NCBI RefSeq assembly: GCF_004784475.1
Contig: NZ_SRRT01000006.1
Coordinates: forward strand, 372,001-436,000
Direction of reading: 5' to 3'
Source: Streptomyces bauhiniae
GTDB taxonomy: Bacteria; Actinomycetota; Actinomycetes; Streptomycetales; Streptomycetaceae
DNA length: 64,000 bases
A model generated the notes under the pieces. That model worked only from the letters and a program-made list of their open reading frames with translations. It had not been told where the DNA came from and ran no database searches. Below, piece by piece: positions 1 through 64,000 of the stretch (the stretch's first letter is position 1; every line of letters starts with the position of its first letter). Position numbers and translations under genes: made by a program.

Positions 1-8
1 AATGGGCG

Positions 9-1037
9 ATGGCCGGGCACGCGACGGAGGAGCATCCCCACGGTGCCGACCGGCTGTGCGGGCAGGGGGACCGCGTGTACTCCCGTGCCGTGCGCCGGGG
101 CCGGGTGCCCCGCGCGGACGCGGAGCCGGTGCCCTGCCTGCTGGAGCTGGCCCTGCTGCACCCCGACCCCGACGACATGGACTGGCTGGTCCCCACCTCC
201 CCGCAGGAGGTGATGACCCGGCTGCTGCGCGGGGTCTACGACGAGGTCAACGAGAGCCGGCGCCGGATGGGCTCGGCGGTCGCCGCGTTCGACTGGTACG
301 CCGGGCTCGGCCGTCAACTGCCCGCCCTCGGCGCACCGGGTGAAGGCTCCGCGATCCGGGTGCTGGACGGACTCACCCGTATCCAGGCCGCGATGGACGA
401 GGCGACCGAGCGGTGCGCGACCGAGGTGCTCACCGTGCAGCCCGGCGGCATCCGGCGCGAGGCCGAGCTGACCGAGGGCCTGCACCGGGCGCTCGAACTG
501 CGCGGCCGGGGCGTCCGGATGCGCGACCTGTACACCCATGTCGCCCGGCACGGCCAGGGGTTGATGACCTACCTGGAGCTGATGGGCGACGCGGTGGAGG
601 CCCGCACGCTGGACGAGGTCATCGACCGGCTCATCCTCTTCGACCGCACGGTGGCCTTCATCCCCGCCAACACCGACCGCACCATGGCCCTGGAGCTGCG
701 CCACCCGGCACTCGTGGAGTACCTGGTGACGGTCTTCGAGCGGCTGTGGCGGCTGGCGATCCCGCTCACCGCCCCGCTGCCCGACACCGGCATCGAGGGC
801 ATCTCGCACCGCGAACGCGCCATCGCCGCGCTGCTCGCCGAGGGCCACCAGGACGCGGTGATCGCCGAGCGGCTCGGCATCAGCGTGCGCACCTGCCGCG
901 CGCACATCGCCCGGCTCTCGGAGACCCTGGGCGCGACCAGCCGTACCCAACTCGGCGTCCGCATCGCCCAGGTGGGGCTGGACGGCCCCTCGCACGGACC
1001 GGCGCCCGCGCCCGCCGAGGGCGTGCCAGCGACCTGA
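9..1037 (+). CDS. LuxR-type helix-turn-helix regulator, copy 1
   Basis: A probable DNA-binding regulator of 342 residues. The C-terminal part (about residues 260-320) reads as a LuxR-type helix-turn-helix, with 'RERAIAALLAEGH' followed by 'AERLGISVRTCRAHI'. The central part, around 'TEVLTVQPGG' and 'LYTHVAR', resembles the sugar- or ligand-sensing TrmB-like middle domain found in many Streptomyces LuxR orphans. It is a paralogue of the convergent gene ending 9 bp away: both share 'LLELALLHPDPDD'-like, 'TVQPGG' and 'ALELRHP' blocks. The ATG lies 8 bp from the window edge, so the true start could be upstream. No receiver domain is visible, so the signal it senses is unknown. Confidence 0.85.
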   Translation: MAGHATEEHPHGADRLCGQGDRVYSRAVRRGRVPRADAEPVPCLLELALLHPDPDDMDWLVPTSPQEVMTRLLRGVYDEVNESRRRMGSAVAAFDWYAGLGRQLPALGAPGEGSAIRVLDGLTRIQAAMDEATERCATEVLTVQPGGIRREAELTEGLHRALELRGRGVRMRDLYTHVARHGQGLMTYLELMGDAVEARTLDEVIDRLILFDRTVAFIPANTDRTMALELRHPALVEYLVTVFERLWRLAIPLTAPLPDTGIEGISHRERAIAALLAEGHQDAVIAERLGISVRTCRAHIARLSETLGATSRTQLGVRIAQVGLDGPSHGPAPAPAEGVPAT

Positions 1038-1046
1038 ACTCCCGCT

Positions 1047-2060
1047 CTAGTCCGCCTCGTTGAGCATCCCGGAGCGGGCGATCAGGTAACCGAGCTGGGC
1101 CCGGCTGCCGCTGCCCAGCGCGGTGGCCAGCTTGGCGATGTGGGCGCGGCAGGTGCGGACGTTCATGCCCAGGCGCCGGGCGATGGCCTCGTCGACATGC
1201 CCCTCCACCAGCAGCTTGGCGATGGAGTGCTGGATGTCGGTGATGCCGTCCGCGGCGGTCTCGTAGGGCGTGCCGGCGCTCAGCGGGACCGCGCGGCTCC
1301 ACATGAACTCGAAGACCTTGACCAGGTAGCGCACCAGGCCGGGGTGGCGCAGCTCCAGCGCGACCTGGCGGTCCTCCTGGACCGGGATGAAGGCCACCGT
1401 CTCGTCGCAGATGATCAGCCGCTCGACCAGCTCGTCGATGGTGCGGTACTCGGCCTTGCCGTCGGTGAAGTGGTCCACGTAGGCGAGGCGGTCGGCGCTG
1501 TAACGGGCGGTGTGCTGGTACAGGGTGCGGATGCGCACCCCGCGCTCGATCAGCGGGCGATCGCGCTCCAGCGCCTCCAGGAGACGGTTCTCGGGGCTGC
1601 GGCGGCCGCCGGGCTGCACGGTGAGCACCTCGGTGCGGCACTGGCCGGTGGCGAGGTCCAGGGCCGCGTTGATGCGGTCCAGGCCCTCCAGGACGGTGAT
1701 GGCGTGCGTGGGGGCGTCCTCGCGGGCGCTCAGCGTCATGAAGGGTTCGAAGATCTCGGAGAGCACGATGGACCGGCGCCGCCGCTCGGCGATCTCCCGC
1801 TCGATCGGGGTCAGCCGCTGGGCCAGCGCGACGGCCGGCGCCACCGGCCGCAGCCAGCCCGGATCGTCGGGGTCGGGGTGGAGCAGGGCGAACTCCATCA
1901 GGCACGGAGCCGCCTCGGCGTCCGCGCGCGGGATGCGGCCGGTGCGCAGCGCGCTCGCGTAGAGGCGGCTTCCTTCCGCGCACATCTCTGTCACCGCGTG
2001 GGGATGTGTCGCCTCTGTCCCGTTTGTTGCCAAATCTCCACCCCCCAGGGTCCTGAACAT
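1047..2060 (-). CDS. LuxR-type helix-turn-helix regulator, copy 2
   Basis: A paralogue of the gene at 9-1037, encoded convergently and of similar length (337 residues from the ATG at 2060). It carries the same architecture: a middle domain with 'TEVLTVQPGG' and 'RTLYQHTARY', then a C-terminal LuxR helix-turn-helix with 'RRLGMNVRTCRAHIAKL'. The start is uncertain. The ATG at 2060 has no clear Shine-Dalgarno sequence. A TTG at 2033 aligns exactly with the start of the paralogue. The gene is divergent from the small secreted peptide gene at 2147, with under 115 bp between them, so it is a natural candidate to control that gene. Confidence 0.82.
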   Translation of the reverse strand: MFRTLGGGDLATNGTEATHPHAVTEMCAEGSRLYASALRTGRIPRADAEAAPCLMEFALLHPDPDDPGWLRPVAPAVALAQRLTPIEREIAERRRRSIVLSEIFEPFMTLSAREDAPTHAITVLEGLDRINAALDLATGQCRTEVLTVQPGGRRSPENRLLEALERDRPLIERGVRIRTLYQHTARYSADRLAYVDHFTDGKAEYRTIDELVERLIICDETVAFIPVQEDRQVALELRHPGLVRYLVKVFEFMWSRAVPLSAGTPYETAADGITDIQHSIAKLLVEGHVDEAIARRLGMNVRTCRAHIAKLATALGSGSRAQLGYLIARSGMLNEAD

Positions 2061-2071
2061 GCAGGAACATG
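2055..2071. promoter_or_regulatory. Direct repeat GAACATG, candidate operator
   Basis: Two copies of GAACATG start exactly 10 bp apart (2055 and 2065), between the divergent LuxR-type gene and the DTRWD peptide gene. Spacing of one helical turn is typical of tandem regulator half-sites. Binding by either LuxR-type protein is an inference. Confidence 0.3.
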
Positions 2072-2146
2072 ATGCACCGATCGTGTGGCGATGATGTGCC
2101 TGAATGAGCCATCGTCTAACTCGACGGGGGAAGAGGGGACTTTCAA

Positions 2147-2404
2147 GTGAGGACGAAGCCGACCATGCGTAACAGAATGCTTCGCTCGGCGCTTGTTGCC
2201 GCTCTCTCCGCCGTTGCGGCCGTCGGAACACTGGCGGGCCTCTCCGGTGCGACGAGCGCGCACTCGCCGGGTGACGGGGGGGCCGCGACAGCGGCGGGCG
2301 TTCAGGACACCCGGTGGGACACCGTGCCGGCGGACACCAGGTGGGACACCACACCCGCGGACACGAGGTGGGACGTCGCCCCGCTCGACACGCGGTGGGA
2401 CTGA
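2147..2404 (+). CDS. Small secreted peptide with four DTRWD repeats
   Basis: An 85-residue precursor-like protein of a family I do not recognise. The GTG start is preceded by AGAGGGG about 7 nt upstream. Residues 1-38 form a classical Sec signal peptide: basic N-terminus, a hydrophobic core rich in Ala/Leu/Val, and a likely cleavage near ATSA. The mature part ends in a precise 9-residue repeat, DTRWDTVPA, DTRWDTTPA, DTRWDVAPL and a final DTRWD that abuts the stop codon. The 27-bp units start at 2306, 2333, 2360 and 2387. The next gene starts 5 bp downstream, so the two are probably co-transcribed. A signalling peptide, a multi-core modified peptide and a surface peptide are all possible; no modification enzyme is visible nearby. 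Confidence 0.75.
   Translation: MRTKPTMRNRMLRSALVAALSAVAAVGTLAGLSGATSAHSPGDGGAATAAGVQDTRWDTVPADTRWDTTPADTRWDVAPLDTRWD
2306..2401 (+). repeat. 27-bp in-frame repeat encoding DTRWDxxPx
   Basis: Three full 27-bp units plus a 15-bp final unit at the 3' end of the small peptide gene. The protein units are nearly identical while the codons vary (for example CGG, AGG and CGG for Arg). This suggests selection on the peptide rather than a recent duplication. Confidence 0.85.
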
Positions 2405-2409
2405 TCACC

Positions 2410-2745
2410 ATGACCACGCCTCCCGACGACCGCTCCTTCCGTCGTGAGATGGCCACCGCCTACCGCTCCGGCTGGCACTTCATCGACCTGGTCACCGCCA
2501 TCCCCCACAGCGGCGACTCGTTGATGGTGACGGTGTTCGGCGAGCCGGTGGTGGTCACCCGGGACGAGGACGAGGACGTACGGGCGTACCGCTGCCTGCG
2601 CAAGCCACGCGGCGCGCCGCAGCCGGTGCGGTGTGCCGTCCGGTACGGCATGATCTTCGTCAATCTGGACCAGCGGGACCACCGTCTCGCGGAGCCCGAG
2701 GTCGCCGACCTCAGGACCACAACTGCCACCCCCCGCAGTGCCTGA
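2410..2745 (+). CDS. Rieske-fold-like small protein without Fe-S ligands
   Basis: A 111-residue protein resembling the N-terminal Rieske domain of ring-hydroxylating oxygenases. It has 'SGWHFIDLVTAIP', then 'VFGEPVVVTRDED' and 'VRAYRC', and ends with 'RYGMIFVNLD'. The expected ligand pairs CxH and CxxH are absent: the two cysteines seen lie in 'YRCLRKPRG' and 'VRCAVRYG', without the paired histidines. It should therefore not bind a [2Fe-2S] cluster in the usual way. It begins 5 bp after the DTRWD peptide gene and is likely translated from the same mRNA. The link to Rieske proteins is made from sequence pattern only; its role is unknown. Confidence 0.65.
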   Translation: MTTPPDDRSFRREMATAYRSGWHFIDLVTAIPHSGDSLMVTVFGEPVVVTRDEDEDVRAYRCLRKPRGAPQPVRCAVRYGMIFVNLDQRDHRLAEPEVADLRTTTATPRSA

Positions 2746-2789
2746 CGCGATTCCCCCGTCGTAAAAGATCGCCTCAGGTACTTCCCCCC

Positions 2790-2836
2790 GCAGCGGCGTC
2801 ACCGTGACCTGAACACGGTGACGCCGCTGCAGTTTC
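2790..2836. terminator. Strong hairpin, likely bidirectional terminator
   Basis: A perfect 17-bp stem (2790-2806 with 2814-2830) closes a 7-nt loop and is followed by a short T-rich stretch. It sits between two convergent genes, the Rieske-like gene and the PPOX gene, as expected for a shared terminator. Confidence 0.8.
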
Positions 2837-2884
2837 TGCGCATATTTCGGGGTTTCGGCACTCCGGCCACGTGGCCGGAATTCT

Positions 2885-3298
2885 TCAGCCGTGCCCGAGC
2901 GCGCGTTCCACCTCGATCTCCAGGGCGACCCGCAGCGGGTTCTCCCGCGGCTCGCGGCCGTACCGCTCGGTGAAGCGGCGTTCCGCCTCCGCGACCGCCT
3001 CCCGGTCCTCGCGCACCCGCGCCCGCCCCTCCAGCGTGGCCCAGCGCCGGCCGTCCACCTGGCACACCGCCACCCGCGCCCCTTCCTCCCCGGCCGCGCG
3101 CACCAGCGCCGCCTTGGTGCTGGTGCCGCTGGTGATGACACGGGCGATCCCGGCCTCGGGGTCCCAGGTCACGCACACCGGCACCACGTGCGGGCTGCCG
3201 TCCGGGCGCAGGGTGGTGAGCGTGCTCAGGTGCCGTTCCCGCCAGAAGGCGACGTACGACTCGTCCGGTGCGTCCAGGTCCACGGAGTATGAGGGCAT
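2885..3298 (-). CDS. PPOX-family flavin/F420-dependent oxidoreductase
   Basis: A 137-residue protein of the pyridoxamine-phosphate-oxidase-like split-barrel family. Typical elements are 'RHLSTLTTLRPDGSPHVVPV' near the N-terminus, then 'SGTSTKAALVRA', and 'GRRWATLEGRARV' in the last strand. Many actinobacterial members use F420 or FMN as cofactor. The substrate cannot be read from sequence. The gene is monocistronic, divergent from clpB and convergent with the Rieske-like gene. Confidence 0.85.
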   Translation of the reverse strand: MPSYSVDLDAPDESYVAFWRERHLSTLTTLRPDGSPHVVPVCVTWDPEAGIARVITSGTSTKAALVRAAGEEGARVAVCQVDGRRWATLEGRARVREDREAVAEAERRFTERYGREPRENPLRVALEIEVERALGHG

Positions 3299-3335
3299 GG
3301 CCGAAACCTAGCCAATCTGAAGTTCCCCGCGCTTA

Positions 3336-3356
3336 ATTGAGCGCACCTGACTCAAG
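3336..3356. promoter_or_regulatory. HAIR-like inverted repeat, probable HspR operator of clpB
   Basis: The sequence ATTGAGC-N7-ACTCAAG matches the HspR-binding element CTTGAGT-N7-ACTCAAG with a perfect right arm, the exact 7-bp spacer and 5 of 7 left-arm bases. It lies about 58 bp upstream of the clpB start. HspR control of clpB is established in Streptomyces; that this copy is active is inferred. Confidence 0.75.
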
Positions 3357-3413
3357 TTTGTGTACACTGGTCAAGTCATCAGTGGAGTAGTGGCGGAAGG
3401 GGAGAACACGCAC

Positions 3414-6011
3414 GTGGACGCCGAGCTGACCAACAGGAGCCGGGACGCGATCAACGCCGCGAGTCAGCGGGCCGTGACGGAGGGGCACCCCGACCTGACG
3501 CCCGCTCACCTGTTGCTCGCGCTGCTCGCGGGGCAGGACAACGAGAACATCACCGACCTGCTCGCCGCCGTCGGCGCCGATCCGGCCGCCGTGCGCGCCG
3601 GGGCCGAGCGCGCGCTCGCCGCGCTGCCCAGCGTGACCGGCTCCACCGTCGCGCCCCCGCAGCCCAGCCGGGAGCTGCTCGCCGTCCTCGCGGACGCCGA
3701 CGAGCGCGCCGGGGACCTCGGGGACGACTACCTCTCCACCGAACACCTGCTGACCGGTCTCGCCGCGAAGGGCGGTGCCGCCGGGGAGGTGCTCCGGGAG
3801 CAGGGAGCCACCGCCAAGAAGCTGCAAGACGCCTTTCAGAAGGCCAGAGGAGGACGCCGCGTGACCACCGCCGACCCCGAGGGTCAGTACAAGGCCCTGG
3901 AGAAGTTCGGCACCGACTTCACCGCCGCCGCCCGCGAGGGCCGCCTCGACCCGGTCATCGGCCGGGACCAGGAGATCCGCCGGGTCGTGCAGGTGCTGAG
4001 CCGCCGCACCAAGAACAACCCCGTCCTCATCGGTGAGCCGGGCGTCGGCAAGACCGCCGTGGTCGAGGGGCTGGCCCAGCGCATCGTCAAGGGCGACGTG
4101 CCGGAGTCCCTGAAGGACAAGCGGCTGGTCTCGCTGGACCTCGGCGCGATGGTCGCGGGCGCCAAGTACCGCGGTGAGTTCGAGGAGCGGCTCAAGGCCG
4201 TGCTCTCGGAGATCAAGGACTCCGACGGGCAGGTCATCACCTTTATCGACGAGCTGCACACCGTCGTCGGCGCGGGCGCCGGGGGCGACTCCGCGATGGA
4301 CGCGGGCAACATGCTCAAGCCGATGCTGGCCCGTGGCGAGCTGCGCATGGTCGGCGCGACCACGCTGGACGAGTACCGCGAGCGGATCGAGAAGGACCCG
4401 GCGCTGGAGCGGCGCTTCCAGCAGGTGCTGGTCTCCGAGCCGAGCGTCGAGGACACCATCGCGATCCTGCGCGGTCTGAAGGGGCGGTACGAGGCGCACC
4501 ACAAGGTGCAGATCGCGGACAGCGCGCTGGTGGCCGCCGCGACCCTGTCCGACCGGTACATCACCTCCCGCTTCCTGCCCGACAAGGCGATCGACCTCGT
4601 CGACGAGGCCGCGTCCCGGCTGCGCATGGAGATCGACTCCTCGCCCGTCGAGATCGACGAGCTGCAGCGCGGGGTCGACCGGCTGCGGATGGAGGAGCTG
4701 GCGATCGGCAAGGAGACCGACCCGGCCTCCCGCGAGCGCCTGGAGCGGCTGCGTCGCGACCTCGCCGACAAGGAGGAGGAGCTGCGCGGGCTCACCGCCC
4801 GCTGGGAGAAGGAGAAGCAGTCCCTCAACCGCGTCGGTGAGCTGAAGGAGCGCCTGGACGACCTGCGCGGCCAGGCCGAACGCGCCCAGCGCGACGGCGA
4901 CTTCGACACCGCCTCCAAGCTGCTGTACGGGGAGATCCCCGAGCTGGAGAAGGAGCTGGAGGCCGCCTCCGAGGCGGAGGAGGAGGCCGCGAAGGACACC
5001 ATGGTCAAGGAGGAGGTCGGCTCCGACGACATCGCGGACGTCGTCGCCGCCTGGACCGGCATCCCGGCCGGCCGCCTGCTGGAGGGCGAGACGCAGAAGC
5101 TGCTGCGCATGGAGGACGAGCTGGGCAAGCGGCTCATCGGCCAGAGCGAGGCCGTACAGGCCGTCTCCGACGCGGTGCGCCGCTCGCGCGCCGGGGTCGC
5201 GGACCCGGACCGGCCCACCGGCTCCTTCCTGTTCCTCGGCCCGACCGGCGTCGGCAAGACCGAACTGGCCAAGGCGCTCGCGGACTTCCTCTTCGACGAC
5301 GAGCGGGCGATGATCCGCATCGACATGTCGGAGTACGGCGAGAAGCACAGCGTCGCCCGCCTGGTCGGGGCGCCTCCCGGCTACGTGGGGTACGAGGAGG
5401 GCGGCCAGCTCACCGAGGCCGTGCGGCGGCGCCCGTACAGCGTGGTGCTGCTGGACGAGGTGGAGAAGGCGCACCCCGAGGTCTTCGACATCCTGCTCCA
5501 GGTGCTGGACGACGGCCGCCTGACGGACGGTCAGGGCCGTACGGTCGACTTCCGCAACACCATCCTGGTGCTCACCTCCAACCTGGGCAGCCAGTACCTG
5601 GTCGACCCGGCGCTGGACGAGGCTACGAAGCGGCAGCGGGTGCTGGACACGGTGCGGGCCTCGTTCAAGCCGGAGTTCCTGAACCGGCTGGACGACCTCG
5701 TGGTGTTCTCCGCGCTCAGCGAGGCGGAGCTGGCCCGGATCGCCCGCCTCCAGATCGACCGCCTCGGCCGCCGGCTGGCGGAGCGGCGCCTCACTCTCGA
5801 CGTCACGCCCGAGGCGCTGGCCTGGCTCGCGGCGGAGGGCAACGACCCGGCGTACGGCGCCCGCCCGCTGCGCCGCCTGGTCCAGACGGCCATCGGCGAC
5901 CGCCTCGCCAAGGAGATCCTCTCCGGCGAGATCAAGGACGGCGACACGGTCCGCGTGGCCCGCGCGGAGGAGGGCCTGAGGGTGGGCCCGGCGACGGGTA
6001 AGTCGCTCTGA
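3414..6011 (+). CDS. clpB: ATP-dependent disaggregase ClpB
   Basis: A Hsp100 chaperone of 865 residues that rescues aggregated proteins in the cytoplasm together with DnaK. The GTG at 3414 is chosen because AAGGGGA lies about 10 nt upstream and the product then begins in the family's usual way ('[12 protein letters not shown]'). The N-terminal Clp repeat domain (about 1-150) is followed by the first AAA+ module with Walker [10 protein letters not shown] near 207. A coiled-coil middle domain covers roughly 400-520, and a second AAA+ module has Walker [10 protein letters not shown] near 609. All key residues are intact. A HAIR-like site lies upstream and a hairpin terminator follows. Confidence 0.97.
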
Positions 6012-6022
6012 CCGGATGGCGT

Positions 6023-6061
6023 GAAAAGGCCCGCTTCCCCGTTTGGGTGGCGGGCCTTTTC
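6023..6061 (+). terminator. Intrinsic terminator after clpB
   Basis: A 12-bp stem, GAAAAGGCCCGC paired with GCGGGCCTTTTC, starts about 12 bp after the clpB stop codon. The 3' arm supplies a run of four T. Confidence 0.85.
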
Positions 6062-6144
6062 GCATGGAGAGCCAGAAGCTAGCATTTGTTCAGTGGCAGA
6101 TGTGAGATTCACTTGTTCACAAAGCGGGAAGTGGGGGTCATGAC

Positions 6145-7449
6145 GTGCTTTTGAGTTTCAGAGTGGCCAATCACGGCTCGCTGCGTGATGCGCAGGAGTT
6201 GAACTTCGTTCCTGCTTATGACGCTGACCGCCCCGCACTGCCCGTGGCGGCGATCTATGGTGCCAACGCCTCGGGTAAGTCGACGGTGATGAACGCGTAC
6301 CAGTTCTTCCTGCGCGCCGTGCGGGATTCCCAGGCCCGCTGGCTTCCGGACGAGCCGGTGAAGCGCCGTCCCTTCCTCCTGGATCACGACAGCAGGCGCG
6401 AACCGTCGAGCTACGCGGTGGATCTACTGATCGACGGGGTCCGCCATGTCTACGGCTTCAGCGCCGGTGACGGGGCTATCGAGGAGGAATGGCTCTACTC
6501 CTACCCGAAGGCCCGCAAGCGCGTCCTCTTCGAGCGCAAGGGCGGCGCGGTGACGTTCGGAGCCTCGCTTACCGGCGAGCGGGTCGCTGCTGAGCGGATC
6601 ATGCGGGCCAACAGTCTGTACCTTTCCGCCGCCGCGCAGTCCGGACACGCGAGGTTGAGTGCCGTGTGGGAGGCCCTGCAGGCGGTCGCGGTTGTCGATG
6701 ACAAGATGCGGCAGGCGCTGCCGACGGCAGGCTCCATCACCGCGGAAGTGTTCGACTTCTTCGAGAGGATGGGTATCGCGCGGGCCGAGGAACTGCTGGC
6801 GGCTGCGGATCTCGGAGTGCACGGCGTGCGGCCGAGCCAGGAGGACGATCCAGGACTCCAGCGTTACGCCGCCGAGTTCATGCGACTGCAGACTCAGGCG
6901 GGCCTCAGCGACGAGTTCACGGCATCGCTCACGCGGTCCATGAGCAAGTCGCTTCGATTCGTCCACCGGGTCGAAGACGAGGAGTTCTTGCTGACGGCCG
7001 AGGACGAGTCCGCCGGAACAAAGACCTGGCTCACCTTGGTCACCTTCTCGCTTCTCGCGATCGGCCGTGGCTCGCAACTGTGGATCGACGAGGTCGATGT
7101 CAGCCTGCACCCTTTGCTGACCGCCAAGCTCGTCAAGCTCTTTCAGAGCGCCGAAATGAACCCGCTCGGCGCCCAGCTGGTCTTCACCACACACGACGCC
7201 TCGCTCCTCGGCACCATGCTCGGCGAAGAGGTGCTGCGCCGCGACCAGATCTGGTTCGTGGAGAAGGACGCGGCGACCGGAGCTTCGGAGCTGTACCCGC
7301 TGAGTGACTTCAAGCCGCGCAAGGGGGAGAATTTCGAGCGGCGCTACCTCGCGGGAAGCTACGGCGCGGTGCCGCTGCTCCCCGACGGGGCCTTCGAGGA
7401 CATGGTCAAGCAGTACTGGGGGGCACGTGGCAAGGCCGTTTCCGCGTGA
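6145..7449 (+). CDS. AAA-family ATPase, RloA/AbiLi-like defence protein
   Basis: A 434-residue SMC-like ABC-type ATPase. It opens with 'LLSFRVANHGSLRD', as in OLD/RecF-like ATPases. Walker A is GANASGKST (39-47), and a late Walker B 'LWIDEVDVSLHP' (about 312-323) is followed by the switch histidine in 'FTTHDASLLG'. The GTG start is preceded by GGGGG with a 7-nt gap. The downstream gene overlaps it and encodes an RloB protein, the known partner of this ATPase type. RloAB pairs occur in restriction islands and correspond to the AbiL abortive-infection system. A role in phage defence is inferred from family and pairing. Codon use is less GC-biased than in clpB. Confidence 0.85.
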   Translation: MLLSFRVANHGSLRDAQELNFVPAYDADRPALPVAAIYGANASGKSTVMNAYQFFLRAVRDSQARWLPDEPVKRRPFLLDHDSRREPSSYAVDLLIDGVRHVYGFSAGDGAIEEEWLYSYPKARKRVLFERKGGAVTFGASLTGERVAAERIMRANSLYLSAAAQSGHARLSAVWEALQAVAVVDDKMRQALPTAGSITAEVFDFFERMGIARAEELLAAADLGVHGVRPSQEDDPGLQRYAAEFMRLQTQAGLSDEFTASLTRSMSKSLRFVHRVEDEEFLLTAEDESAGTKTWLTLVTFSLLAIGRGSQLWIDEVDVSLHPLLTAKLVKLFQSAEMNPLGAQLVFTTHDASLLGTMLGEEVLRRDQIWFVEKDAATGASELYPLSDFKPRKGENFERRYLAGSYGAVPLLPDGAFEDMVKQYWGARGKAVSA

Positions 7450-8017
7450 GGGGTCGGGCCGCCGACGCGGTCCCGTCCGGCGCTCGGCGCGCACGCTCCT
7501 GATCGTCTGCGGCAGCAAGGAGACCGAGCGCCAGTACTTCCAGGGCCTGCGCGAACAGTTGCGAAATCCCGCTGTGTCCGTCGTCGTGCGAGGTAAGGCG
7601 TGCTCCCCTACGCAGTTGGTCGCCTACGCCAAGACCCAGCGCAGCCTGGGCAAGGACAGCTTCGACGAGGTCTGGTGCGTCTTCGACGTGGACCAGTTCC
7701 CCGATGTGTCGACGGCCGTCGCCACCGCACGCCGCGCAGGCATCCGGGTGGCGGTCTCCCACCCGTGCTTCGAGCTGTGGCTGCTGCTCCACTTCACCGC
7801 GCACACGGCCCACGCGGCGACGTACAAGGCCCTGCTGCCGATCCTGCGCAAGCATGTGCCGGAGTACGACAAGACGCGCATCGACTTCGCTGTGTACCGA
7901 GACGGCCGAACCGACGCGATGGAACGTGCCCGCAAGCTGGACTCCAGCGGGCAGGACTACGCCCGGAATCCGTCGACCGGTGTATGGCAGCTCGTGGAAC
8001 GGATGGAAGAGCGCTGA
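7427..8017 (+). CDS. RloB/AbiLii-like protein, predicted Toprim-fold nuclease partner
   Basis: A 196-residue RloB-family protein. The family signature is clear in 'RTLLIVCGSKETERQYFQG', where the glutamate is the expected first acidic Toprim residue. It continues with 'EVWCVFDVDQFPD' and 'VAVSHPCFELWLLLHF', all typical of RloB. The GTG at 7427 overlaps the ATPase gene by 23 bp, indicating translational coupling. In related ATPase/Toprim pairs the ATPase senses infection and the Toprim protein is the toxic nuclease; that this pair works the same way is an inference. Confidence 0.82.
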   Translation: MARPFPREGSGRRRGPVRRSARTLLIVCGSKETERQYFQGLREQLRNPAVSVVVRGKACSPTQLVAYAKTQRSLGKDSFDEVWCVFDVDQFPDVSTAVATARRAGIRVAVSHPCFELWLLLHFTAHTAHAATYKALLPILRKHVPEYDKTRIDFAVYRDGRTDAMERARKLDSSGQDYARNPSTGVWQLVERMEER

Positions 8018-8151
8018 GGGTGGGTACTCGCCGCTGAGAGCCCCGTACGGCGCAGGGCTGTCCGCCCGTGGCTGACAGGCCGCGTCGGGGCTTGCCACGG
8101 ACCTCCCCCTCTGGGGGAGGATGGCGGGATTCCGTACGAAGGAGAACCACG

Positions 8152-8682
8152 GTGAGCATCGACCCGTCCTCGATTCCGAACTTCGGGGGCCAGCCCGAGC
8201 AGCAGCCGGAGGGGCCGACGGGCCCCGTCCTCCCGGACCAGGACCTGGTGAAGCAGCTCCTGGACCAGATGGAGCTGAAGTACGTCGTGGACGAGGAGGG
8301 CGACCTCGCGGCGCCCTGGGAGCAGTTCCGTACGTACTTCATGTTCCGCGGTGAGGACGAGCAGGCCGTCTTCTCCGTGCGGACCTTCTACGACCGTCCG
8401 CACCAGATCGAGGAGAAGACGCGGCTGCTGGAGTCCGTCGACGACTGGAACCGGCGCACGCTGTGGCCCAAGGTCTACACCCACACCCACGACGACGGCA
8501 CGGTCCGCCTCATCGGCGAGGCCCAGATGCTGATCGGCACGGGCGTCGACCTCAACCACTTCGTCTCCTCCGTCGTGAGCTGGGTCCGCGCGGCCATCGA
8601 GTTCGACAAGTGGCTCGCCGAACAGCTCGGCCTGGAGCAGGAGATCGACGACGCGGAGGACTCGGGCGGGGACGTGGAGTAG
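8152..8682 (+). CDS. YbjN domain-containing protein
   Basis: A 176-residue protein of the YbjN family, which has a type III secretion chaperone-like fold. The GTG start has AAGGAG 7 nt upstream. The central region 'LLDQMELKYVVDEEGDLAAPW' and 'DWNRRTLWPKVY' are family features. The N-terminus is Pro/Gln-rich and the C-terminus acidic, so both ends are probably flexible. The biochemical role is not established. It stands alone and ends at a strong terminator. Confidence 0.82.
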   Translation: MSIDPSSIPNFGGQPEQQPEGPTGPVLPDQDLVKQLLDQMELKYVVDEEGDLAAPWEQFRTYFMFRGEDEQAVFSVRTFYDRPHQIEEKTRLLESVDDWNRRTLWPKVYTHTHDDGTVRLIGEAQMLIGTGVDLNHFVSSVVSWVRAAIEFDKWLAEQLGLEQEIDDAEDSGGDVE

Positions 8683-8700
8683 TCCACCCCTGATCCGTAC

Positions 8701-8746
8701 ACGGCCGAGGGCCGGGGCGCTTCACGCTGCCCCGGCCCTCGGCCGT
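8701..8746. terminator. 18-bp hairpin terminator between convergent genes
   Basis: A perfect 18-bp stem (8701-8718 with 8729-8746) and 10-nt loop lie between the YbjN gene and the convergent aminotransferase gene, and could serve both. Confidence 0.85.
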
Positions 8747-8752
8747 TTACGT

Positions 8753-8784
8753 TGTCACGCCATGCGGCTGTCACGCCATGCGGC
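8753..8784. repeat. Exact 16-bp tandem duplication at a stop codon
   Basis: TGTCACGCCATGCGGC occurs twice head to tail, covering the last codons and the stop of the aminotransferase gene. The second copy (on the + strand) contains the stop actually used. Confidence 0.8.
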
Positions 8785-9949
8785 GCAGGCGGTCCGTGGC
8801 CTCCTGGAGGATCTCCGGCTTCTTGCAGAACGCGAACCGTACGAACGGGGCGCCCGCCTCGCGGTCGTCGTAGAAGACGGCGTTGGGGATGGCGACGACG
8901 CCGGCGCGTTCGGGGAGGGCGCGGCAGAAGGCGAAGCCGTCCTTTTCGCCGAGGGGGCGGATGTCGGTGGTGATGAAGTAGGTGCCGGCCGGGCGGAAGA
9001 CGCCGAAGCCCGCTTCCGCGAGGCCCGTGGCGAGGATGTCGCGGCGGGCGAGCATGTCGCGGCGGAAGTCGTCGAAGTAGGAGTCGGGGAGCGCGAGGGC
9101 CTCGGCGACCGCGTACTGGAAGGGGCCCGCGGAGACGTAGGTGAGGTACTGCTTCGCCGAGCGGACCGCGCTGACCAGGGCGGGAGCCGCCGTCACCCAG
9201 CCGACCTTCCAGCCCGTGAACGAGAACGTCTTGCCGGCCGAGCCGATCGTCACCGTGCGGTCGCGCATGCCGGGGAAGCTCGCGAGCGGGAGGTGCTCGG
9301 CGTCGTCGAAGATCAGGTGCTCGTACACCTCGTCCGTCACCACCAGCAGGTCCCGCTCCACCGCCAGCCCGGCGATCGCGGCCAGCTCCTCGCGGGTGAG
9401 GACCGTGCCGGTCGGGTTGTGCGGGGTGTTGATCAGCAGCAGCCGGGTGCGGTCGGTGACGGCCGCGCGCAGCTCGTCCAGGTCAAGACGGAAGCGGTCC
9501 TCGTCCGGGCGCAGCGTCACCGGTACGCGCCGCCCGCCCGCCATGGCGATGCTCGCCGCGTACGAGTCGTAGTACGGCTCCAGCGCCACCACCTCGTCCC
9601 CCGGCTCCACCAGCGCGAGCAGCGTCGCCGCGATGGCCTCGGTGGCGCCCGCCGTGACCAGCACCTCGGTGTCGGGGTCGTACGCGAGCCCGTACCGGCG
9701 CTGCTGGTGCGCGGTGATCGCGTGCCGCAGCTCCGGCACGCCCGGACCCGGCGGGTACTGGTTGCCGCGCCCGTCCCGCAGCGCCCGTACCGCCGCCTCC
9801 CTGATCTCCTCGGGGCCGTCGGTGTCGGGGAAACCCTGGCCGAGGTTGATCGCGCCGGTGGCCGTGGCCAGCGCGGACATCTCGGCGAAGACGGTCGTCC
9901 CGAACTCGGCGAGCCGGCGGTTGAGGTACGGACGTGCGGTGGAGGTCAT
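8771..9949 (-). CDS. PLP-dependent class I aminotransferase
   Basis: A fold-type I aminotransferase of 392 residues. The PLP lysine lies in 'SAGKTFSFTGWKVGW', the substrate-carboxylate arginine region near 'PFVRFAFCKK', and 'INTPHNPTG' is the conserved NPTG motif. The overall pattern fits the kynurenine/glutamine transaminase and N-succinyldiaminopimelate aminotransferase (DapC-like) group; the substrate cannot be fixed. The ATG at 9949 is preferred over 9958 because GGAGG directly abuts the upstream ATG but sits 9 nt before this one. The gene is not in an operon. Confidence 0.9.
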   Translation of the reverse strand: MTSTARPYLNRRLAEFGTTVFAEMSALATATGAINLGQGFPDTDGPEEIREAAVRALRDGRGNQYPPGPGVPELRHAITAHQQRRYGLAYDPDTEVLVTAGATEAIAATLLALVEPGDEVVALEPYYDSYAASIAMAGGRRVPVTLRPDEDRFRLDLDELRAAVTDRTRLLLINTPHNPTGTVLTREELAAIAGLAVERDLLVVTDEVYEHLIFDDAEHLPLASFPGMRDRTVTIGSAGKTFSFTGWKVGWVTAAPALVSAVRSAKQYLTYVSAGPFQYAVAEALALPDSYFDDFRRDMLARRDILATGLAEAGFGVFRPAGTYFITTDIRPLGEKDGFAFCRALPERAGVVAIPNAVFYDDREAGAPFVRFAFCKKPEILQEATDRLRRMA

Positions 9950-10342
9950 GCCGGCCATCCTCCGCCCAAGCTCTGGAGGTTCTCAACACTGTCGCTGACG
10001 AGCACCTGTGCCGACATCTCCTCCACCCTGTCTGAGCTGGGGGAGTGCTGTCGGCAACTGTTGTCATCCGTCGGCGTGGGCTGCCCTCGGACGGCTCGGT
10101 CGGAACCACAGGGGCGCAGGTGCGACGCACCGTAATGGGACCTGTCATCGCCCGAGGCCGATATGGCTCAAAGATTTGGACAACCCTACGCAAGACGCTC
10201 GGCCAGGGATTCCTGGCCGAGCGTATGTCGGAAACCACCCGCAACCACGGTTGGCGATGACGCATGAGCATTCATCCGACGGTGGCCGGTCTTATCTCAG
10301 CCGTTCAAGCCAATGAGTGCCGTGCTGGCCGGGCACAGTGCA
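9950..10342. other. Gene-free region with one orphan hairpin
   Basis: About 390 bp between two minus-strand genes. Base composition is lower in GC than in the flanking genes. Apart from the aminotransferase ribosome-binding site and the hairpin at 10195-10224 I see no supported gene or RNA. Confidence 0.5.
10195..10224. terminator. Perfect 13-bp hairpin, possible terminator
   Basis: ACGCTCGGCCAGG pairs exactly with CCTGGCCGAGCGT across a 4-nt loop. It lies about 120 bp beyond the stop of the minus-strand secreted-protein gene at 10343 and could terminate it. No T-tract is seen on either side. Confidence 0.4.
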
Positions 10343-10816
10343 TCACGGGGTGAGCTTCCACTGCATGTACTTTGTGTTGCTGGTCCTCTTGCCGCAGAGG
10401 GGCTTCCCGCTCACCGTCTTGAAGTACTTTCCTGGTGCGGACATGTATGTGGTGTGATTGAGGCGCTTGTCGTTCATCGTGATGACAGTTGCCTTGTCGC
10501 AGGTCGTGCCCAGGGGGGCCTTCTCGGACCGCGTGGGCGCACTCAGACACCACCCGCCGAGCTGATTGGCAAGGCTGGCGACTTTCGTACCCTCGGCTGC
10601 CCAGTACTGGGAGTACTTCTTCTGGCAATTGGCGAATGTGACGTTCTTGCCGACTCCGTTCCACTGGAGGCACTTTCCCGTGGTGGCGCTCTTGAGATGC
10701 CAAATGAGGGGCCAAGAGGCGCTGGCCGGCTGTGTCGGACCGAACGCAGTGAATCCAAGCGCGAGCGCCATGGCGCCCGTTGCGATGGTCGACGTGGTCT
10801 TGTTGAAGAGTTTCAC
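10343..10816 (-). CDS. Small secreted ricin-type (beta-trefoil) lectin-like protein
   Basis: A 157-residue secreted protein. Residues 1-33 form a Sec signal peptide ending in PASA before 'SWPLIWH'. The mature domain of about 124 residues has 'TGKCLQWNGVG', 'FANCQKKYSQYW' and 'GGWCLSAP', the CLxxN/C...QxW pattern of ricin-B-like beta-trefoil repeats, with five cysteines in all. Codon use (for example AAA, AAT, ACT) is much less GC-biased than in the surrounding core genes, which suggests acquisition by transfer. No enzyme domain is attached. Carbohydrate binding is inferred from the fold only. Confidence 0.7.
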   Translation of the reverse strand: MKLFNKTTSTIATGAMALALGFTAFGPTQPASASWPLIWHLKSATTGKCLQWNGVGKNVTFANCQKKYSQYWAAEGTKVASLANQLGGWCLSAPTRSEKAPLGTTCDKATVITMNDKRLNHTTYMSAPGKYFKTVSGKPLCGKRTSNTKYMQWKLTP

Positions 10817-11281
10817 CCTGACTGCCGATCTCTCAGCGGGTATCCCCGTTTGCTTTGTGTGTGCAGATCATGACTGCCGGCGACTGTGTGGAGGAAGCGA
10901 TTTGAGGGAAACCTGAGCCCGCGATGCTGAGGGGTGCCTGGGTGCCGACTTCAAGTCGATTGGCTCTAGCCGTCGCGGGACTCATGCCGTCAGCGGACGA
11001 GACGGCGAATAGAAACGCGGCACGCACGTACGGCATGCAAGGCCCGCGCTGTGGACTCGGTGTTTCAGCGTGGTTCCGAGGGAAACGGCCCACAGACGGA
11101 CGGCTCCTGATCTCCCTCCCGGTGCAGGCCAGGTCGACCATCCTGAAGAACCCTCTGGAGTTCCTCAACTCGGCTTTGGGGTTCTTCGCGGGCGGGCATT
11201 CCCCGGTCACCGCGCGGTGCGCGGGGTTGGACGAGGGGCCCACGGGGGGTCGCTTCGGGGGAACGGAAGGAGGGGGACGCC
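10817..11281. other. Gene-free region between divergent genes
   Basis: About 465 bp upstream of both the secreted-protein gene (minus) and the Gly-rich membrane protein gene (plus). It must hold both promoters, but I cannot identify elements with confidence. The left half is lower in GC, like the secreted-protein gene. Confidence 0.45.
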
Positions 11282-11665
11282 ATGGTTGTCGGCATCGTCC
11301 TTGTCGTGGTGATCGTGGTGGGCCTGGCCGTGCGGCGGTCCCGGCGGCGGCGCAGGTGGGGGCGGCAGCGGGTCTCGCCGGGGACGGCCCGCTCGCTGCG
11401 GGGTGGTTCGGGGTCGTCCCGGTCCTCGGGTTCGTCGTCGTCGGCGTACGACGGCGGGTCGAGCTGGTGGGTCTGGGGCGGGGAGTCCGGGGGCTCCTCC
11501 GGCGGGCATCACGGGGGCCATCACGGGGGTCACCACGGCGGGGACAGCGGGCACGGTGGTCACTCGTCCTGCGGGGGCGGCGGCCACTCGTCCTGCGGAG
11601 GCGGTTCGTCCTGCGGCGGCGGGTCCTCCTGCGGAGGTGGCGGGGGCTGCGGGGGCGGTAGCTGA
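11282..11665 (+). CDS. Single-span protein with Gly/His/Cys-rich tail
   Basis: A 127-residue protein of unknown role with a very strong ribosome-binding site (GGAAGGAGGGGG). Residues 2-17 form one hydrophobic segment followed by an Arg-rich cluster (18-30), predicting an N-out, C-in anchor. The rest is low complexity: a Ser/Gly stretch, then GGHHGGHHGGHHGG, then repeats of (H)SSCGGGG that give six cysteines. Similar HHGG/CGGGG tails are known at the ends of TIGR04222-type membrane proteins of actinomycetes. Metal binding is plausible but inferred. Confidence 0.65.
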   Translation: MVVGIVLVVVIVVGLAVRRSRRRRRWGRQRVSPGTARSLRGGSGSSRSSGSSSSAYDGGSSWWVWGGESGGSSGGHHGGHHGGHHGGDSGHGGHSSCGGGGHSSCGGGSSCGGGSSCGGGGGCGGGS

Positions 11666-12097
11666 GCCGGCCGGACCGGGGCGGGCGCGGGCGGAGCGGT
11701 AGCACGCCCGCGCCCGCCCGCTCCGCGTGTTCGAGCGGGCGCGGCGGCCGACGGCCCGCTCGGCGGCGATTTCCGGCCGCCCCCGGCCGACTCCGCGTGG
11801 CGGAAACGCCCACGGGGCGGCGCCCAGGGCGCGTGATCCGGCGGAGCCGCTCGCTCCGCGCGGGGCGTACGCCGTAGTTGAACAGTTGAGCTGTGGAGCC
11901 CTCTGAGGGATGGAAACCCTCCGAACTTGGGTAAAAACGCTGTGGCAGGGCCAGTGTTCGTGATTCCCTCTAAAACACCACCTCAAGCCCTCGGACGTCC
12001 TCAGGACACCGCTTCTCCAGCCGGGCCGACCTGGCCGAATCGCCCGGTGTCACCGAGGTGTGCCGCCCCTCTCCTTGTGTGTTAGCGGAGCCGATCC
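11666..12097. other. Gene-free region holding a GC-rich hairpin
   Basis: About 430 bp. The left part contains the terminator hairpin at 11679-11719. The right part (about 11877-12000) is less GC-rich and probably carries the promoter of the DUF2617 gene; no convincing -10/-35 pair is called. Confidence 0.45.
11679..11719 (+). terminator. 14-bp GC hairpin after the Gly-rich gene
   Basis: GGGCGGGCGCGGGC (11679-11692) pairs perfectly with 11706-11719 across a 13-nt loop, beginning 14 bp after the stop codon. There is no T-tract, as is common in Streptomyces. Confidence 0.65.
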
Positions 12098-12625
12098 ATG
12101 CTCACGACCCTGAACACGTCCTACACCGACACCCGAGCCGCCGACCTCGCCTGGGCCCTCGGCCGCGAACCGCTTCCGGCCCTGGCCACCCTCGACCTCG
12201 AACTGAGCGGCGCGAAGATGCAGTTGAGGCTGCTCGGCGCCTCGCACCAGGTCCTTCTGGAGGAGGACCTGGGCAGTTGTTCGGAGACGGTCGCGTGCAT
12301 CCCCGGCTCCTCGACCCCGCTCCCGCTCGGCGTCGCCAAGCGCGTCGGCGACTGGGAGTACGAGTTCGCGGCGCGCGTGGAGATGCTCACGCCGGGCTCC
12401 TTCGCGGGCCGCGCCCAGGAGTTGCTCGCACTGGTCTCCGATCATCCGCACGGACTCGCCGGGGTCTTCCCCGGCAGCCCGCACGCCTTCACCGCGATGC
12501 TCGCCCAGCGGCACGACGGCCAGGTGCGGTGGCGTACCTGGCACGCGTACCCGCAGGACGGGCAGTTGGTGGCGACCCGCACCCGCGTCGGGGTGAGAGT
12601 CCCGGCCGGGCAGGGTGCCTGGTAA
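12098..12625 (+). CDS. DUF2617 family protein
   Basis: A 175-residue protein of DUF2617, a family of unknown function largely confined to actinobacteria. Family-like elements are the N-terminal 'TSYTDTRAADLAWALG', the 'LGASHQVLLE' region and a C-terminal 'RWRTWHAYPQDGQLVATRT'. It precedes the spermidine synthase-like gene by 80 bp; the two are often neighbours in Streptomyces, which suggests linked use but does not reveal a function. Confidence 0.8.
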   Translation: MLTTLNTSYTDTRAADLAWALGREPLPALATLDLELSGAKMQLRLLGASHQVLLEEDLGSCSETVACIPGSSTPLPLGVAKRVGDWEYEFAARVEMLTPGSFAGRAQELLALVSDHPHGLAGVFPGSPHAFTAMLAQRHDGQVRWRTWHAYPQDGQLVATRTRVGVRVPAGQGAW

Positions 12626-12705
12626 ACCAACAGGGCCAGGTTGACGGGGAGTTTCCACACGTGTGGGTGACGAAGCGTCCCGCTGTGGTGACGTAACGTC
12701 GCAGC

Positions 12706-14352
12706 GTGATCGATCCGCACGCCCCCGTGTCCCGGGGTGCCCCGCTGTCCTCGGGTGCCCCGCCCTGGACCGAGCCCGCGCGGCTGCCCGTCGAGCCCGG
12801 GACCGGGCGGTTCCTGGTGCTCGCGTGCGTCTTCGTCTGCGCGGCCTGCGGGCTGGTGTACGAACTCGAACTCGTCGCTTTCGCCTCGTACTTGATCGGT
12901 GACTCGGTCACCCAGGCGTCCGTGGTGCTGTCGGTGATGGTGTTCGCCATGGGCATCGGCTCGCTCGGCGCGAAACGGCTGCGCTGGCACGCGGCGGTGG
13001 GGTTCGGCGCGATCGAGACCGCGCTCGCGCTGGTGGGCGGGTGCAGTGCGATGGCGTTGTACGCGGTGTTCGCGTGGACCGGCGGCTGGGGCGGGATCTG
13101 GGCGGACGGGCCGCGCTGTCTGCTGGTCGGATTCTCCCTGGCCATCGGGTTGTTGGTGGGCGCCGAGGTGCCGTTGCTGATGGAGCTGATCCAGCGCATC
13201 CGGCGGCAGGACGCGGGCGGGGCGGTGGCGGATCTCTTCGCCGCGGACTATGTGGGCGCGCTGGTAGGGGGGTTGGCGTTTCCCTTCCTACTCCTCCCGT
13301 TCCTGGGGCAGTTGACCGGCGCGCTGCTCACCGGGTCGGTGAACGTGGTGGCGGGCAGCGCGCTGGTGCTCGGGCTGTTTCGCCGCGATCTCACCCGGCG
13401 CGCCCGCTGGACGCTGCTCGTCGCCGGGCTCGCGGTGCTCGGCGTGCTTGCCTCCGCCGCCGTGCTCGCCGGCGACTTCGAGGCGGCCGCCCGGCGCGCG
13501 GTGTACGGGCCGGACGTACGGGTGGCCGCGCAGACGGACGTACAGGAGGTGGTCCTCGCCGGCGGTACGGACGGCAAGCCGCTCGACCTCTTCCTCGACG
13601 GGCGGCTGCGGGTCGGCGGCCGGGACGAGCGGCGGTACCACGAGGCGCTGGTCCACCCCGCGCTGTCCGGTCCGCACCGGCGGGTACTGATCCTGGGCGG
13701 CGGGGACGGGCTGGCCGCGCGCGAGGTGCTGCGCCACCGGGGAGTCTCGCGGGTGGACGTGGTCGAACTGGACGCCGGGCTCGTACGGTTGGCCCGCCGC
13801 GACCCCGGCCTCTCCGCCCTCAACGCGCACGCGTACGACGACCCGCGCGTCCACGTCACCACGGCGGACGCGCTGAGCTGGCTGCGGCGGGCGCCGGCCG
13901 GCCGGTACGACGTCGTCCTCGCGGACCTCCCCGACCCCGGCATCACCGCGAGCACCAAGCTGTACTCCCAGGAGTTCTACGGCCTCACCCGCCGCGTCCT
14001 CACCCCTGACGGCCGCCTCGCGGTCCACGCGGGCCCGCTGTCGGCGCGGCCCCGCGTCTTCTGGACGGTCGAGGCGACGTTGCGCGCGGCGGGCTTCTCC
14101 GCCACCCCCTACCGCGTCCTCGGCCACGACACCGGCTTCGCCACGGGCCCCGACCGCTCGGCGGGGTCTTCCCGCACCCCGCACGACTGGGGCTTCCTCC
14201 TGGCGGCGCCCGGCCGTCACGCTCCCCACCCCCACCTCGACTTCTACCCCGCCACCCTGACCGACTCGGACCTCAGAGTGGACGTAGCGGCAGCCCGCCT
14301 CACCCGCGTACCGGGCCTACGCCCGTCCACGCTGGCGCGTCCGCAGTACTGA
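12706..14352 (+). CDS. Membrane-anchored spermidine synthase-like protein
   Basis: A 548-residue fusion of an N-terminal membrane domain (about residues 27-260, six to seven hydrophobic spans such as '[23 protein letters not shown]') with a C-terminal aminopropyltransferase-type Rossmann domain. The latter shows '[16 protein letters not shown]' (about 327-342), the acidic 'VDVVELD' and '[10 protein letters not shown]', the conserved SpeE blocks. Family members transfer aminopropyl groups from decarboxylated S-adenosylmethionine; whether this membrane-fused form makes spermidine is untested. The GTG start has no clear Shine-Dalgarno sequence. Confidence 0.85.
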
Positions 14353-14938
14353 GGGGGTTCTGAGGCGGGGGCTTACGGGTTTGGCCGGCTGTGGGGGCCC
14401 GAGTCGGACACGGGGCCAGGAGCCCTCTGTGGTGTTGCGCCGGGTGGGGCACCTCCGCGTTGGGCGCTGCGGGCGGGGGCCTGGGGGTGGGTCGGCTGTA
14501 GGGGGACCGCTGCGCTCGTGAACCCCTAGGGGCCCGGCTCGGACGGGTCGAAGTACCTGCGGTTCAGGGCCTGAGGGCGGGGGCCTCGGGGGCCGGTGGG
14601 GGCGGAAGCAGTCGAGGTCTGGGACCCGTACGGGTCTGGGGCCCCTGCGGGTCTGGCTCCCCTACGGGGCTGGAACCTCTGTGGGTCTGGGGCCCTTGCG
14701 GGTCTGGGCCGTGGGGTTCTCGTTGCGGCCCACGCGGGGTAGGTCCCGCTGCGGGTCCGGGGCCTCGGCGGGGCCGGGGCTCACAGGGTGGGAGTTTCCC
14801 GGTAGGGCTGCGGGTGTCTGTCCCTCCGAGGCCGGGGGGTCTGCGGCGCCCCGTTCCTCGCTCCCCGACAGGGTCCTGGGCTCCCGTTCGCCGCGAGGGC
14901 AGGTGCATTTCGGGGGGTACTGGGTAGGCTCGGCCAAC
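14353..14938. other. Gene-free region with short degenerate repeats
   Basis: About 590 bp. Between about 14620 and 14720 the phrase GGGTCTGGGGCCCCTGCGGG recurs in four or five imperfect copies 20-35 bp apart. Open frames here are artefacts of GC bias; their codon-position pattern is poor and they lack ribosome-binding sites. The right end carries the upstream region of the SRPBCC gene. Confidence 0.55.
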
Positions 14939-16249
14939 ATGGAGCTTCAGGTCTTCGTTCCGGTTCCGGCCGACCGGCTCAGGGAGGCCCTCGCGGACGC
15001 CGTGAGGGTTGCCCGCGCGGTGCCGGGACTCCAGCAGGACGCCGGCGCGGCTCCCGTCGCCGGGCGACTGAAGCTGCGGGTCGGCGGGCATTCGGTGACG
15101 TACCGGGGCACGCTGGCGGTGAGTGGCCGGGCGGACGGTACGTACGCGGTACGCGCGGACGGTACGGAGTCGCGCGGCGCCGGTACGGTCACGCTGTCCC
15201 TGACCCTGGCCCTGCTGCCCACCGAGGGCGGCACGACGGTCACCGTGGGCGGCACAGCCAAGGCGGACGGCCGCCTCGCGGAACTCCCTGCGGACGCGGT
15301 GACGACTGCGGCGAACCGGTTGCTGACGCGGACGTTGGAGACGTTGGCGGCGGGCGCGGCTGAGGGCACCGGGTCGGTTCAGGGCGCGTCCGGGGACACC
15401 GGGTCGGGACAGGCAGAGCCCAAGGGCACCGGGCCGGGACAGTCGCCGGCCGAGGCGACCGAGCCGGGGCAGCGGGCAGGTGGCGAGGCAGCCGGGCCGA
15501 GGCAGGCGAAAGGCGCGTCTGAGCCGGGGCAGCCGGACCAGCAGGCAGCGGCCAATGCAGCCGGGCTGGAGCAGGGCGATTCGGCCGAGCCGGGGCAGCG
15601 GGCAGGTAGCGAGGCAGCCGAGCGGAGGCAGGCGAAAGGCGCGTCTGAGCCGGGGCAGCCGGACCAGCAGGCAGCGGCCGATGCAGCCGGGCCGGAGCAG
15701 GGCGATTCGGCCGAGCCGGGGCAGCGGGCGGAGGCCGAGGCCGAGGCGGCCAGGCAGGCGCAGGCGGAAGGCGCGTCTGAACCGGGGGAGCAGGAACAGG
15801 GTGAGTCGACCGAGCCGCGCCAGGAGGCAGCGGGCAAGGCAGCCGGGCCGGAGCAGGCAGAGGCCGAGGACGACAAGTCCGCGCCAGGCCGGCAGGCCGA
15901 CGCCGAGCCCGGTGACGACCAGCCCAGCCCCCCGCCCCCCTCCGTCTTCGACGCCGAAGTCCCCCCGCCCTCCCTCGACCCCGAGACGGACGCGGCCATC
16001 CCCGACACCGTCCCCGACGGCCTGGAGGTCCGCGCCGAACCCCCCGCCGAGGCCGCCCACGCCCGCCGGACGATGATCGGCCGCAGCGCGGAGGAGGTCG
16101 ACCACGCCCCACCCCGTGGCCGCTACGCCCCCGTACCGGCCCCCCAGACGGTGACCGCCAACCCGGCCCTCCGCTGGGCCGCCCCGGCAGCGGCGGTGGC
16201 GGTCGCCTCGGCGATCGTGGTCGCACGGGCCCTCCGCAAGCGCCACTGA
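14939..16249 (+). CDS. SRPBCC (CoxG-like) protein with repeat linker and C-terminal anchor
   Basis: A 436-residue protein. Residues 1-135 form a START/SRPBCC-type domain resembling carbon monoxide dehydrogenase subunit G ('MELQVFVPVPADRLREAL', 'AGRLKLRVGG', 'TTAANRLLTRTLETL'). Residues 140-320 are a low-complexity Gly/Glu/Gln/Ala linker containing two nearly identical 42-residue repeats. The C-terminus (about 405-436) is one transmembrane segment followed by 'RALRKRH', so the protein is tail-anchored. Ligand and partners are unknown. The ATG at 14939 is chosen because the domain begins there. Confidence 0.75.
   Translation: MELQVFVPVPADRLREALADAVRVARAVPGLQQDAGAAPVAGRLKLRVGGHSVTYRGTLAVSGRADGTYAVRADGTESRGAGTVTLSLTLALLPTEGGTTVTVGGTAKADGRLAELPADAVTTAANRLLTRTLETLAAGAAEGTGSVQGASGDTGSGQAEPKGTGPGQSPAEATEPGQRAGGEAAGPRQAKGASEPGQPDQQAAANAAGLEQGDSAEPGQRAGSEAAERRQAKGASEPGQPDQQAAADAAGPEQGDSAEPGQRAEAEAEAARQAQAEGASEPGEQEQGESTEPRQEAAGKAAGPEQAEAEDDKSAPGRQADAEPGDDQPSPPPPSVFDAEVPPPSLDPETDAAIPDTVPDGLEVRAEPPAEAAHARRTMIGRSAEEVDHAPPRGRYAPVPAPQTVTANPALRWAAPAAAVAVASAIVVARALRKRH
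15475..15726 (+). repeat. Two 126-bp tandem repeats inside the SRPBCC gene
   Basis: Two units of 126 bp (42 codons) are offset exactly 126 bp and differ at only a few bases. Both contain 'QAKGASEPGQPDQQAAA' and 'EQGDSAEPGQRA'. A third, decayed copy follows. The copy number is likely to vary between strains. Confidence 0.85.
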
Positions 16250-16919
16250 CCGCTCCGCGGCGAGGGCGACCGCCGGGCCGAAACGCCCGTCAGCCCTGAG
16301 TGGCTTTGCCCTGTCGGGCCCCGAGCGGGCCGAACCACGGTCGGGGGCGGCCGCGCACGGAGCCGCCCGGCGCGTAGAGCAACTCGCCGGAGTCCCCCAC
16401 CTGAGGAGCGCGGCCCCCGCACTGGGCGGCCCTAGTAGCGGCCACGTCCACCCTGTCTCGGCCACCCCCGGGCGGGCCAGGCCGGACGTGGAGCCGTCCC
16501 GGCCGAGTGCAGCGACCCGCAGGATCATCACCGCGTGCCACCCCCACTTGAGCAGCACGGCTCCCGCACCGAGCGCCCAGTAGGAGCCGCGTCCATCCTG
16601 TGTCGGCCGTCCCCCGCGCGGGCAAGGCCGCGCGGAGCCGCCCAGGCCGAGTGCAGCGACCCGCAGGCCCCTTCCGCCCCAGCCTTAGGGGGCGCGGCCG
16701 CGCAGGGCAACCAGCCGCCGGTCGTGCCCGGCACCGTCGACTCCGCCCGGCGCGGAGCGAGCGGTGCCGAAAGCCGAGGTGAAGCACCCCGCCCCCGACG
16801 CCCCCGTACCTCGCAGCCCCCTGACCCCCCGCCCCCGACACCCCCGTACCCCGAGAACCTCGCAGCCCCCTGACACCACCCCCCGCCCCACCCCCGGAGG
16901 GACCAGTAGGGTCGGCAGC
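16250..16919. other. Gene-free region with duplicated noncoding sequence
   Basis: About 670 bp. It contains two diverged copies of a 147-bp unit (16411-16705) and, at about 16786-16880, two copies of a C-rich phrase containing CTCGCAGCCCCCTGAC. I see no gene with a usable ribosome-binding site. Confidence 0.55.
16411..16705. repeat. Two diverged 147-bp noncoding direct repeats
   Basis: Unit 1 starts with CGGCCCCCGCACTGGGCGG (16411) and unit 2 with CGGCTCCCGCACCGAGCGC (16558). Both include GGCCGAGTGCAGCGACCCGCAGG, identical in the two units. The offset is 147 bp. Confidence 0.75.
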
Positions 16920-17708
16920 GTGAGTAACGGAGAGATCACGTTGGCCGCGGGTGACGCGGAGGTAAGGGTGCTGCCCGGGAACGGCGGGCGCATCGGGGGG
17001 CTGCTTGTCGGGGGCAGCGAGTTGTTGCGGCAGGGGGAGCGGTTCGGGTGCTTCCCGATGGTCCCCTGGTGCGGGCGGATCAGGGACGGGCAGTTCCTGG
17101 ACGGCGGAGTCGTACGGCAGATGCCGCTGAACTCCCCGCCGCACGCCATCCACGGCACCGCCCGCGACGGCGCCTGGCGCACCGCGCGCACGTCGGCCGA
17201 CGAGGCGGTGCTGACGTACGAACTGACCGACCCCTGGCCGCACTCCGGCAAGATCACGCAGATCGTGAGCCTCGGCGAGGACAGCCTGACGCTGAGCATG
17301 TCCGTGGAGACGTACGAGGATTCGTTCCCGGCGCAGATCGGCTGGCACCCCTGGTTCAACCGGAACCTGGGCGGCGAGGACGTGCGGATCGACTTCCACC
17401 CGGCGTGGCAGGAGGAGCGCGGTGAGGACCACCTGCCGACCGGCAACCGCGTAGAGCCCAAGCCCGGCCCCTGGGACGACTGCTTCGGCATGCCCGAGGG
17501 TGTCGACGTCACCCTGACCTGGCCCGGACAGCTCGAACTCAAGGTGGCCAGCCGCGAACAGTGGGCCGTCGTGTACGACGAGCAGGACGCCGCCGTGTGC
17601 GTCGAGCCGCAGACCGGACCGCCGAACGGCCTGAACACCGCCCAGCGCCTGGTCACCCCGTTGGAGCCGCTGGAGGCGTCCACGACCTGGACCTGGCGCC
17701 GCCTCTAA
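16920..17708 (+). CDS. Aldose 1-epimerase family protein
   Basis: A 262-residue mutarotase-like protein of the galactose mutarotase superfamily. It shows 'LPGNGGRIGGLLVGG' at the start, 'CFPMVPWCGRIRDGQF', the active-site histidine in 'PPHAIHGTARDGAW', a second histidine in 'QIGWHPWFNR', and the catalytic glutamate near 'VCVEPQTGPPNGLN'. It should interconvert alpha and beta anomers of a free or phosphorylated hexose. The GTG start lacks a strong ribosome-binding site. It ends 10 bp before pyrE and is probably co-transcribed with it. Confidence 0.88.
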   Translation: MSNGEITLAAGDAEVRVLPGNGGRIGGLLVGGSELLRQGERFGCFPMVPWCGRIRDGQFLDGGVVRQMPLNSPPHAIHGTARDGAWRTARTSADEAVLTYELTDPWPHSGKITQIVSLGEDSLTLSMSVETYEDSFPAQIGWHPWFNRNLGGEDVRIDFHPAWQEERGEDHLPTGNRVEPKPGPWDDCFGMPEGVDVTLTWPGQLELKVASREQWAVVYDEQDAAVCVEPQTGPPNGLNTAQRLVTPLEPLEASTTWTWRRL

Positions 17709-17718
17709 GCTGGGCCGT

Positions 17719-18267
17719 ATGACGGATGTACGTGGTGAACTGCTCCAGCAGATCAAGGACAAGGCCGTGGTGCACGGCAAGGTGACCCTCTCCTCGGGTC
17801 TGGAGGCCGACTACTACGTCGACCTGCGCCGCATCACCCTGGACGGCGAGGCCGCCCCGCTGGTCGGCCAGGTGCTGCTGGACCTCACCGCCGACCTGGA
17901 CTTCGACGCGGTCGGCGGCCTGACCATGGGCGCCGACCCGGTGGCCGCCGCCATGCTGCACGCGGCCGCCGCGCGCGGGCAGAAGCTCGACGCGTTCGTG
18001 GTCCGCAAGGCCGCGAAGGCGCACGGGCTCCAGCGCCGGGTCGAGGGTCCGGACATCGCGGGCCGCCGGGTGCTGGTCGTCGAGGACACCTCCACCACCG
18101 GCGGCTCCCCGCTGACCGCGGTGGAGGCGGTACGGGAGGCCGGCGCGGAGGTCGTCGGCGTCGCCACGATCGTGGACCGGGCGACCGGCGCCGCGGAGAA
18201 GATCGAGGCCGGGGCGGGCGTTCCGTACCGGTTCGCCTTCTCGAAGGATGAACTGGGGCTGGACTGA
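17719..18267 (+). CDS. pyrE: Orotate phosphoribosyltransferase
   Basis: An enzyme of 182 residues that makes orotidine 5'-phosphate from orotate and PRPP in pyrimidine synthesis. The PRPP-binding signature is VLVVEDTSTTGGSP (118-131). 'TLSSGLEADYYVDLRR' near the N-terminus and the 'VVRKAAKAHG' lysine loop are also conserved. It begins 10 bp after the epimerase gene, and the aldolase gene follows 150 bp later. Confidence 0.96.
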   Translation: MTDVRGELLQQIKDKAVVHGKVTLSSGLEADYYVDLRRITLDGEAAPLVGQVLLDLTADLDFDAVGGLTMGADPVAAAMLHAAAARGQKLDAFVVRKAAKAHGLQRRVEGPDIAGRRVLVVEDTSTTGGSPLTAVEAVREAGAEVVGVATIVDRATGAAEKIEAGAGVPYRFAFSKDELGLD

Positions 18268-18418
18268 CGGGCCGCCGGGGGCTGGACTTCTCCCCGGCCG
18301 CCAGACCGTCCGGCAGGGCAGGTCTGGAAAGATGGGGCCGACGCCGATGTCGCCCCCCAGGGTCCAGGTCAGGGCCGCATATCGCAGAACGCCAACCCGC
18401 AACACGAGGAGCGGACAG

Positions 18419-19441
18419 ATGCCCATCGCAACTCCCGAGGTCTACAAAGAGATGCTCGACCGGGCGAAGGCAGGCAAGTTCGCCTACCCGGCCATCAACG
18501 TCACCTCCAGCCAGACCGTGAACGCGGCCCTGCGCGGCTTCGCGGAGGCGGAGAGCGACGGCATCATCCAGATCTCGACCGGCGGCGCGGAGTTCCTCGG
18601 CGGCCAGTACAACAAGGACATGGTGACCGGCGCGGTCGCGCTCGCGGAGTACGCGCACATCATCGCCGAGAAGTACCCGGTCAACATCGCGCTGCACACC
18701 GACCACTGTCCCAAGGACAAGCTGGACGGTTACGTACGCCCGCTGCTCGCGCTGTCCGAGGAGCGCGTGAAGGCCGGCCGCAACCCGCTGTTCCAGTCGC
18801 ACATGTGGGACGGCTCCGCCGAGACCCTCGCGGACAACCTCTCGATCGCCCAGGAGCTGCTGGAGCAGGCCCGCCGCGCGAACATCGTCCTCGAGGTCGA
18901 GATCACCCCGACCGGCGGTGAGGAGGACGGCGTCTCGCACGAGATCAACGACTCCCTCTACACCACGGTGGACGACGCGATCCGTACCGCCGAGGCCCTC
19001 GGCCTGGGCGAGAAGGGCCGCTACCTGCTGGCCGCGTCGTTCGGCAATGTGCACGGCGTGTACAAGCCGGGCAACGTGGTGCTCCGCCCGGAGCTGCTGA
19101 AGGAGCTGAACGACGGCGTCGCCGCGAAGTTCGGCAAGCAGTCGCCGTTCGACTTCGTCTTCCACGGCGGTTCCGGTTCCTCCGAGGAGGAGATCCGTAC
19201 CGCGCTGGAGAACGGCGTCGTGAAGATGAACATCGACACGGACACCCAGTACGCCTTCACCCGTCCGGTCGCCGACCACATGTTCCGTCACTACGACGGT
19301 GTGCTGAAGGTCGACGGCGAGGTCGGTGACAAGAAGCAGTACGACCCGCGCACCTGGGGCAAGCTGGCCGAGGCGGGCATGGCGGAGCGTGTCGTGGTCG
19401 CCGCGAAGAACCTGCGGTCGGCGGGCAACAAGATGAAGTGA
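18419..19441 (+). CDS. fba: Class II fructose-bisphosphate aldolase
   Basis: A zinc-dependent glycolytic aldolase of 340 residues that cleaves fructose 1,6-bisphosphate into DHAP and glyceraldehyde 3-phosphate. Zinc and substrate residues are visible in 'IALHTDHCPKDKL', 'EVEITPTGGEEDGV', 'FGNVHGVYKPG' and 'FVFHGGSGSSEEE'. The ATG at 18419 follows GAGGAGCGG. Length fits the long class IIA subtype. It ends at an intrinsic terminator. Confidence 0.97.
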   Translation: MPIATPEVYKEMLDRAKAGKFAYPAINVTSSQTVNAALRGFAEAESDGIIQISTGGAEFLGGQYNKDMVTGAVALAEYAHIIAEKYPVNIALHTDHCPKDKLDGYVRPLLALSEERVKAGRNPLFQSHMWDGSAETLADNLSIAQELLEQARRANIVLEVEITPTGGEEDGVSHEINDSLYTTVDDAIRTAEALGLGEKGRYLLAASFGNVHGVYKPGNVVLRPELLKELNDGVAAKFGKQSPFDFVFHGGSGSSEEEIRTALENGVVKMNIDTDTQYAFTRPVADHMFRHYDGVLKVDGEVGDKKQYDPRTWGKLAEAGMAERVVVAAKNLRSAGNKMK

Positions 19442-19459
19442 CCCTCCGTGGTCTCCCTC

Positions 19460-19501
19460 AGGGGGCCCGGCACCTGTTATCCACAGGGCCGGGCCCCCTT
19501 T
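19460..19501 (+). terminator. Intrinsic terminator after the aldolase gene
   Basis: A 12-bp stem (19460-19471 with 19488-19499) and 16-nt loop lie about 19 bp past the stop codon and are followed by T residues. Confidence 0.85.
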
Positions 19502-19526
19502 GGCCATCCGGGGTATACCTGGGGAC

Positions 19527-20999
19527 ATGCCCGATGTCCGGCTGGCGTCCCCCAAGGGCCGGTGGATTCTCCTGACCACCGTGCTCGGTTCCAGCATGGC
19601 CCTGCTGGACTCGACCGTCGTCAACGTCGCGCTGCCCCGCATCGGCCGCGACCTCGACGCGAGCCTCGCGGCGCTCCAGTGGACGGTCAACGCGTACATG
19701 GTGACGCTGGCGGGGCTGATCCTGCTGGGCGGTTCGCTGGGGGACCGGTACGGGCGGCGCCGCGTCTTCGTGATCGGCGTGATCTGGTTCGCGGCGGCCT
19801 CCCTGATGTGCGGGCTGGCTCCCGACCCGAACGTGCTGATCATCGCCCGTGCGCTCCAGGGCGTGGGCGGCGCGCTGCTCACACCGGGGTCGCTCGCGCT
19901 GATCCAGGCGTCCTTCCACCCCGACGACCGCAGCCGCGCGGTGGGGCTGTGGTCCGGGTTCGGCGGGGTCGGGGCGGCGATCGGGCCGTTCCTCGGCGGC
20001 TGGCTGGTGGAGGGGCCGGGCTGGCGCTGGGTGTTCCTGCTGAACGTGCCGCTCGCCCTGATCTGCGTACCGGTGGCGCTGCGGCACGTACCCGAGTCGG
20101 ACGCGGGGCCCGCGCGCGGGCGGTTCGACGTGCTGGGGGCGGTGCTGGGCGCGGTGGCGCTCGCGCTGCTGACGTACGCGCTGATCGAGGCCCGTTCCGC
20201 GTCCGTCGCGGTGTGGGTGACGGCGGTGGCGGGCGTGGCGGCGGCGGTGGCCTTCGTGTACGTGGAGCGCCACCGCCCGAACCCGATGCTCCCGCCGGAC
20301 ATCTTCGCCTCGCGGCAGTTCACGGCCGTCAACCTGGTCACGCTGTGCGTGTACGCGGCGTTCGGCGGCTTCTTCTTCCTGACGGCGCTGCAGCTCCAGG
20401 TGGTGGCGGGCTACTCACCCCTGGCGGCGGGTACGGCCCTGCTCCCGCCGACGATCCTGATGCTCCTGTTCTCCTCCCGCTCGGGCGCCCTCGCCGACCG
20501 CACGGGCCCCCGCCTCCCCCTGACTATCGGCCCCCTGCTCTGCGCGGCGGCGATGCTCCTGATGCTCCGGGTCGGCCCGGACGCGAACTATCTGACGGAC
20601 GTCCTCCCCGCCCTCCTCGTCATGGGCACGGGGATGGTCACCCTGGTGGCCCCCCTGACGGCCACGGTCCTCGCCTCGGTCGACACGGCCCGAGCGGGTC
20701 TGGCCAGCGGCATCAACAACGCGGCGGCGCGGGCGGCGGGGTTGGTAGCGGTAGCCGCCCTCCCCTTGCTGACGGGCATGGGCCCGGAGGCATACCGCCT
20801 CCCGGCGGCCTTCAACTCGTCCTTCGACAAGGCGATGCCGATCTGCGCGGCAGTCCTGGTCCTGGCCTCCCTCCTCTCCGCCACCCTGATCCGCCACCGC
20901 CCCACCCCGGACTGCCCCCACCCCGAGTGCCGCACCCACGGCAGCATCACGACTCCGCCGCTGGAGACGGGGGAGGTGGAGCCGGCTTCGCGGGGGTGA
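19527..20999 (+). CDS. MFS drug-export transporter, DHA2 (EmrB/QacA) type
   Basis: A 490-residue membrane protein with about 14 hydrophobic spans. The motif 'LDSTVVNVALPRIGRDL' is characteristic of the 14-span DHA2 family, 'LGDRYGRRRVFV' is MFS motif A, and 'GFGGVGAAIGPFLGGWL' is the antiporter motif C. It probably exports hydrophobic drugs in exchange for protons. No dedicated regulator is adjacent. It lies between the aldolase gene and the effector/NLR cluster. Confidence 0.92.
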   Translation: MPDVRLASPKGRWILLTTVLGSSMALLDSTVVNVALPRIGRDLDASLAALQWTVNAYMVTLAGLILLGGSLGDRYGRRRVFVIGVIWFAAASLMCGLAPDPNVLIIARALQGVGGALLTPGSLALIQASFHPDDRSRAVGLWSGFGGVGAAIGPFLGGWLVEGPGWRWVFLLNVPLALICVPVALRHVPESDAGPARGRFDVLGAVLGAVALALLTYALIEARSASVAVWVTAVAGVAAAVAFVYVERHRPNPMLPPDIFASRQFTAVNLVTLCVYAAFGGFFFLTALQLQVVAGYSPLAAGTALLPPTILMLLFSSRSGALADRTGPRLPLTIGPLLCAAAMLLMLRVGPDANYLTDVLPALLVMGTGMVTLVAPLTATVLASVDTARAGLASGINNAAARAAGLVAVAALPLLTGMGPEAYRLPAAFNSSFDKAMPICAAVLVLASLLSATLIRHRPTPDCPHPECRTHGSITTPPLETGEVEPASRG

Positions 21000-21123
21000 G
21001 GGGCGACGGGGTGGGGTCACCGCACTCGATCGGGTTGCTTCAACGGACTGCCGCAACTGTGGGCGAGTGTCTAGCGTGATAGCCCACGAAACCACGGTGG
21101 GCACGACGAGGGGGAACGCCATC

Positions 21124-21633
21124 ATGTTGTTCGAGGCGATGACGGCGCTGGCTGCGGCCGGTGGCAGTGCGGTGGTGCAGGCGGCGGGTACGGACGCGTG
21201 GAACGGGTTCCGGGGGCGGGTGGCGGCGCTGTTCGGCCGGGGCGACGCCCGGCGTGAGGCGGCGGAGCTGGAACGCCTGGACCACACCGCCCAGGCCCTG
21301 ACCGCCGCAGGCGACGAAGCGCCGGCGCAGCGGGCCCGCCAGGAGGGTGCGTGGGCGGCCCGTTTCGAGGGACTGCTGGAGAACCTCGACGAGGCGGAGC
21401 GCGATCAGGTGGTGGGCGAGCTGCGGTCGCTCCTGGCATTCGTCGCCGAGACGACGGGCGACGCGGTCGTGGGGACGGGCAAGGCGACCGCGCGGGAGGG
21501 GGGCAGCGCGGTGACCGGTATCAAGCGGTCCGGCGAAGCGGCGGGAGGACCGGCGCGGGCGGCGAACACCGGTGACGCGGAAGCGACCGGGGCGGGCTCC
21601 AGTGCGGTTTCGGGGATCGTTCACGAGCGCTGA
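21124..21633 (+). CDS. Small helical protein, candidate amyloid-signalling (Bell-like) effector
   Basis: A 169-residue protein. The ATG at 21124 is chosen because GAGGGGG lies 8 nt upstream. Residues 1-115 are predicted mostly helical, with an amphipathic or hydrophobic N-terminus ('FEAMTALAAAGGSAVVQAAG') and a charged helix bundle, similar in layout to Bell domains. The last 22 residues, 'NTGDAEATGAGSSAVSGIVH' plus ER, align without gaps to the N-termini of both NB-ARC proteins downstream, with 12 of 22 identical to the second. Such shared motifs define effector/NLR pairs in bacterial amyloid signalling. A role as membrane-active death effector is inferred. The next gene begins 7 bp later. 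Confidence 0.7.
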   Translation: MLFEAMTALAAAGGSAVVQAAGTDAWNGFRGRVAALFGRGDARREAAELERLDHTAQALTAAGDEAPAQRARQEGAWAARFEGLLENLDEAERDQVVGELRSLLAFVAETTGDAVVGTGKATAREGGSAVTGIKRSGEAAGGPARAANTGDAEATGAGSSAVSGIVHER

Positions 21634-21640
21634 GGTACAG

Positions 21641-24097
21641 GTGGCGGGGGCGGGAGCGAAGGTGGACGACGGGGTCGGCGAGCTGGGGTTCGGGCAGCTC
21701 GCCCGCGATACGGGGACTGCTACGGCCAGCGCGCCGCACAGCGTGGCCGTGGCCGGCATCTACAACGCCCGCACCGAGCTGCCGCCCGACGCGCTGCGGC
21801 CTCCGTCGCAGGTGGACGTCCGCGACGGGCTGGACGACCTGCCGTGGCGACCCGACCACTTCGTGGGCCGGGACGACGAACTCGACCGGCTGGACGGCGT
21901 GTTGAGCCGGCCGGGGGCGGTGCTGGTGCAGGCTGTGCACGGCCTGGGCGGCATCGGCAAGAGCACCCTTGCCGCGCACTGGGCCGCGACTCGCGAACAC
22001 GGACGCCGACCGGTGCGCTGGTTCACCGCCGACAGCCCGGCCGGTGTCCAGCAGGGTCTCGCCGACCTCGCCGTAGCCCTGCAGCCCGCGCTGAAGGTGC
22101 TGCCGGTCGACGCGCTGGCCGAGTGGGGGGTGCAGTGGCTGGCCAGCCACACCGGCTGGCTGGTCGTCCTCGACAACGTCAACGATCCCGCGCACATCGC
22201 TCCGCTGCTCAGCCGGGCACCGGGCGGACGCTTCCTGATCACCAGCAGACTCGGGGACGGCTGGGGCGGCAACGTCGCGCTGGTCCGCCTCGACGTCCTG
22301 GCACCGGACGAGTCCCTGGACCTGATCACGTCGATCATCACGAGCAAGGGCCCTCGCGACCTGAATGGGGCCGCGGAACTGTGCGAGGAACTGGGGCATC
22401 TACCTCTGGCGGTCGAGCAGGCTGGCGCCTACATCGCCCAGACCCCCTTCATGACTCCCCGCAACTACCTCCAACTCCTCGCCGAACATCCCGCGGAGAT
22501 GTATGAGCAGGCGGGTGCCACGACCCCGGATGAACGGACCGTGGCACGGGTCTGGACCATCACCCTCGACCACATCGCATCCCGCCAGCCCCTGGCCGTC
22601 GACCTGCTCCGCATCCTGGCCTGGTACGCCCCCGAAGCTATTCCGGCCTTCCTGGCCGCGCTCCCCGAGGGCAGGGCGGTCCAGACGAACCAGGCACTTG
22701 GCCTGCTGACGGCGTACAGCATGATCACCCCGGACCCCGCAACGGAGACGATCGCGGTTCATCGCTTGGTCCAGGCGCTTGCCCGCACACCGCACCCGAC
22801 GAATCCGCACCGGGCGTCCAATCTCATCAACCAGGCTCGTGAGAGCGCCACCGCCAACCTTGACGCCGCCCTGCCGCAGCGGTGGGGCGACCCCGTGACC
22901 TGGCCCCGCTGTCGCGCGCTCCTCCCACACTTCGACGCCCTCAGCCAGCATGCCGACCCGGCCACCGATACTCCCACTACCGCTCGCATTCACAACGAGA
23001 TCGGGCTCTACATCAAAGACCAGGGCCTCGTCGCGCGCGCGATCCACATTCTCCAACGGGCCTACACCGGCTATGAACGGATCCTGGGAGACAGCGACCC
23101 CAGCACCCTCACCAGCCGCAACAACCTTGCCAATGCCTACGAGGCCGTCGGCGATCCGACCCGCGCCATTACCCTCCACGAGCAGAATCTCGAGGACCGA
23201 GTCCGGATCCTTGGCCCCGACCACCCGAATACCCTCGTCACTCGCAACAACCTAGCCAGTGCCTACCAGGCTGCAGGCGACCCCGCTCGCGCCGTCGCCC
23301 TCCACGAGCAGAATCTCGAGGATCGCATCCGGCTCCTCGGCAATGATCACCCCGACGTCCTCACCACTCGCAACAACCTCGCCGGAGCATACGAGGACGT
23401 CGGTGACCCCGGGCGCGCTATTACCCTTCACGAGCAGAATCTCGAGGACCGCAACCGGATCCTCGGTTCTAATCACCCCGATACCCTCAGCAGCCGCAAT
23501 AACCTCGCCGGTGCGTATGTGAACGCCCGCGACCCCAGACGTGCCATTCCTCTTATGGAGCAGACCCTTGATGACTACGTAAGGATCCTCGGCCCCGACC
23601 ACCCGAGTACCCTCACCAGCCGCAACAACCTTGCAAGCGCCTATCAGGCCATCGGTGAATCCGCTCGCGCCATCACTCTCCACGAGCAGAATTTCAAGGA
23701 TCGCGTTCGGATCCTCGGTCCCGACCACCCCGACACCCTCATCACCCATAACAACCTCGCAGGTGCGTATGTGAACGCCCGCGACCTCAGACGCGCCATT
23801 CCTCTCATGCAGCGAACCCTTGATGCCTCCGCGAGGATCCTCGGCCCCGACCACCCAAACACCCTCACCACCCGCAACAACCTCGCGTTCGCCCACCGCT
23901 TGATGGGCGACCTGGATCACGCTGTCACGCTGCTCCACGAGAGCTTGGCGCTGTGCCTGGAGCGGTTCGGGGCCGACCACCCGCTGACCAGAAAGGCTCA
24001 GCGTGTCTACAGCCTGGCGTGGGAGAAGCGGGCTGTGAGCGGACCGAAGCTGGAGTTCGGACGTGCGGCCACAGGCCACAAGGGGGGGTGCTTATGA
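21641..24097 (+). CDS. NLR-like NB-ARC/TPR protein 1
   Basis: A STAND-class signal-transduction ATPase of 818 residues from the GTG at 21641, which sits 7 bp after the effector gene. Residues 23-44 are the shared motif ('DTGTATASAPHSVAVAGIYN' plus AR). The NB-ARC domain follows with P-loop GLGGIGKST (101-109), 'WLVVLDNVND' as Walker B and 'GGRFLITSR' as sensor. A helical linker leads to seven 42-residue TPR units (about 475-800), each with RNNLA, HEQNL and LGPDHP. The TPRs probably sense a ligand and the N-terminus recruits the effector. Its stop overlaps the next start (ATGA). Confidence 0.88.
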   Translation: MAGAGAKVDDGVGELGFGQLARDTGTATASAPHSVAVAGIYNARTELPPDALRPPSQVDVRDGLDDLPWRPDHFVGRDDELDRLDGVLSRPGAVLVQAVHGLGGIGKSTLAAHWAATREHGRRPVRWFTADSPAGVQQGLADLAVALQPALKVLPVDALAEWGVQWLASHTGWLVVLDNVNDPAHIAPLLSRAPGGRFLITSRLGDGWGGNVALVRLDVLAPDESLDLITSIITSKGPRDLNGAAELCEELGHLPLAVEQAGAYIAQTPFMTPRNYLQLLAEHPAEMYEQAGATTPDERTVARVWTITLDHIASRQPLAVDLLRILAWYAPEAIPAFLAALPEGRAVQTNQALGLLTAYSMITPDPATETIAVHRLVQALARTPHPTNPHRASNLINQARESATANLDAALPQRWGDPVTWPRCRALLPHFDALSQHADPATDTPTTARIHNEIGLYIKDQGLVARAIHILQRAYTGYERILGDSDPSTLTSRNNLANAYEAVGDPTRAITLHEQNLEDRVRILGPDHPNTLVTRNNLASAYQAAGDPARAVALHEQNLEDRIRLLGNDHPDVLTTRNNLAGAYEDVGDPGRAITLHEQNLEDRNRILGSNHPDTLSSRNNLAGAYVNARDPRRAIPLMEQTLDDYVRILGPDHPSTLTSRNNLASAYQAIGESARAITLHEQNFKDRVRILGPDHPDTLITHNNLAGAYVNARDLRRAIPLMQRTLDASARILGPDHPNTLTTRNNLAFAHRLMGDLDHAVTLLHESLALCLERFGADHPLTRKAQRVYSLAWEKRAVSGPKLEFGRAATGHKGGCL
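21707..21772 (+). other. Amyloid-like motif in NLR-like protein 1
   Basis: These 22 codons encode a motif of the form xTGxAxAxxxxSxAVxGxxxxR. It matches the C-terminal motif of the small protein (21565-21630) at 10 of 22 positions, with the same spacing. Confidence 0.7.
23077..23970 (+). repeat. Seven 126-bp TPR-coding repeats in NLR-like gene 1
   Basis: Seven consecutive 42-codon units are recognisable by RNNLA and LGPDHP-type blocks. Some units are nearly identical in DNA (for example the two encoding GAYVNARD), which indicates past unequal exchange or gene conversion. Confidence 0.8.
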
Positions 24098-26424
24098 GCG
24101 CGGACTTCGACGGCGCGGGACCGGTCGCTTCGGGCACCGGTGACGCCACGGCAATCGGGCCCCACAGCATGGCCGTCTCCGGTAACTACACCCCCCGCGT
24201 GGAGTTGCCGGCCGACGCGCTGCGCCCGCCGTCGCAGGTGCCGGCTCAGGAGGGGATGAGTAACCTCCCCCGCCACCGGACCAGCTTCGTCGGACGTAAG
24301 GATGAACTCGACCGCCTGGACGGAGCCTTGAGCCGACCGGGCGCGGTGCTGGTGCAGGCCCTGCACGGGCTGGGCGGGGTCGGCAAGAGCACGCTCGCCG
24401 CGTACTGGGCGGAGACCCGCGAGCACGGCTGTCAGCCGGTGCGCTGGTTCACCGCCGACAGCCCCGCCGGTGTCGCGCAGGGGCTCGTGGAACTGGCCGT
24501 GTCTCTCCAGCCGGCGTCCAAGGTGCTGCCGGTCGAAGCGCTGGCCGAGTGGGGGTTGCAGTGGCTGGCCAGCCACACCGGCTGGCTGGTCGTCCTCGAC
24601 AACGTCAACGACCCGGCCGACATAGCCCCCTTGCTCGACCGGGTACCGGGCGGACGCTTCCTGATCACCAGCCGACTCGCCGAGGGATGGGAAGGGGACG
24701 TGGCCCTGGTCCGGCTCGATGTCCTGGACGCCGACGAATCCCTGGACCTGATCACCTCGATCATCACTCGCAAGGGGCCGCGCGACCTGGACGGCGCCGC
24801 GGAGCTGTGCGAGGAGCTTGGGCATCTCCCCCTGGCCGTCGAACAGGCCGGCGCCTACATCGCCCAAAACCCCTTCACCACCCCGCGCACCTACCTCCAA
24901 CTTCTCGCCGATCACCCCGCGAAGATGTACGAGCGCGGAGGCGTGACCACCCGCGCGGAACGCACCGTGGCCCGGGTCTGGGACATCACCCTCGACCGCA
25001 TCGCCACCCAACAGCCCGAAGCCATCGACCTCCTGCGCGCCCTTGCCTGGTACGCCCCCGAGGACATCCCCCTCCACCTGTGCACGGGCCTCGCGGATCA
25101 ACTCGCCCTGGACACGGCACTGGGCCTACTCAGCGCCTACAGCATGACCACCCTGGACCCGGCCACTGGAACGATCGCCGTCCACCGCTTGGTCCAAGCC
25201 CTTGCTCGCACCCCCGACCCGGCCAACCCCCACCGCCGCACCGACCTGATCGACCAGGCTCGCGAGAGAGCTACCGCCAACCTCAACGCCGCTTTGCCTC
25301 AGCAGGGAGACGACCCGGTTAGCTGGCCCCGCTGGCGTGCTCTCCTTGCTCACATCGAGGCCCTCGCCCAACATGCCAACGAGGATACCGACACAGCCAT
25401 CACCGGCCGTATTTTCAACGAAACCGGGAACTACCTGAAGGATCAGGGCCTCATTGCGCGCGCCCTCTGGATTCTTCAACGTGCCCACACCAGCTCTGAA
25501 CGGGCTCTGGGCCCCGATGATCCGAGCACCCTCACTGCCCGCAACAACCTCGCCAACGCGTACCAGGTCGCCGGTGATGCTGCCCGTGCCATCTCCTTGC
25601 ATCGGCAGAACCTGGAGGACCGTATCCGGGTCCTCGGTCCCGACCACCCTCACACCCTCACCTCGCGGAACAACCTTGCCAGCGCGTACTTGGTTGCCGG
25701 TGATGCTGCCCGTGCCATCTCCTTGCATCAGCAGAACCTGGAGGACCGTATCCGGGTCCTTGGCCCGGACCACCCGAACATCCTCACCTCGCGGAACAAC
25801 CTTGCCAGCGCGTATCTGGCTGCCGGCGACGCTGCCCGTGCCATCTCCTTGCATCAGCAGAACCTGGAGGACCGTACTCGGGTCCTTGGCCCGGACCACC
25901 CGAACACCTTCACCGCCCGGAACAACCTTGCCAGCGCGTATCTGGCTGCCGGCGACGCTGCCCGTGCCATCTCCTTGCATCAGCAGAACCTGGAGGACCG
26001 TACTCGGGTCCTCGGTCCCGACCACCCGAACACCCTTACCACCGGCAACAACCTTGCTGGCGCCTACCTGACGGCTGGCGACCTTGCCCGCGCCGTCACG
26101 CTGCTCGAAGAGACTCTCGATGTCCGCTCCCGGGTCCTCGGTCCGGACGACCCGAACACCCTTACCACCCGTAACAACCTGGCCTACGTACACCGCCTCG
26201 TAGGCAACCTTGATCACGCCGTTACGTTGCTCCGGCAGAACGTAGCTCTAGGTCTCGAGCGTTTTGGGCCCGATCACCGGCTGACCGCAAAGAGTCAACG
26301 TGCCTATACCTCGGCGTGGCAGAAGCGGGCTGTGAGCGCTTCGAAGTTGGCGTTCGTACATTCATCGCAAGACTGGGACCACATGCGCCTACCCGCAGAG
26401 CGCTTGAGGCCGGGTGTCGGCTGA
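24094..26424 (+). CDS. NLR-like NB-ARC/TPR protein 2
   Basis: A paralogue of the preceding gene (776 residues) coupled to it by an ATGA overlap. Residues 14-35 hold the shared motif ('GTGDATAIGPHSMAVSGNYT' plus PR). NB-ARC has P-loop GLGGVGKST (92-100), 'WLVVLDNVND' and 'GGRFLITSR'. The C-terminal sensor has six 42-residue TPR units (about 465-745), of which four are almost identical in DNA. The nucleotide-binding halves of the two paralogues are much more alike than their TPR halves. One effector with two sensors is unusual; each sensor may recognise a different trigger. Confidence 0.88.
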   Translation: MSADFDGAGPVASGTGDATAIGPHSMAVSGNYTPRVELPADALRPPSQVPAQEGMSNLPRHRTSFVGRKDELDRLDGALSRPGAVLVQALHGLGGVGKSTLAAYWAETREHGCQPVRWFTADSPAGVAQGLVELAVSLQPASKVLPVEALAEWGLQWLASHTGWLVVLDNVNDPADIAPLLDRVPGGRFLITSRLAEGWEGDVALVRLDVLDADESLDLITSIITRKGPRDLDGAAELCEELGHLPLAVEQAGAYIAQNPFTTPRTYLQLLADHPAKMYERGGVTTRAERTVARVWDITLDRIATQQPEAIDLLRALAWYAPEDIPLHLCTGLADQLALDTALGLLSAYSMTTLDPATGTIAVHRLVQALARTPDPANPHRRTDLIDQARERATANLNAALPQQGDDPVSWPRWRALLAHIEALAQHANEDTDTAITGRIFNETGNYLKDQGLIARALWILQRAHTSSERALGPDDPSTLTARNNLANAYQVAGDAARAISLHRQNLEDRIRVLGPDHPHTLTSRNNLASAYLVAGDAARAISLHQQNLEDRIRVLGPDHPNILTSRNNLASAYLAAGDAARAISLHQQNLEDRTRVLGPDHPNTFTARNNLASAYLAAGDAARAISLHQQNLEDRTRVLGPDHPNTLTTGNNLAGAYLTAGDLARAVTLLEETLDVRSRVLGPDDPNTLTTRNNLAYVHRLVGNLDHAVTLLRQNVALGLERFGPDHRLTAKSQRAYTSAWQKRAVSASKLAFVHSSQDWDHMRLPAERLRPGVG
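24133..24198 (+). other. Amyloid-like motif in NLR-like protein 2
   Basis: These 22 codons match the C-terminal motif of the small protein at 21565-21630 at 12 of 22 positions without a gap (TGDA, A, G, S, AVSG and R conserved). Confidence 0.72.
25530..26100 (+). repeat. Near-identical 126-bp TPR repeats in NLR-like gene 2
   Basis: The block encoding SLHQQNLEDR, VLGPDHPN and RNNLASAYL recurs at 126-bp intervals with only a few base changes, especially between about 25640 and 26030. Such recent copies indicate active turnover of the sensor. Confidence 0.85.
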
Positions 26425-26629
26425 CAGCCTTACGTCGGCAGGGGCGAGTCGGCGCATGCAGTCCGTCAACGCGCATGGCTTCGACTTCCTCAAGGGGTGG
26501 CCGAGCCGTCCAGCCGGGGTCGGCCCCATAGGACGCTCCGGCTGAAGCCGACCCACTCGGTTACACATCCCGTCGTCCGGCCGGAGGCCAGCCCACCGGC
26601 CGGATTCCCCCCGGCCGGCCCGGCAGAAC

Positions 26630-27049
26630 CTAGCGGCGCAGCTCCGCGTAAGCCTCTTCGCTGCTGTCCTGCAAGAACTGCCAGCAGCGGTCGGCCTCTG
26701 CCTTTTCGTTGATGGCGTCGGCCGCTCGGGCGAGGGCGGCGAGGCAGCGGAGGAAGCCCTGGTTGGGGCGGTGGGACCAGGGGATGGGGCCGTGGCCCTT
26801 CCAGCCGGCGCGGCGCAGGGCGTCGAGGCCGCGGTGGTAGCCGGTGCGGGCGTAGGCGTACGACTCGACCACGCGGCCGGCCTCGAAGGCGTCGTCCGCG
26901 AGCATCGCCCAGGCCAGGGAGAACGTGGGGTACTTCGCCACGACCTCCGCCGGGGCCTGGGAGTCCTCGCCCAGCAGGCGGTACGCCTCTTCGTTCTCGG
27001 GCAGGAGCGTCGGGTCCGGGCCGCCGAGCAGGTTCTTGTGCGTAGTCAT
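26630..27049 (-). CDS. DUF3151 family protein
   Basis: A 139-residue actinobacterial protein of unknown function. It starts 'MTTHKNLLGGPDPTLLPEN' and contains 'YPTFSLAWAMLADDAF', 'ARTGYHRGLDALRRAGWKG' and 'NQGFLRCLAALARAAD', all highly conserved in DUF3151. The helical, TPR-like pattern suggests a protein-binding role. It is often found near fructose-bisphosphate aldolase in Streptomyces; here 7 kb separate them. Confidence 0.88.
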   Translation of the reverse strand: MTTHKNLLGGPDPTLLPENEEAYRLLGEDSQAPAEVVAKYPTFSLAWAMLADDAFEAGRVVESYAYARTGYHRGLDALRRAGWKGHGPIPWSHRPNQGFLRCLAALARAADAINEKAEADRCWQFLQDSSEEAYAELRR

Positions 27050-27064
27050 GGGTGAAGTCTGCCA

Positions 27065-28557
27065 CTAGGGGTTGGGCCCCGGACGGGGGTCCGGGAGGCG
27101 TTCGTACACCGTCACCCGGCGGCCCCGTACCGTCTCGTCCGCGACCGGGGTGAAGTACCTCCGCAGGGCGGCCCTCTTGGCCTTGTCGCGGTGGGCCGAG
27201 TCCCGCTTGGCCACGCCTGGCGCGTCGGTGACCAGGAGAATTCGGGTGCAGTGCGGGATCTTGGCCGTGATGGCGGCGGGCTCGGATTCCACGCCCTTGA
27301 GGGTGCCGGAGGACACCGGGGTCTCCGTCAGCGCTACGTCCCGCAGCCCTGCGAACGCGTCGGGGGAGACCAGGGCCGTGTCCCGGCGGGCGGACGGGAT
27401 GAAGAGGACCGCGTCGCCGGGGTGCTTCAGGTGGTGAACCCGGTCGGCGGCCGAGAGGACGTCGTCGACGCGGCTCTCGGGGGAGCGTTCGGCCAGGGAT
27501 TGGGGAGGAGGGCGCCCAGGGCCGACAGGAGTGCCAGGGGGAGGATCAGGCGGGCGGTCCTCGGGAAGCGGGGGGCCGTGGCGGTGATCGCCCGGCCCAG
27601 TGCCGTGCCGATCAGGAGGGTCAGGCCGAGGTGGCCGAAGAGGATGTAGCGGTCCAGGAAGAGGGGCTTGATCAGGGATATCCCTGTCAGGGCCAGGAGG
27701 GGGACCGCCAGTAGGGGGAGGGCGACCGAGGCGAGTGAGGGGCTGCCGGGGAGGGGGCGGTCCAGTAGGGCCCCCAGGGTGCCGATCGCCAGCAGGATCG
27801 CCGGACCGATCAGCATGTGCCAGGTCAGGGGCGGTATCCAGGAGATCTGCTCGGACTGGCCCTGGCTGAAGAGGATCAGCGGTGCCGTACCCGCGACGGC
27901 GCCCCCGGCAGCCGACGCCCAGCGGACCCACGTACCCCGCCCGGCCCGCGTCCAGCACAGCGTCACCGCGTGTGCGACCAGCACCAGCAGCGCGAACCAG
28001 TTCAGCAGCGCGGCCAGCAGTACCGTCACGCCGTACGCGGCCCAGCGCCAGGAGGCGGGGCGCTCCAGCAGTACGACCAGCAGCAGCGTCGAGACCGCCG
28101 CGCCCGCCATGACCAGCGCGTACGGCCGGCCCTCCTGGAGGTGGAACTGCACGGCCGGAAGCAGCCCGAGGGCCATGCCGGCGCCCAGGCCGGCCCAGTT
28201 CCCGGCAAGGCGTTGTCCGATGACCGTCACGCAGCCCGCGGCGACCGCGACGGCCAGTACGGAGGGCAGGCGGAGGGTGGTGGTGCCGGCGCCGAAGCAG
28301 GTGAAGAGGGCGTGCATCAGCAGGTAGTACAGGCCGTGCACGACGTCGACCTGCCCGAGCAGATGCCATATGTCGGCCGTGGAACGCCGGGCCACCTGCC
28401 AGGTAGCCGCCTCGTCCCGCCACACGCTGTTCTCCCGCGACAGCCCCCACAGCCCGAGCCCGACGGTCCACACCACTGGCACGACCCACAGGGGCCCACC
28501 CCTAGGGGCCCGTACGGGAACCCCCGTAAGTCGCGCCCGGACCTCCACCGAGGTCAC
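27065..28557 (-). pseudogene. Membrane glycosyltransferase (GT39-like), broken by a frameshift
   Basis: The 5' part encodes an integral membrane protein with 'SRENSVWRDEAATW' (the acidic loop typical of GT39/ArnT-like glycosyltransferases) and about ten hydrophobic spans to 'LILPLALLSALGALLP'. From about 27505 the coding signal moves to another frame ('SPESRVDDVLSAADRVHHL' to the stop at 27065), giving the expected soluble C-terminus. Adding one C to the four-C run at about 27505 (G on the + strand) would restore a single frame. So this is either a recent one-base deletion or a sequencing error in a homopolymer. The GTG at 28557 is the likely start. Confidence 0.75.
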
Positions 28558-28880
28558 GACCCCGCCCCCGAAAACGCGCACAGCACAGCCCGCACCCCTC
28601 CCCCGATACGCGCGAGCCCGCAATCCCCCGTGCCCCCATGACACCAACGGTCACTCACGCCCCACGGGCGACCCTAGGTGATCTCACCCAGGAAGAGAAC
28701 GGTCGCTTACGGTCATCAGCCCGGCACCCCGCTGAGCCCACCCCCCCCCGCCAAGGCCGGCGCAGCGTCGCCGCTTGCCGTATCCCATGGGATTGCGGAG
28801 GATTCAGCGTGGGGACCGGGGCCCCCGTGCCGGCATCGGCAGGGGCGGACCGCTACCCGGAGTGCAAACAGGAGACAGCG
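28558..28880. other. Divergent promoter region of glycosyltransferase and kynA
   Basis: About 320 bp between the minus-strand glycosyltransferase and kynA. It contains a C-run and the palindrome at 28782-28793. No gene is supported. Confidence 0.5.
28782..28793. promoter_or_regulatory. 12-bp palindrome ATCCCATGGGAT upstream of kynA
   Basis: A perfect dyad about 88 bp upstream of the kynA start, extended imperfectly by CCG and CGG on its sides. It is a candidate operator for the tryptophan-degradation genes; no cognate regulator is visible nearby. Confidence 0.35.
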
Positions 28881-29741
28881 ATGTCCCACCAGGCTCACCC
28901 CCCTTCCCAGGCCGCCGAAGAGGCCGCTGAGCCCGAGACCCCGCATCTCGACTTCGCCGGTACGACGCCGTACGAGGACTACGTCCGGGCCGACGTGCTC
29001 ACCCACCTTCAGCACACCCTCTCCGACGACCCCGGAGAGATGGTCTTCCTGGTCACGACCCAGGTCATGGAGCTGTGGTTCACGGTGATCACGCACGAGT
29101 GGGAGACCGCCGCGAAGGCGCTCCGCTCGGACGACGTGCCCACCGCGATCGCCGCGCTGAAGCGTTCCGTACGCGAGCTGGACGCCCTGAACGCCTCCTG
29201 GCGCCCGCTGGCCCAGCTCACCCCGGCCCAGTTCAACTCGTACAGGTCCGCCCTGGGGGAAGGGTCAGGGTTCCAGTCGGCGATGTACCGCCGCATGGAG
29301 TTCCTGCTCGGCGACAAGTCCGCGTCGATGCTCGTCCCGCACCGGGGAACGCCCCGTACGCACGCCGAGCTGGAGAAGGCGCTGTGCGAGCCGAGCCTGT
29401 ACGACGAGGCGGTACGCCTGCTCGCCCGGCGCGGCCACGCGATCCCCGCCGAGGTGCTGAACCGGGACGTGTCCCAGCGGTACGAGCCCGTAGGGGAGGT
29501 CGAGGCCGCCTGGACGGCCGTGTACTCCGGTGACCCCGACACCGACCTCGCCCGCCTAGGGGAAGCCCTGACGAACGTGGCCGAGCTGGTGTGGCGATGG
29601 CGCAACGACCACCTCGTGGCGACCCGCCGCGCGATGGGCTCGAAGGCCGGCACCGGCGGCTCCGCCGGAGTGGCCTGGCTGGAGAAGCGGGCCCGCAAGA
29701 ACGTGTTCCCCGAGCTGTGGACGGCGAGGTCCCATGTCTGA
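28881..29741 (+). CDS. kynA: Tryptophan 2,3-dioxygenase
   Basis: A haem enzyme of 286 residues that opens the indole ring of L-tryptophan to N-formylkynurenine. Family landmarks are 'TPYEDYVRADVLTHLQ', 'TTQVMELWFTVITHEWETA', 'GEGSGFQSAMYRRMEFLLG' and 'WRWRNDHLVATRRAMGSKAGTGGSAG' split here by its usual loop, the last being the highly conserved C-terminal block. AGGAGA lies 7 nt before the ATG. Its end overlaps kynU by 8 bp. Confidence 0.95.
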   Translation: MSHQAHPPSQAAEEAAEPETPHLDFAGTTPYEDYVRADVLTHLQHTLSDDPGEMVFLVTTQVMELWFTVITHEWETAAKALRSDDVPTAIAALKRSVRELDALNASWRPLAQLTPAQFNSYRSALGEGSGFQSAMYRRMEFLLGDKSASMLVPHRGTPRTHAELEKALCEPSLYDEAVRLLARRGHAIPAEVLNRDVSQRYEPVGEVEAAWTAVYSGDPDTDLARLGEALTNVAELVWRWRNDHLVATRRAMGSKAGTGGSAGVAWLEKRARKNVFPELWTARSHV

Positions 29742-30927
29742 CCGTACGGAACTGGCGTTGCGCGCCAAGGAGTTGGACGCGGCCGACGCGCTCGCCGGAC
29801 TACGCGACCGGTTCGTCCTCGACCAGGGCGTGTACCTGGACGGCAACTCCCTCGGCGCGCTCCCCGCGCACGTACCCGACCGGATGCGGGACGTACTGAC
29901 CCGCCAGTGGGGCGAGTTGCGCATCCGCTCCTGGGACGAGTCGGGCTGGTGGACCGCGCCGGAGCGGATCGGCGACCGCATCGCCCCGCTGATCGGCGCC
30001 GGGCCAGGGCAAGTTGTGGTCGGGGACTCCACGAGTGTCAACGTCTACAAGGCACTTGTGGCAGCCGTACGGATGGCCGGGGAGGGCCGGACAGAGATCC
30101 TGGTCGACGCCACGACCTTCCCCACGGACGGCTACATCGCCAACTCGGCGGCAAGAATGACGGGTTGCACACTCCGCGCCCTCACCCCCGCCGAGATCCC
30201 CGCCGCCCTCGGCCCCCGCACGGCGGCCGTCCTGCTCAACCACGTCGACTACCGCACCGGCCGCCTGCACGACCTGCCCGCCCTGACGGCGGCCGTGCAC
30301 GACGCCGGCGCGCTGGTCGTCTGGGACCTCTGCCACAGCGCGGGCGCCCTGCCGGTCGGCCTGGACGCGCACGGGGTGGACCTGGCGGTCGGCTGCACCT
30401 ACAAGTACCTGAACGGCGGCCCCGGTTCGCCCGCGTACCTGTACGTCCGCAGCGACCTCCAGGACCGCTTCGACTCCCCCCTGCCGGGCTGGAACTCGCA
30501 CGCCGAACCCTTCGGGATGAACCCCGAGTACACCCCGGTGCCGGGCGCGCGGCGCGGGCGGGTCGGCACGCCGGACATCCTCTCCATGCTGGCGCTCGAA
30601 GCGGCCCTGGAGGTGTGGGACGGGGTCTCGGTGGACGCCGTACGGGCGAAGTCGCTGACCCTGACCGACTTCTTCCTGGAGTGCGTGGCCGCGTACACCG
30701 AGCCCGGCCGGGTGGAGTGCGTGACCCCGTTGCGGCACGAGGAGCGGGGCAGCCAGGTCGCGCTGCGCTGCGCGGACGCCGGTGACGTGATGAAGCGGCT
30801 GATCGACCGGGGTGTGGTGGGCGACTTCCGCCACCCGGACGTGCTGCGCTTCGGCTTCACCCCGCTGTACGTCGGTTTCGCGGACGCGGAGCGGGCGGCG
30901 CGGGTGCTCGGCGAGGTGCTGGCGTAG
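29734..30927 (+). CDS. kynU: Kynureninase
   Basis: A PLP enzyme of 397 residues that cleaves kynurenine to anthranilate and alanine. The start 'LDGNSLGALP', 'VWDLCHSAGALPVGL' and the PLP lysine K224 in 'CTYKYLNGGPGSPAYLY' are diagnostic. The gene overlaps kynA by 8 bp, so the two are translationally coupled. It is followed by an intrinsic terminator. Confidence 0.95.
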   Translation: MSDRTELALRAKELDAADALAGLRDRFVLDQGVYLDGNSLGALPAHVPDRMRDVLTRQWGELRIRSWDESGWWTAPERIGDRIAPLIGAGPGQVVVGDSTSVNVYKALVAAVRMAGEGRTEILVDATTFPTDGYIANSAARMTGCTLRALTPAEIPAALGPRTAAVLLNHVDYRTGRLHDLPALTAAVHDAGALVVWDLCHSAGALPVGLDAHGVDLAVGCTYKYLNGGPGSPAYLYVRSDLQDRFDSPLPGWNSHAEPFGMNPEYTPVPGARRGRVGTPDILSMLALEAALEVWDGVSVDAVRAKSLTLTDFFLECVAAYTEPGRVECVTPLRHEERGSQVALRCADAGDVMKRLIDRGVVGDFRHPDVLRFGFTPLYVGFADAERAARVLGEVLA

Positions 30928-30945
30928 CGCTGTAGTGGGGCGTCG

Positions 30946-30986
30946 GGGGGCTGTGCGGAGGGACGAACTCCGCACAGCCCCCTTTT
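30946..30986 (+). terminator. Intrinsic terminator after kynU
   Basis: A perfect 15-bp stem (30946-30960 with 30968-30982) and 7-nt loop are followed by TTTT. Confidence 0.9.
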
Positions 30987-31110
30987 GCCTCACCCTGGGT
31001 GACATCCCCGTGTCCGCGCACGTCACGGGCCTGATACCGTCCCGGCCAACGGCCGAATCCCCACGCTGGCCTGGTCCGCCAAACCCCTTACGTAGCTGGA
31101 AGGTTGGAGC

Positions 31111-32004
31111 ATGCCGGAGGACGCAAGCGCAGCCCGTGCCGCCGCCGAGGAGGAGTCGGCGTTCTCCCATCCGCCCGTCGACCCCGACGCGAGCGCCCCC
31201 TACGGGGACCACCCCGACCAGGTGATCGACTTCTACGCCCCGCGCACCGGGGCGGCCTCCGCGCCGCTGGTCGTGATCCTGCACGGCGGGGCATGGCGGG
31301 CGCGGTACGACCGGCGGCACATCACGCCGTTCGCGGACTTCCTGGCGCGGCGCGGGTTCGCCGTGGCGAACGTGGAGTACCGGCGCGGCGGGCCCGGCAT
31401 CCCGGCGCAGAACACGGGCGGCGAACCGGCGTCCGTACCCCCGGCGGGCCGCTGGCCGGAGACCTTCGACGACGTCGCCGCCGCGCTGGACGCGCTGCCG
31501 GAGCTGGCCCGCGAGGCGCTGCCGAGCGCGGACGCCCGGCGGATCGTCCTCACCGGGCACTCGGCGGGCGGCCACCTGGCGCTGTGGGCGGCCGCGCGGC
31601 ACGTGCTCCCGGCGGACTCACCCTGGCGTACGGACCGGCCGGCGCCGTTGCGCGGGGTCGTGGCGCTGGCGCCGATCGCGGATCTGGGGCTGGCGGAGAA
31701 GCTGGACGTCTGTGAGGGAGCGGTCGGCCAACTCCTGGGCGGGCAGCACTCGTTCGCGGAGCGTGTCCCGCACGCGGACCCGGCGCTGCTGCTCCCCACC
31801 GGCATCGCCACAACCCTGGTGCAGGGCCGTACCGACCGGGATGTCCCCTACGAGGTGGCGGAGTCCTTCGCGGACGCGGCGGCCAGGGCGGGGGAGGTCG
31901 TGGGGGTGACGCTGCTGGAGGACGTGGGGCACTTCCCGCTGATCGACCCGGCGGCGGACGCGGCTGCCGTGGTGGCGGAGGAGATTGCCCAACTGGCCTT
32001 CTAG
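31111..32004 (+). CDS. Alpha/beta hydrolase, likely arylformamidase
   Basis: A 297-residue alpha/beta hydrolase. 'VVILHGGAWRAR' contains the HGGxW oxyanion-hole motif of the arylformamidase/carboxylesterase group. 'LTGHSAGGHLALW' is the nucleophile elbow (GHSAG), and 'VGHFPLIDP' supplies the late histidine. Animal kynurenine formamidases have this fold and motif. Its position right after kynA-kynU suggests it hydrolyses N-formylkynurenine, completing the path from tryptophan to anthranilate. It has its own ribosome-binding site and lies beyond the kynU terminator. Substrate is inferred. Confidence 0.82.
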   Translation: MPEDASAARAAAEEESAFSHPPVDPDASAPYGDHPDQVIDFYAPRTGAASAPLVVILHGGAWRARYDRRHITPFADFLARRGFAVANVEYRRGGPGIPAQNTGGEPASVPPAGRWPETFDDVAAALDALPELAREALPSADARRIVLTGHSAGGHLALWAAARHVLPADSPWRTDRPAPLRGVVALAPIADLGLAEKLDVCEGAVGQLLGGQHSFAERVPHADPALLLPTGIATTLVQGRTDRDVPYEVAESFADAAARAGEVVGVTLLEDVGHFPLIDPAADAAAVVAEEIAQLAF

Positions 32005-32006
32005 GT

Positions 32007-32228
32007 CTACGCCTTGACCGGGTCGTCGCCGGGGCGCTTGATCAGGCGGTCGCCGACGGCCAGGGACTTCCAGAGCTGCCGCCCGATCCGTACCTTCGTG
32101 GACTCGCCGCCATCCAGGCGGAGTTCGACGAAGTGGTACATGTTCGCGCCGTCGAGCATGCCGCGCGACTTGTCGGTGACGGTGCCTTCCCAGGCGTCGT
32201 CCTGTCCGGGTTTGCGGGATTTGAACAT
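32007..32228 (-). CDS. Small conserved hypothetical protein
   Basis: A 73-residue protein, convergent with the hydrolase (2 bp apart). It reads 'GTVTDKSRGMLDGANMYHFVELRLDGGE', consistent with a small beta-barrel, and ends with 'VGDRLIKRPGDDPVKA'. I know no function. Good codon usage and a proper start support it as a gene. Confidence 0.7.
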   Translation of the reverse strand: MFKSRKPGQDDAWEGTVTDKSRGMLDGANMYHFVELRLDGGESTKVRIGRQLWKSLAVGDRLIKRPGDDPVKA

Positions 32229-32284
32229 GGGGCGAGTCTAGGAAGACGGGGTCCCCTAGGGGCAGTGCCCAGGGGCACGTCCTG

Positions 32285-32304
32285 GGGATGACACATGTCA
32301 TCTA
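32285..32304. promoter_or_regulatory. Palindrome GATGACA-CA-TGTCATC upstream of the P450
   Basis: A 7+2+7 dyad (32287-32302) with extra GG/CC-type flanks lies 37 bp before the P450 ATG and within the divergent intergenic region. TetR/MarR/GntR regulators bind such sites; the binder is unknown. Confidence 0.45.
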
Positions 32305-32338
32305 CCCCGGTGGGGCCCGCACGGACTAGCGTCCCCCC

Positions 32339-33547
32339 ATGGGCACCACCTTCGACCCCTGGTCACCCGAGTTCCTCGCCGACCCCTACCCGGCCTACGC
32401 CGAGCTGCGGGCACGCGGGCGGGTGATCCGGTACGAGCCGACGGACCAGTGGCTGGTGCCGCACCACGCCGACGTGTCGGCGCTGCTGCGGGACCGGCGG
32501 CTGGGGCGGACGTACCAACACCGCTTCACGCACGAGGAGTTCGGGCGTACGGCTCCGCCTCCCGAGCACGAGCCGTTCCACACGCTCAACGATCACGGCA
32601 TGCTCGATCTGGAGCCGCCGGACCACACCCGCATCCGGCGCCTGGTCTCCAAGGCGTTCACCCCGCGCACGGTGGAGCGGCTGCGGGGGTACGTGCACGG
32701 GCTGGCGGACTCGCTGGTGGGCGGCCTGGTCGCGGCGGGCGGGGGTGATCTGCTGGCCGACGTGGCGGAACCGTTGCCGGTCGCGGTGATCGCGGAACTC
32801 CTGGGCATCCCGGAGGGGGATCGTGCGCCGCTGCGGCCCTGGTCGGCGGACATCTGCGGGATGTACGAGCTGAATCCGTCGCCGGAGGTGGCGGCGCGGG
32901 CGGTACGGGCGTCGGTGGAGTTCTCGGAGTACCTACGGGGCCTGATCGCGGCGCGCCGCGCGGACCCTGGGGACGACCTGATCTCGGCCCTGATCGCGGC
33001 CCACGACGAGGACGACCGGCTCACCGAGCAGGAGATGATCTCCACGGCGGTGCTGTTGCTGAACGCGGGCCACGAGGCGACGGTGAACGCGACGACGAAC
33101 GGCTGGCTGGCGCTGTTCCAGCACCCGGAGCAACTGGCTTTGCTGCGAGCGGACTTGACCCTCATCCGCACGGCTGTGGAGGAGCTCCTCCGCTACGACA
33201 CCCCCCTCCAGCTCTTCGAACGCTGGGTCCTGGACGACATCGAACTCGCCGGCACGGTGATCCCTCGCGGCGCCGAACTCGCCCTCCTCTTCGGCTCGGC
33301 CAACCGCGACGAGGAAGTCTTCGACGACCCGACGACCCTGGACCTGCCCCGTAGGGACAACCCCCACATCTCCTTCAGCGCAGGCACCCACTACTGCATC
33401 GGCGCCCCCTTGGCCCGCTTGGAACTGAGCGCCTCCATGAGGTCTCTCCTCACCCAGGCCCCCACCCTGACCCTGGCCTCGACCCCACCCCGAAAGCCGG
33501 GGTTCGTGATGCGGGGGCTGGAGGAGCTAAAGGTGACCGTCGCCTGA
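32339..33547 (+). CDS. Cytochrome P450, CYP107-like
   Basis: A soluble bacterial P450 of 402 residues. The haem-binding loop is 'ISFSAGTHYCIGAPLARLE' with Cys353 as thiolate ligand, the I-helix has 'LLNAGHEATVNATTN', and the K-helix ExxR is in 'VEELLRYDTPLQLF'. It lacks the usual first acidic-Thr variant only in having HEAT rather than DETT. It needs ferredoxin partners not encoded here. Gene order (after the kyn genes, before purA) matches CYP107P1 of S. coelicolor; the substrate is unknown. No Shine-Dalgarno sequence is visible, so the mRNA may be leaderless. Confidence 0.93.
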   Translation: MGTTFDPWSPEFLADPYPAYAELRARGRVIRYEPTDQWLVPHHADVSALLRDRRLGRTYQHRFTHEEFGRTAPPPEHEPFHTLNDHGMLDLEPPDHTRIRRLVSKAFTPRTVERLRGYVHGLADSLVGGLVAAGGGDLLADVAEPLPVAVIAELLGIPEGDRAPLRPWSADICGMYELNPSPEVAARAVRASVEFSEYLRGLIAARRADPGDDLISALIAAHDEDDRLTEQEMISTAVLLLNAGHEATVNATTNGWLALFQHPEQLALLRADLTLIRTAVEELLRYDTPLQLFERWVLDDIELAGTVIPRGAELALLFGSANRDEEVFDDPTTLDLPRRDNPHISFSAGTHYCIGAPLARLELSASMRSLLTQAPTLTLASTPPRKPGFVMRGLEELKVTVA

Positions 33548-34081
33548 GGGCCGGGTTCCCCGGACGATCAGCGTGCCGAGTTCCCCGGGTTCCTGACCGG
33601 GGACGACCTCGGCCTGGACGTCGAGGAAGCCGTGCCGCTTGAGGAGGTCGGCCCACTGGGGAGCGGTGAACTGCCACCGGTGAACGACCAGTTCGGCGGA
33701 CCGCCCCTCCAGCCACCGCCCGCCCATCTCCTGCGCGCCGTACTGCCCCACGATCGGCTCACGGTGGGAGAAGGCGAACACGCCGCCTGGAGCGAGGCGT
33801 TGGGCGACGAGCGGAAAGAGCACGTCGGGATCGGTGAACCAGACCGCCCCCCAGGTCGAGTAAATGGCGTCCCACTGCCGGGAGTCGGCCGCGAGAAACG
33901 CGCAGACCTCGGCGTGCACGAACTCCAGCCCCGGCACATCGGACCAGAACCGCCGGGCGCGGGCCACCTGGGCGCCCGAGAAGTCCACCCCGGTCACCCG
34001 CACCCCCCGCCGCGCGAGGTAGACCGCGTTCTCCCCCTCGGCCGGCCCCAGATCGAGCGCACTCCCCGGCTCCCCGAGCAC
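33527..34081 (-). CDS. Class I SAM methyltransferase-like protein, start unclear
   Basis: A Rossmann methyltransferase-type protein, 184 residues from the GTG at 34081. Motif I reads 'ALDLGPAEGENAVYLA', so the usual DLGCGEG has lost Cys-Gly. 'VRVTGVDFSGAQVARAR' is the acidic SAM loop, and 'GVFAFSHREPIVGQYG' is a later conserved block. The frame stays open and looks coding upstream to about 34198 ('ISPPDIAPHGIPQGPGAEV'), but that stretch has no ATG, GTG or TTG; a GTC stands where a start might be. It may be decaying. It overlaps the P450 by 21 bp at the 3' end. Confidence 0.7.
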   Translation of the reverse strand: MLGEPGSALDLGPAEGENAVYLARRGVRVTGVDFSGAQVARARRFWSDVPGLEFVHAEVCAFLAADSRQWDAIYSTWGAVWFTDPDVLFPLVAQRLAPGGVFAFSHREPIVGQYGAQEMGGRWLEGRSAELVVHRWQFTAPQWADLLKRHGFLDVQAEVVPGQEPGELGTLIVRGTRPSGDGHL

Positions 34082-34204
34082 CTCGGCACCGGGCCCCTGC
34101 GGGATGCCGTGCGGCGCGATATCCGGTGGGGAAATTCGTGGGGTTCCGGAATTGGGGGGCGCGGGGTATTGCGGGAGTTTTTCGAATTCACCGGTGACGA
34201 GAAG

Positions 34205-34720
34205 TCAGAGGTTGTTGAACGGCTCTGGGTAGGCGAAGGTGCCCCGTAGGGGCGGTTCGTATGAGGTCAGGGTGCGGATCTGGAAGTAGTCGGCCCAGTT
34301 GGGGTCGGGTGGGGTGATGTCGTATCGCGTGCTCGGCCGGAAGCCGAAGCGGGTGTAGTACGCGGGGTTGCCGAGGAGGGCGACGAGGGGTTCGTTGGTT
34401 GCGTCCGCCGCGCCCAGTACGGAGTGGACGAGCGCCAGGCCGACGCCGCGGTGTTGGTGCGTCGGGTGCACGCTGAGGGGGCCGAGTGCGAGGGCCGGGT
34501 GGGTGCCGACGTGTCCGCGGGTGCAGACGACGTGGCCGACGATCTCGCCCTGGTCGCCGGTCGCGACCATCGACAGCTCCGGAAGCCACGCCCCGCAGGT
34601 CCGCAACTGATCGAGGAGGCCGGCCTCTACGGGGTCCGGGTTTTCCGGCTTGGCGAACGCGGCGGTGGTGACCGCTCGTACGGCGGGTTCGTCGGCGGGC
34701 GCTTCTCGGCGGATCAGCAT
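34205..34720 (-). CDS. GNAT-family N-acetyltransferase (YhbS-like)
   Basis: A 171-residue acetyl-CoA-dependent acetyltransferase. 'LGPLSVHPTHQHRGVGLAL' is the acetyl-CoA binding motif A (here HRGVGLA for the usual QRxGxG/A), with 'LVALLGNPAYYTRFGFRPS' as motif B, as in YhbS-type proteins. The ATG at 34720 ('MLIRREAPADEPAVRAV') is preferred over the longer frame because the domain starts there. The substrate is unknown. Confidence 0.87.
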   Translation of the reverse strand: MLIRREAPADEPAVRAVTTAAFAKPENPDPVEAGLLDQLRTCGAWLPELSMVATGDQGEIVGHVVCTRGHVGTHPALALGPLSVHPTHQHRGVGLALVHSVLGAADATNEPLVALLGNPAYYTRFGFRPSTRYDITPPDPNWADYFQIRTLTSYEPPLRGTFAYPEPFNNL

Positions 34721-34765
34721 CGGCACAGTCTTGGTGACCCGGCGGCGGCACCGCAAGGTCCACTC

Positions 34766-35440
34766 TTACGAGTCGGGTGCCAGGTTGACGTCGATGTTTC
34801 CGCCGCCGGTGCGGATGGTCACGTGGTGGGGGGAGGCGGGGTCGGTGGGGACCGAGACCGTGTTGCGGCCGCCGCTGGTGGTGGTGTCGACGGCGTAGGG
34901 GGTGCGGGGGAGGGTGACCTTGACGTTGCCGCCGCCGGTTTCCGCGGTGAGGGTGGTTGGGGGTTTCTTCAGGGACGCCTCGATGTTTCCGCCGTCCGTG
35001 CGGGCGGAGAGGGTCTTGGGGGCGGTGTCGATGACCTGTACGTTTCCGCCGCCCGTTCGTGCCTTCGTCGCGCCGTTGACCCCGCGGATGGTGATGTTGC
35101 CGCCGGCGGTGTCCAGGGTCAGGGTCGTGCCCGGCGGTACGGAGACGGTGTAGTTCACGCCGCAGTCGTCGCAGCGGGGGGCGGTGAGGGTGAGCTTGCC
35201 GTTGCTCACGGAGTGCTCGGTACGGGGCTTGTCGTTCGCGTACCGGATCTTCTCCGTGACGTGGGCGCCGGTGCCGTCACCTGGGACGACGTCGATGTTG
35301 CCGCCCTTGGTCGTCACGCTCAGCGCGGTCACCTTCGTGTCGATGCCGTACTCGGCCGTCGCCGACTTGTTCTGGATGGCGCAGCCGCTCAGTGAGAGCC
35401 CCGCGATGGCCGTCCCGGCCAGCAACAGTTTGGTCTTCAT
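34766..35440 (-). CDS. DUF4097-type lipoprotein
   Basis: A surface lipoprotein of 224 residues. The signal peptide ends in a lipobox, LSLSGC, with Cys20 as the lipid-bearing residue. The mature part is a beta-helix-like DUF4097 domain with a repeating 'TGGGN(I/V)' phrase ('TTKGGNIDV', 'DTAGGNITI', 'RTGGGNVQV', 'RTDGGNIEA', 'ETGGGNVKV', 'RTGGGNIDV'), one strand-turn per 18-22 residues. AGGGGGA precedes the ATG at 35440. Envelope binding or adhesion is a family-level guess. Confidence 0.85.
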   Translation of the reverse strand: MKTKLLLAGTAIAGLSLSGCAIQNKSATAEYGIDTKVTALSVTTKGGNIDVVPGDGTGAHVTEKIRYANDKPRTEHSVSNGKLTLTAPRCDDCGVNYTVSVPPGTTLTLDTAGGNITIRGVNGATKARTGGGNVQVIDTAPKTLSARTDGGNIEASLKKPPTTLTAETGGGNVKVTLPRTPYAVDTTTSGGRNTVSVPTDPASPHHVTIRTGGGNIDVNLAPDS

Positions 35441-35544
35441 GCGTCCCCCTGAATTCCGCCCGCCCCCACCACACAGGTAGCAGCCCTCGCCCCCCACCGA
35501 GGCGAAACGGCTTGATCCCACCACCCAAATTGGCGGAAACCGGG

Positions 35545-35979
35545 TCAGTTGAGCCAGTCCTCAGTCGCCCGGTGCCGCCCCAGCCCCACGGCGCTGAACT
35601 CGTCCTCCCCGGCCCCAGCGACCACCCCAAGTCGCCGCAGCGCACGGGAAATCGGGCTGCCCTCAGCGGGAAGTTCCTCGCCCTCCGGCAAGTGCAGAGG
35701 CCCCAGTACGACCTCCCCGCCCTCCCAGACGGTGGCCCACTGCTCCCCCAGCCCCCCGAAGTACTCCGCCTCCACCCGAGCCACGGCCCCCAAGGCCGAC
35801 CACGCGCCCAACTCCGCCTCCGACACCACCCCCGTCGCATCGGGCAGCAACCCCATCCCCTGCCCAAGCGATACGACCCGCGCCCCCGAAGCCCGCCGCA
35901 ACAACTCCGCTTCCCCCACGACCCCGAGCAACACGTACGCCCCCCGCTCCCCCCAGCCCCGGTCGGAATCAACCCGCAC
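35545..35979 (-). CDS. Conserved hypothetical protein
   Basis: A 144-residue protein I do not recognise. It is acidic and Gly/Ala-rich, with 'AYVLLGVVGEAELLRRASGARVV' near the N-terminus and 'WEGGEVVLGPLHLPEGEEL' in the middle, consistent with a small alpha/beta fold. The GTG start lacks a clear ribosome-binding site. It is not coupled to its neighbours. Confidence 0.6.
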   Translation of the reverse strand: MRVDSDRGWGERGAYVLLGVVGEAELLRRASGARVVSLGQGMGLLPDATGVVSEAELGAWSALGAVARVEAEYFGGLGEQWATVWEGGEVVLGPLHLPEGEELPAEGSPISRALRRLGVVAGAGEDEFSAVGLGRHRATEDWLN

Positions 35980-36220
35980 GAGTGAAGCACTGCCGTCGCC
36001 GAAGCGTCACCCCTACGTGTCCGGGGCGCAGGCAAGCGCCCCGAACGAGGAGAGCCTCCGCACCTTTCCCGCCCCGCGCCCCCGGCCCACCCGCGCCTGC
36101 CGGCCGCCCTCCGCTGCGGCGTGGCCCCAGGTCTCGGCCCAGCTCCCTCCCGGCAAAATCAGATGAACGGCGCCCCTGGTCACGCGAGGATTGATCACCG
36201 CCCGCCACGAAAGGCCAGCC

Positions 36221-36649
36221 GTGTCCGATGACCCGCCCACAGAGCTGATCTGTCTCGCCGATGACGAAGGCAACAGCGTCCGCGTCGACATTCTTGGGGT
36301 CGAGCCCACGTGGAGCGGTGGGCTCAAGGCGGAGATCGTTGTGGCGACGCCCTTCGTGTCGGGGCGGCTCAACGTGTGGCTGGGTACGCGCAAGTTGGCG
36401 AGGTGGGCCGAGGCGTTGGACCGGCTGGACGCCGGGGAGGACGTGCACTGGATGGATATGGACAGGGGGGCGTCCGTCCAAGTTCAGCTCAGCGGGGAGC
36501 GGGACTGCCCGGAGGTGGTAGTGGAGGACGAGTCGGGGTCCATGGCCACCGTGCGGGTGCCCGTGGGGCTTCCGGACGGCTGGATCGACGATCACCGTCG
36601 GCGTCTACGACAGGTACGGGACCACTGGGTGCCGAAGCTGCTGGAGTAG
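36221..36649 (+). CDS. DUF5959 family protein
   Basis: A 142-residue protein of DUF5959, an actinobacterial family of unknown function. Family blocks are 'LICLADDEGNSVRVDILG', 'LKAEIVVATPFVSGRLNVWL', 'WAEALDRLDAGEDVHWM' and 'VRVPVGLPDGWIDDHRRRL'. The GTG at 36221 fits the family's usual start. The repeat array begins directly after its stop codon. Confidence 0.8.
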   Translation: MSDDPPTELICLADDEGNSVRVDILGVEPTWSGGLKAEIVVATPFVSGRLNVWLGTRKLARWAEALDRLDAGEDVHWMDMDRGASVQVQLSGERDCPEVVVEDESGSMATVRVPVGLPDGWIDDHRRRLRQVRDHWVPKLLE

Positions 36650-38069
36650 CCGGGCCGACCCGCCAAGTCCCGCTGAGGTTGGCCCACGCCCCGGCCGGGG
36701 TCGGCAGTACCGCCGCACCTCGTGGATGGGAGGGCATCTCGCCCGTGGCGGCGGCACGCGTGCGGGTCCCGCTGGGCTCCGGCGGGTAGGCCGGTCTCCC
36801 CGGACTGGAATCACTCGCACGGGTGAAGCCCCGCCCTCGCCGGAGGTTGACCCCGTGCGTGGGCTCGGCCCGGTGAGTCCCGCCGCTGTCACCCCGGCCC
36901 CGCTCTTCTGCTCCGCTGGGGTGGGCCCCGGTGGCGGGAGTTGAGTCGCGGGCGGCGACCCCGGCGGTCTGGGCCGGAATCGCCCGCGCGAGTGGGGTCC
37001 TACCGGTCTCGGAGCGGCACCCGTGCGTGGTCCCAGCTCGCCAAGTCCCGCTGACGTTGGCCCAGGGTCGGCGGCACCGCCACCCCATCCCCCTTGCAGC
37101 TCCGTGGCAGCGGCACGCGTGCGGGTCCCGGCCAGCGGTAGGGGCCGGGCCCCTGGGGCTCCGGTGGGTAGGCCGGTCTCCCCGGCCCGGAATCACTCGC
37201 ATGGGTGAGGCCCCGTCCTCGTCGGAGGTTGACCCGCGCGTGGACTCAGCCCGGTAAGTCCCGCTGCTGTCGCTCTGGCCCCGGTCAGCGCCCCCCTCCT
37301 CAGCTCCGCCCAGGGGACGGCGTCTCGCCGGTGTGGCCCACTTCTGTGGTGGCGACGCGTGGGCGTGTCCGGCGGCTGGTGGGAGTCGGGTCGCGGGCGG
37401 TAGTCCCGGCGCTCTGGTCTGGAATCACTCGCGCGGGTGGTGCTGCGTCTTCGTGGGGGCTTGACTCGCGTGTGGGCTCGGGCCGCCGAGTCTCGTTGCC
37501 GTCGCCCCCGCCCTGGTCAGCCCCCCGGTCAGCTACGGCCCGGATGGTGTCTCGTTGGTGTGGCCCACTGCTGTGGCGGCGAGTCGTGGGCGGCAGCCCT
37601 GGCGTTCTGGGTCGGAATCGTTCGGGGCGTCAAGCGCCGCTGGTGCTGGGCCACCCCGGCGCCGCCCCCCTTGCAGCTACGCATGGGCTGCATCTCGCCG
37701 GTGTGGGCCGCCCCGTGGGCAAGCGACACGCATGCGGCGGCAGAGTCGGGGCCCTGGTGGCTCAGTTGGGTGGGGCTGCCGCCCCGGCCCGGAATCACTC
37801 GCACGGGTGAGGCCCCGTCCTCGTCGGAGGTTGACCCGTGCGTGGGCTCAGCCCCGTGAGTTCCGCTGCTGCCGCTCTGGCCCCGGTCAGCGACACCCCC
37901 CCTCTTCAGCTCCGCAGGGGATGGTGCCTCGCTCACCTCCGTGGCGGCGACGCTGGGGTGGGTCCCGGTGGTGGGAGTCGAGTCGGGGCCAGTAACCCCG
38001 GCAGTCTGGACCGGAATCACCCGCACGGGTGACGCCCCACCCCCGTCGGAGCCTCACCCGTGCGTGGGC
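36650..38069. repeat. 1.4-kb array of degenerate noncoding repeats
   Basis: Seven or eight imperfect head-to-tail units of about 170-230 bp fill the gap between the DUF5959 gene and the ABC permease gene. A landmark GGAATCACTCGCACGGGTGA or close variant starts at 36807, 36976, 37189, 37421, 37614, 37791 and 38013. It is followed about 20 bp later by GTCGGAGGTTGACCCGTGCG and GTGGGCTC, then by CCGCTGCTGTCGCTCTGGCC, TCTCGCCGGTGTGGCCCAC and a GGGAGTCGxGTCG block. The landmark core TCACTCGCACGGGTGA is a near-perfect palindrome. All six frames are open from GC bias, but no frame keeps its reading from unit to unit, so I regard it as noncoding. Confidence 0.75.
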
Positions 38070-39626
38070 TCAGGCCGTCATGTCCCGGTGGTGTAGGGCC
38101 GTGAGGCCCGCAGCCGTAAGGAGGGCCGTTAGGGCGATCAGCGTTCCTACCGGCCCCCACGCCATCTCCGCCCCCGGCAGCTTGGGGAGGTGGTCGTACG
38201 GGGAGACCCCGAGCAGCCAGCCCGGAGCGTTCAGGGCCGCGCCGACCCAGCCGATCAGTAGGACCGCCCCAGCAACCGCCCATCCCGCCACCGCCGCCCT
38301 AGGGACGAACCCGTAGAGCAGCACCGTCACCGCCCCCAGCGTCCACGCCGCCGGTACCTGGAGCAGGCACGCCCCCACCACCGCGCCCGGGCGCTCCCCG
38401 TACCCCGCCCAGAAGCCCAGACCCGCCAGCAGCATCAGGACGGCCACACCGCCGAAGGCGATCGCCAGGTGGCCCGCCGCCCAGCGGAGGCGGCTTACCG
38501 CGCAGGCCAGCAAGGGTTCGGCTCGGCCGGAGGACTCCTCCGCGGAGAGGCGGAGGACTGCTCCCACCACGTACAGCCCAGCCACCAGCCCCAGCATGCT
38601 GATCATCGCCGAGAGGAACGTGTCCGTGACCCCCGCAGCGCCCCCCATCCGCTCCAGGACCTCCCGCGCCCCCGAGTTCCCCGCCACCAGGTCCGCCGCA
38701 CCGGAGGTCAGGCTGCCGTACACCACCCCCGCCAGGAAGAAGCCGATGCTCCAGCCGAGCAGGGAAGCCCGCTGGAGGCGCCACGCCAGGGCGCCCGCGC
38801 TGCTCAGGCGGCCCACGGCGGGGCCCGGCCGGGTGGGGAGGAAGCTCATGCCCAGGTCCCGGCGGCCGGCCAGGGCGTACGCCAGCAAGCCCTGCCCCAC
38901 GCAGGCCACCGCCAACAGCCCCAGCACCCACCACCGTTCCCCCGCGTACGGCCGCACCTTCTCCAGCCACCCCAGCGGCGACGCCCACGTCAGCCAGGAA
39001 GAGGCAGAATCACCCGCCGCACGGAGTACGAACGCCGCCCCCAGCAGCCCCGACGTCAGACCCCGCGCCAGCCGCGCACTCTGCGTCAGTTGAGCCGCCA
39101 CCGCAGCCGCCGACGCGAAGACCAGCCCGACCAGGCCGACACCCAGCCCCAGGGCAAGCGCACCCGCCACCCCCAGCGACGCCAGCCCCGCCACCAGAAC
39201 GACCGCCAGCACCCCGTTCGCCGCCAAAGAAGCCAGCAGCGCGGAACTCAGCGGCGCCCGCCGTCCCACCGCCCCCGAGGCGATGACCTCCAGCCGTCCG
39301 CTCTCCTCCTCGTCCCGCGTATGCCGGATGACGATCAGCAGGCTCATCACGGCGGCCAAGAGCCCCGCGTACACCCCCACGCGCCACGCGGTCAGGCCCC
39401 CTAGGGAATCGTCCAGTAGGGGCCCTGTCAGGGCCCGGAGCGAAGCGTTGCCGGCCATCTGCGAACGCAGAGCAGAACGTTCCGCCTCCGTCGCGTACAG
39501 CCCCCTAAGGGTCCCCGGCATCGACAGCACCATCAGGGCGTTGACAACGACCCACACCGGAATCAGCACCCGGTCCCGCCGCAGCGCGAAGCGGAACAAC
39601 ACCCCCGTCCCCACCAGCGCACTCAT
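38070..39626 (-). CDS. ABC-2 type exporter permease
   Basis: A 518-residue integral membrane protein with about 12 hydrophobic spans in two halves, the layout of fused ABC-2 permeases (Streptomyces TetR-neighbour or ExsE-like exporters). 'RHTRDEEESGRLEVIASGAVGR' and, in the second half, 'LRLSAEESSGRAEPLLACAVSR' are the paired coupling loops with the EESGR motif. The ATG shares one base with the stop of the ATPase gene (TGATG), so both are co-translated. The cargo is unknown. Confidence 0.88.
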   Translation of the reverse strand: MSALVGTGVLFRFALRRDRVLIPVWVVVNALMVLSMPGTLRGLYATEAERSALRSQMAGNASLRALTGPLLDDSLGGLTAWRVGVYAGLLAAVMSLLIVIRHTRDEEESGRLEVIASGAVGRRAPLSSALLASLAANGVLAVVLVAGLASLGVAGALALGLGVGLVGLVFASAAAVAAQLTQSARLARGLTSGLLGAAFVLRAAGDSASSWLTWASPLGWLEKVRPYAGERWWVLGLLAVACVGQGLLAYALAGRRDLGMSFLPTRPGPAVGRLSSAGALAWRLQRASLLGWSIGFFLAGVVYGSLTSGAADLVAGNSGAREVLERMGGAAGVTDTFLSAMISMLGLVAGLYVVGAVLRLSAEESSGRAEPLLACAVSRLRWAAGHLAIAFGGVAVLMLLAGLGFWAGYGERPGAVVGACLLQVPAAWTLGAVTVLLYGFVPRAAVAGWAVAGAVLLIGWVGAALNAPGWLLGVSPYDHLPKLPGAEMAWGPVGTLIALTALLTAAGLTALHHRDMTA

Positions 39627-40522
39627 CAGACCGCCACCTCGACAGCACCCTCGTAGTGCCGCAGGAACAGCTCCTCCAGCGTCGGCGGAGTACACGTCAG
39701 CGACCGCACCCCCGCCGCGCTCAATACCCGCAGCACGGAGTCCAGTTCAGCGGTGTCCACCTGAAGCCGCACCTGAGCCCCCCGCACCTCCAGGTCGTGC
39801 ACCCCGGCCAGGCCCTCTAAAGACACCGCCGAAGCCACCTCCGCCCGCACACTCGTCCGCGTCAGATGCCGCAGCTCCGCCAGCGACCCGCTCTCCACCG
39901 TGCGTCCCTTCCGTACGATGCTGACCCGGTCGCACAGGGACTCCACCTCGCTGAGGATGTGCGAGGAGAGCAGGACGGTACGGCCCCGGTCCCGTTCCTC
40001 GCGGACGCACGACTGGAAGACCTCCTCCATCAACGGGTCCAGCCCGGACGTCGGTTCGTCCAGGATCAGCAGGTCCACGTCGGAGGCGAACGCGGCGACC
40101 AGGGCGACCTTCTGCCGGTTGCCCTTGGAGTAGGTGTGGCCCTTCTTCGTGGGGTCCAGCTCGAAGCGGGCGGTCAGTTCGGCACGGCGGCCCGCGTCCA
40201 GCCCGCCGCGCAAGCGGCCGTAGAGGTCGATGACCTCGCCGCCGGAGAGGCCGCGCCACAGCGTCACGTCGCCGGGGACGTACGCGATACGGCGGTGGAT
40301 CTCGACCGCGTCGGACCACGGGTCGCGGCCGAGGAGCTGGGCCGCGCCGGAGTCGGCGCGCAGCAGGCCGAGGAGGACGCGGATGGTGGTGGACTTGCCG
40401 GCGCCGTTGGGGCCGAGGAAGCCGTGCACCTCGCCGGCCTCGACTTCCAGGTCGAGGCCGGTCAGGGCGTGGGTACGGCCGAAGGACTTGTGCAGCCCCG
40501 AGACCGTGATTGCCTTGGTCAT
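39626..40522 (-). CDS. ABC exporter ATP-binding protein
   Basis: A 298-residue ABC ATPase. Walker A is GPNGAGKST (37-45), the signature is a divergent 'YSKGNRQKV', Walker B is '[13 protein letters not shown]' and the switch histidine is in '[11 protein letters not shown]'. The C-terminal domain after about 220 is typical of DrrA-like drug exporters. It is the first gene of a two-gene unit with the permease and is divergent from the MarR-type regulator at 40597. Confidence 0.94.
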
Positions 40523-40533
40523 GATTCCGAACG

Positions 40534-40572
40534 TACGCTTCCTTCAGAAATTTGTGAAGTTAAGGAAGCGTA
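40534..40572. promoter_or_regulatory. Nested palindromes between ABC exporter and MarR-type regulator
   Basis: An outer 11-bp inverted repeat, TACGCTTCCTT (40534-40544) and AAGGAAGCGTA (40562-40572), encloses an inner dyad CTTCAGAAATTTGTGAAG (40542-40559). The intergenic gap is 74 bp, so a regulator bound here would block both promoters. MarR-type autoregulation is inferred. Confidence 0.6.
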
Positions 40573-40596
40573 TGAATCCGAGTTAGGGTTGAGGGC

Positions 40597-41103
40597 ATGA
40601 CGGAGACCGGCGTGGAGAGTGGGGACGGGCGCGATCCGGAGTCGGTGTCGCGGTTCGTGGAGCGGTTCGCGGCGCAGTTGGTGGAGGCGGGGGTGCCGCG
40701 CATGCCGGCGCGGGTGTTCGCGGCGCTGCTGTCCTCCGACACGGGGACGCTCACCTCGGCGGAGCTGGGGGAACTTCTCCAAATCAGCCCCGCGGCCGTG
40801 TCCGGTGCCGTGCGCTACCTCTCCCAGGTCCACCTGGTCTCCCGCGAGCGTGAACCCGGTTCACGCCGCGAGCGCTACCGCGTGCACAGCGACCAGTGGT
40901 ACGAGGCCCTCACCAGCCGCGAAGCCATCATCAAGCGCTGGGAGGACGCCCTCCGCGAAGGCATCACCAGCCTCGGCCCCGAAACCCCCGCCGGCCGCCG
41001 GCTCGCCGACACCCTCGAGTTCTTCGAGTTCATCGAGGAGGACCTCGCGGGAATCATGGAACGCTGGCGGCGCCACCGCGAGCAGGCGTCCGACCGGGGC
41101 TGA
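40597..41103 (+). CDS. MarR/GbsR-type transcriptional regulator
   Basis: A 168-residue winged-helix regulator. 'MPARVFAALLSSDTGTLTSAELGELLQISPAAVSGAVRYLSQ' in outline is the helix-turn-helix, followed by the wing 'VSREREPGSRRERYRV'. The C-terminal helix 'LEFFEFIEEDLAGIMERWRRH' should form the dimer interface. Divergent placement beside an ABC drug exporter suggests it represses that exporter until a ligand binds. Confidence 0.88.
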   Translation: MTETGVESGDGRDPESVSRFVERFAAQLVEAGVPRMPARVFAALLSSDTGTLTSAELGELLQISPAAVSGAVRYLSQVHLVSREREPGSRRERYRVHSDQWYEALTSREAIIKRWEDALREGITSLGPETPAGRRLADTLEFFEFIEEDLAGIMERWRRHREQASDRG

Positions 41104-41189
41104 CCCCGGTTTCCCCGACTGGTTCACCTCCATGTGTGCGACTGGCTACGCTGAGTCGTGGCTGGTCTGGGTCACAGGGAGGGCGCATC

Positions 41190-41798
41190 ATGACGTTGAT
41201 GACTGAGCGACCGACGATAGGCGGCACCGGGCCCCGGAACTTCGAGGCGTTGCTGAGCGACCTCGACGACCTCGTCGTGCCTGTCGGCTACAAGGCCGAG
41301 ATCATCAAGGGGAACATCGTCTTGTCGCCGTGGTCCAAGGGTTACTACCACCGGGTGATGGAGCTGGTCTGCCGGCAGTTGACGCCCGCCCTCCCCGCTG
41401 GGCACACCATCGGGTCCGCCCCGTTCCTGTACGTCTTTCCGCAGGACGAGCGCGCCTACGGGCCGGACGTCCACGCGGCGCCGAGTCAGGTGTACGAGAC
41501 AGTCAGCAACCGCCTGGACGGCGAGGCGCTGTCGTTCGTCGCGGAGCTGACCTCGGCATCCACCCGTGACGACGACCTGACGGACAAGGTCGAGGTCTAC
41601 GGCCGGGCGGGTGTGCCGGTCTACCTGATCCTGGACATGCAGGAGGAGCGGGCCACCGTCCTGTGGACGCCTTCCGCCAAGGGGTACGAGTCGCGCTGCA
41701 CCCAGCCGTTCGGCGAGAAGCTCTACATCCCGGAGCCGTTCGACTGCCTGCTGGACACCAGCGGCTTCCGGGCCCCGCGGGCACCCGGCACCCCCTGA
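41190..41798 (+). CDS. Uma2 family protein (PD-(D/E)XK nuclease fold)
   Basis: A 202-residue DUF820/Uma2 protein. It has 'YKAEIIKGNIVLSPWSKGYYHRVMELV' at the start, 'DERAYGPDVHAA' with the catalytic-type Asp, 'FVAELTSASTRDDDLTDKVEVYGRAGVPVYLIL' with the E-x-(S/T) and lysine, which together make the restriction-like core. Such proteins are numerous in Streptomyces and their targets are unknown. The ATG at 41190 follows AGGGAGGG. Confidence 0.87.
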   Translation: MTLMTERPTIGGTGPRNFEALLSDLDDLVVPVGYKAEIIKGNIVLSPWSKGYYHRVMELVCRQLTPALPAGHTIGSAPFLYVFPQDERAYGPDVHAAPSQVYETVSNRLDGEALSFVAELTSASTRDDDLTDKVEVYGRAGVPVYLILDMQEERATVLWTPSAKGYESRCTQPFGEKLYIPEPFDCLLDTSGFRAPRAPGTP

Positions 41799-41799
41799 C

Positions 41800-42591
41800 T
41801 CAAGGCCCCGGTACCACCAACCCCCAAGCCCCCTCCGCCACCCGCCACGTCCGCCTCCGCACCGGACCGGAGGTCTCCGCGTCGGCTCGGTAGTGGAAGT
41901 CCTCGCCCGTCACGGTGACCGTGCGGCCGCAGGAGCGGAGCGGGGCGGACTCGGCGCCCAAAGAGACCGGGCGGATCTCCACCTCCGCCACCCCCCGCCT
42001 CCCCGGCGTCACCGACACCGACTCCACCGGCCGGTCGAGGTCGATGACCGTGACCCCGTCGACCTCCACCCGGAGCCGCGCAGGCCGGGCGGCGAGCGTG
42101 CGGACCAGGGTGCGGAGCCAGGGGCCGGGCCCGGCGGCGACCGGTTCCGCCGGGACGGACGCGGGCGGTATGCCCAGCGAGCCGAGGACGACACCGTCGC
42201 TGTCGTCCACCAGGAGGTCCAGTTGACGCGAAACCCCCTCCAGCACCGCCCGCGCGGAGGCGACCGGACCCCCAGGGACCCCCAGCGAACGGGCCAGCCC
42301 CGCCGACCCCACCGGCACCACGGACAGCGCACATCCGGCCAGCTCGCGATGCCGGTGCAGCAACCCCACCGCTCGAACAAGCGCTCGATCGTCCCCGACG
42401 ACCACCGGCCGCCGCGACCCGCGCCGCCCCAGCGCGCGGGCGAATTCCTCCGGCCCGTCCGGCAGGCACACCTTCGCCGCCGCACCCGCGCTGAGCACGT
42501 CTTTCGCTATCCGCACGGACTCCCCGTCCGTGTGCCGGGCCATCGGATCGATGATCACAAGGAGCTGATCGGACGTCGCGGAAGTCGCCAC
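41800..42591 (-). CDS. Diacylglycerol kinase-like protein
   Basis: A 263-residue protein of the diacylglycerol/lipid kinase fold. It starts 'DQLLVIIDPMARHTDGESVR', continues with a nucleotide-loop-like 'RRPVVVGDDRALVRAVGLLHRH', 'LSVVPVGSAGLARSLGVP' in place of the usual GTGNDFAR, and 'VTVTGEDFHYRADAE' near the C-terminus. Loss of the canonical GTGND motif makes activity doubtful. The GTG at 42591 is the likely start. It is convergent with the Uma2 gene and divergent from purA. Confidence 0.75.
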   Translation of the reverse strand: MATSATSDQLLVIIDPMARHTDGESVRIAKDVLSAGAAAKVCLPDGPEEFARALGRRGSRRPVVVGDDRALVRAVGLLHRHRELAGCALSVVPVGSAGLARSLGVPGGPVASARAVLEGVSRQLDLLVDDSDGVVLGSLGIPPASVPAEPVAAGPGPWLRTLVRTLAARPARLRVEVDGVTVIDLDRPVESVSVTPGRRGVAEVEIRPVSLGAESAPLRSCGRTVTVTGEDFHYRADAETSGPVRRRTWRVAEGAWGLVVPGP

Positions 42592-42633
42592 CTCGGTCCT
42601 GCCTCGCTTCCTCGGGTAGCATCTTTGTGCAAG

Positions 42634-42661
42634 AGCCCCTTGCGCTATTGCGCCAGGGGCT
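42634..42661. promoter_or_regulatory. Hairpin in the purA upstream region
   Basis: AGCCCCT-T-GCGC-TATT-GCGC-C-AGGGGCT forms a stem of 7+4 bp with one mismatch and a TATT loop, about 127 bp before purA and 43 bp before the divergent kinase gene. It could be part of the purA leader or a boundary terminator. Confidence 0.4.
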
Positions 42662-42787
42662 TCGTCTATTCCGGGGCATCCGGTCCGACGGTCGTGCGGC
42701 CAAAGACGGTCGCGGTGGTAAGCGGCGATGAACCATACGCCCACACCCCGACCATGGACATGCCCCGCCCGGAAGGGGTGTACGCGC

Positions 42788-44071
42788 GTGCCCGCACTTG
42801 TGCTGCTCGGTGCTCAGTGGGGTGACGAGGGCAAGGGGAAGGCGACCGACCTGCTCGGTGGCTCGGTGGACTATGTAGTGCGCTATCAGGGCGGCAACAA
42901 CGCCGGCCACACGGTCGTCGTGGGCGACCAGAAGTACGCGCTCCACCTCCTCCCCTCCGGAATCCTCTCGCCCTCCTGTACGCCGGTCATCGGCAACGGC
43001 GTCGTCGTCGACCCGTCGGTCCTGCTCTCCGAGCTGAGCGGTCTGAACGAGCGCGGCGTCGACACGTCGAAGCTCCTGATCAGCGGTAACGCGCACATCA
43101 TCACGCCGTACCACGTCAGCATGGACAAGGTCGCGGAGCGCTTCCTCGGCAAGCGGAAGATCGGCACCACCGGCCGGGGCATCGGCCCGACCTACGCCGA
43201 CAAGATCAACCGCGTCGGCATCCGGGTCCAGGACCTCTACGACGAGTCGATCCTGACCCAGAAGGTCGAGGCGGCGCTCGACGTCAAGAACCAGATGCTC
43301 ACCAAGCTGTACAACCGTCGCGCCATCGCCGCCGACCAGGTGGTCGAAGAGCTGCTGGGCTACGCGGAGCAGCTCAAGCCGTACGTCGCCGACACCGTCC
43401 TGGTGCTCAACCAGGCGCTGGAGGACGACAAGGTCGTGCTGTTCGAGGGCGGTCAGGGCACCCTGCTCGACATCGACCACGGCACGTACCCCTTCGTCAC
43501 CTCCTCCAACCCGACCGCCGGCGGTGCCTGCACCGGCGCGGGCGTGGGTCCGACGAAGATCAGCCGGGTCATCGGCATCCTCAAGGCGTACACCACGCGT
43601 GTCGGCGCCGGTCCGTTCCCGACCGAGCTGTTCGACGAGGACGGCGAGGCGCTGCGCCGCATCGGTGGCGAGCGCGGTGTCACCACCGGCCGCGACCGCC
43701 GCTGCGGCTGGTTCGACGCGGTGATCGCCCGCTACGCGACCCGCGTCAACGGCCTCACCGACTTCTTCCTCACCAAGCTCGACGTGCTCACCGGCTGGGA
43801 GGAGATCCCGGTCTGCGTCGCCTACGAGATCGACGGCAAGCGGGTCGAGGAACTCCCGTACTCCCAGAGCGACTTCCACCACGCGAAGCCGATCTACGAG
43901 ACGCTGCCGGGCTGGTCCGAGGACATCACCAAGGCGAAGTCCTTCTCCGACCTGCCGAAGAACGCGCAGAACTACGTGAAGGCGCTGGAGGAGATGTCCG
44001 GCGCGCCGATCTCCGCGATCGGTGTCGGCCCCGGCCGTGACGAGACGATCGAGATCAACTCGTTCCTCTAG
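42788..44071 (+). CDS. purA: Adenylosuccinate synthetase
   Basis: A GTP-dependent enzyme of 427 residues that joins IMP and aspartate in the first committed step to AMP. '[18 protein letters not shown]' is the N-terminal GTP/IMP loop, '[15 protein letters not shown]' and '[14 protein letters not shown]' are conserved, and '[15 protein letters not shown]' is the C-terminal signature. The GTG at 42788 follows GAAGGGG and gives the normal family length. A terminator hairpin follows. Confidence 0.97.
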
Positions 44072-44090
44072 GTCACGCCGTCTGTACGTG

Positions 44091-44136
44091 GGAACGCCCG
44101 CCGGTCCGCCCTATGGGCGCGTTCGGCGGGCGTTCC
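44091..44136 (+). terminator. Hairpin terminator after purA
   Basis: GGAACGCCCGCC (44091-44102) pairs with 44125-44136. The 22-nt loop itself contains a GCCC/GGGC pair. Confidence 0.75.
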
Positions 44137-44162
44137 GCGTTCCGGCGCGGTGGAATTGCCAC

Positions 44163-44354
44163 ATGAGCAGCGACCGGGAGATGTGCGGGGGGCCCTACGG
44201 CGAGGTGTCCGAGTGCGGGGACCCCGCGGTGTTCGAGGTACGGCGGCACAACCGGTCGTCGTTGCCGGTGTGCCCGCTCCATCTCGGCCCGTCCCTGTTG
44301 ATGGGCTCGGGCGTGCTGTGGCCGCCGGAGATCAGCCTCGTCGCGCGTCCGTGA
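44163..44354 (+). CDS. Small Cys/His-containing protein
   Basis: A 63-residue product, 'MSSDREMCGGPYGEVSECGD' onward. Cysteines at 8 and 18 and a later C-x2-H ('PVCPLHL') make a possible zinc site. It overlaps the 3' end of the DUF397 gene on the other strand by 23 bp. It may be real but has no neighbour to support it. Confidence 0.42.
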   Translation: MSSDREMCGGPYGEVSECGDPAVFEVRRHNRSSLPVCPLHLGPSLLMGSGVLWPPEISLVARP

Positions 44355-44574
44355 GGAAGGTGGTCCACGCGGTGGGGGTTACGGCGAGGAGGGGGCCGTC
44401 GGGCCGCTTGGAGTCACGGACGTGGATGGTGCTGGTGCAGGAAGCGACTTCGATGCAGTTGCCACCGCTGGCGTTGCTGTACGAGGACTTGTGCCAGGTG
44501 TACGCGGTCTCGATGCAGTTGCCGCCGCCGCCGTCACTGTAGCTCGACTTGAACCACCGCAGGGTGCTGGTCAT
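44332..44574 (-). CDS. DUF397 protein with duplicated motif
   Basis: An 80-residue DUF397 protein. The diagnostic 'W(F/H)KSSYS...GGNCIE' phrase occurs twice: 'WFKSSYSDGGGGNCIETA' and 'WHKSSYSNASGGNCIEVA'. 'VRDSKRPDGPLLAVTPTAWTTFL' follows, as usual. Most family members have it once. Its start lies inside the 3' end of the upstream XRE regulator gene (41-bp overlap). In WhiJ-type clusters this small protein works with the XRE partner. Confidence 0.9.
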   Translation of the reverse strand: MTSTLRWFKSSYSDGGGGNCIETAYTWHKSSYSNASGGNCIEVASCTSTIHVRDSKRPDGPLLAVTPTAWTTFLTDARRG

Positions 44575-45412
44575 TTCGCGCTTCTCCCGCCAACTTCCGG
44601 ATGAGGCTCACCGAGTCGTCGGGGCTCAGAGCCTGTGATCGGATCTTCGCATACCGGTGGGTTAGACGCGCCACCTTAACGGGATCGCTGACCAGTACGC
44701 TCTCGTCGTGAGCCTCCAGGTAGACCACGTGGTGGTGTTCGCTAGTCGTGACCAGTGTCATGTCACCGAAGGTGCCCGCGTGAGCGCCCTTCGCTCCTCG
44801 GTTTAGGCGCAGCACTTGCAGGCTCACGTTGTCCCGCTCAGCATCCTCGGCGAGAGCGTACAACTGCTCGCGCATGATGTCCCGGCTTCCGATCGTACGA
44901 AGAAGGGCGGACTCGTCAAGGACCGTCTCGATCAGAGGCGTTGGGTTGGTGCGGTCGAAGAGCGTCCGCCGTGCGATGCGGGCTTCGACCAGCTCGTCCA
45001 CCTCGGCCTTCGGAAGCGCAGGGGAACCGCCGCCGATCAGCGCACGCGCATAGGTCTCCGTCTGGAACAGGCCAGCGATGACGTACGTCTCGTAGGAGGA
45101 CAGCGAGACCGCCTCCGCCTCCATGAGGGCGAAGTCCTGGAACTGCGCCGGGTACTTGTCCATCAGGATGAACTTGCGGGCCATCTCGAAGATGCCCATG
45201 CCATCCCCGAGCACCCGCTCAAGTTCCATCAGCATCTTGTCGCTCGCGGGCTGCGCGCATGTCTCCATCGCGCTGATCGCGGACGCGGTGTAGCCGATGA
45301 GACGGCCCAACTCCTCCTGTGTCAGACCCATCTGCTCGCGTCGGGCCTTCGCGAACTTGGCGATCATGCGCGCCGTTCCGCTCGCCGCCATCTTGTTCGC
45401 CGCTCGCGCCAT
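44534..45412 (-). CDS. XRE-family regulator with DUF5753 (WhiJ-type)
   Basis: A 292-residue regulator. Residues about 20-75 form the XRE helix-turn-helix ('RREQMGLTQEELGRLIGYTASAISAMETC'-like region), and the rest is the DUF5753 ligand-type domain ('YETYVIAGLFQTETYARALI', 'VLDESALLR', 'LQVLRLNRGAKGAHAGTF'). The ATG at 45412 with AGGGGTGAT upstream is preferred to 45433. It pairs with the DUF397 gene, as in WhiJ-like clusters that influence Streptomyces development or metabolism. Confidence 0.9.
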   Translation of the reverse strand: MARAANKMAASGTARMIAKFAKARREQMGLTQEELGRLIGYTASAISAMETCAQPASDKMLMELERVLGDGMGIFEMARKFILMDKYPAQFQDFALMEAEAVSLSSYETYVIAGLFQTETYARALIGGGSPALPKAEVDELVEARIARRTLFDRTNPTPLIETVLDESALLRTIGSRDIMREQLYALAEDAERDNVSLQVLRLNRGAKGAHAGTFGDMTLVTTSEHHHVVYLEAHDESVLVSDPVKVARLTHRYAKIRSQALSPDDSVSLIRKLAGEARNDQHPAVVQVELQ

Positions 45413-45536
45413 TGCGATCACCCCTGGACTCAACCGAACTCAACCGGTCTTCAACGATTGCCCCCGACTCCCGACCGTTCTGATGGGTCGACGGAGAGTC
45501 ATGGAAACCGTAGCGTCGCGTGCCGAAACTGATTGC

Positions 45537-45968
45537 ATGAATACGCAAAGTCACGCGGGCATCCAATGGGTTCCCGCCATGGGCATCCAACTGCGCAGGG
45601 CCGGAGTGCAGTTCGACGCGGTACGGCTGGACGGCGACCGGGGCCGCGACATCGCGGACCGGATGGCGCGGATGACCGGGGGTGATCCGGGGCCGGTGGT
45701 CGAGTCGGGGAGTGGGCGCAGGTGCGTGTACTTCCTGGTCGCGCCGGGGAGTACGGCCCATCACTCCTGGCCCGCCGAGGTCACCCGGCTGACCAGTGGC
45801 CCGTACCGGGTGAGTTACATCCCGGTCCCGGCGCTGGACGGGCAGACCTGGCCGCTGGGCTGGCGTTTTCCCCCGACCGCGCCGGACCGGTTCGTGCACA
45901 CGCTGCTGCTGCGGGCGGCGCTGCTGGACGGGAGCCAGGGGCCGCCGCAGCCGCACCAGCTCAACTGA
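45537..45968 (+). CDS. Conserved hypothetical protein divergent from the XRE gene
   Basis: A 143-residue product. 'IQLRRAGVQFDAVRLDGDRGRDIADRM' and 'RRCVYFLVAPGSTAHHSWP' are the most distinctive stretches and resemble proteins often encoded beside XRE/DUF397 pairs in Streptomyces. Its function is unknown. The start is uncertain: an in-frame ATG at 45501 follows GGAGAG, but too closely. The 3' end overlaps the convergent gene by 8 bp. Confidence 0.65.
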   Translation: MNTQSHAGIQWVPAMGIQLRRAGVQFDAVRLDGDRGRDIADRMARMTGGDPGPVVESGSGRRCVYFLVAPGSTAHHSWPAEVTRLTSGPYRVSYIPVPALDGQTWPLGWRFPPTAPDRFVHTLLLRAALLDGSQGPPQPHQLN

Positions 45969-46611
45969 AGACGATCATCGAGCCCTGGGCGAGGGAGCGG
46001 GTCGCGGCGGCGTGCAGGCCGAGCCAGACGTGCCGTTCGCGGGCGAAGGGGCTCGGGTCGTAGGGCGCCGGGACGGCGGGCTCCTCCAGCTCGGTGGGGG
46101 CCGAGGGGGGCGCCGGGGCGGCGGGCGGGTTGGCCGGGTCGATGCCGAGGGCCGGGGCGACCTGCTCCAGCTCCCGTAGCAGCGCGTGGGACGAGCCCAA
46201 GGGGCCGCCACCGGCGAGGAGTTCGTCGTTGGAGAGGGGCTGGGCGAAGTCGAGCGGGACGTACGCGCCGGCGTGGTCGTAGTGCCAGACCAGGTGGGAC
46301 TGCTGGGCGGTTGTCTCGAACATTTCGAGCAACTGCTCGTAATCGCCGCCGAGTTCCCCCACAGGGGTGACGGGGAGGCCGCAGAGCTGGAGGAGATGGG
46401 CGCGGCGCAGGAAGTGCAGCGCGTCGTAGTCGAATCCCGCGACGGGGGCGACCTCGCCGTTCAGCCCCGGCATGTACTGGTAGACCGGGACCGGGGGGAG
46501 CCCGGCGGCGGCCAACGCGTCGTTGTAGACGGCCAGTTCCTCGGCGAACGGGTTGTCCGGCGTGTGGCACAGCACATCCACGAGCGGCACCAGCCACAGG
46601 TCACAGGCCAA
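45961..46611 (-). CDS. Conserved hypothetical protein
   Basis: A 216-residue protein without a known domain. It begins 'ACDLWLVPLVDVLCHTPDNPF', continues 'YQYMPGLNGEVAPVAGFDYDALHFLRRAHLLQL' in outline and ends with a Pro-rich linker and 'ARERHVWLGLHAAATRSLAQG'. The TTG at 46611 is favoured because GAGGAG lies exactly 6 nt upstream; a GTG at 46656 is possible. Confidence 0.68.
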   Translation of the reverse strand: MACDLWLVPLVDVLCHTPDNPFAEELAVYNDALAAAGLPPVPVYQYMPGLNGEVAPVAGFDYDALHFLRRAHLLQLCGLPVTPVGELGGDYEQLLEMFETTAQQSHLVWHYDHAGAYVPLDFAQPLSNDELLAGGGPLGSSHALLRELEQVAPALGIDPANPPAAPAPPSAPTELEEPAVPAPYDPSPFARERHVWLGLHAAATRSLAQGSMIVFS

Positions 46612-46810
46612 GAAGGACTCCTCGCATCGTCCGTTGCGGGGGGTCTCCTCGCACACGGGTGGACCAGGCAGCGTAGTCCGTACGGCGGGCCATAGGAAAG
46701 CCCTATGGCCCCTGCTGTTATTCGGTCTTTGATTCCCCTTCTTTTCCGGGCCTACGGTGAAGCGACTCGAGGAGAGATCTTCGTGAATTGCCGAGGAGAG
46801 GAAAGCTGAA

Positions 46811-47560
46811 ATGGCGACCGAGAATGTCAAGGGGAAGCGGGCGCTGGTCACCGGGGGGTCGCGGGGGATCGGGGCGGGGATCGTGCGGCGGCTGCTGGAC
46901 GAGGGTGCGGAGGTGCTCACCACGGCGCGCTCGGCGGCGGGGACGGTGCCGGAGGGGGCGTCCTTCGTCGCGGCCGACGTGCGGAGCCGGGAGGGGGCCC
47001 AGGAGCTGGCGGCGGCCGCTGTGGACGTGCTCGGCGGGGTGGACATCCTGGTCCACAACGCGGGCGGGGCGAGCCCGTACGAGTCCGCGCTCGGCATCCC
47101 GGAGGAGGTGTGGCTGGAGACGCTGAACCTGAACCTGCTGGCCTCGGTGCGGCTGGACGCCCTGCTGGCGCCGGGGATGCGGGAGCGGGGGTCGGGGGCG
47201 ATCGTGCATGTCTCGTCCGCCGCCGTGCCGGTCGCGTTCCCGCCGTTCCTGCACTACACGGTGGCCAAGGCCGGGCTGGAGAACTACAGCAGGGGGCTGG
47301 CGGCCGAGCTGGCGCCGGCCGGGGTGCGGGTCAACACGGTCACGCCGGGGCGGGTGACGACGCCCGGCGGGGAGGCGACGCGGGAGCAGTGGGCTCGGCT
47401 GGACCCTTCGCAGGGCGGGGAGGTGTCCCTCGTACCGCTGGGGCGGGACGGGGTGCCGGACGACATTGCCCGGGCGGTGTTGTTCCTGGTGTCGGATCAG
47501 GCGAGCTGGGTGACCGGAAGCAATTTCGTGATCGACGGTGGGGAATTCCCTCGGGGCTGA
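46811..47560 (+). CDS. SDR-family oxidoreductase
   Basis: A 249-residue short-chain dehydrogenase. Cofactor motif 'TGGSRGIGAGI', 'NAGG' and the catalytic 'SS...HYTVAKAG' (YxxxK) are intact, and it ends 'SNFVIDGGEFPRG'. Arginines after the glycine motif favour NADP. It is convergent with a LysR gene and has no operon partner. The substrate is unknown. Confidence 0.9.
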   Translation: MATENVKGKRALVTGGSRGIGAGIVRRLLDEGAEVLTTARSAAGTVPEGASFVAADVRSREGAQELAAAAVDVLGGVDILVHNAGGASPYESALGIPEEVWLETLNLNLLASVRLDALLAPGMRERGSGAIVHVSSAAVPVAFPPFLHYTVAKAGLENYSRGLAAELAPAGVRVNTVTPGRVTTPGGEATREQWARLDPSQGGEVSLVPLGRDGVPDDIARAVLFLVSDQASWVTGSNFVIDGGEFPRG

Positions 47561-47571
47561 ATTCTTTTTCG

Positions 47572-48447
47572 TCAGGTGCCGGACCAATTCTCCTGGCGGA
47601 GGAATTCCAGCAGGGCCGTCTCGGCCGGGCCGGCCGGATTCCGGACCACGGCGATGACAGGCTGGGCCACGGCGGGGGACACCGGGCGCGCGAGGTGCTG
47701 GTGGCTCTCCGGGACGGCCGAGGCGGGGACGAGGGTGGCGCCGAGTCCCTGCGCGGCCCAGCGGACGGCGGTCGCGGTCTGGGACACGCGCGCGACGGTG
47801 CCGGGCTCCGGGTCGGTCTCCCGCAGCGCCTCCACGAGGACACCGTCCAGCGCGCTGTCCCGGTCGAACCGGACCCAGGGCTCGCCTTTGAGGTCACGCA
47901 ACTCGATGCGGGGGTGAGCGAGTTGAGGGCTGTCGGCGGGCAGCACCACGACAAACTCCTCCTCCCCGAGGCGGTGCGCATCCGCCGGAGTCCGGTCGCA
48001 CTTAGCCATCAGGGCCAGGTCCAGCACACCCCGCCGACACAGCCGGTCCAGCTCGGCGGAACTGGGCTCCTCGGAAAGGCTGACCTCCAGCCGGGGATAC
48101 CGGCTGCGCAGCGCCCCGAGCGCCCCGGGAAGCTGCCGCGTCCCGAACCCCATCTGCACAGCGACGGTCAGCTCCCCCACCAACTCGGCCGCCCCGGCCC
48201 GCGCGGTCGCCGCAGCCCGCCGCGCCGCACTCACAGCAACCTGCGCCTCCCGCAAAAACGCCCGCCCCACCACGGTCGGCGTCAGCCCGCTCGGCGTCCG
48301 AGCGAACAACTCCACCCCAAGCTCCCGCTCCAACCCCCTGATCTGCTGAGACATAGACGGCTGAGCCACCCGCAACCGCTCGGCCGCCGCCGTGACGGAC
48401 CCTTCCTCGGCAACGGCCAACGCGTACTCGAACTGCCGCAGACTCAT
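47572..48447 (-). CDS. LysR-family transcriptional regulator
   Basis: A 291-residue regulator. The N-terminal helix-turn-helix reads 'FEYALAVAEEGSVTAAAERLRVAQPSMSQQIRGLERELG' in outline, followed by the two-lobed effector domain ('VRFDRDSALDGVLVEAL' and so on). Its ATG overlaps the stop of the SRPBCC gene (ATGA), so both are coupled. It may control the SDR gene or its own operon. Confidence 0.92.
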   Translation of the reverse strand: MSLRQFEYALAVAEEGSVTAAAERLRVAQPSMSQQIRGLERELGVELFARTPSGLTPTVVGRAFLREAQVAVSAARRAAATARAGAAELVGELTVAVQMGFGTRQLPGALGALRSRYPRLEVSLSEEPSSAELDRLCRRGVLDLALMAKCDRTPADAHRLGEEEFVVVLPADSPQLAHPRIELRDLKGEPWVRFDRDSALDGVLVEALRETDPEPGTVARVSQTATAVRWAAQGLGATLVPASAVPESHQHLARPVSPAVAQPVIAVVRNPAGPAETALLEFLRQENWSGT

Positions 48448-48941
48448 CGGGGGCTCCGGGTGTGGCGGGCGGTGGCCGCGTCGGCGAGGGCGTTCAGGGT
48501 CGCCTCCATGCCCGCCGTGTTGTGCGCCTTCAGGGCGAGGAGTTCCTCCCGGCTCGTGCCCATGACCGGGAAGAGGTGTTCGACCTGCCAGCTTTCGGTC
48601 ACGAGGGTGCCTCCGTCGCGGGGCCGGAGGCGGTAGTGCCACAGCGTGGCGTCCACGCCCTGGACGACGACGTACCAGGCGAACTCGCGCCCCGCCTCGG
48701 CCGCGTGGACGCGTGACCGCGTCACCCACTCGTGGTCGTGCCGTACATCGGCGTTGACGGCGGTGAACCAGGAGCCCACCTGCGGCACGCCCTCGGTCTC
48801 GTACTGCGCGGAGACCAGATCGGGGGTCCACGCGGCGGATGCCGCCACGTCGGTGATCAGGTCGTACACGGTCTGCGGGGGCGCGTCGATCCACCGCTCG
48901 CGCCGCGCTCGCAGTTCGGACAGTTCCATCAGGTCCGGCAT
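48444..48941 (-). CDS. SRPBCC family protein
   Basis: A 165-residue START-like protein with a hydrophobic cavity. 'RRERWIDAPPQTVYDLITDVAASAAWTP' and 'GTLVTESWQVEHLF' are typical of polyketide cyclase/dehydrase-type SRPBCC proteins. The ATG at 48941 has GAAGGG 6 nt upstream; a longer start at 48974 lacks one. It is coupled to the LysR gene by a 4-bp overlap. Confidence 0.85.
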   Translation of the reverse strand: MPDLMELSELRARRERWIDAPPQTVYDLITDVAASAAWTPDLVSAQYETEGVPQVGSWFTAVNADVRHDHEWVTRSRVHAAEAGREFAWYVVVQGVDATLWHYRLRPRDGGTLVTESWQVEHLFPVMGTSREELLALKAHNTAGMEATLNALADAATARHTRSPR

Positions 48942-49079
48942 GGGGAGCCCTTCGGGAGAGAGTCGTTGTTGCATCGAAAGGTGCAGGCGGTGAGGTTCGG
49001 CAGAACGGGGCTCGAAGGCGGGGTGGGGCGATTCCTACCGTCGGATGGTCAGTCGTCACCGTCCGGGAGGGACGCGCGC

Positions 49080-49961
49080 ATGTCCTCGCTCATCCGATCG
49101 CATCCACTGACCGCCTTCTTCACGCTCGCCTGCGCGCTGAGCTGGCTGGGCTGGCTGAACTACGTCCTCTCCAACCAAGGGCTGGGCGTCATCGATACCG
49201 ACTATCCGGCCGTTCTCGGGACCACCCAACTGCTCGGGGTGCTGCCCGGCGCGTACCTCGGCCCGATCGGCTCGGCCCTGATCGTCACCGCCGTCACCGA
49301 CGGCCGTGCCGGGCTGCGCGCCTGGGCCGGGCGGCTGTTCCGGTGGCGGGTCGGCGCGCGGTGGTACGCCGTCGCGCTGCTGGCCGTGCCCGCCGGACTG
49401 CTGGTCGTCGGGGCCGTCTTCGCGGGCGGCCGGATCGCCGCTCCGACCCTGCTCGGCGCGTATCTCCCGGTGCTCGTCCTCCAGTTGGTCACCACCGGGC
49501 TCGCCGAGGAGCCCGGCTGGCGCGACTTCGCCCTGAGCCGGCTCCAGCAGCGGTACTCGCCGCTGAAGTCCGCCGCGATCCTCGGACCGGTGTGGGCGGT
49601 CTGGCACTACCCGCTCTTCCTCACGGACTGGGCGGAGGGCAACCGGGGCTGGGCCGGGCTGCTCGCGTTCACCGTGTTCTGCGTGTCGTTCAACGTCGTG
49701 ATGTCGTGGATGTTCAACCGCACGAACGAGTCGCTGCCCCTGTCGATGCTCATGCACGTCAGCGTCAACACCTTCGTCTCCGTGCTCTGGCCGGACCTCT
49801 TCCCCAGCCTCGCCGGTGTCGCCATTCCGGTCATGTCCGTGGGGTCCGTGGTGGCCGCGCTGGCGATCATCGCGGTCACGCGGGGCCGGCTCGGACGGCC
49901 GGCGGTGGAGCGGCCGTCGGTCCCGGCCGAGCGCCACGCGGCTCCCCTACACTCCCGGTGA
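49080..49961 (+). CDS. CPBP-family intramembrane protease (Abi-type)
   Basis: A 293-residue membrane protein with about eight hydrophobic spans. The active-site motif of CPBP glutamic proteases is present: 'GLAEEPGWRDFALSRLQ' (EExxxR, about 142-148), then 'WAVWHYPLFL' with the second-motif His, and 'SWMFNRTNES' with 'LMHVSVNTF' carrying the third. GGGAGGGA precedes the ATG. Its stop overlaps the sensor-kinase ATG (TGATG). In this operon it may mature or release a membrane signal. Confidence 0.9.
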   Translation: MSSLIRSHPLTAFFTLACALSWLGWLNYVLSNQGLGVIDTDYPAVLGTTQLLGVLPGAYLGPIGSALIVTAVTDGRAGLRAWAGRLFRWRVGARWYAVALLAVPAGLLVVGAVFAGGRIAAPTLLGAYLPVLVLQLVTTGLAEEPGWRDFALSRLQQRYSPLKSAAILGPVWAVWHYPLFLTDWAEGNRGWAGLLAFTVFCVSFNVVMSWMFNRTNESLPLSMLMHVSVNTFVSVLWPDLFPSLAGVAIPVMSVGSVVAALAIIAVTRGRLGRPAVERPSVPAERHAAPLHSR

Positions 49962-51217
49962 TGACCACTTCGCCGAGCACGGCCGGGCGGGAAGCGCTCA
50001 GCGGCGCCGTGGTCGCGGGGGTCTGCTGCCTCGTCCTCGGCCTCGCGATCCTGCTGGCGGTGCCGCCCGTCGCGGGCCCGCCAGGCAGCCCGTCCGCCGT
50101 GCCCGCCGTCGGCTCCGCAGCGTGGTGCGCGATCCTCGCCGCCGTGGCGGTGCAGTCCGGCGCGGTCGCCGCGAGCGCGCGAACACCCCGTACCAGTGCG
50201 GGGGTTGTCCTCCTCGCCGCCGTACTGCTCGCCGGGGTCGCGCCGGGCGACCTGGTCAGCGTGACCGCCGTGCCCGAGATCGCCGCCGCCTATCTGCTCG
50301 CCGTGACGACCGGCCACCGGCTCCGGAACCAGGCGGCAGCGGCGCTGTTCGCCGGGGTCACGGCCGCCACCGCCGTGAACGCCGTACGCTCCGGCACCGC
50401 CGGGCCGCTCGGCGCGCTGGGCCTGGGCGCCGGGCAGGGGCTGATCGTGGTCGGGGTGCCGATGCTCATCGCCCTGGTCGTCGTCGGCCGGCGTGCGGTG
50501 CGCGCGGCCCACGAGCGGGAGATCGCCGCGCTGACCGGCGAGAAGGAAGCCCTGGTCGCCTCGGCCATCGCCGCCGAGCGCCTCGCCCTCGCCCGCGACC
50601 TGCACGACATCGCCGCCCACCACCTCTCCGGCATCGCCATGCTCGCGGCCGCCCTGCAACGGCAGGTCGACGACCGGCCCGCCGCTCGGGAGTCGGCGCA
50701 CGACATCCGCGCCCAGAGCATGGCCGTCCTCGCCGACCTCCGCCGCATGGTGGGGCTGCTGCGCGACGACGACATGGCCCCGCTCGCCGACCGCTCCCTC
50801 CGGGCCATCCCCGACCTGCTCGCACCACGGCGGCACCCGGACGGTCCCGGCATCGGCCTCACCGTCCGGCCGGACGGTGCCGATCCGGGCGCCGGGGTCT
50901 CCGCGCTCGCGCAGGTGGTCGGCTACCACATGGTCCAGGAAGCCCTGGCGAACGCGGCCCTGCACGCCCCCGGCGCGCGCTGCTCCGTCACGCTCGACGG
51001 CACCGGCGCCGACCGCGTCGCCCTCACCGTGCGCAACGACCGCGCTCCGGGTCCCGTCCCCGCGTCCGGCGGAGGGGGCTTCGGCCTGATCGGCATGCGG
51101 GAGCGGGCCGCCCTCGTGGGGGCGAGCGTCGACTACGGGCCGACGCCCGGCGGGGGCTGGCAGGTCACGCTGGAGCTGCCGCGCGAACGGCTGCCGACGG
51201 AAGGGGTACGGCCGTGA
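49961..51217 (+). CDS. NarL-type sensor histidine kinase
   Basis: A 418-residue kinase. Five to six hydrophobic spans (about 12-180) precede a coiled linker and the HisKA_3 box 'LALARDLHDIAAHHLSGIAM' with His215 as phospho-acceptor. The HATPase domain ends 'GGGGFGLIGMRERAALVGA' (G-box). It is translationally coupled to both neighbours, overlapping the protease by 1 bp and the regulator by 4 bp. Confidence 0.93.
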   Translation: MTTSPSTAGREALSGAVVAGVCCLVLGLAILLAVPPVAGPPGSPSAVPAVGSAAWCAILAAVAVQSGAVAASARTPRTSAGVVLLAAVLLAGVAPGDLVSVTAVPEIAAAYLLAVTTGHRLRNQAAAALFAGVTAATAVNAVRSGTAGPLGALGLGAGQGLIVVGVPMLIALVVVGRRAVRAAHEREIAALTGEKEALVASAIAAERLALARDLHDIAAHHLSGIAMLAAALQRQVDDRPAARESAHDIRAQSMAVLADLRRMVGLLRDDDMAPLADRSLRAIPDLLAPRRHPDGPGIGLTVRPDGADPGAGVSALAQVVGYHMVQEALANAALHAPGARCSVTLDGTGADRVALTVRNDRAPGPVPASGGGGFGLIGMRERAALVGASVDYGPTPGGGWQVTLELPRERLPTEGVRP

Positions 51218-51888
51218 ACACGGGCATCCGGGTGGTGATCGCCGACGACCAGCCGCTCGTACGCAAGGGGCTCGCCGCGCTCCTCGCCGCCGAGGACGGC
51301 ATCGAGGTCGTCGGCGTCGCCGAGGACGGTGCGGAGGCGCTGCGGATGATCCGGCAGCTCGGCCCGGACGTGGCGTGCCTCGACATCCGCATGCCCCGCA
51401 TGAACGGCGTGGAGGTCGCGCGCGCCGTACAGCACGACCCGGTCGAGGTGCTCATGCTCACCACCTTCGACCTGGACGAATACGTCTTCGGTGCGCTGGA
51501 GGCCGGGGCCGCGGGGTTCCTGCTCAAGGACTCCGACCCGGACGTCATCGCCCACGCCATCCGTGAGGTCGCGCTCGGGCGCGGCCTGATCGACCAGGGA
51601 CTGACCCGGCGCGTCCTGCGCGCCTTCGCCGTACGCCGTGCGCCGCAACCCGTCACCGTGCGGCCCGGCACGGCCGCCGACGGCATCCTCACCCTGCGCG
51701 AACTCGACATCCTGCGGCTGCTCGCCCAGGGCATGAGCAACAGCGACATCGCGGCCGAACTGCACATCGAAGCCTCGACGGTGAAGTCCCACCTCGCCCG
51801 GATGCTGCCCAAGCTCGGCGCGTCCTCACGCCTCCAGGCGGTCGTCTGGGCCTACCAGAACAGGGTGGTGGCGCTGCCCGACCAGTGA
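51214..51888 (+). CDS. NarL/LuxR-type response regulator
   Basis: A 224-residue response regulator. The receiver has the acidic pair in 'IADDQPLVRKG', phospho-Asp57 in 'ACLDIRMPRMNG' and the lysine of 'FLLKDSDPD'. The C-terminal LuxR helix-turn-helix is 'LTLRELDILRLLAQGMSNSDIAAELHIEASTVKSHL' in outline. The GTG start overlaps the kinase gene (GTGA). It is the output of the CPBP/kinase operon. Confidence 0.95.
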   Translation: MNTGIRVVIADDQPLVRKGLAALLAAEDGIEVVGVAEDGAEALRMIRQLGPDVACLDIRMPRMNGVEVARAVQHDPVEVLMLTTFDLDEYVFGALEAGAAGFLLKDSDPDVIAHAIREVALGRGLIDQGLTRRVLRAFAVRRAPQPVTVRPGTAADGILTLRELDILRLLAQGMSNSDIAAELHIEASTVKSHLARMLPKLGASSRLQAVVWAYQNRVVALPDQ

Positions 51889-51961
51889 CGTAGCCAGGTA
51901 CCGGCGGTACCCGGGTAGTCGGGGCCTGGTTGCGTGCGCCGTACCGGCAGATGCTTGTCTC

Positions 51962-52453
51962 ATGCTGATCACCCGCACAGACCGGACCGTGTCCATCACC
52001 GTCTACGCCCGGACGCCGGTCGCACCCGCGACCGCGTTCGCCGTCATCGCGCCGATCGATCTCTCCGAGGTGTTCAAGGCGGACCGCTTCTTCCCCGGCG
52101 TGAGCCACATCGAGGGGCAGCACGACACGTGGGACCGGGCCGGGGTCGCGCGGGAGCCGCACTTCACCGACGGGTCGCACGTCACCGAGCGGCTGACCGA
52201 GTACACCGCCCCGCATGGCTTCGCCTACGAACTCACCGGGTTCACCAACGTGCTCGACGGCCTGGCGCAGGGGGTGCGCGGAGAGTTCTCGTTCCTGCCG
52301 GACGGCACGGGGACGAACATCCGGTGGACCTATGAGTTCCTGCCGCGCCGGGGGCGTGGGTGGGTGCTGCGGGGGCCGTTCAAGCCGTTGTGGCAGCGGT
52401 ACATGCAGCGGGCGCTCGATCTGATGGTCGACGCGGCCGAGATGCACCGCTAG
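51962..52453 (+). CDS. SRPBCC family protein
   Basis: A 163-residue START-like protein: 'VSITVYARTPVAPATAFAVIAPIDLSEVFK' at the start and 'GEFSFLPDGTGTNIRWTYEF' and 'WQRYMQRALDLMVDAAEMH' later. It lies 73 bp after the response regulator and is convergent with a GntR gene, overlapping it by 4 bp. Lipid or polyketide binding is a family-level guess. Confidence 0.85.
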   Translation: MLITRTDRTVSITVYARTPVAPATAFAVIAPIDLSEVFKADRFFPGVSHIEGQHDTWDRAGVAREPHFTDGSHVTERLTEYTAPHGFAYELTGFTNVLDGLAQGVRGEFSFLPDGTGTNIRWTYEFLPRRGRGWVLRGPFKPLWQRYMQRALDLMVDAAEMHR

Positions 52454-53142
52454 CCCTCCGCGAGTTCCTCGACCATTTGTAGGGCGTGGGCGTTGGCTGC
52501 GGCGACGATCGCGCGGGCGGCCTCGGGGTCGTGGGACGACAGGGCGTCGACCAGGTCTATGTGGCCGGCCCACAGGCGGCCGCGTACCTCGGGGAGGCGG
52601 CGGAGGTGCTGGACCGCGCAGACCCAGGAGCGGACGCGGAGGCGGTGCAGGAACTCCGCGAGGTAGGGGTTGCCGAACAGCACGCTCAGCTCGCGCCAGA
52701 AGCGGAGGTCGTACCCGATGAGGACGGTGAGGTCACCGGCCGCGTTCGCCCGCTGGGCCTCCTCGCCGCGTCGCCGTACCGTCGCGAGCGCGGCCGCGGT
52801 CTCGGGGTTCTTCGGGTCCGCGAAGGCGGGGTGGCCCTGGCCGAGGACGCGGAACATGCCCTCGGTGACCAGCGAACGGGCCTCGATCATGCCCCGGTAG
52901 TCGGCGAGGGAGTACTCGGGGACGCGGAAACCCCGGTGGTGGTCGGCCTCCAGCAGGGCCTGCGCCGACAGGTCGACCAGGGCCTCGCGTACCGGCGTCG
53001 CGGAGACCCCGTACAGGTCCGCGATCTCCTTCACCGTGAACGCCCGCCCCGGCAGCAGCCGCCCGGCCAGCACCTCGTCGCGCAGCGCGTCGGCGATCTG
53101 CTGCCGCAAGGTACTGCGCGTCACAGCGCCGTAGCCGGGCAT
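52450..53142 (-). CDS. GntR-family regulator (FadR/FCD type)
   Basis: A 230-residue regulator. The winged helix reads 'LRDEVLAGRLLPGRAFTVKEIADLYGVSATPVREALVDL' in outline, and the helical FCD effector domain follows with the usual metal-type residues ('RSLVTEGMF', 'YDLRFWREL', 'WAGHIDLVDAL'). The sensed acid is unknown. It is a single gene with no obvious operon. Confidence 0.92.
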   Translation of the reverse strand: MPGYGAVTRSTLRQQIADALRDEVLAGRLLPGRAFTVKEIADLYGVSATPVREALVDLSAQALLEADHHRGFRVPEYSLADYRGMIEARSLVTEGMFRVLGQGHPAFADPKNPETAAALATVRRRGEEAQRANAAGDLTVLIGYDLRFWRELSVLFGNPYLAEFLHRLRVRSWVCAVQHLRRLPEVRGRLWAGHIDLVDALSSHDPEAARAIVAAANAHALQMVEELAEG

Positions 53143-53294
53143 CGTCCCGGAGTCTCCTCACACGAATGGGGCCGTTCTCGTACGTCCGTGCCTATTCCCA
53201 CAACCCCTTACGAGCACGTCACCTTACGCGTTCACCCCTGCCGGGCATCAGCCCCGGTGCCCTTTATGTGTGGGGGGATGGTGTGACGGTCGCT

Positions 53295-54002
53295 TCAGGC
53301 GAGGCCGTCGATCATCAGGCGCACGGTGAAGTCGAAGCGGTCGTGGGGGGTGCCCGAGGTCAGCTCCGCCGCGTGGCGGGTGGTGTGGGGGAAGGCCGTC
53401 GCCGGGAGGGTGGTCAGGCGGTGGAGGAGGTCGGTCTTGTCCGCGGGCCAGATCTCGTCGCCGTCCTCCGCCTTGCGGTGGGCCACCGACAGCTCCAGGC
53501 AGTGGGCGGCCACGTAGAGGAGCAGGGCGTCGATGGTCCAGGCGGCGCGCTGCGGGGCGATGCCGGCCGTGAGGAGGATCGCGAGCATGCCCTCGCTGAC
53601 GCGGAGGGCCTCCAGGTCGGTGGGGGCCATGGCGAGGGCCGCGCGGGAGATGCCGGGGTACTGGAGGTACTGGTCCCGCAGGGCCTCGCAGACGCCTCGT
53701 AGCTGGTCCCGCCAGGTGGTGGGGTCCGGGTCCGGGAGGGTCAGGCGGGCGCAGAGGCGGCCGATGAGGAGTTCGTCCAGGTCGGCCTTGTTGACCACGT
53801 GGGCGTAGAGCGAGGCCGGGCCGGTGTCCAGGGCGGCGGAGAGCCTGCGCATGGTCAGGGCGTCGTAGCCCTCCGTGGCGATGATCCCGAGCGCGGTCTC
53901 GACCACCTGGTCCACGGTGATCGGGTCCTTGCGGCGGCGGGGCCGGGGGTCTTCGGCGGGCGCGGGCCGGTGGCGGGCGGTGCGGCGCTCTTTCGCGTTC
54001 AC
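53295..54002 (-). CDS. TetR-family regulator
   Basis: A 235-residue regulator with 'VVETALGIIATEGYDALTMRRLSAALDTGPASLYAHVVNKADL' in outline as helix-turn-helix, and a C-terminal TetR_C-like domain. The GTG at 54002 places the gene divergent from, and 50 bp away from, the FAD monooxygenase. Two palindromes fill the gap. It probably represses both genes, as in many antibiotic-inactivating or polyketide monooxygenase loci. Confidence 0.92.
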   Translation of the reverse strand: MNAKERRTARHRPAPAEDPRPRRRKDPITVDQVVETALGIIATEGYDALTMRRLSAALDTGPASLYAHVVNKADLDELLIGRLCARLTLPDPDPTTWRDQLRGVCEALRDQYLQYPGISRAALAMAPTDLEALRVSEGMLAILLTAGIAPQRAAWTIDALLLYVAAHCLELSVAHRKAEDGDEIWPADKTDLLHRLTTLPATAFPHTTRHAAELTSGTPHDRFDFTVRLMIDGLA

Positions 54003-54022
54003 GGGACAAGTGTAGCTTGACA

Positions 54023-54053
54023 CGAACGCTGTTCGTTCATAGAACGGTGTTCG
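54023..54053. promoter_or_regulatory. Twin palindromic operators of the TetR/monooxygenase pair
   Basis: CGAACGCTGTTCG (54023-54035) and AGAACGGTGTTCG (54041-54053) are two 13-bp dyads set 18 bp apart. The second overlaps the monooxygenase start codon. This is the layout of a TetR autoregulatory operator. Confidence 0.72.
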
Positions 54054-55531
54054 TGAAGAGAGATGCGGATGTGATCGTGGTCGGTGCGGGGCCTGTGGGG
54101 CTCGCTCTCGCTGCCGAGCTGGCGCTCGGTGGGGTGTCGGTACGGGTGCTGGAACGGCGGGACTCGCCCGACCCCGCGATGCGGGCGCAGTCGATCAACG
54201 TGCCGACTGCGGAGGCGCTGGACCGGCGGGGTCTGCTGCCCGCCCTGGAGCGGATTCAGCGGGAGACGCTGGGGGTGGCTGGGTTCCGGTTCACGGGGCA
54301 CTTCGCGGGGATGCCCCTCGATCCCGGCCTGGTGGACTGGGCGGACCCCGAGCTGGCCGCGCACACCGCTGTGGAGGGGGCGCGGATGATTCCCCAGCCC
54401 CGGCTGGAGGAGTTGCTCGCCGGGCATGCGGAACGGCTGGGGGTCCATGTGCGGCGGGGCGTGGAGGTGACCGCGCTGGAGGACACCGGTTCGGGGGTGG
54501 TGGTCGGCACCAACACCGGTTCGCTGCGCGCTGGTTGGGTCGTCGGCTGCGACGGCGGGCACAGCACCGTACGGCGCCTCGCGGGCATCCCGTTCCCCGG
54601 TACCGATCCCGAGATCACCGGCTACCAGGCGGTGGTGGACATGGCCGACCCGGAGAAGCTCGCCGACGGCTGGTCCTGGTCCCCCCAGGGTGTCTACCGC
54701 TACGGCCCCCAGCCCGGCCGCGTCGCCACGGTCGAGTTCGACGGGGGTCCGGCCGACCGTTCGGCGCCGGTCACCCTGGCCGACGTCCAGTCCAGCCTGC
54801 GCCGCGTCTCGGGTACGGACGTCACGCTGACGGGGCTGCGCGCGGCGCCGACCCGCTGGTCGGACAACACCCGCCAGGCGGCCACGTACCGCTCCGGCCG
54901 CGTGTTCCTCGCCGGCGACGCGGCCCACGTCCACCCGCCGTTCGGGGGGCAGGGGTTGAACCTGGGGGTGGGGGACGCGGTGAACCTGGGCTGGAAGTTG
55001 GCGGCAGTGGCTTCGGGCCGCGCTCGGGAGGCCCTGCTGGACACGTACGACGCGGAACGCCGGCCCGTGGGCGCGTGGGTCCTCGACTGGACGCGGGCCC
55101 AGATCGGAGTCTTGCGGGGTGACCCCAAGTCGGGTGCGCTGCGGGGGGTGTTGGCGGATCTGCTGGGGACGCGGGACGGGACGACGTACGCGGTGAAGCA
55201 GATCGCGGGCGTGACGCAACGGGTGTCCCTGCCGGGCGCCCACCCCTGGACGGGCCGCTACGTCCCCGACGTGCTGCTGAGCGACGGCACCCGCCTGTCG
55301 GACCACGCCCACGAGGGCGGCTTCCTGCTGCTGGACCGTACGGCGGGGGCGGTGTTCGGGGAGTTGGCTGCCGGGCGGGCGCGGGTGGTGCGGGACGACG
55401 GTGCCGGGGTGGCGGGCGCGCTGGTCCGGCCGGACGGGGTGGTGGTGTGGGCCTCGGACACCACCGACCCCGTCGGCCTGGAACCTGCCCTCCGTCAGTG
55501 GGCCGGGTCCGACCTGCTCAGCTATAGGTGA
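54053..55531 (+). CDS. FAD-dependent aromatic monooxygenase
   Basis: A 492-residue class A flavoprotein monooxygenase. It has the dinucleotide motif 'VIVVGAGPVGLALAAELA' near residue 7, 'GWVVGCDGGHSTVRR' (the DG motif) near 163-177, and 'VFLAGDAAHVHPPFGGQGLNLG' (the GD motif). The C-terminal thioredoxin-like domain typical of RdmE/PgaE-type polyketide hydroxylases follows. Tetracycline or rifamycin monooxygenases share this layout. The GTG at 54053 is the likely start. The 3' end overlaps the convergent aminotransferase gene by 14 bp. Confidence 0.92.
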   Translation: MKRDADVIVVGAGPVGLALAAELALGGVSVRVLERRDSPDPAMRAQSINVPTAEALDRRGLLPALERIQRETLGVAGFRFTGHFAGMPLDPGLVDWADPELAAHTAVEGARMIPQPRLEELLAGHAERLGVHVRRGVEVTALEDTGSGVVVGTNTGSLRAGWVVGCDGGHSTVRRLAGIPFPGTDPEITGYQAVVDMADPEKLADGWSWSPQGVYRYGPQPGRVATVEFDGGPADRSAPVTLADVQSSLRRVSGTDVTLTGLRAAPTRWSDNTRQAATYRSGRVFLAGDAAHVHPPFGGQGLNLGVGDAVNLGWKLAAVASGRAREALLDTYDAERRPVGAWVLDWTRAQIGVLRGDPKSGALRGVLADLLGTRDGTTYAVKQIAGVTQRVSLPGAHPWTGRYVPDVLLSDGTRLSDHAHEGGFLLLDRTAGAVFGELAAGRARVVRDDGAGVAGALVRPDGVVVWASDTTDPVGLEPALRQWAGSDLLSYR

Positions 55532-56900
55532 ATTCGTCCGCCGTGGTCAGCGCGGCGTCCAGCGCTGCCAGGCCCTCCTTCAGTTCCGGCTCGGTGATGT
55601 TGCAGGGCGGGACGATGTGGGTGCGGTTCATGTTGATGAAGGGCCAGAGGCCGTTCTTCTTGGCGGTGGCGGCGAAGGCGGCCATGGGGGCGTTGGTCAC
55701 GGGGGACGCGTTGTAGGGGACCAGGGGCTCGCGGGTCTCGCGGTCCTTGACCAGCTCCAGGGCCCAGAACATGCCCGTACCGCGGACCTCGCCCACGCTG
55801 GGGTGCCGCTCGGCGAGGGTGGCGAGGGCGGGGCCGAGTACCTTCTCGCCGAGGTGCTTGGCGTTCTCGACGATGCCCTCGCGGGCCATGACGTTGAGCG
55901 TGGCGACGGCCGCCCCGCAGGCCAGCGGGTGCCCGGAGTACGTCAGGCCGCCGGGGTACGGGCGCGTTGCGAAGGTGTCCGCGATCTCGGGGGAGATGGC
56001 GACGCCCCCCAGGGGCACGTACCCCGAGTTCACGCCCTTGGCGAAGGTCATCAGATCGGGGACGACCCCCGAGAGGTCCGCCGCGAACCACTCACCGGTC
56101 CGCCCGAACCCGGCCATCACCTCGTCCAGGATGAAGACGATGCCGTTGCGGTCGCAGATGTCCCGTACTCCGGCGAGGTAGCCCGGCGGGGGGATCATGA
56201 TTCCGGCCGTACCGGGGATCGTCTCCAGGATCACCGCGGCGATCGTGCCGGGCCCCTCGAAGGCGATCGTCGTCTCCAGGTGCTCCAGCGCGCGGGCGCA
56301 CTCCTGCTCCTCCGTCTCCGCGTAGAAACGGGACCGGTAGAGGAACGGCGCCCAGAAGTGCACCACGCCCGCGCTGCCGTTGTCCGACGGCCAGCGGCGG
56401 GGGTCGCCGGTCAGGTTCACCGCCTGCTGGGTGCCGCCGTGGTACGAGCGGTACGCCGAGAGCACCTTGGGGCGGCCGGTGTGCAGGCGGGCCATCCTCG
56501 TCGCGTGCTCTACCGCGTCCGCGCCGGCGTTGGTGAAGAAGATCTTGTCCAGGTCGCCCGGGGTGCGTTCCGCGATCAGGCGGGCCGCCTCCGAGCGGGC
56601 CTCCACGGCGAAGGCGGGCGCGAACGTCGTCATCTTCGCCGCCTGCTCCTGGATCGCGGCGACGACCTCCGGGTGCTGGTAGCCGATGTTCGTGAACACC
56701 AGGCCGCTGGTGAAGTCCAGGTAGCGCTTGCCGTCGTAGTCCCAGAAGTACGAGCCCTCCGCGCCCGCTACGGCCAACGGGTCGATCAGGTCCTGCGCGG
56801 ACCAGGAGTGGAACACGTGTGCCCGGTCGGCGGCCTTCACGGCTGCGCCGGCCCTGGGGTCGGGGGTGGGGGTCTGCTCCGGGTTCGGCTGAGGCGTCAT
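55518..56900 (-). CDS. Class III PLP-dependent aminotransferase
   Basis: A 460-residue omega-aminotransferase. 'FFTNAGADAVEHATRMAR' is the phosphate-binding loop, 'GIVFILDEVMAGFGRTG' holds the Asp that contacts the PLP nitrogen, and 'PDLMTFAKGVNSGYVPLGG' carries the PLP lysine. It probably uses a terminal amine or beta-alanine-type substrate with pyruvate, but specificity cannot be read. It is alone on its strand. Confidence 0.93.
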   Translation of the reverse strand: MTPQPNPEQTPTPDPRAGAAVKAADRAHVFHSWSAQDLIDPLAVAGAEGSYFWDYDGKRYLDFTSGLVFTNIGYQHPEVVAAIQEQAAKMTTFAPAFAVEARSEAARLIAERTPGDLDKIFFTNAGADAVEHATRMARLHTGRPKVLSAYRSYHGGTQQAVNLTGDPRRWPSDNGSAGVVHFWAPFLYRSRFYAETEEQECARALEHLETTIAFEGPGTIAAVILETIPGTAGIMIPPPGYLAGVRDICDRNGIVFILDEVMAGFGRTGEWFAADLSGVVPDLMTFAKGVNSGYVPLGGVAISPEIADTFATRPYPGGLTYSGHPLACGAAVATLNVMAREGIVENAKHLGEKVLGPALATLAERHPSVGEVRGTGMFWALELVKDRETREPLVPYNASPVTNAPMAAFAATAKKNGLWPFINMNRTHIVPPCNITEPELKEGLAALDAALTTADEFTYS

Positions 56901-57089
56901 GCGGGTGAGGGTAGGGGGTGGGGGTGTCTTCGCGACATCGGCGGAATGTTGTGGGCGGGGGTGGGATGTGCGACAGGGTGTCGTGAGTGGGGGCGGGTTT
57001 CGCGGGGCGTCGAGCAGGGGGCGGCCCTGCCCCGTATGCCCGCACTATCCTCGGGCCGTCGGCGCGCTTCGGGGGAAGGCGGTTGTGTC

Positions 57090-57701
57090 ATGCGGGAGTT
57101 GGGGCCGGGGGAGGACTGGGACTGGGTGTTCGGGACGGGTGGGGGCCCGGCTGGTGAGGGGCGGGAACATACGGCGGTGGGGGACGGCAGGGCGCGGTCG
57201 GTGGCCGCGTATGAGCATCCGGAGGGGAGTGACGAGGGGCGGGGAAGGCGGGGGTCGGTCCTGCTCGTCCTGGTGGGGCTGATCGTTTTGTTGGGGGCCG
57301 GGGGGACTGTGGTGGCGTTGGTGCGGGGTGGAGGGGTGTCGGACACGGCGACCGTGCCCGACTCGGCGGGCCTGGTCCCGGAGGGGTTTCTCGGGGAGTG
57401 GGAGGCTCGCGTCGACGGTGCCGGTACCCGGCGGCTCACCCTCGGCCAGGGGCAGGTGGGGGAGCGGGTGCTGTCGCTCGTCGTGGACGACGCCCACCGG
57501 CACTGCGCGTTCGCCGCCGAGCTGGCTCAACCACCCGACGTCGACGGGCCGTTACGGCTCGGCGCGGCCGACGTCACGTCCGGCACGTGCACCCCTGGCG
57601 CCCCCAGCCTCCTCACACTCCTGCCGGACGGCCGGCTGAAGCGGGAGGACACCGGAGGCGCCGGGAGTCTGATCTACCGGCGGTCCGCCGAGAGGCCGTA
57701 G
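57090..57701 (+). CDS. Single-span membrane protein, hypothetical
   Basis: A 203-residue protein of unknown function. Residues 1-52 are acidic and Gly-rich, residues about 55-78 ('GSVLLVLVGLIVLLGAGGTVVAL' in outline) form one transmembrane span, and the remainder is an extracytoplasmic beta-rich domain with two cysteines ('HRHCAFAAEL', 'TSGTCTPG') that could form a disulfide. The outside domain 'GFLGEWEARVDG' is reminiscent of serine/threonine-kinase sensor tails. Confidence 0.7.
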   Translation: MRELGPGEDWDWVFGTGGGPAGEGREHTAVGDGRARSVAAYEHPEGSDEGRGRRGSVLLVLVGLIVLLGAGGTVVALVRGGGVSDTATVPDSAGLVPEGFLGEWEARVDGAGTRRLTLGQGQVGERVLSLVVDDAHRHCAFAAELAQPPDVDGPLRLGAADVTSGTCTPGAPSLLTLLPDGRLKREDTGGAGSLIYRRSAERP

Positions 57702-57731
57702 CCCGCGCCCCCGCGCATCACACCGCCCGGT

Positions 57732-58727
57732 TCACCGCGCCGTCCCGAAGGCGTCGACACCGGTCAGACCGGCGGAGAGGCGCCACAGGCGGGCCGCCGC
57801 CCCGGGGTCGACGGCGTAGTCCCGTACGCCGGGACCCAGGCCCTCCCACATGCCGCCGCCCGGCGACGCGGGCCGGACCTCCGCGACCTCGCAGTCCTCG
57901 CAGTAGACCCCGCCGAGCCCCGCGAGACGGGGTGAGGTCGCCGCCCACACCTGGGTGGCCGCGCCCTGCTCCGGACTCTTCAGCCGCCGGCCCTCGGGCT
58001 CGGTCGCCCCGGAGCCGCCGGGGATGCTCAACTCCTCCGCCGGAAGGTGGCGTTGCAGCTCGGTCATGATGCTGCCGGGATGCAGCGCGAAGGCCCGTAC
58101 GCCGGAGTCCCGGCCGAGCGCGTCGAGGTGCACGGCGAAGAGCACGTTCGCCGTCTTCGCCTGCCCGTACGCCCGCCACTTGTCGTAGCCGCGCTCGAAC
58201 TGCGGGTCGTCCCAGCGGATGTCCGAGAGCTGGTGGCCCAGGGAGGAGACCGAGACGACCCGCGCTCCGCCGTCCCCGGCACTCCGCGCGAGAGCGGGCC
58301 AGAGCCGGTTGACCAGGGCGTAGTGGCCGAGGTGGTTGGTGGCGAACTGGGCCTCCCAGCCGGGACCCACCCGGGTCTCCGGGCAGGCCATGATCCCCGC
58401 GTTGTCGATCATCAGGTCGATCGCGCGGCCGGAGGCGAGGAAGCGGTCCGCGAAGGCGCGGACGCTGTCCAGGTCGCCGAGGTCGAGCGGGCCGACCTCC
58501 ACCCCGTCCAGCCCGGCCAGGGCCGCCTCGGCGGTGGCGGGACGCCGGGCGGGGACGACGACCCGGGCTCCCGCGCCGGTCAGGGCGCGGGTCGTGGCCA
58601 GGCCGAGGCCGGAGTAGCCGCCGGTGACGACCGCCAGCCTCCCCGTCAGGTCGATGTCCGCGAGGACGTCCCGGGCGGTGCTGTGGGCTCCGAAGCCGGA
58701 ACCGACCGGGTGCTGTGCCGTTGCCAT
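57732..58727 (-). CDS. SDR-family oxidoreductase, protochlorophyllide-reductase-like
   Basis: A 331-residue long-form SDR. It has 'VVTGGYSGLGLATTRALTGAG', 'DNAGIMACPE' (NAG), and a YxxxK in 'WRAYGQAKTANVLFAVHLD', as in WW-domain oxidoreductase and retinol dehydrogenase-type SDRs. The ATG at 58727 has GGAGG 9 nt upstream; a GTG at 58748 overlaps the stop of the upstream SDR (GTGA), so coupling is possible. The substrate is unknown. Confidence 0.87.
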   Translation of the reverse strand: MATAQHPVGSGFGAHSTARDVLADIDLTGRLAVVTGGYSGLGLATTRALTGAGARVVVPARRPATAEAALAGLDGVEVGPLDLGDLDSVRAFADRFLASGRAIDLMIDNAGIMACPETRVGPGWEAQFATNHLGHYALVNRLWPALARSAGDGGARVVSVSSLGHQLSDIRWDDPQFERGYDKWRAYGQAKTANVLFAVHLDALGRDSGVRAFALHPGSIMTELQRHLPAEELSIPGGSGATEPEGRRLKSPEQGAATQVWAATSPRLAGLGGVYCEDCEVAEVRPASPGGGMWEGLGPGVRDYAVDPGAAARLWRLSAGLTGVDAFGTAR

Positions 58728-58744
58728 GCTCCGTACCTCCCGGC

Positions 58745-59545
58745 TCACATGTACGCGCCGTTGTCGACGGTGAGGACCCGGCCGGTGACTGCGCGGCTCA
58801 TGTCGCTGGCCAGGTACAGGATGGCGTTCGCCTGGTCCTCGGGACGCGTCGCCGGCAGCTTGGGGTTGGAGTAGGTCTCGGCGAACTCGAGCATGGTCGA
58901 CCCGCCCGGCAGGTCACCCGCCGCCCACGCCTGCGCCATGGGCGTGTCGGTGACGCCCGGCGCGACCGCGTTGCACCGGATGCCGGTGCCGCTGAACCGG
59001 ATGCCGATGTTCTTGGTCATCGTGTTCACCGCGCCCTTGGTCGAGGTGTACGCGACACCGCACACCGGCAGTTCGCCGTTGACCGACGTCACATTGACGA
59101 TGACGCCCTCGTTGCGCGGAATGAAATGCTGTACGGCCTCGCGGCAGAAACGGAAAACACCGAAATAGTTGATGTTGACCACTTCTTCGAAGTGCTCGTC
59201 GGTCGTTTCCTCGATCGCGTACATGTCGCCGTATCCGGCGTTGTTCACGAGGATGTCGACCTGTCCGAACGCCTCGATCGCCTTGCCGAAGACGGTGCCC
59301 GGCGCCGCCGGGTCGGCCGAGTCGGCCACGACACCCAGGGCCCTCCCGCCCGCGGCGGTGATCGCCTCGACCACTTCGTCGAGCCCGCCCTGGCTGCGAG
59401 CCGTGATCACGACATTGGCGCCCTCGGCGGCGAACAGCTCCGCCGTCGCCCGTCCGATGCCCTTGCTGGCGCCGGTGATGATCGCCGTCTTGCCTTCGAG
59501 TATCTGCCTCATGGCCGCTGTCCCGTTCTTTTCGGAGTGATGCAC
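58745..59545 (-). CDS. SDR-family oxidoreductase
   Basis: A classical SDR of up to 266 residues. '[19 protein letters not shown]' binds the cofactor, '[11 protein letters not shown]' is NNAG, and '[18 protein letters not shown]' is YxxxK. It ends '[12 protein letters not shown]'. The GTG at 59545 with GAGGG upstream is used; an ATG at 59512 just before the fold starts is also plausible. It is the first gene of a two-gene unit with the next SDR. Confidence 0.88.
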
Positions 59546-59614
59546 CTGTCACCCTCACACCGGCCGCGAGCACGCGAAAAGGGGAAAAATTCGTACCCCC
59601 GTGAGCGGGAATTT

Positions 59615-60385
59615 CTATCGGGGCTCCGGCGGGCGCTGGCGCGGCATGTTGGGCCGCGTGCCGCCCGGCGGGGGGAAGTGCCGGGGCGCGGGAGCCGTGG
59701 GGTCCGGCCGCTGGGCGGACGGGGCGGTGTGGACCGACAGCGGGGGGCGGCCCGTACGGAACTCCAGCAGCCAGTCCGTGGTCTCGGTACGGACCACCTC
59801 CGCCACGTCCTCCGAGAAGCGGCGCAGGATGCCCAGGCAGCGGTCCACCGCCTCGGCCGCCGTGCCTTCGGCGGGACCCAGCACCTCCCGCGCGCTCTCG
59901 GCCGCCCAGTCGAACTGGAGGGTCCGCAGACGCCGGTCGATCGCCTGGGCCGCGGCCATGTCCCGCAGCCAGCCCGAGGTGAGACCGAAGCCGCGGTCGA
60001 CACCGGCACAGGCCGCCGCCAGCAGCAGCGCCAGGCAGCCCCAGGGGGCACAGCCGGACACCGCGCCGGTCGTGTCCAGCAGGGGGAGCGCCGCGCCGAC
60101 GACCAGCCCGGCCGCCGTACCGCCGCGCAGGGCGCGAGCCGCACGGCGGCGCCAGAGCCGGTCCGCGAGGTACCAGTCCGCCGTGCGCAGCGCCCCCCCC
60201 TCCACCCACCGGTACAACTCGTCCAGGCGCTGCGCGGGCTCCCCCCAGTCACCGAGCGGCAGGGTCCGCCCGGCGGGATCGCCCGGCCGGGGCCCGTCCG
60301 GGCCCGCGTCCGGTCCGTCCTGCGGCGGACCCTCGGGCTGCATCTCCGGCTGGCCCACCCGGCCCTCCCTACTGGACATGAACAT
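59615..60385 (-). CDS. SLATT-domain-like membrane protein
   Basis: A 256-residue protein. After a Pro/Gly-rich N-terminus, '[36 protein letters not shown]' leads into two hydrophobic helices (about 89-104 and 113-128), then a long helical part ('[17 protein letters not shown]') and a Pro-rich tail. This is the SLATT two-helix layout. SLATT proteins in defence islands are pore-forming effectors, but this one sits beside YbaB-recR in the core genome and may be housekeeping. The start is uncertain (60385 or 60379). Confidence 0.72.
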
Positions 60386-60620
60386 CTGTCGCGCGGCCGG
60401 GGGACACCCCGGGGCGGCGCGGGATGTCCTTCCTACCGCTCAATGGGTGGCGGGGAGCCGCGTTCGCGGGGTGGTACGCCCGGAAGAGGGGGTTGATCAG
60501 GTAGGGGGCCGGAGGCGGGCTCACCCGAAAGAGTGGCAGCGCGAGGGCCGCGTGGACCACGTAGGCTCGTGCCGAGCAGAGAAGCGGCCCGACAAGCAGC
60601 AGACAGACAGGAGACACCCC

Positions 60621-60962
60621 GTGATTCCCGGTGGCGGCCAGCCGAACATGCAGCAGTTGCTCCAGCAGGCCCAGAAGATGCAAGCGGACCTCGCGCGGGC
60701 CCAGGAGGAGCTGGCGAACACGGAGGTCGAGGGCCAGGCGGGCGGCGGTCTGGTCAAGGCGACCGTGACCGGCTCCGGCGACCTGCGCGCGCTGAAGATC
60801 GACCCCAAGGCCGTCGACCCGGAGGACACCGAGACCCTCGCGGACCTCGTCGTCGCGGCCGTACAGGCGGCGAACGAGAACGCGCAGGCCCTCCAGCAGC
60901 AGAAGCTCGGCCCGCTGGCCGAGGGACTCGGCGGCGGCGGCATCCCCGGTCTGCCCTTCTGA
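60621..60962 (+). CDS. YbaB/EbfC nucleoid-associated protein
   Basis: A 113-residue DNA-binding protein. '[29 protein letters not shown]' in outline is the long first helix of YbaB, followed by '[24 protein letters not shown]'. The GTG start follows AGGAGA. It lies 52 bp upstream of recR, the arrangement found in most bacteria, and may help RecR-dependent repair. Confidence 0.95.
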
Positions 60963-61014
60963 CGCCGGGGCAACTACCGTACGTACCGCAAGGTCTTGAA
61001 GGAAAGGCAGTCCG

Positions 61015-61614
61015 TTGTACGAAGGCGTGGTCCAGGACCTCATCGACGAGCTGGGGCGGCTCCCCGGCGTCGGTCCCAAGAGCGCGCAGCGGATCGCCTT
61101 CCACGTCCTGCAGGCCGAGCCGACGGACGTCAAGCGGCTCGCGCACGCCCTGCTGGAGGTCAAGGCCAAGGTCCGCTTCTGCGCGACCTGCGGAAACGTG
61201 GCGCAGGAAGAGCTGTGCAACATCTGCCGCGACCCGCGCCGCGACCCCTCGGTCATCTGCGTGGTCGAGGAGCCCAAGGACGTCGTGGCCATCGAGCGCA
61301 CCCGTGAGTTCCGGGGCAAGTACCACGTCCTGGGCGGCGCGATCAGCCCGATCGAGGGCGTCGGCCCGGACGACCTGCGGATCAGGGAACTCCTGGCCCG
61401 CCTGGCCGACGGCACCGTCACCGAGCTGATCCTCGCCACCGATCCCAATCTCGAAGGCGAGGCCACGGCGACGTACCTCGCCCGCATGATCAAGCCCATG
61501 GGTCTGAAGGTCACCCGACTGGCCAGCGGCCTCCCGGTCGGCGGGGACCTGGAATACGCGGACGAGGTCACCCTCGGCCGCGCCTTCGAGGGGAGACGAC
61601 TCCTAGATGTCTGA
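61015..61614 (+). CDS. recR: Recombination protein RecR
   Basis: A 199-residue repair protein that acts with RecF and RecO to load RecA at gaps. It contains a helix-hairpin-helix ('[20 protein letters not shown]'), a four-cysteine zinc finger ('CATCGN' and 'CNICRD'), and a Toprim domain ('[15 protein letters not shown]'). The start is a TTG at 61015, giving '[18 protein letters not shown]', the conserved beginning of RecR. Its end overlaps the DUF5063 gene by 8 bp. Confidence 0.97.
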
Positions 61615-62266
61615 CGCCACGCTGCACGCCACGTCGCAGAACCCGGACGACTTCGCCGTCCAGATCGCCGACCAGATCGAGAGCTTCCTGGTCGCCGTCA
61701 CCGAGGTCGCCAAGGGCGACGAGCCCGGTTCCACCGTGCCCTTCCTGCTGCTGGAGGTCTCCCAGTTGCTGCTGGCCGGCGGCCGCCTCGGCGCGCACGA
61801 GGACTTCCTCCCCGACGAGCGCTACGAGCCCGACCCCGGCCCCGAGCCGGACGCGGACGGCCTGCGCGAGAACCTGGCCCGCCTGCTGGACCCGGTCGAC
61901 GTCTACTCCGAGGTCTTCGACCCGTACGCGCCCCGCACCGCGCCGGTCGCCGCCCGGATCTCCGACGACCTCGCGGACGTCATCACCGACCTGCGGCACG
62001 GCATGGTCCACTACCGGGCCGGCCGCACCGCCGAGGCGCTGTGGTGGTGGCAGTTCTCCTACTTCTCCAACTGGGGCCCCACCGCCTCCGCCGTGCTGCG
62101 CGCCCTGCAGTCCGTCCTCATCCACGTCCGCCTCAACCAGCCCCTGGAGGAGCTGGACGGCCTCGACACCGACCAGGACCTGGGCGACGACGCGCTGGAG
62201 CGGGAGGCCGGACGCGTCATGGCCGAGGAGATCGGCACCCCGCTCGGCATCCGCCAGGTGCGCTAG
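61607..62266 (+). CDS. DUF5063 domain-containing protein
   Basis: A 219-residue acidic protein of DUF5063. '[24 protein letters not shown]', '[20 protein letters not shown]' and '[23 protein letters not shown]' are family blocks. It overlaps recR by 8 bp and is translated with it, so a link to recombination or to the following amino-acid genes is possible. The function is unknown. Confidence 0.88.
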
Positions 62267-62423
62267 CGCGCTGCTGTGACGCGGGGCACTTTCCGCGTGG
62301 CCCGCGTGCCGCTGGGCAGGTTCGGGTCCGGGCGGACGACGTCTCACCATGCGGGAGCGCGATGGTGGATTTCGGACGCTCGATAGACTGAGCCGACACA
62401 AACGAACCGAGCGAGGAGCGCAC

Positions 62424-63701
62424 GTGGGCCTTGTCGTGCAGAAGTACGGAGGCTCCTCCGTAGCCGATGCCGAGGGCATCAAGCGCGTCGCCAAGCGGAT
62501 CGTGGAAGCCAAGAAGAACGGCAACCAGGTGGTTGTCGTGGTCTCCGCGATGGGCGACACGACGGACGAGCTGATCGATCTCGCCGAGCAGGTGTCTCCG
62601 ATGCCTGCCGGACGTGAATTCGACATGCTGCTGACCGCCGGAGAGCGTATCTCCATGGCCCTGCTGGCGATGGCGATCAAAAAGCTGGGTCACGAGGCCC
62701 AGTCGTTCACGGGCAGCCAGGCAGGTGTCATCACCGACTCGGTCCACAACAAAGCCCGCATCATCGACGTCACGCCGGGCCGCATCCGCACCGCGCTGGA
62801 CGAGGGCAACATCGCCATCGTCGCCGGTTTCCAGGGTGTGAGCCAGGACAAGAAGGACATCACCACGCTGGGCCGCGGCGGCTCCGACACCACCGCCGTC
62901 GCGCTCGCCGCCGCGCTCGACGCCGAGGTCTGTGAGATCTACACCGACGTGGACGGCGTGTTCACCGCCGACCCGCGCGTGGTGAAGAAGGCCCGGAAGA
63001 TCGACTGGATCTCCTTCGAGGACATGCTGGAGCTGGCCGCGTCCGGCTCCAAGGTGCTGCTCCACCGCTGCGTGGAGTACGCCCGCCGGTACAACATCCC
63101 GATCCATGTGCGCTCCTCCTTCAGCGGGCTGCGCGGCACGTGGGTCAGCAGCGAGCCGATCGAGCAAGGGGTACAGCAGGTGGAGCAGGCCATCATCTCC
63201 GGTGTCGCGCACGACACCTCCGAGGCCAAGATCACCGTCGTCGGCGTGCCGGACAAGCCGGGCGAGGCCGCGGCCATCTTCCGGACCATCGCGGACGCCG
63301 AGATCAACATCGACATGGTCGTGCAGAACGTGTCGGCCGCCTCCACGGGCCTGACCGACATCTCCTTCACCCTGCCGAAGACCGAGGGCCGCAAGGCCAT
63401 CGACGCCCTGGAGCGCAACCGCCCCGGCATCGGCTTCGACTCCCTGCGCTACGACGACCAGATCGGCAAGATCTCCCTGGTCGGCGCGGGTATGAAGACC
63501 AACCCGGGCGTCACGGCCTCCTTCTTCGAGGCGCTCAGCGACGCGGGCGTCAACATCGAGCTGATCTCGACCTCCGAGATCCGCATCTCGGTCGTCACCC
63601 GTGCCGACGAGGTCCCCGAGGCCGTCCGCGCCGTGCACACCGCCTTCGGGCTCGACTCCGACACCGACGAGGCCGTCGTCTACGGGGGCACGGGCCGCTG
63701 A
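62424..63701 (+). CDS. ask: Aspartate kinase, alpha subunit
   Basis: A 425-residue kinase making aspartyl phosphate, the entry to lysine, threonine, methionine and diaminopimelate. '[19 protein letters not shown]' is the kinase signature, '[18 protein letters not shown]' the ATP region, and two ACT domains follow ('[17 protein letters not shown]' and '[19 protein letters not shown]'), indicating feedback control by lysine and threonine. The GTG at 62424 follows CGAGGAG. It overlaps asd by one base (TGATG). Confidence 0.96.
63180..63701 (+). CDS. Aspartate kinase, beta subunit (internal in-frame start)
   Basis: An in-frame GTG at 63180, with AAGGGG about 10 nt upstream, would start a 173-residue product containing only the two ACT domains ('[16 protein letters not shown]'). 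In corynebacterial and other actinobacterial aspartate kinases the beta subunit arises from just such an internal start. Its use here is inferred. Confidence 0.45.
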
Positions 63702-64000
63702 TGGCGCGCACCGGTCGCCCGACACTGGCGGTCGTGGGGGCGACCGGAGCCGTAGGAGCGGTGATGCTCCAGATCCTGTCCCAACGGGCGGACATCTGGG
63801 GCGAGATCAGGCTGCTCGCCTCCCCGCGCTCGGCCGGCCGCAAGCTGGCCGTGCGCGGCGAGGAGGTCGAGGTCGCCGCCCTCACCGAGGACGCCTTCGA
63901 CGGCGTCGACGTCGCCATGTTCGACGTACCCGACGAGGTCGCCGCCCGGTGGGCGCCGCTCGCCGCCGCGCGCGGCGCGGTCGTGGTCGACAACTCCGGC
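63701..64000 (+). CDS. asd: Aspartate-semialdehyde dehydrogenase, 5' part
   Basis: The first 100 codons of asd, cut by the window end. '[19 protein letters not shown]' is the NADP-binding motif, and '[21 protein letters not shown]' and '[10 protein letters not shown]' are conserved. The enzyme reduces aspartyl phosphate made by the preceding gene. ATG and the ask stop share one base, so the two are coupled. Confidence 0.95.

Follow-up and report, generated by a model that had tools for sequence, protein, structure and literature searches.

A putative species-specific peptide pheromone precursor and its proposed divergently encoded receptor in Streptomyces

A small gene of Streptomyces bauhiniae, lying in the 64,000-nucleotide stretch of DNA analysed here (the window, from a genome assembly of 6.7 Mb), probably codes for a protein from which a species-specific peptide pheromone is cut, and the receptor of that peptide is probably R2, the product of the divergently oriented regulator gene beside it. 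This proposal is an inference; all of the evidence is sequence, with one genome per species, and no expression, secretion, mass or binding data are available. The module consists of divergent R2, the precursor gene and RI, which encodes a small degenerate Rieske protein (Table 1).

Table 1. Features of the module and its surroundings (positions in the window)
Feature	Position	Strand	Basis or remark
R1, paralogue of R2 (52% identity)	9..1037	+	Internal control
R2, divergent one-component regulator (TrmB-like wHTH, PLD-like sensor, LuxR/GerE HTH), proposed receptor	1047..2060	-	Matched in 165/165 loci; model; covariation
Segment of R2 (residues 152-163, columns 151-162) that covaries with core positions 3 and 5	1572..1607	-	
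R2 residue 145 (alignment column 144), Val in the window, tracks core position 2	1626..1628	-	
86-bp region between the divergent start codons, strongly conserved	2061..2146	.	Alignment of 165 loci
Putative peptide precursor, 85 aa, GTG start	2147..2404	+	Family profile matches 264/392 Streptomyces genomes
Signal-sequence-like N-terminus (basic n-region, hydrophobic core)	2147..2251 (end approximate, cleavage site undetermined)	+	Simple hydropathy test
Core copy 1, DTRWD	2306..2320	+	
Core copy 2, DTRWD	2333..2347	+	
Core copy 3, DTRWD	2360..2374	+	
Core copy 4, DTRWD, abuts the stop codon	2387..2401	+	
RI, 111-aa Rieske-like protein, C-x-R ... C-x2-R	2410..2745	+	165/165 loci; profile match to Rieske dioxygenase alpha subunits

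The ORF at 2147-2404 (plus strand) reads VRTKPTMRNRMLRSALVAALSAVAAVGTLAGLSGATSAHSPGDGGAATAAGVQ-DTRWDTVPA-DTRWDTTPA-DTRWDVAPL-DTRWD-stop; the copies of DTRWD begin at residues 54, 63, 72 and 81, so that three 9-residue units are followed by a terminal unit of 5 residues. This reading bears out the original prediction of a secreted-type ORF with four DTRWD copies, the last of them at the stop codon, and so does the codon usage, which was said to differ between the copies: DTR is written GAC-ACC-CGG, GAC-ACC-AGG, GAC-ACG-AGG and GAC-ACG-CGG in turn, with both the Thr and the Arg codons varying. When the residues of the precursor were shuffled, any tetramer occurred four or more times in 15 of 100,000 shuffles. 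Scans of the precursor against Pfam and NCBIfam gave nothing useful (two NCBIfam matches, with E values of 0.06 and 0.2, were taken as chance), and weak matches of the 85-aa query within long frames of the window genome and other genomes were dropped as low-complexity. The ORF is considered to be a real gene because 165 non-identical loci keep its N-terminus, the divergent R2 match and the downstream RI.

A profile made from 16 precursor sequences was searched against 392 Streptomyces genomes and found the precursor in 264 of them, with one match each among the matches listed; the 24 named loci with a precursor relative were all from Streptomyces. The 165 non-identical loci that were read (the classical set) share a conserved precursor N-terminus (VRTKPTMRNRMLRSVLVAAFSAVVA and variants), and the start of RI overlaps the precursor stop codon or lies within 6 nt of it in 165/165, which makes coupling of the precursor and RI likely. 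RI itself was found in 321 of the 392 genomes, including all 264 precursor-positive ones. In the 57 genomes with RI only, together with one further genome, a divergent precursor precedes RI in 58 of 59 RI loci (repeats include EPTWE, EPSWG, DPGWH and DITWE; the R2 match is partial in one of these loci, L272); the remaining locus, L290, is an additional RI copy within a single genome, with neither R2 match nor precursor, and was left out of the counts. Of 200 genomes drawn from the family, 51 had RI, all of the same genus; none of the 16 other genera in the draw gave a match.

The core itself differs from species to species. DSKWD, DTVWD, NSSWP, DSHWP, DSVWP, DTGWT, DLSWS and others take the place of DTRWD elsewhere, NTVWP is the predicted ligand in S. 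violaceoruber (L060), and 73 distinct majority pentapeptides were counted in 218 loci (the core of a precursor was taken as its majority tetramer; five classical precursors contain a second Trp tetramer). Classical precursors carry from 1 to 18 copies. The check on whether homologues keep the repeat therefore came out divided: a repeat is common, with multiple copies in many homologues, but DTRWD is only one of 73 variants, and, as 48 of the 165 loci have a single copy, repetition is not required.

The edges of the putative mature peptide were sought by comparing the copies within each precursor. In 169 multi-copy precursors the identity between copies, read from position -3 to position +1 relative to the Trp, was 0.99, 0.98, 0.97, 1.00 and 0.82, and just outside it dropped to 0.26 (-4) and 0.31 (+2); the identity between precursors at the same five positions was 0.58, 0.31, 0.18, 1.00 and 0.14. 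Note that the value of 1.00 for Trp arises by construction, and that the search pattern limits position -3 to D, E or N. Of 117 multi-copy precursors, 24 have copies that disagree at position 5. At the DNA level, 437 of 687 copy pairs differ across the three codons preceding the Trp, and when copies within one precursor are compared, 529 of the codon differences are synonymous and 34 non-synonymous; together with the identity edges at five residues, this supports the earlier claim that identical short products are selected for. In 68/165 loci (the window's included) the final copy runs to the stop codon, a single residue past the Trp. The first copy begins at index 41 in 104/165, and is preceded by DVRA in 30 loci and by DARA in 10. 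The identity edges, the synonymous excess, the C-terminal end after the Trp and the shared start of the first copy point to a mature form that would be a pentapeptide, [D/N/E]-x-x-W-x, near-identical within a precursor and different between species. All 165 classical precursors passed the test for a basic-plus-hydrophobic N-terminus (simple hydropathy, without a dedicated predictor). The first core directly follows [AVTISG]-x-A in only 83 of the 165, the window's not among them, and other proteases would therefore be needed.

R2 is a protein of 337 aa, and an R2 match is present in 165/165 Streptomyces loci on the opposite strand, upstream of the precursor; its start codon lies 86 bp from that of the precursor in the window and at a similar distance among the loci listed. 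The region between the two start codons likely holds the promoters and an operator, although this is inferred and promoter function has not been shown. A degenerate 25-mer derived from it found no second genomic site at up to 3 mismatches, so that no regulon was found, and a consensus search found no sigma-70-like promoter or terminator (uninformative for Streptomyces). The structural model of R2 (mean pLDDT 78.5, pTM 0.50) consists of a winged HTH, a long helix, a PLD-like domain (about residues 118-262) and a LuxR HTH, with a loop of low confidence at residues 151-160 (pLDDT 58). The best solved structures in a fold search with the model were TrmBL2 and PLD-fold proteins. R2 matched TrmBL2 by profile (E 9e-5) and by fold (residues 22-261, Z 16.5, rmsd 13.4, 229 aligned); fold alignments over both domains (wHTH and PLD-like) have a high rmsd of about 10-13, and the single PLD-like domain fits well (NucT: Z 16.0, rmsd 2.4, 135 aligned). 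The C-terminal HTH, almost invariant, falls below the Pfam GerE cut-off in R2 (17.2 versus 23.5 bits; R1 is above it with 40 bits) but is also supported by an HTH profile and by fold matches, with residues 270-336 aligned to VqmA (6kju) at Z 11.3 and rmsd 1.7. A Pfam scan of R2 gave no tetratricopeptide repeat (TPR) and only weak HTH matches, and the modelled sensor is alpha/beta PLD-like, not made of helical repeats.

The proposed pairing of R2 with the peptide rests on covariation between them. From 223 loci, 218 were retained after removal of duplicate rows and of loci whose R2 did not exceed 300 aa or whose RI was shorter than 91 or longer than 139 aa (alignment column n corresponds to R2 residue n+1). 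Column 144 follows core position 2 closely: Ser goes with Met in 100/100 loci, Thr with Val in 50/52 (Leu in two NTQW loci), and Pro with Leu in 51/51, although the Pro loci descend from very few changes. Among the rarer letters at position 2, Leu occurs with Val in 5 loci and with Ala in 2, Ile with Val in 5 and with Leu in 1, and Val with Val and Ile in 1 each. Nearest pairs of loci were also compared. The core differs in 35 of 109 pairs, of which 100 were kept (nine outside the distance range 0.01-0.25 were dropped), and a difference at column 144 is seen in 12 of the 31 core-different pairs and in none of the 69 core-same pairs (p 1.3e-7). Core-different pairs are more distant on average (0.124 versus 0.068), but none of 200 distance-blocked permutations reached the observed signal of this column. 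Six of the next nine columns lie within 151-162; columns 30 (p 1e-5), 190 and 112 lie outside this segment.

Co-changes were counted by parsimony on a tree built without R2 columns 139-172. Of the 30 changes at column 144, 23 share a branch with one of the 36 changes at position 2 (hypergeometric p 4e-23; next-best column, p 3.6e-4), and the matched events include 14 of Ser to Thr with Met to Val, plus 4 reversals; 13 changes at position 2 and 7 at column 144 remained unmatched. The best tree matches of core position 3 are columns 154, 162 and 159 (p 5e-9 to 1e-6, column 154 having p 5e-9), followed by column 160, and column 76, outside the segment, matches as well (p 3e-5); those of core position 5 are columns 155, 158, 200 and 190 (p 3e-11 to 6e-6, column 155 having p 3e-11). 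Note that these hypergeometric p values treat branches as equal and serve as a ranking more than as probabilities. By letter, His at position 3 goes with the segment QPSD(D)R[F/Y/G]SE in 11/11 loci and Ile with Val at column 159 in 7/7, but His-like segments and column-159 Val occur with some other cores too. The natural reading is that R2 residue 145 would contact core position 2 and residues 152-163 positions 3 and 5. The original prediction had left signalling peptides and modified peptides side by side; the covariation with the neighbouring regulator favours the former, and the latter found no support, with no RiPP enzyme in the four neighbouring genes scanned.

R1 and RI served as controls. 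Among 87 R1 sequences, 23 have a gap at the site, mostly from the ends of stretches; the sequence around the site is the same as in R2, but in the 64 readable cases the equivalent position is Val in 63, with Ser (45) and Thr (18) cores alike, and Met with a Ser core in one, and the loop is nearly constant. The best nearest-pair p of RI is 8e-4. On the tree, RI residue 76, beside the second Cys, co-changes with position 2 (5 of 6 changes, p 1.7e-5), so either RI may take part or the RI control is not clean. Among loci with sufficient flanking sequence, extra R2 paralogues were found close to R2 and in its orientation (78 sequences, e.g. L038-L061; some loci have two, and one is a fragment). Their loops differ greatly between species and, judged by eye, do not follow the local core; these paralogues may be orphan or eavesdropping receptors. 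The other R2 paralogues of the window genome (two in C12 and one in C3) have no nearby small ORF with repeated [D/E/N]xxW.

The pairing was also found beyond Streptomyces. R2-like genes are present in 71 of 246 genomes of the class and, at E 1e-60, in 200 of 294 genomes of a second actinobacterial family (f28). The f28 sample comprised 110 loci and nine from the survey of the class; 121 loci were reduced to 113 by dropping L315 (another family), L325 (the window) and six duplicates. The Met rule had been derived from Streptomyces, and eight of the f28 loci had already been inspected when the full test was run. In 107 of the 113 distinct loci the R2-like gene faces a convergent small ORF that encodes a hydrophobic N-terminus and [D/E/N]xxW; the other six have no precursor by the rule used. 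In 97 of the 107 precursors a core lies 0-2 residues after A-x-A, in 49 of them immediately (e.g. APAHA-DTSWG). At the equivalent of column 144, Met is found in 19/24 Ser cores (the five exceptions are all Leu) versus 0/68 Thr cores (Fisher 2e-15), and in nearest pairs this column ranks first of 202 (p 2e-4). The Thr-Val part of the rule fails to carry over because the 68 Thr cores of f28 have mostly Leu (Leu 51, Ile 7, Ala 5, Val 3, Thr 2). RI was not found in the f28 stretches examined, and the receptor and the peptide thus look like the older pair.

R2-like genes are common on plasmids (111 records, all below 60% identity), and no R2 relative was found among phage records at E 1e-10. Of four plasmid loci inspected, one has a mini-precursor with DSAWG at its C-terminus; the R2-like gene near it has Leu and so breaks the Met-Ser rule. 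Taking the Streptomyces and f28 sets together, Met was not observed with a Thr core in either, and Ser cores outside Streptomyces chromosomes sometimes occur with Leu. This DSAWG ORF (44 aa; L436, Streptomyces sp. NBC_00467 plasmid, 4115-4249) follows the plasmid-borne R2-like gene and precedes genes annotated for beta-methylarginine biosynthesis, possibly a peptide-controlled biosynthetic cluster. Separately, on plasmid p2 of Streptomyces sp. W1SF4 (L439), an R2-like gene adjoins an AfsA-related hotdog-domain gene, a neighbourhood that suggests a link of the regulator family to butyrolactone clusters.

On the proposed mechanism, the precursor would be exported through Sec, and signal peptidase and further proteases would release the pentapeptide, with many core copies giving a higher yield. 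The pentapeptide would build up outside the cell and would then be taken up, for example via an oligopeptide permease; about nine oligopeptide-binding proteins are present in the window genome (PF00496, 11 matches, three in one frame), which shows only that uptake is possible. In the cytosol the pentapeptide would bind the PLD-like domain of R2, and the bound R2 would alter transcription of the divergent precursor-RI operon and probably of other genes too. Drift of receptor and ligand together would yield species-private channels.

The alternative that survives best, though we think it unlikely, is that R2 binds the core inside the producer, with uncleaved precursor or its fragments reporting on export or proteolysis and no pheromone acting outside. 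The module is flanked by genes that we take, from their translations, to be dnaK-grpE-dnaJ-hspR and clpB (L291; window 1-6011). Both are parts of the HspR heat-shock regulon in S. coelicolor, as PMC2687793 states for clpB; that paper also mentions a SCO3660-clpB operon, which by position adjoins the module. Such a location would suit a sensor of export or stress, and export of the pheromone is inferred from sequence alone. However, a sensor of this kind needs no species-private letters, and cores that change in 35/109 nearest pairs and take 73 forms are as expected of private signals; the multi-copy layout would boost the yield of free peptide, and a signal-peptidase-like site precedes the core in f28.

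Less probable still, the precursor could give a multi-core natural product (a RiPP or an antimicrobial peptide) that R2 senses. Multi-copy cores behind a leader resemble multi-core RiPPs, and a conserved Trp is a common modification site. The four neighbours scanned (R1, R2, RI and PPOX) are, however, two regulators, the degenerate Rieske protein and an oxidoreductase of the PPOX class. These four, the only ones scanned, gave no match to ATP-grasp, radical SAM, lanthipeptide or YcaO models, and neither a modification nor a transport enzyme is among them, although a remote enzyme is not excluded. Rieske [2Fe-2S] proteins carry C-x-H ... C-x2-H. RI, with a mean column identity of 0.91 over 165 loci, instead has invariant C62-x-R64 and C75-x2-R78 in 40/40 aligned sequences and does not meet the His ligand motif, and its best Rieske match covers only profile positions 5-69. 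Furthermore, the peptide and the R2-like gene persist in the f28 stretches where RI was not found, and the N-terminus of the precursor is of Sec type, not a RiPP leader. Farther along the window, two other observations were made. An AAA_21 ATPase gene followed by one for a RloB-like protein (6145-8017, plus strand; PADLOC models AbiLi, 3e-86, and AbiLii, 5e-28) is a probable, sequence-predicted anti-phage abortive infection pair, and a small protein with a signal-like N-terminus (10343-10816, minus strand) has a weak ricin-type beta-trefoil match (28.5 bits, with a cut-off of 29 bits).

Repeats in secreted proteins are often structural, yet a structural or surface repeat protein that stands beside a regulator by chance is very hard to reconcile with the single copy of 48/165 homologues, with the keeping of only five positions and with specific covariation with a cytosolic transcription factor. 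It is just as improbable that the covariation is an artefact of linkage, with precursor and R2 recombining together as haplotypes: co-transfer of adjacent genes is to be expected sometimes, but linkage should affect R2 columns nearer to the precursor equally or more, and for position 2 column 144 exceeds the next column by 19 orders of magnitude. Moreover, f28, with its convergent gene order, independently yields the same column, and RI, equally close, gives a far weaker signal.

If the pheromone reading is true, a species-private linear peptide channel exists in most Streptomyces, a new input to the biology of the main antibiotic producers, and a new class of peptide receptor (PLD-like) is defined; the 73 pentapeptides with their receptors would provide an unusually clean natural record of a receptor and its ligand evolving together. 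A broader hypothesis, for which we would claim somewhat less than even chances, is that Actinomycetota have a widespread gene-encoded language of short Trp peptides read by PLD-fold LuxR regulators, with a letter-by-letter code that partly predicts the ligand, and that tandem R2 paralogues with hypervariable loops and plasmid R2-like genes listen to other species. If the orphan paralogues do listen to neighbours, interspecies eavesdropping becomes directly testable.

No published description of such peptides or of an R2-type receptor was found; the search covered open-licence literature only, so this absence is no proof, and the string DTRWD gave one unrelated match. Cell-cell signalling in Streptomyces is known mainly through butyrolactone-type small molecules, and gamma-butyrolactones act via a cytosolic receptor; they are enzyme-made small molecules, whereas the peptide proposed here is gene-encoded. 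Butyrolactones are named for Streptomyces (PMC13220807), actinobacterial signals are described as typically small molecules (PMC10075063), and cyclic or modified peptides and butyrolactones are given for actinobacteria, without naming the module's peptide (PMC4748050). The module does not meet the enzyme-beside-precursor criterion of multi-core RiPPs (including graspetides), as far as the four scanned neighbours go. The alpha-factor of yeast is also made from a multi-copy pheromone precursor, with tandem identical copies freed by proteases, but its sequences are unrelated and its receptor is a eukaryotic GPCR.

As for the regulator, R2 shares with the archaeal TrmB and TrmBL2 an N-terminal winged HTH followed by a PLD-like domain (a criterion met by profile and fold), but TrmB senses sugars (title of 2f5t), and R2 adds a C-terminal LuxR HTH and tracks a peptide. 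With LuxR-type one-component regulators such as VqmA it shares the C-terminal GerE HTH (criterion met); their sensor, however, is of another fold, and R2 implies no acyl-homoserine lactone or pyrazine ligand. The RRNPP systems of Bacillota (Rap, Rgg, NprR, PlcR, PrgX) likewise combine a small propeptide gene with an export-like N-terminus, a neighbouring cytosolic regulator and a species-variable short linear peptide, and their adjacency criterion is met, R2 lying upstream on the other strand in 165/165 Streptomyces loci. For two further RRNPP criteria, export of the propeptide by Sec and re-import by an oligopeptide permease, the sequences offer only the signal-like N-termini, the A-x-A sites of f28 and the presence of PF00496 proteins. 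The receptor criterion, as worded in PMC10075063, is 250-500 aa with tetratricopeptide repeats, in place of which R2 combines a wHTH like that of TrmB with an alpha/beta sensor of PLD-like fold and a LuxR HTH; moreover, RRNPP belongs to Bacillota, and the present module to Actinomycetota, with a multi-copy tryptophan pentapeptide. The module would thus work like an RRNPP system but is not a member, because the TPR criterion is not met. A peptide pheromone with a cytosolic receptor is a known principle; the receptor class and the phylum look new.
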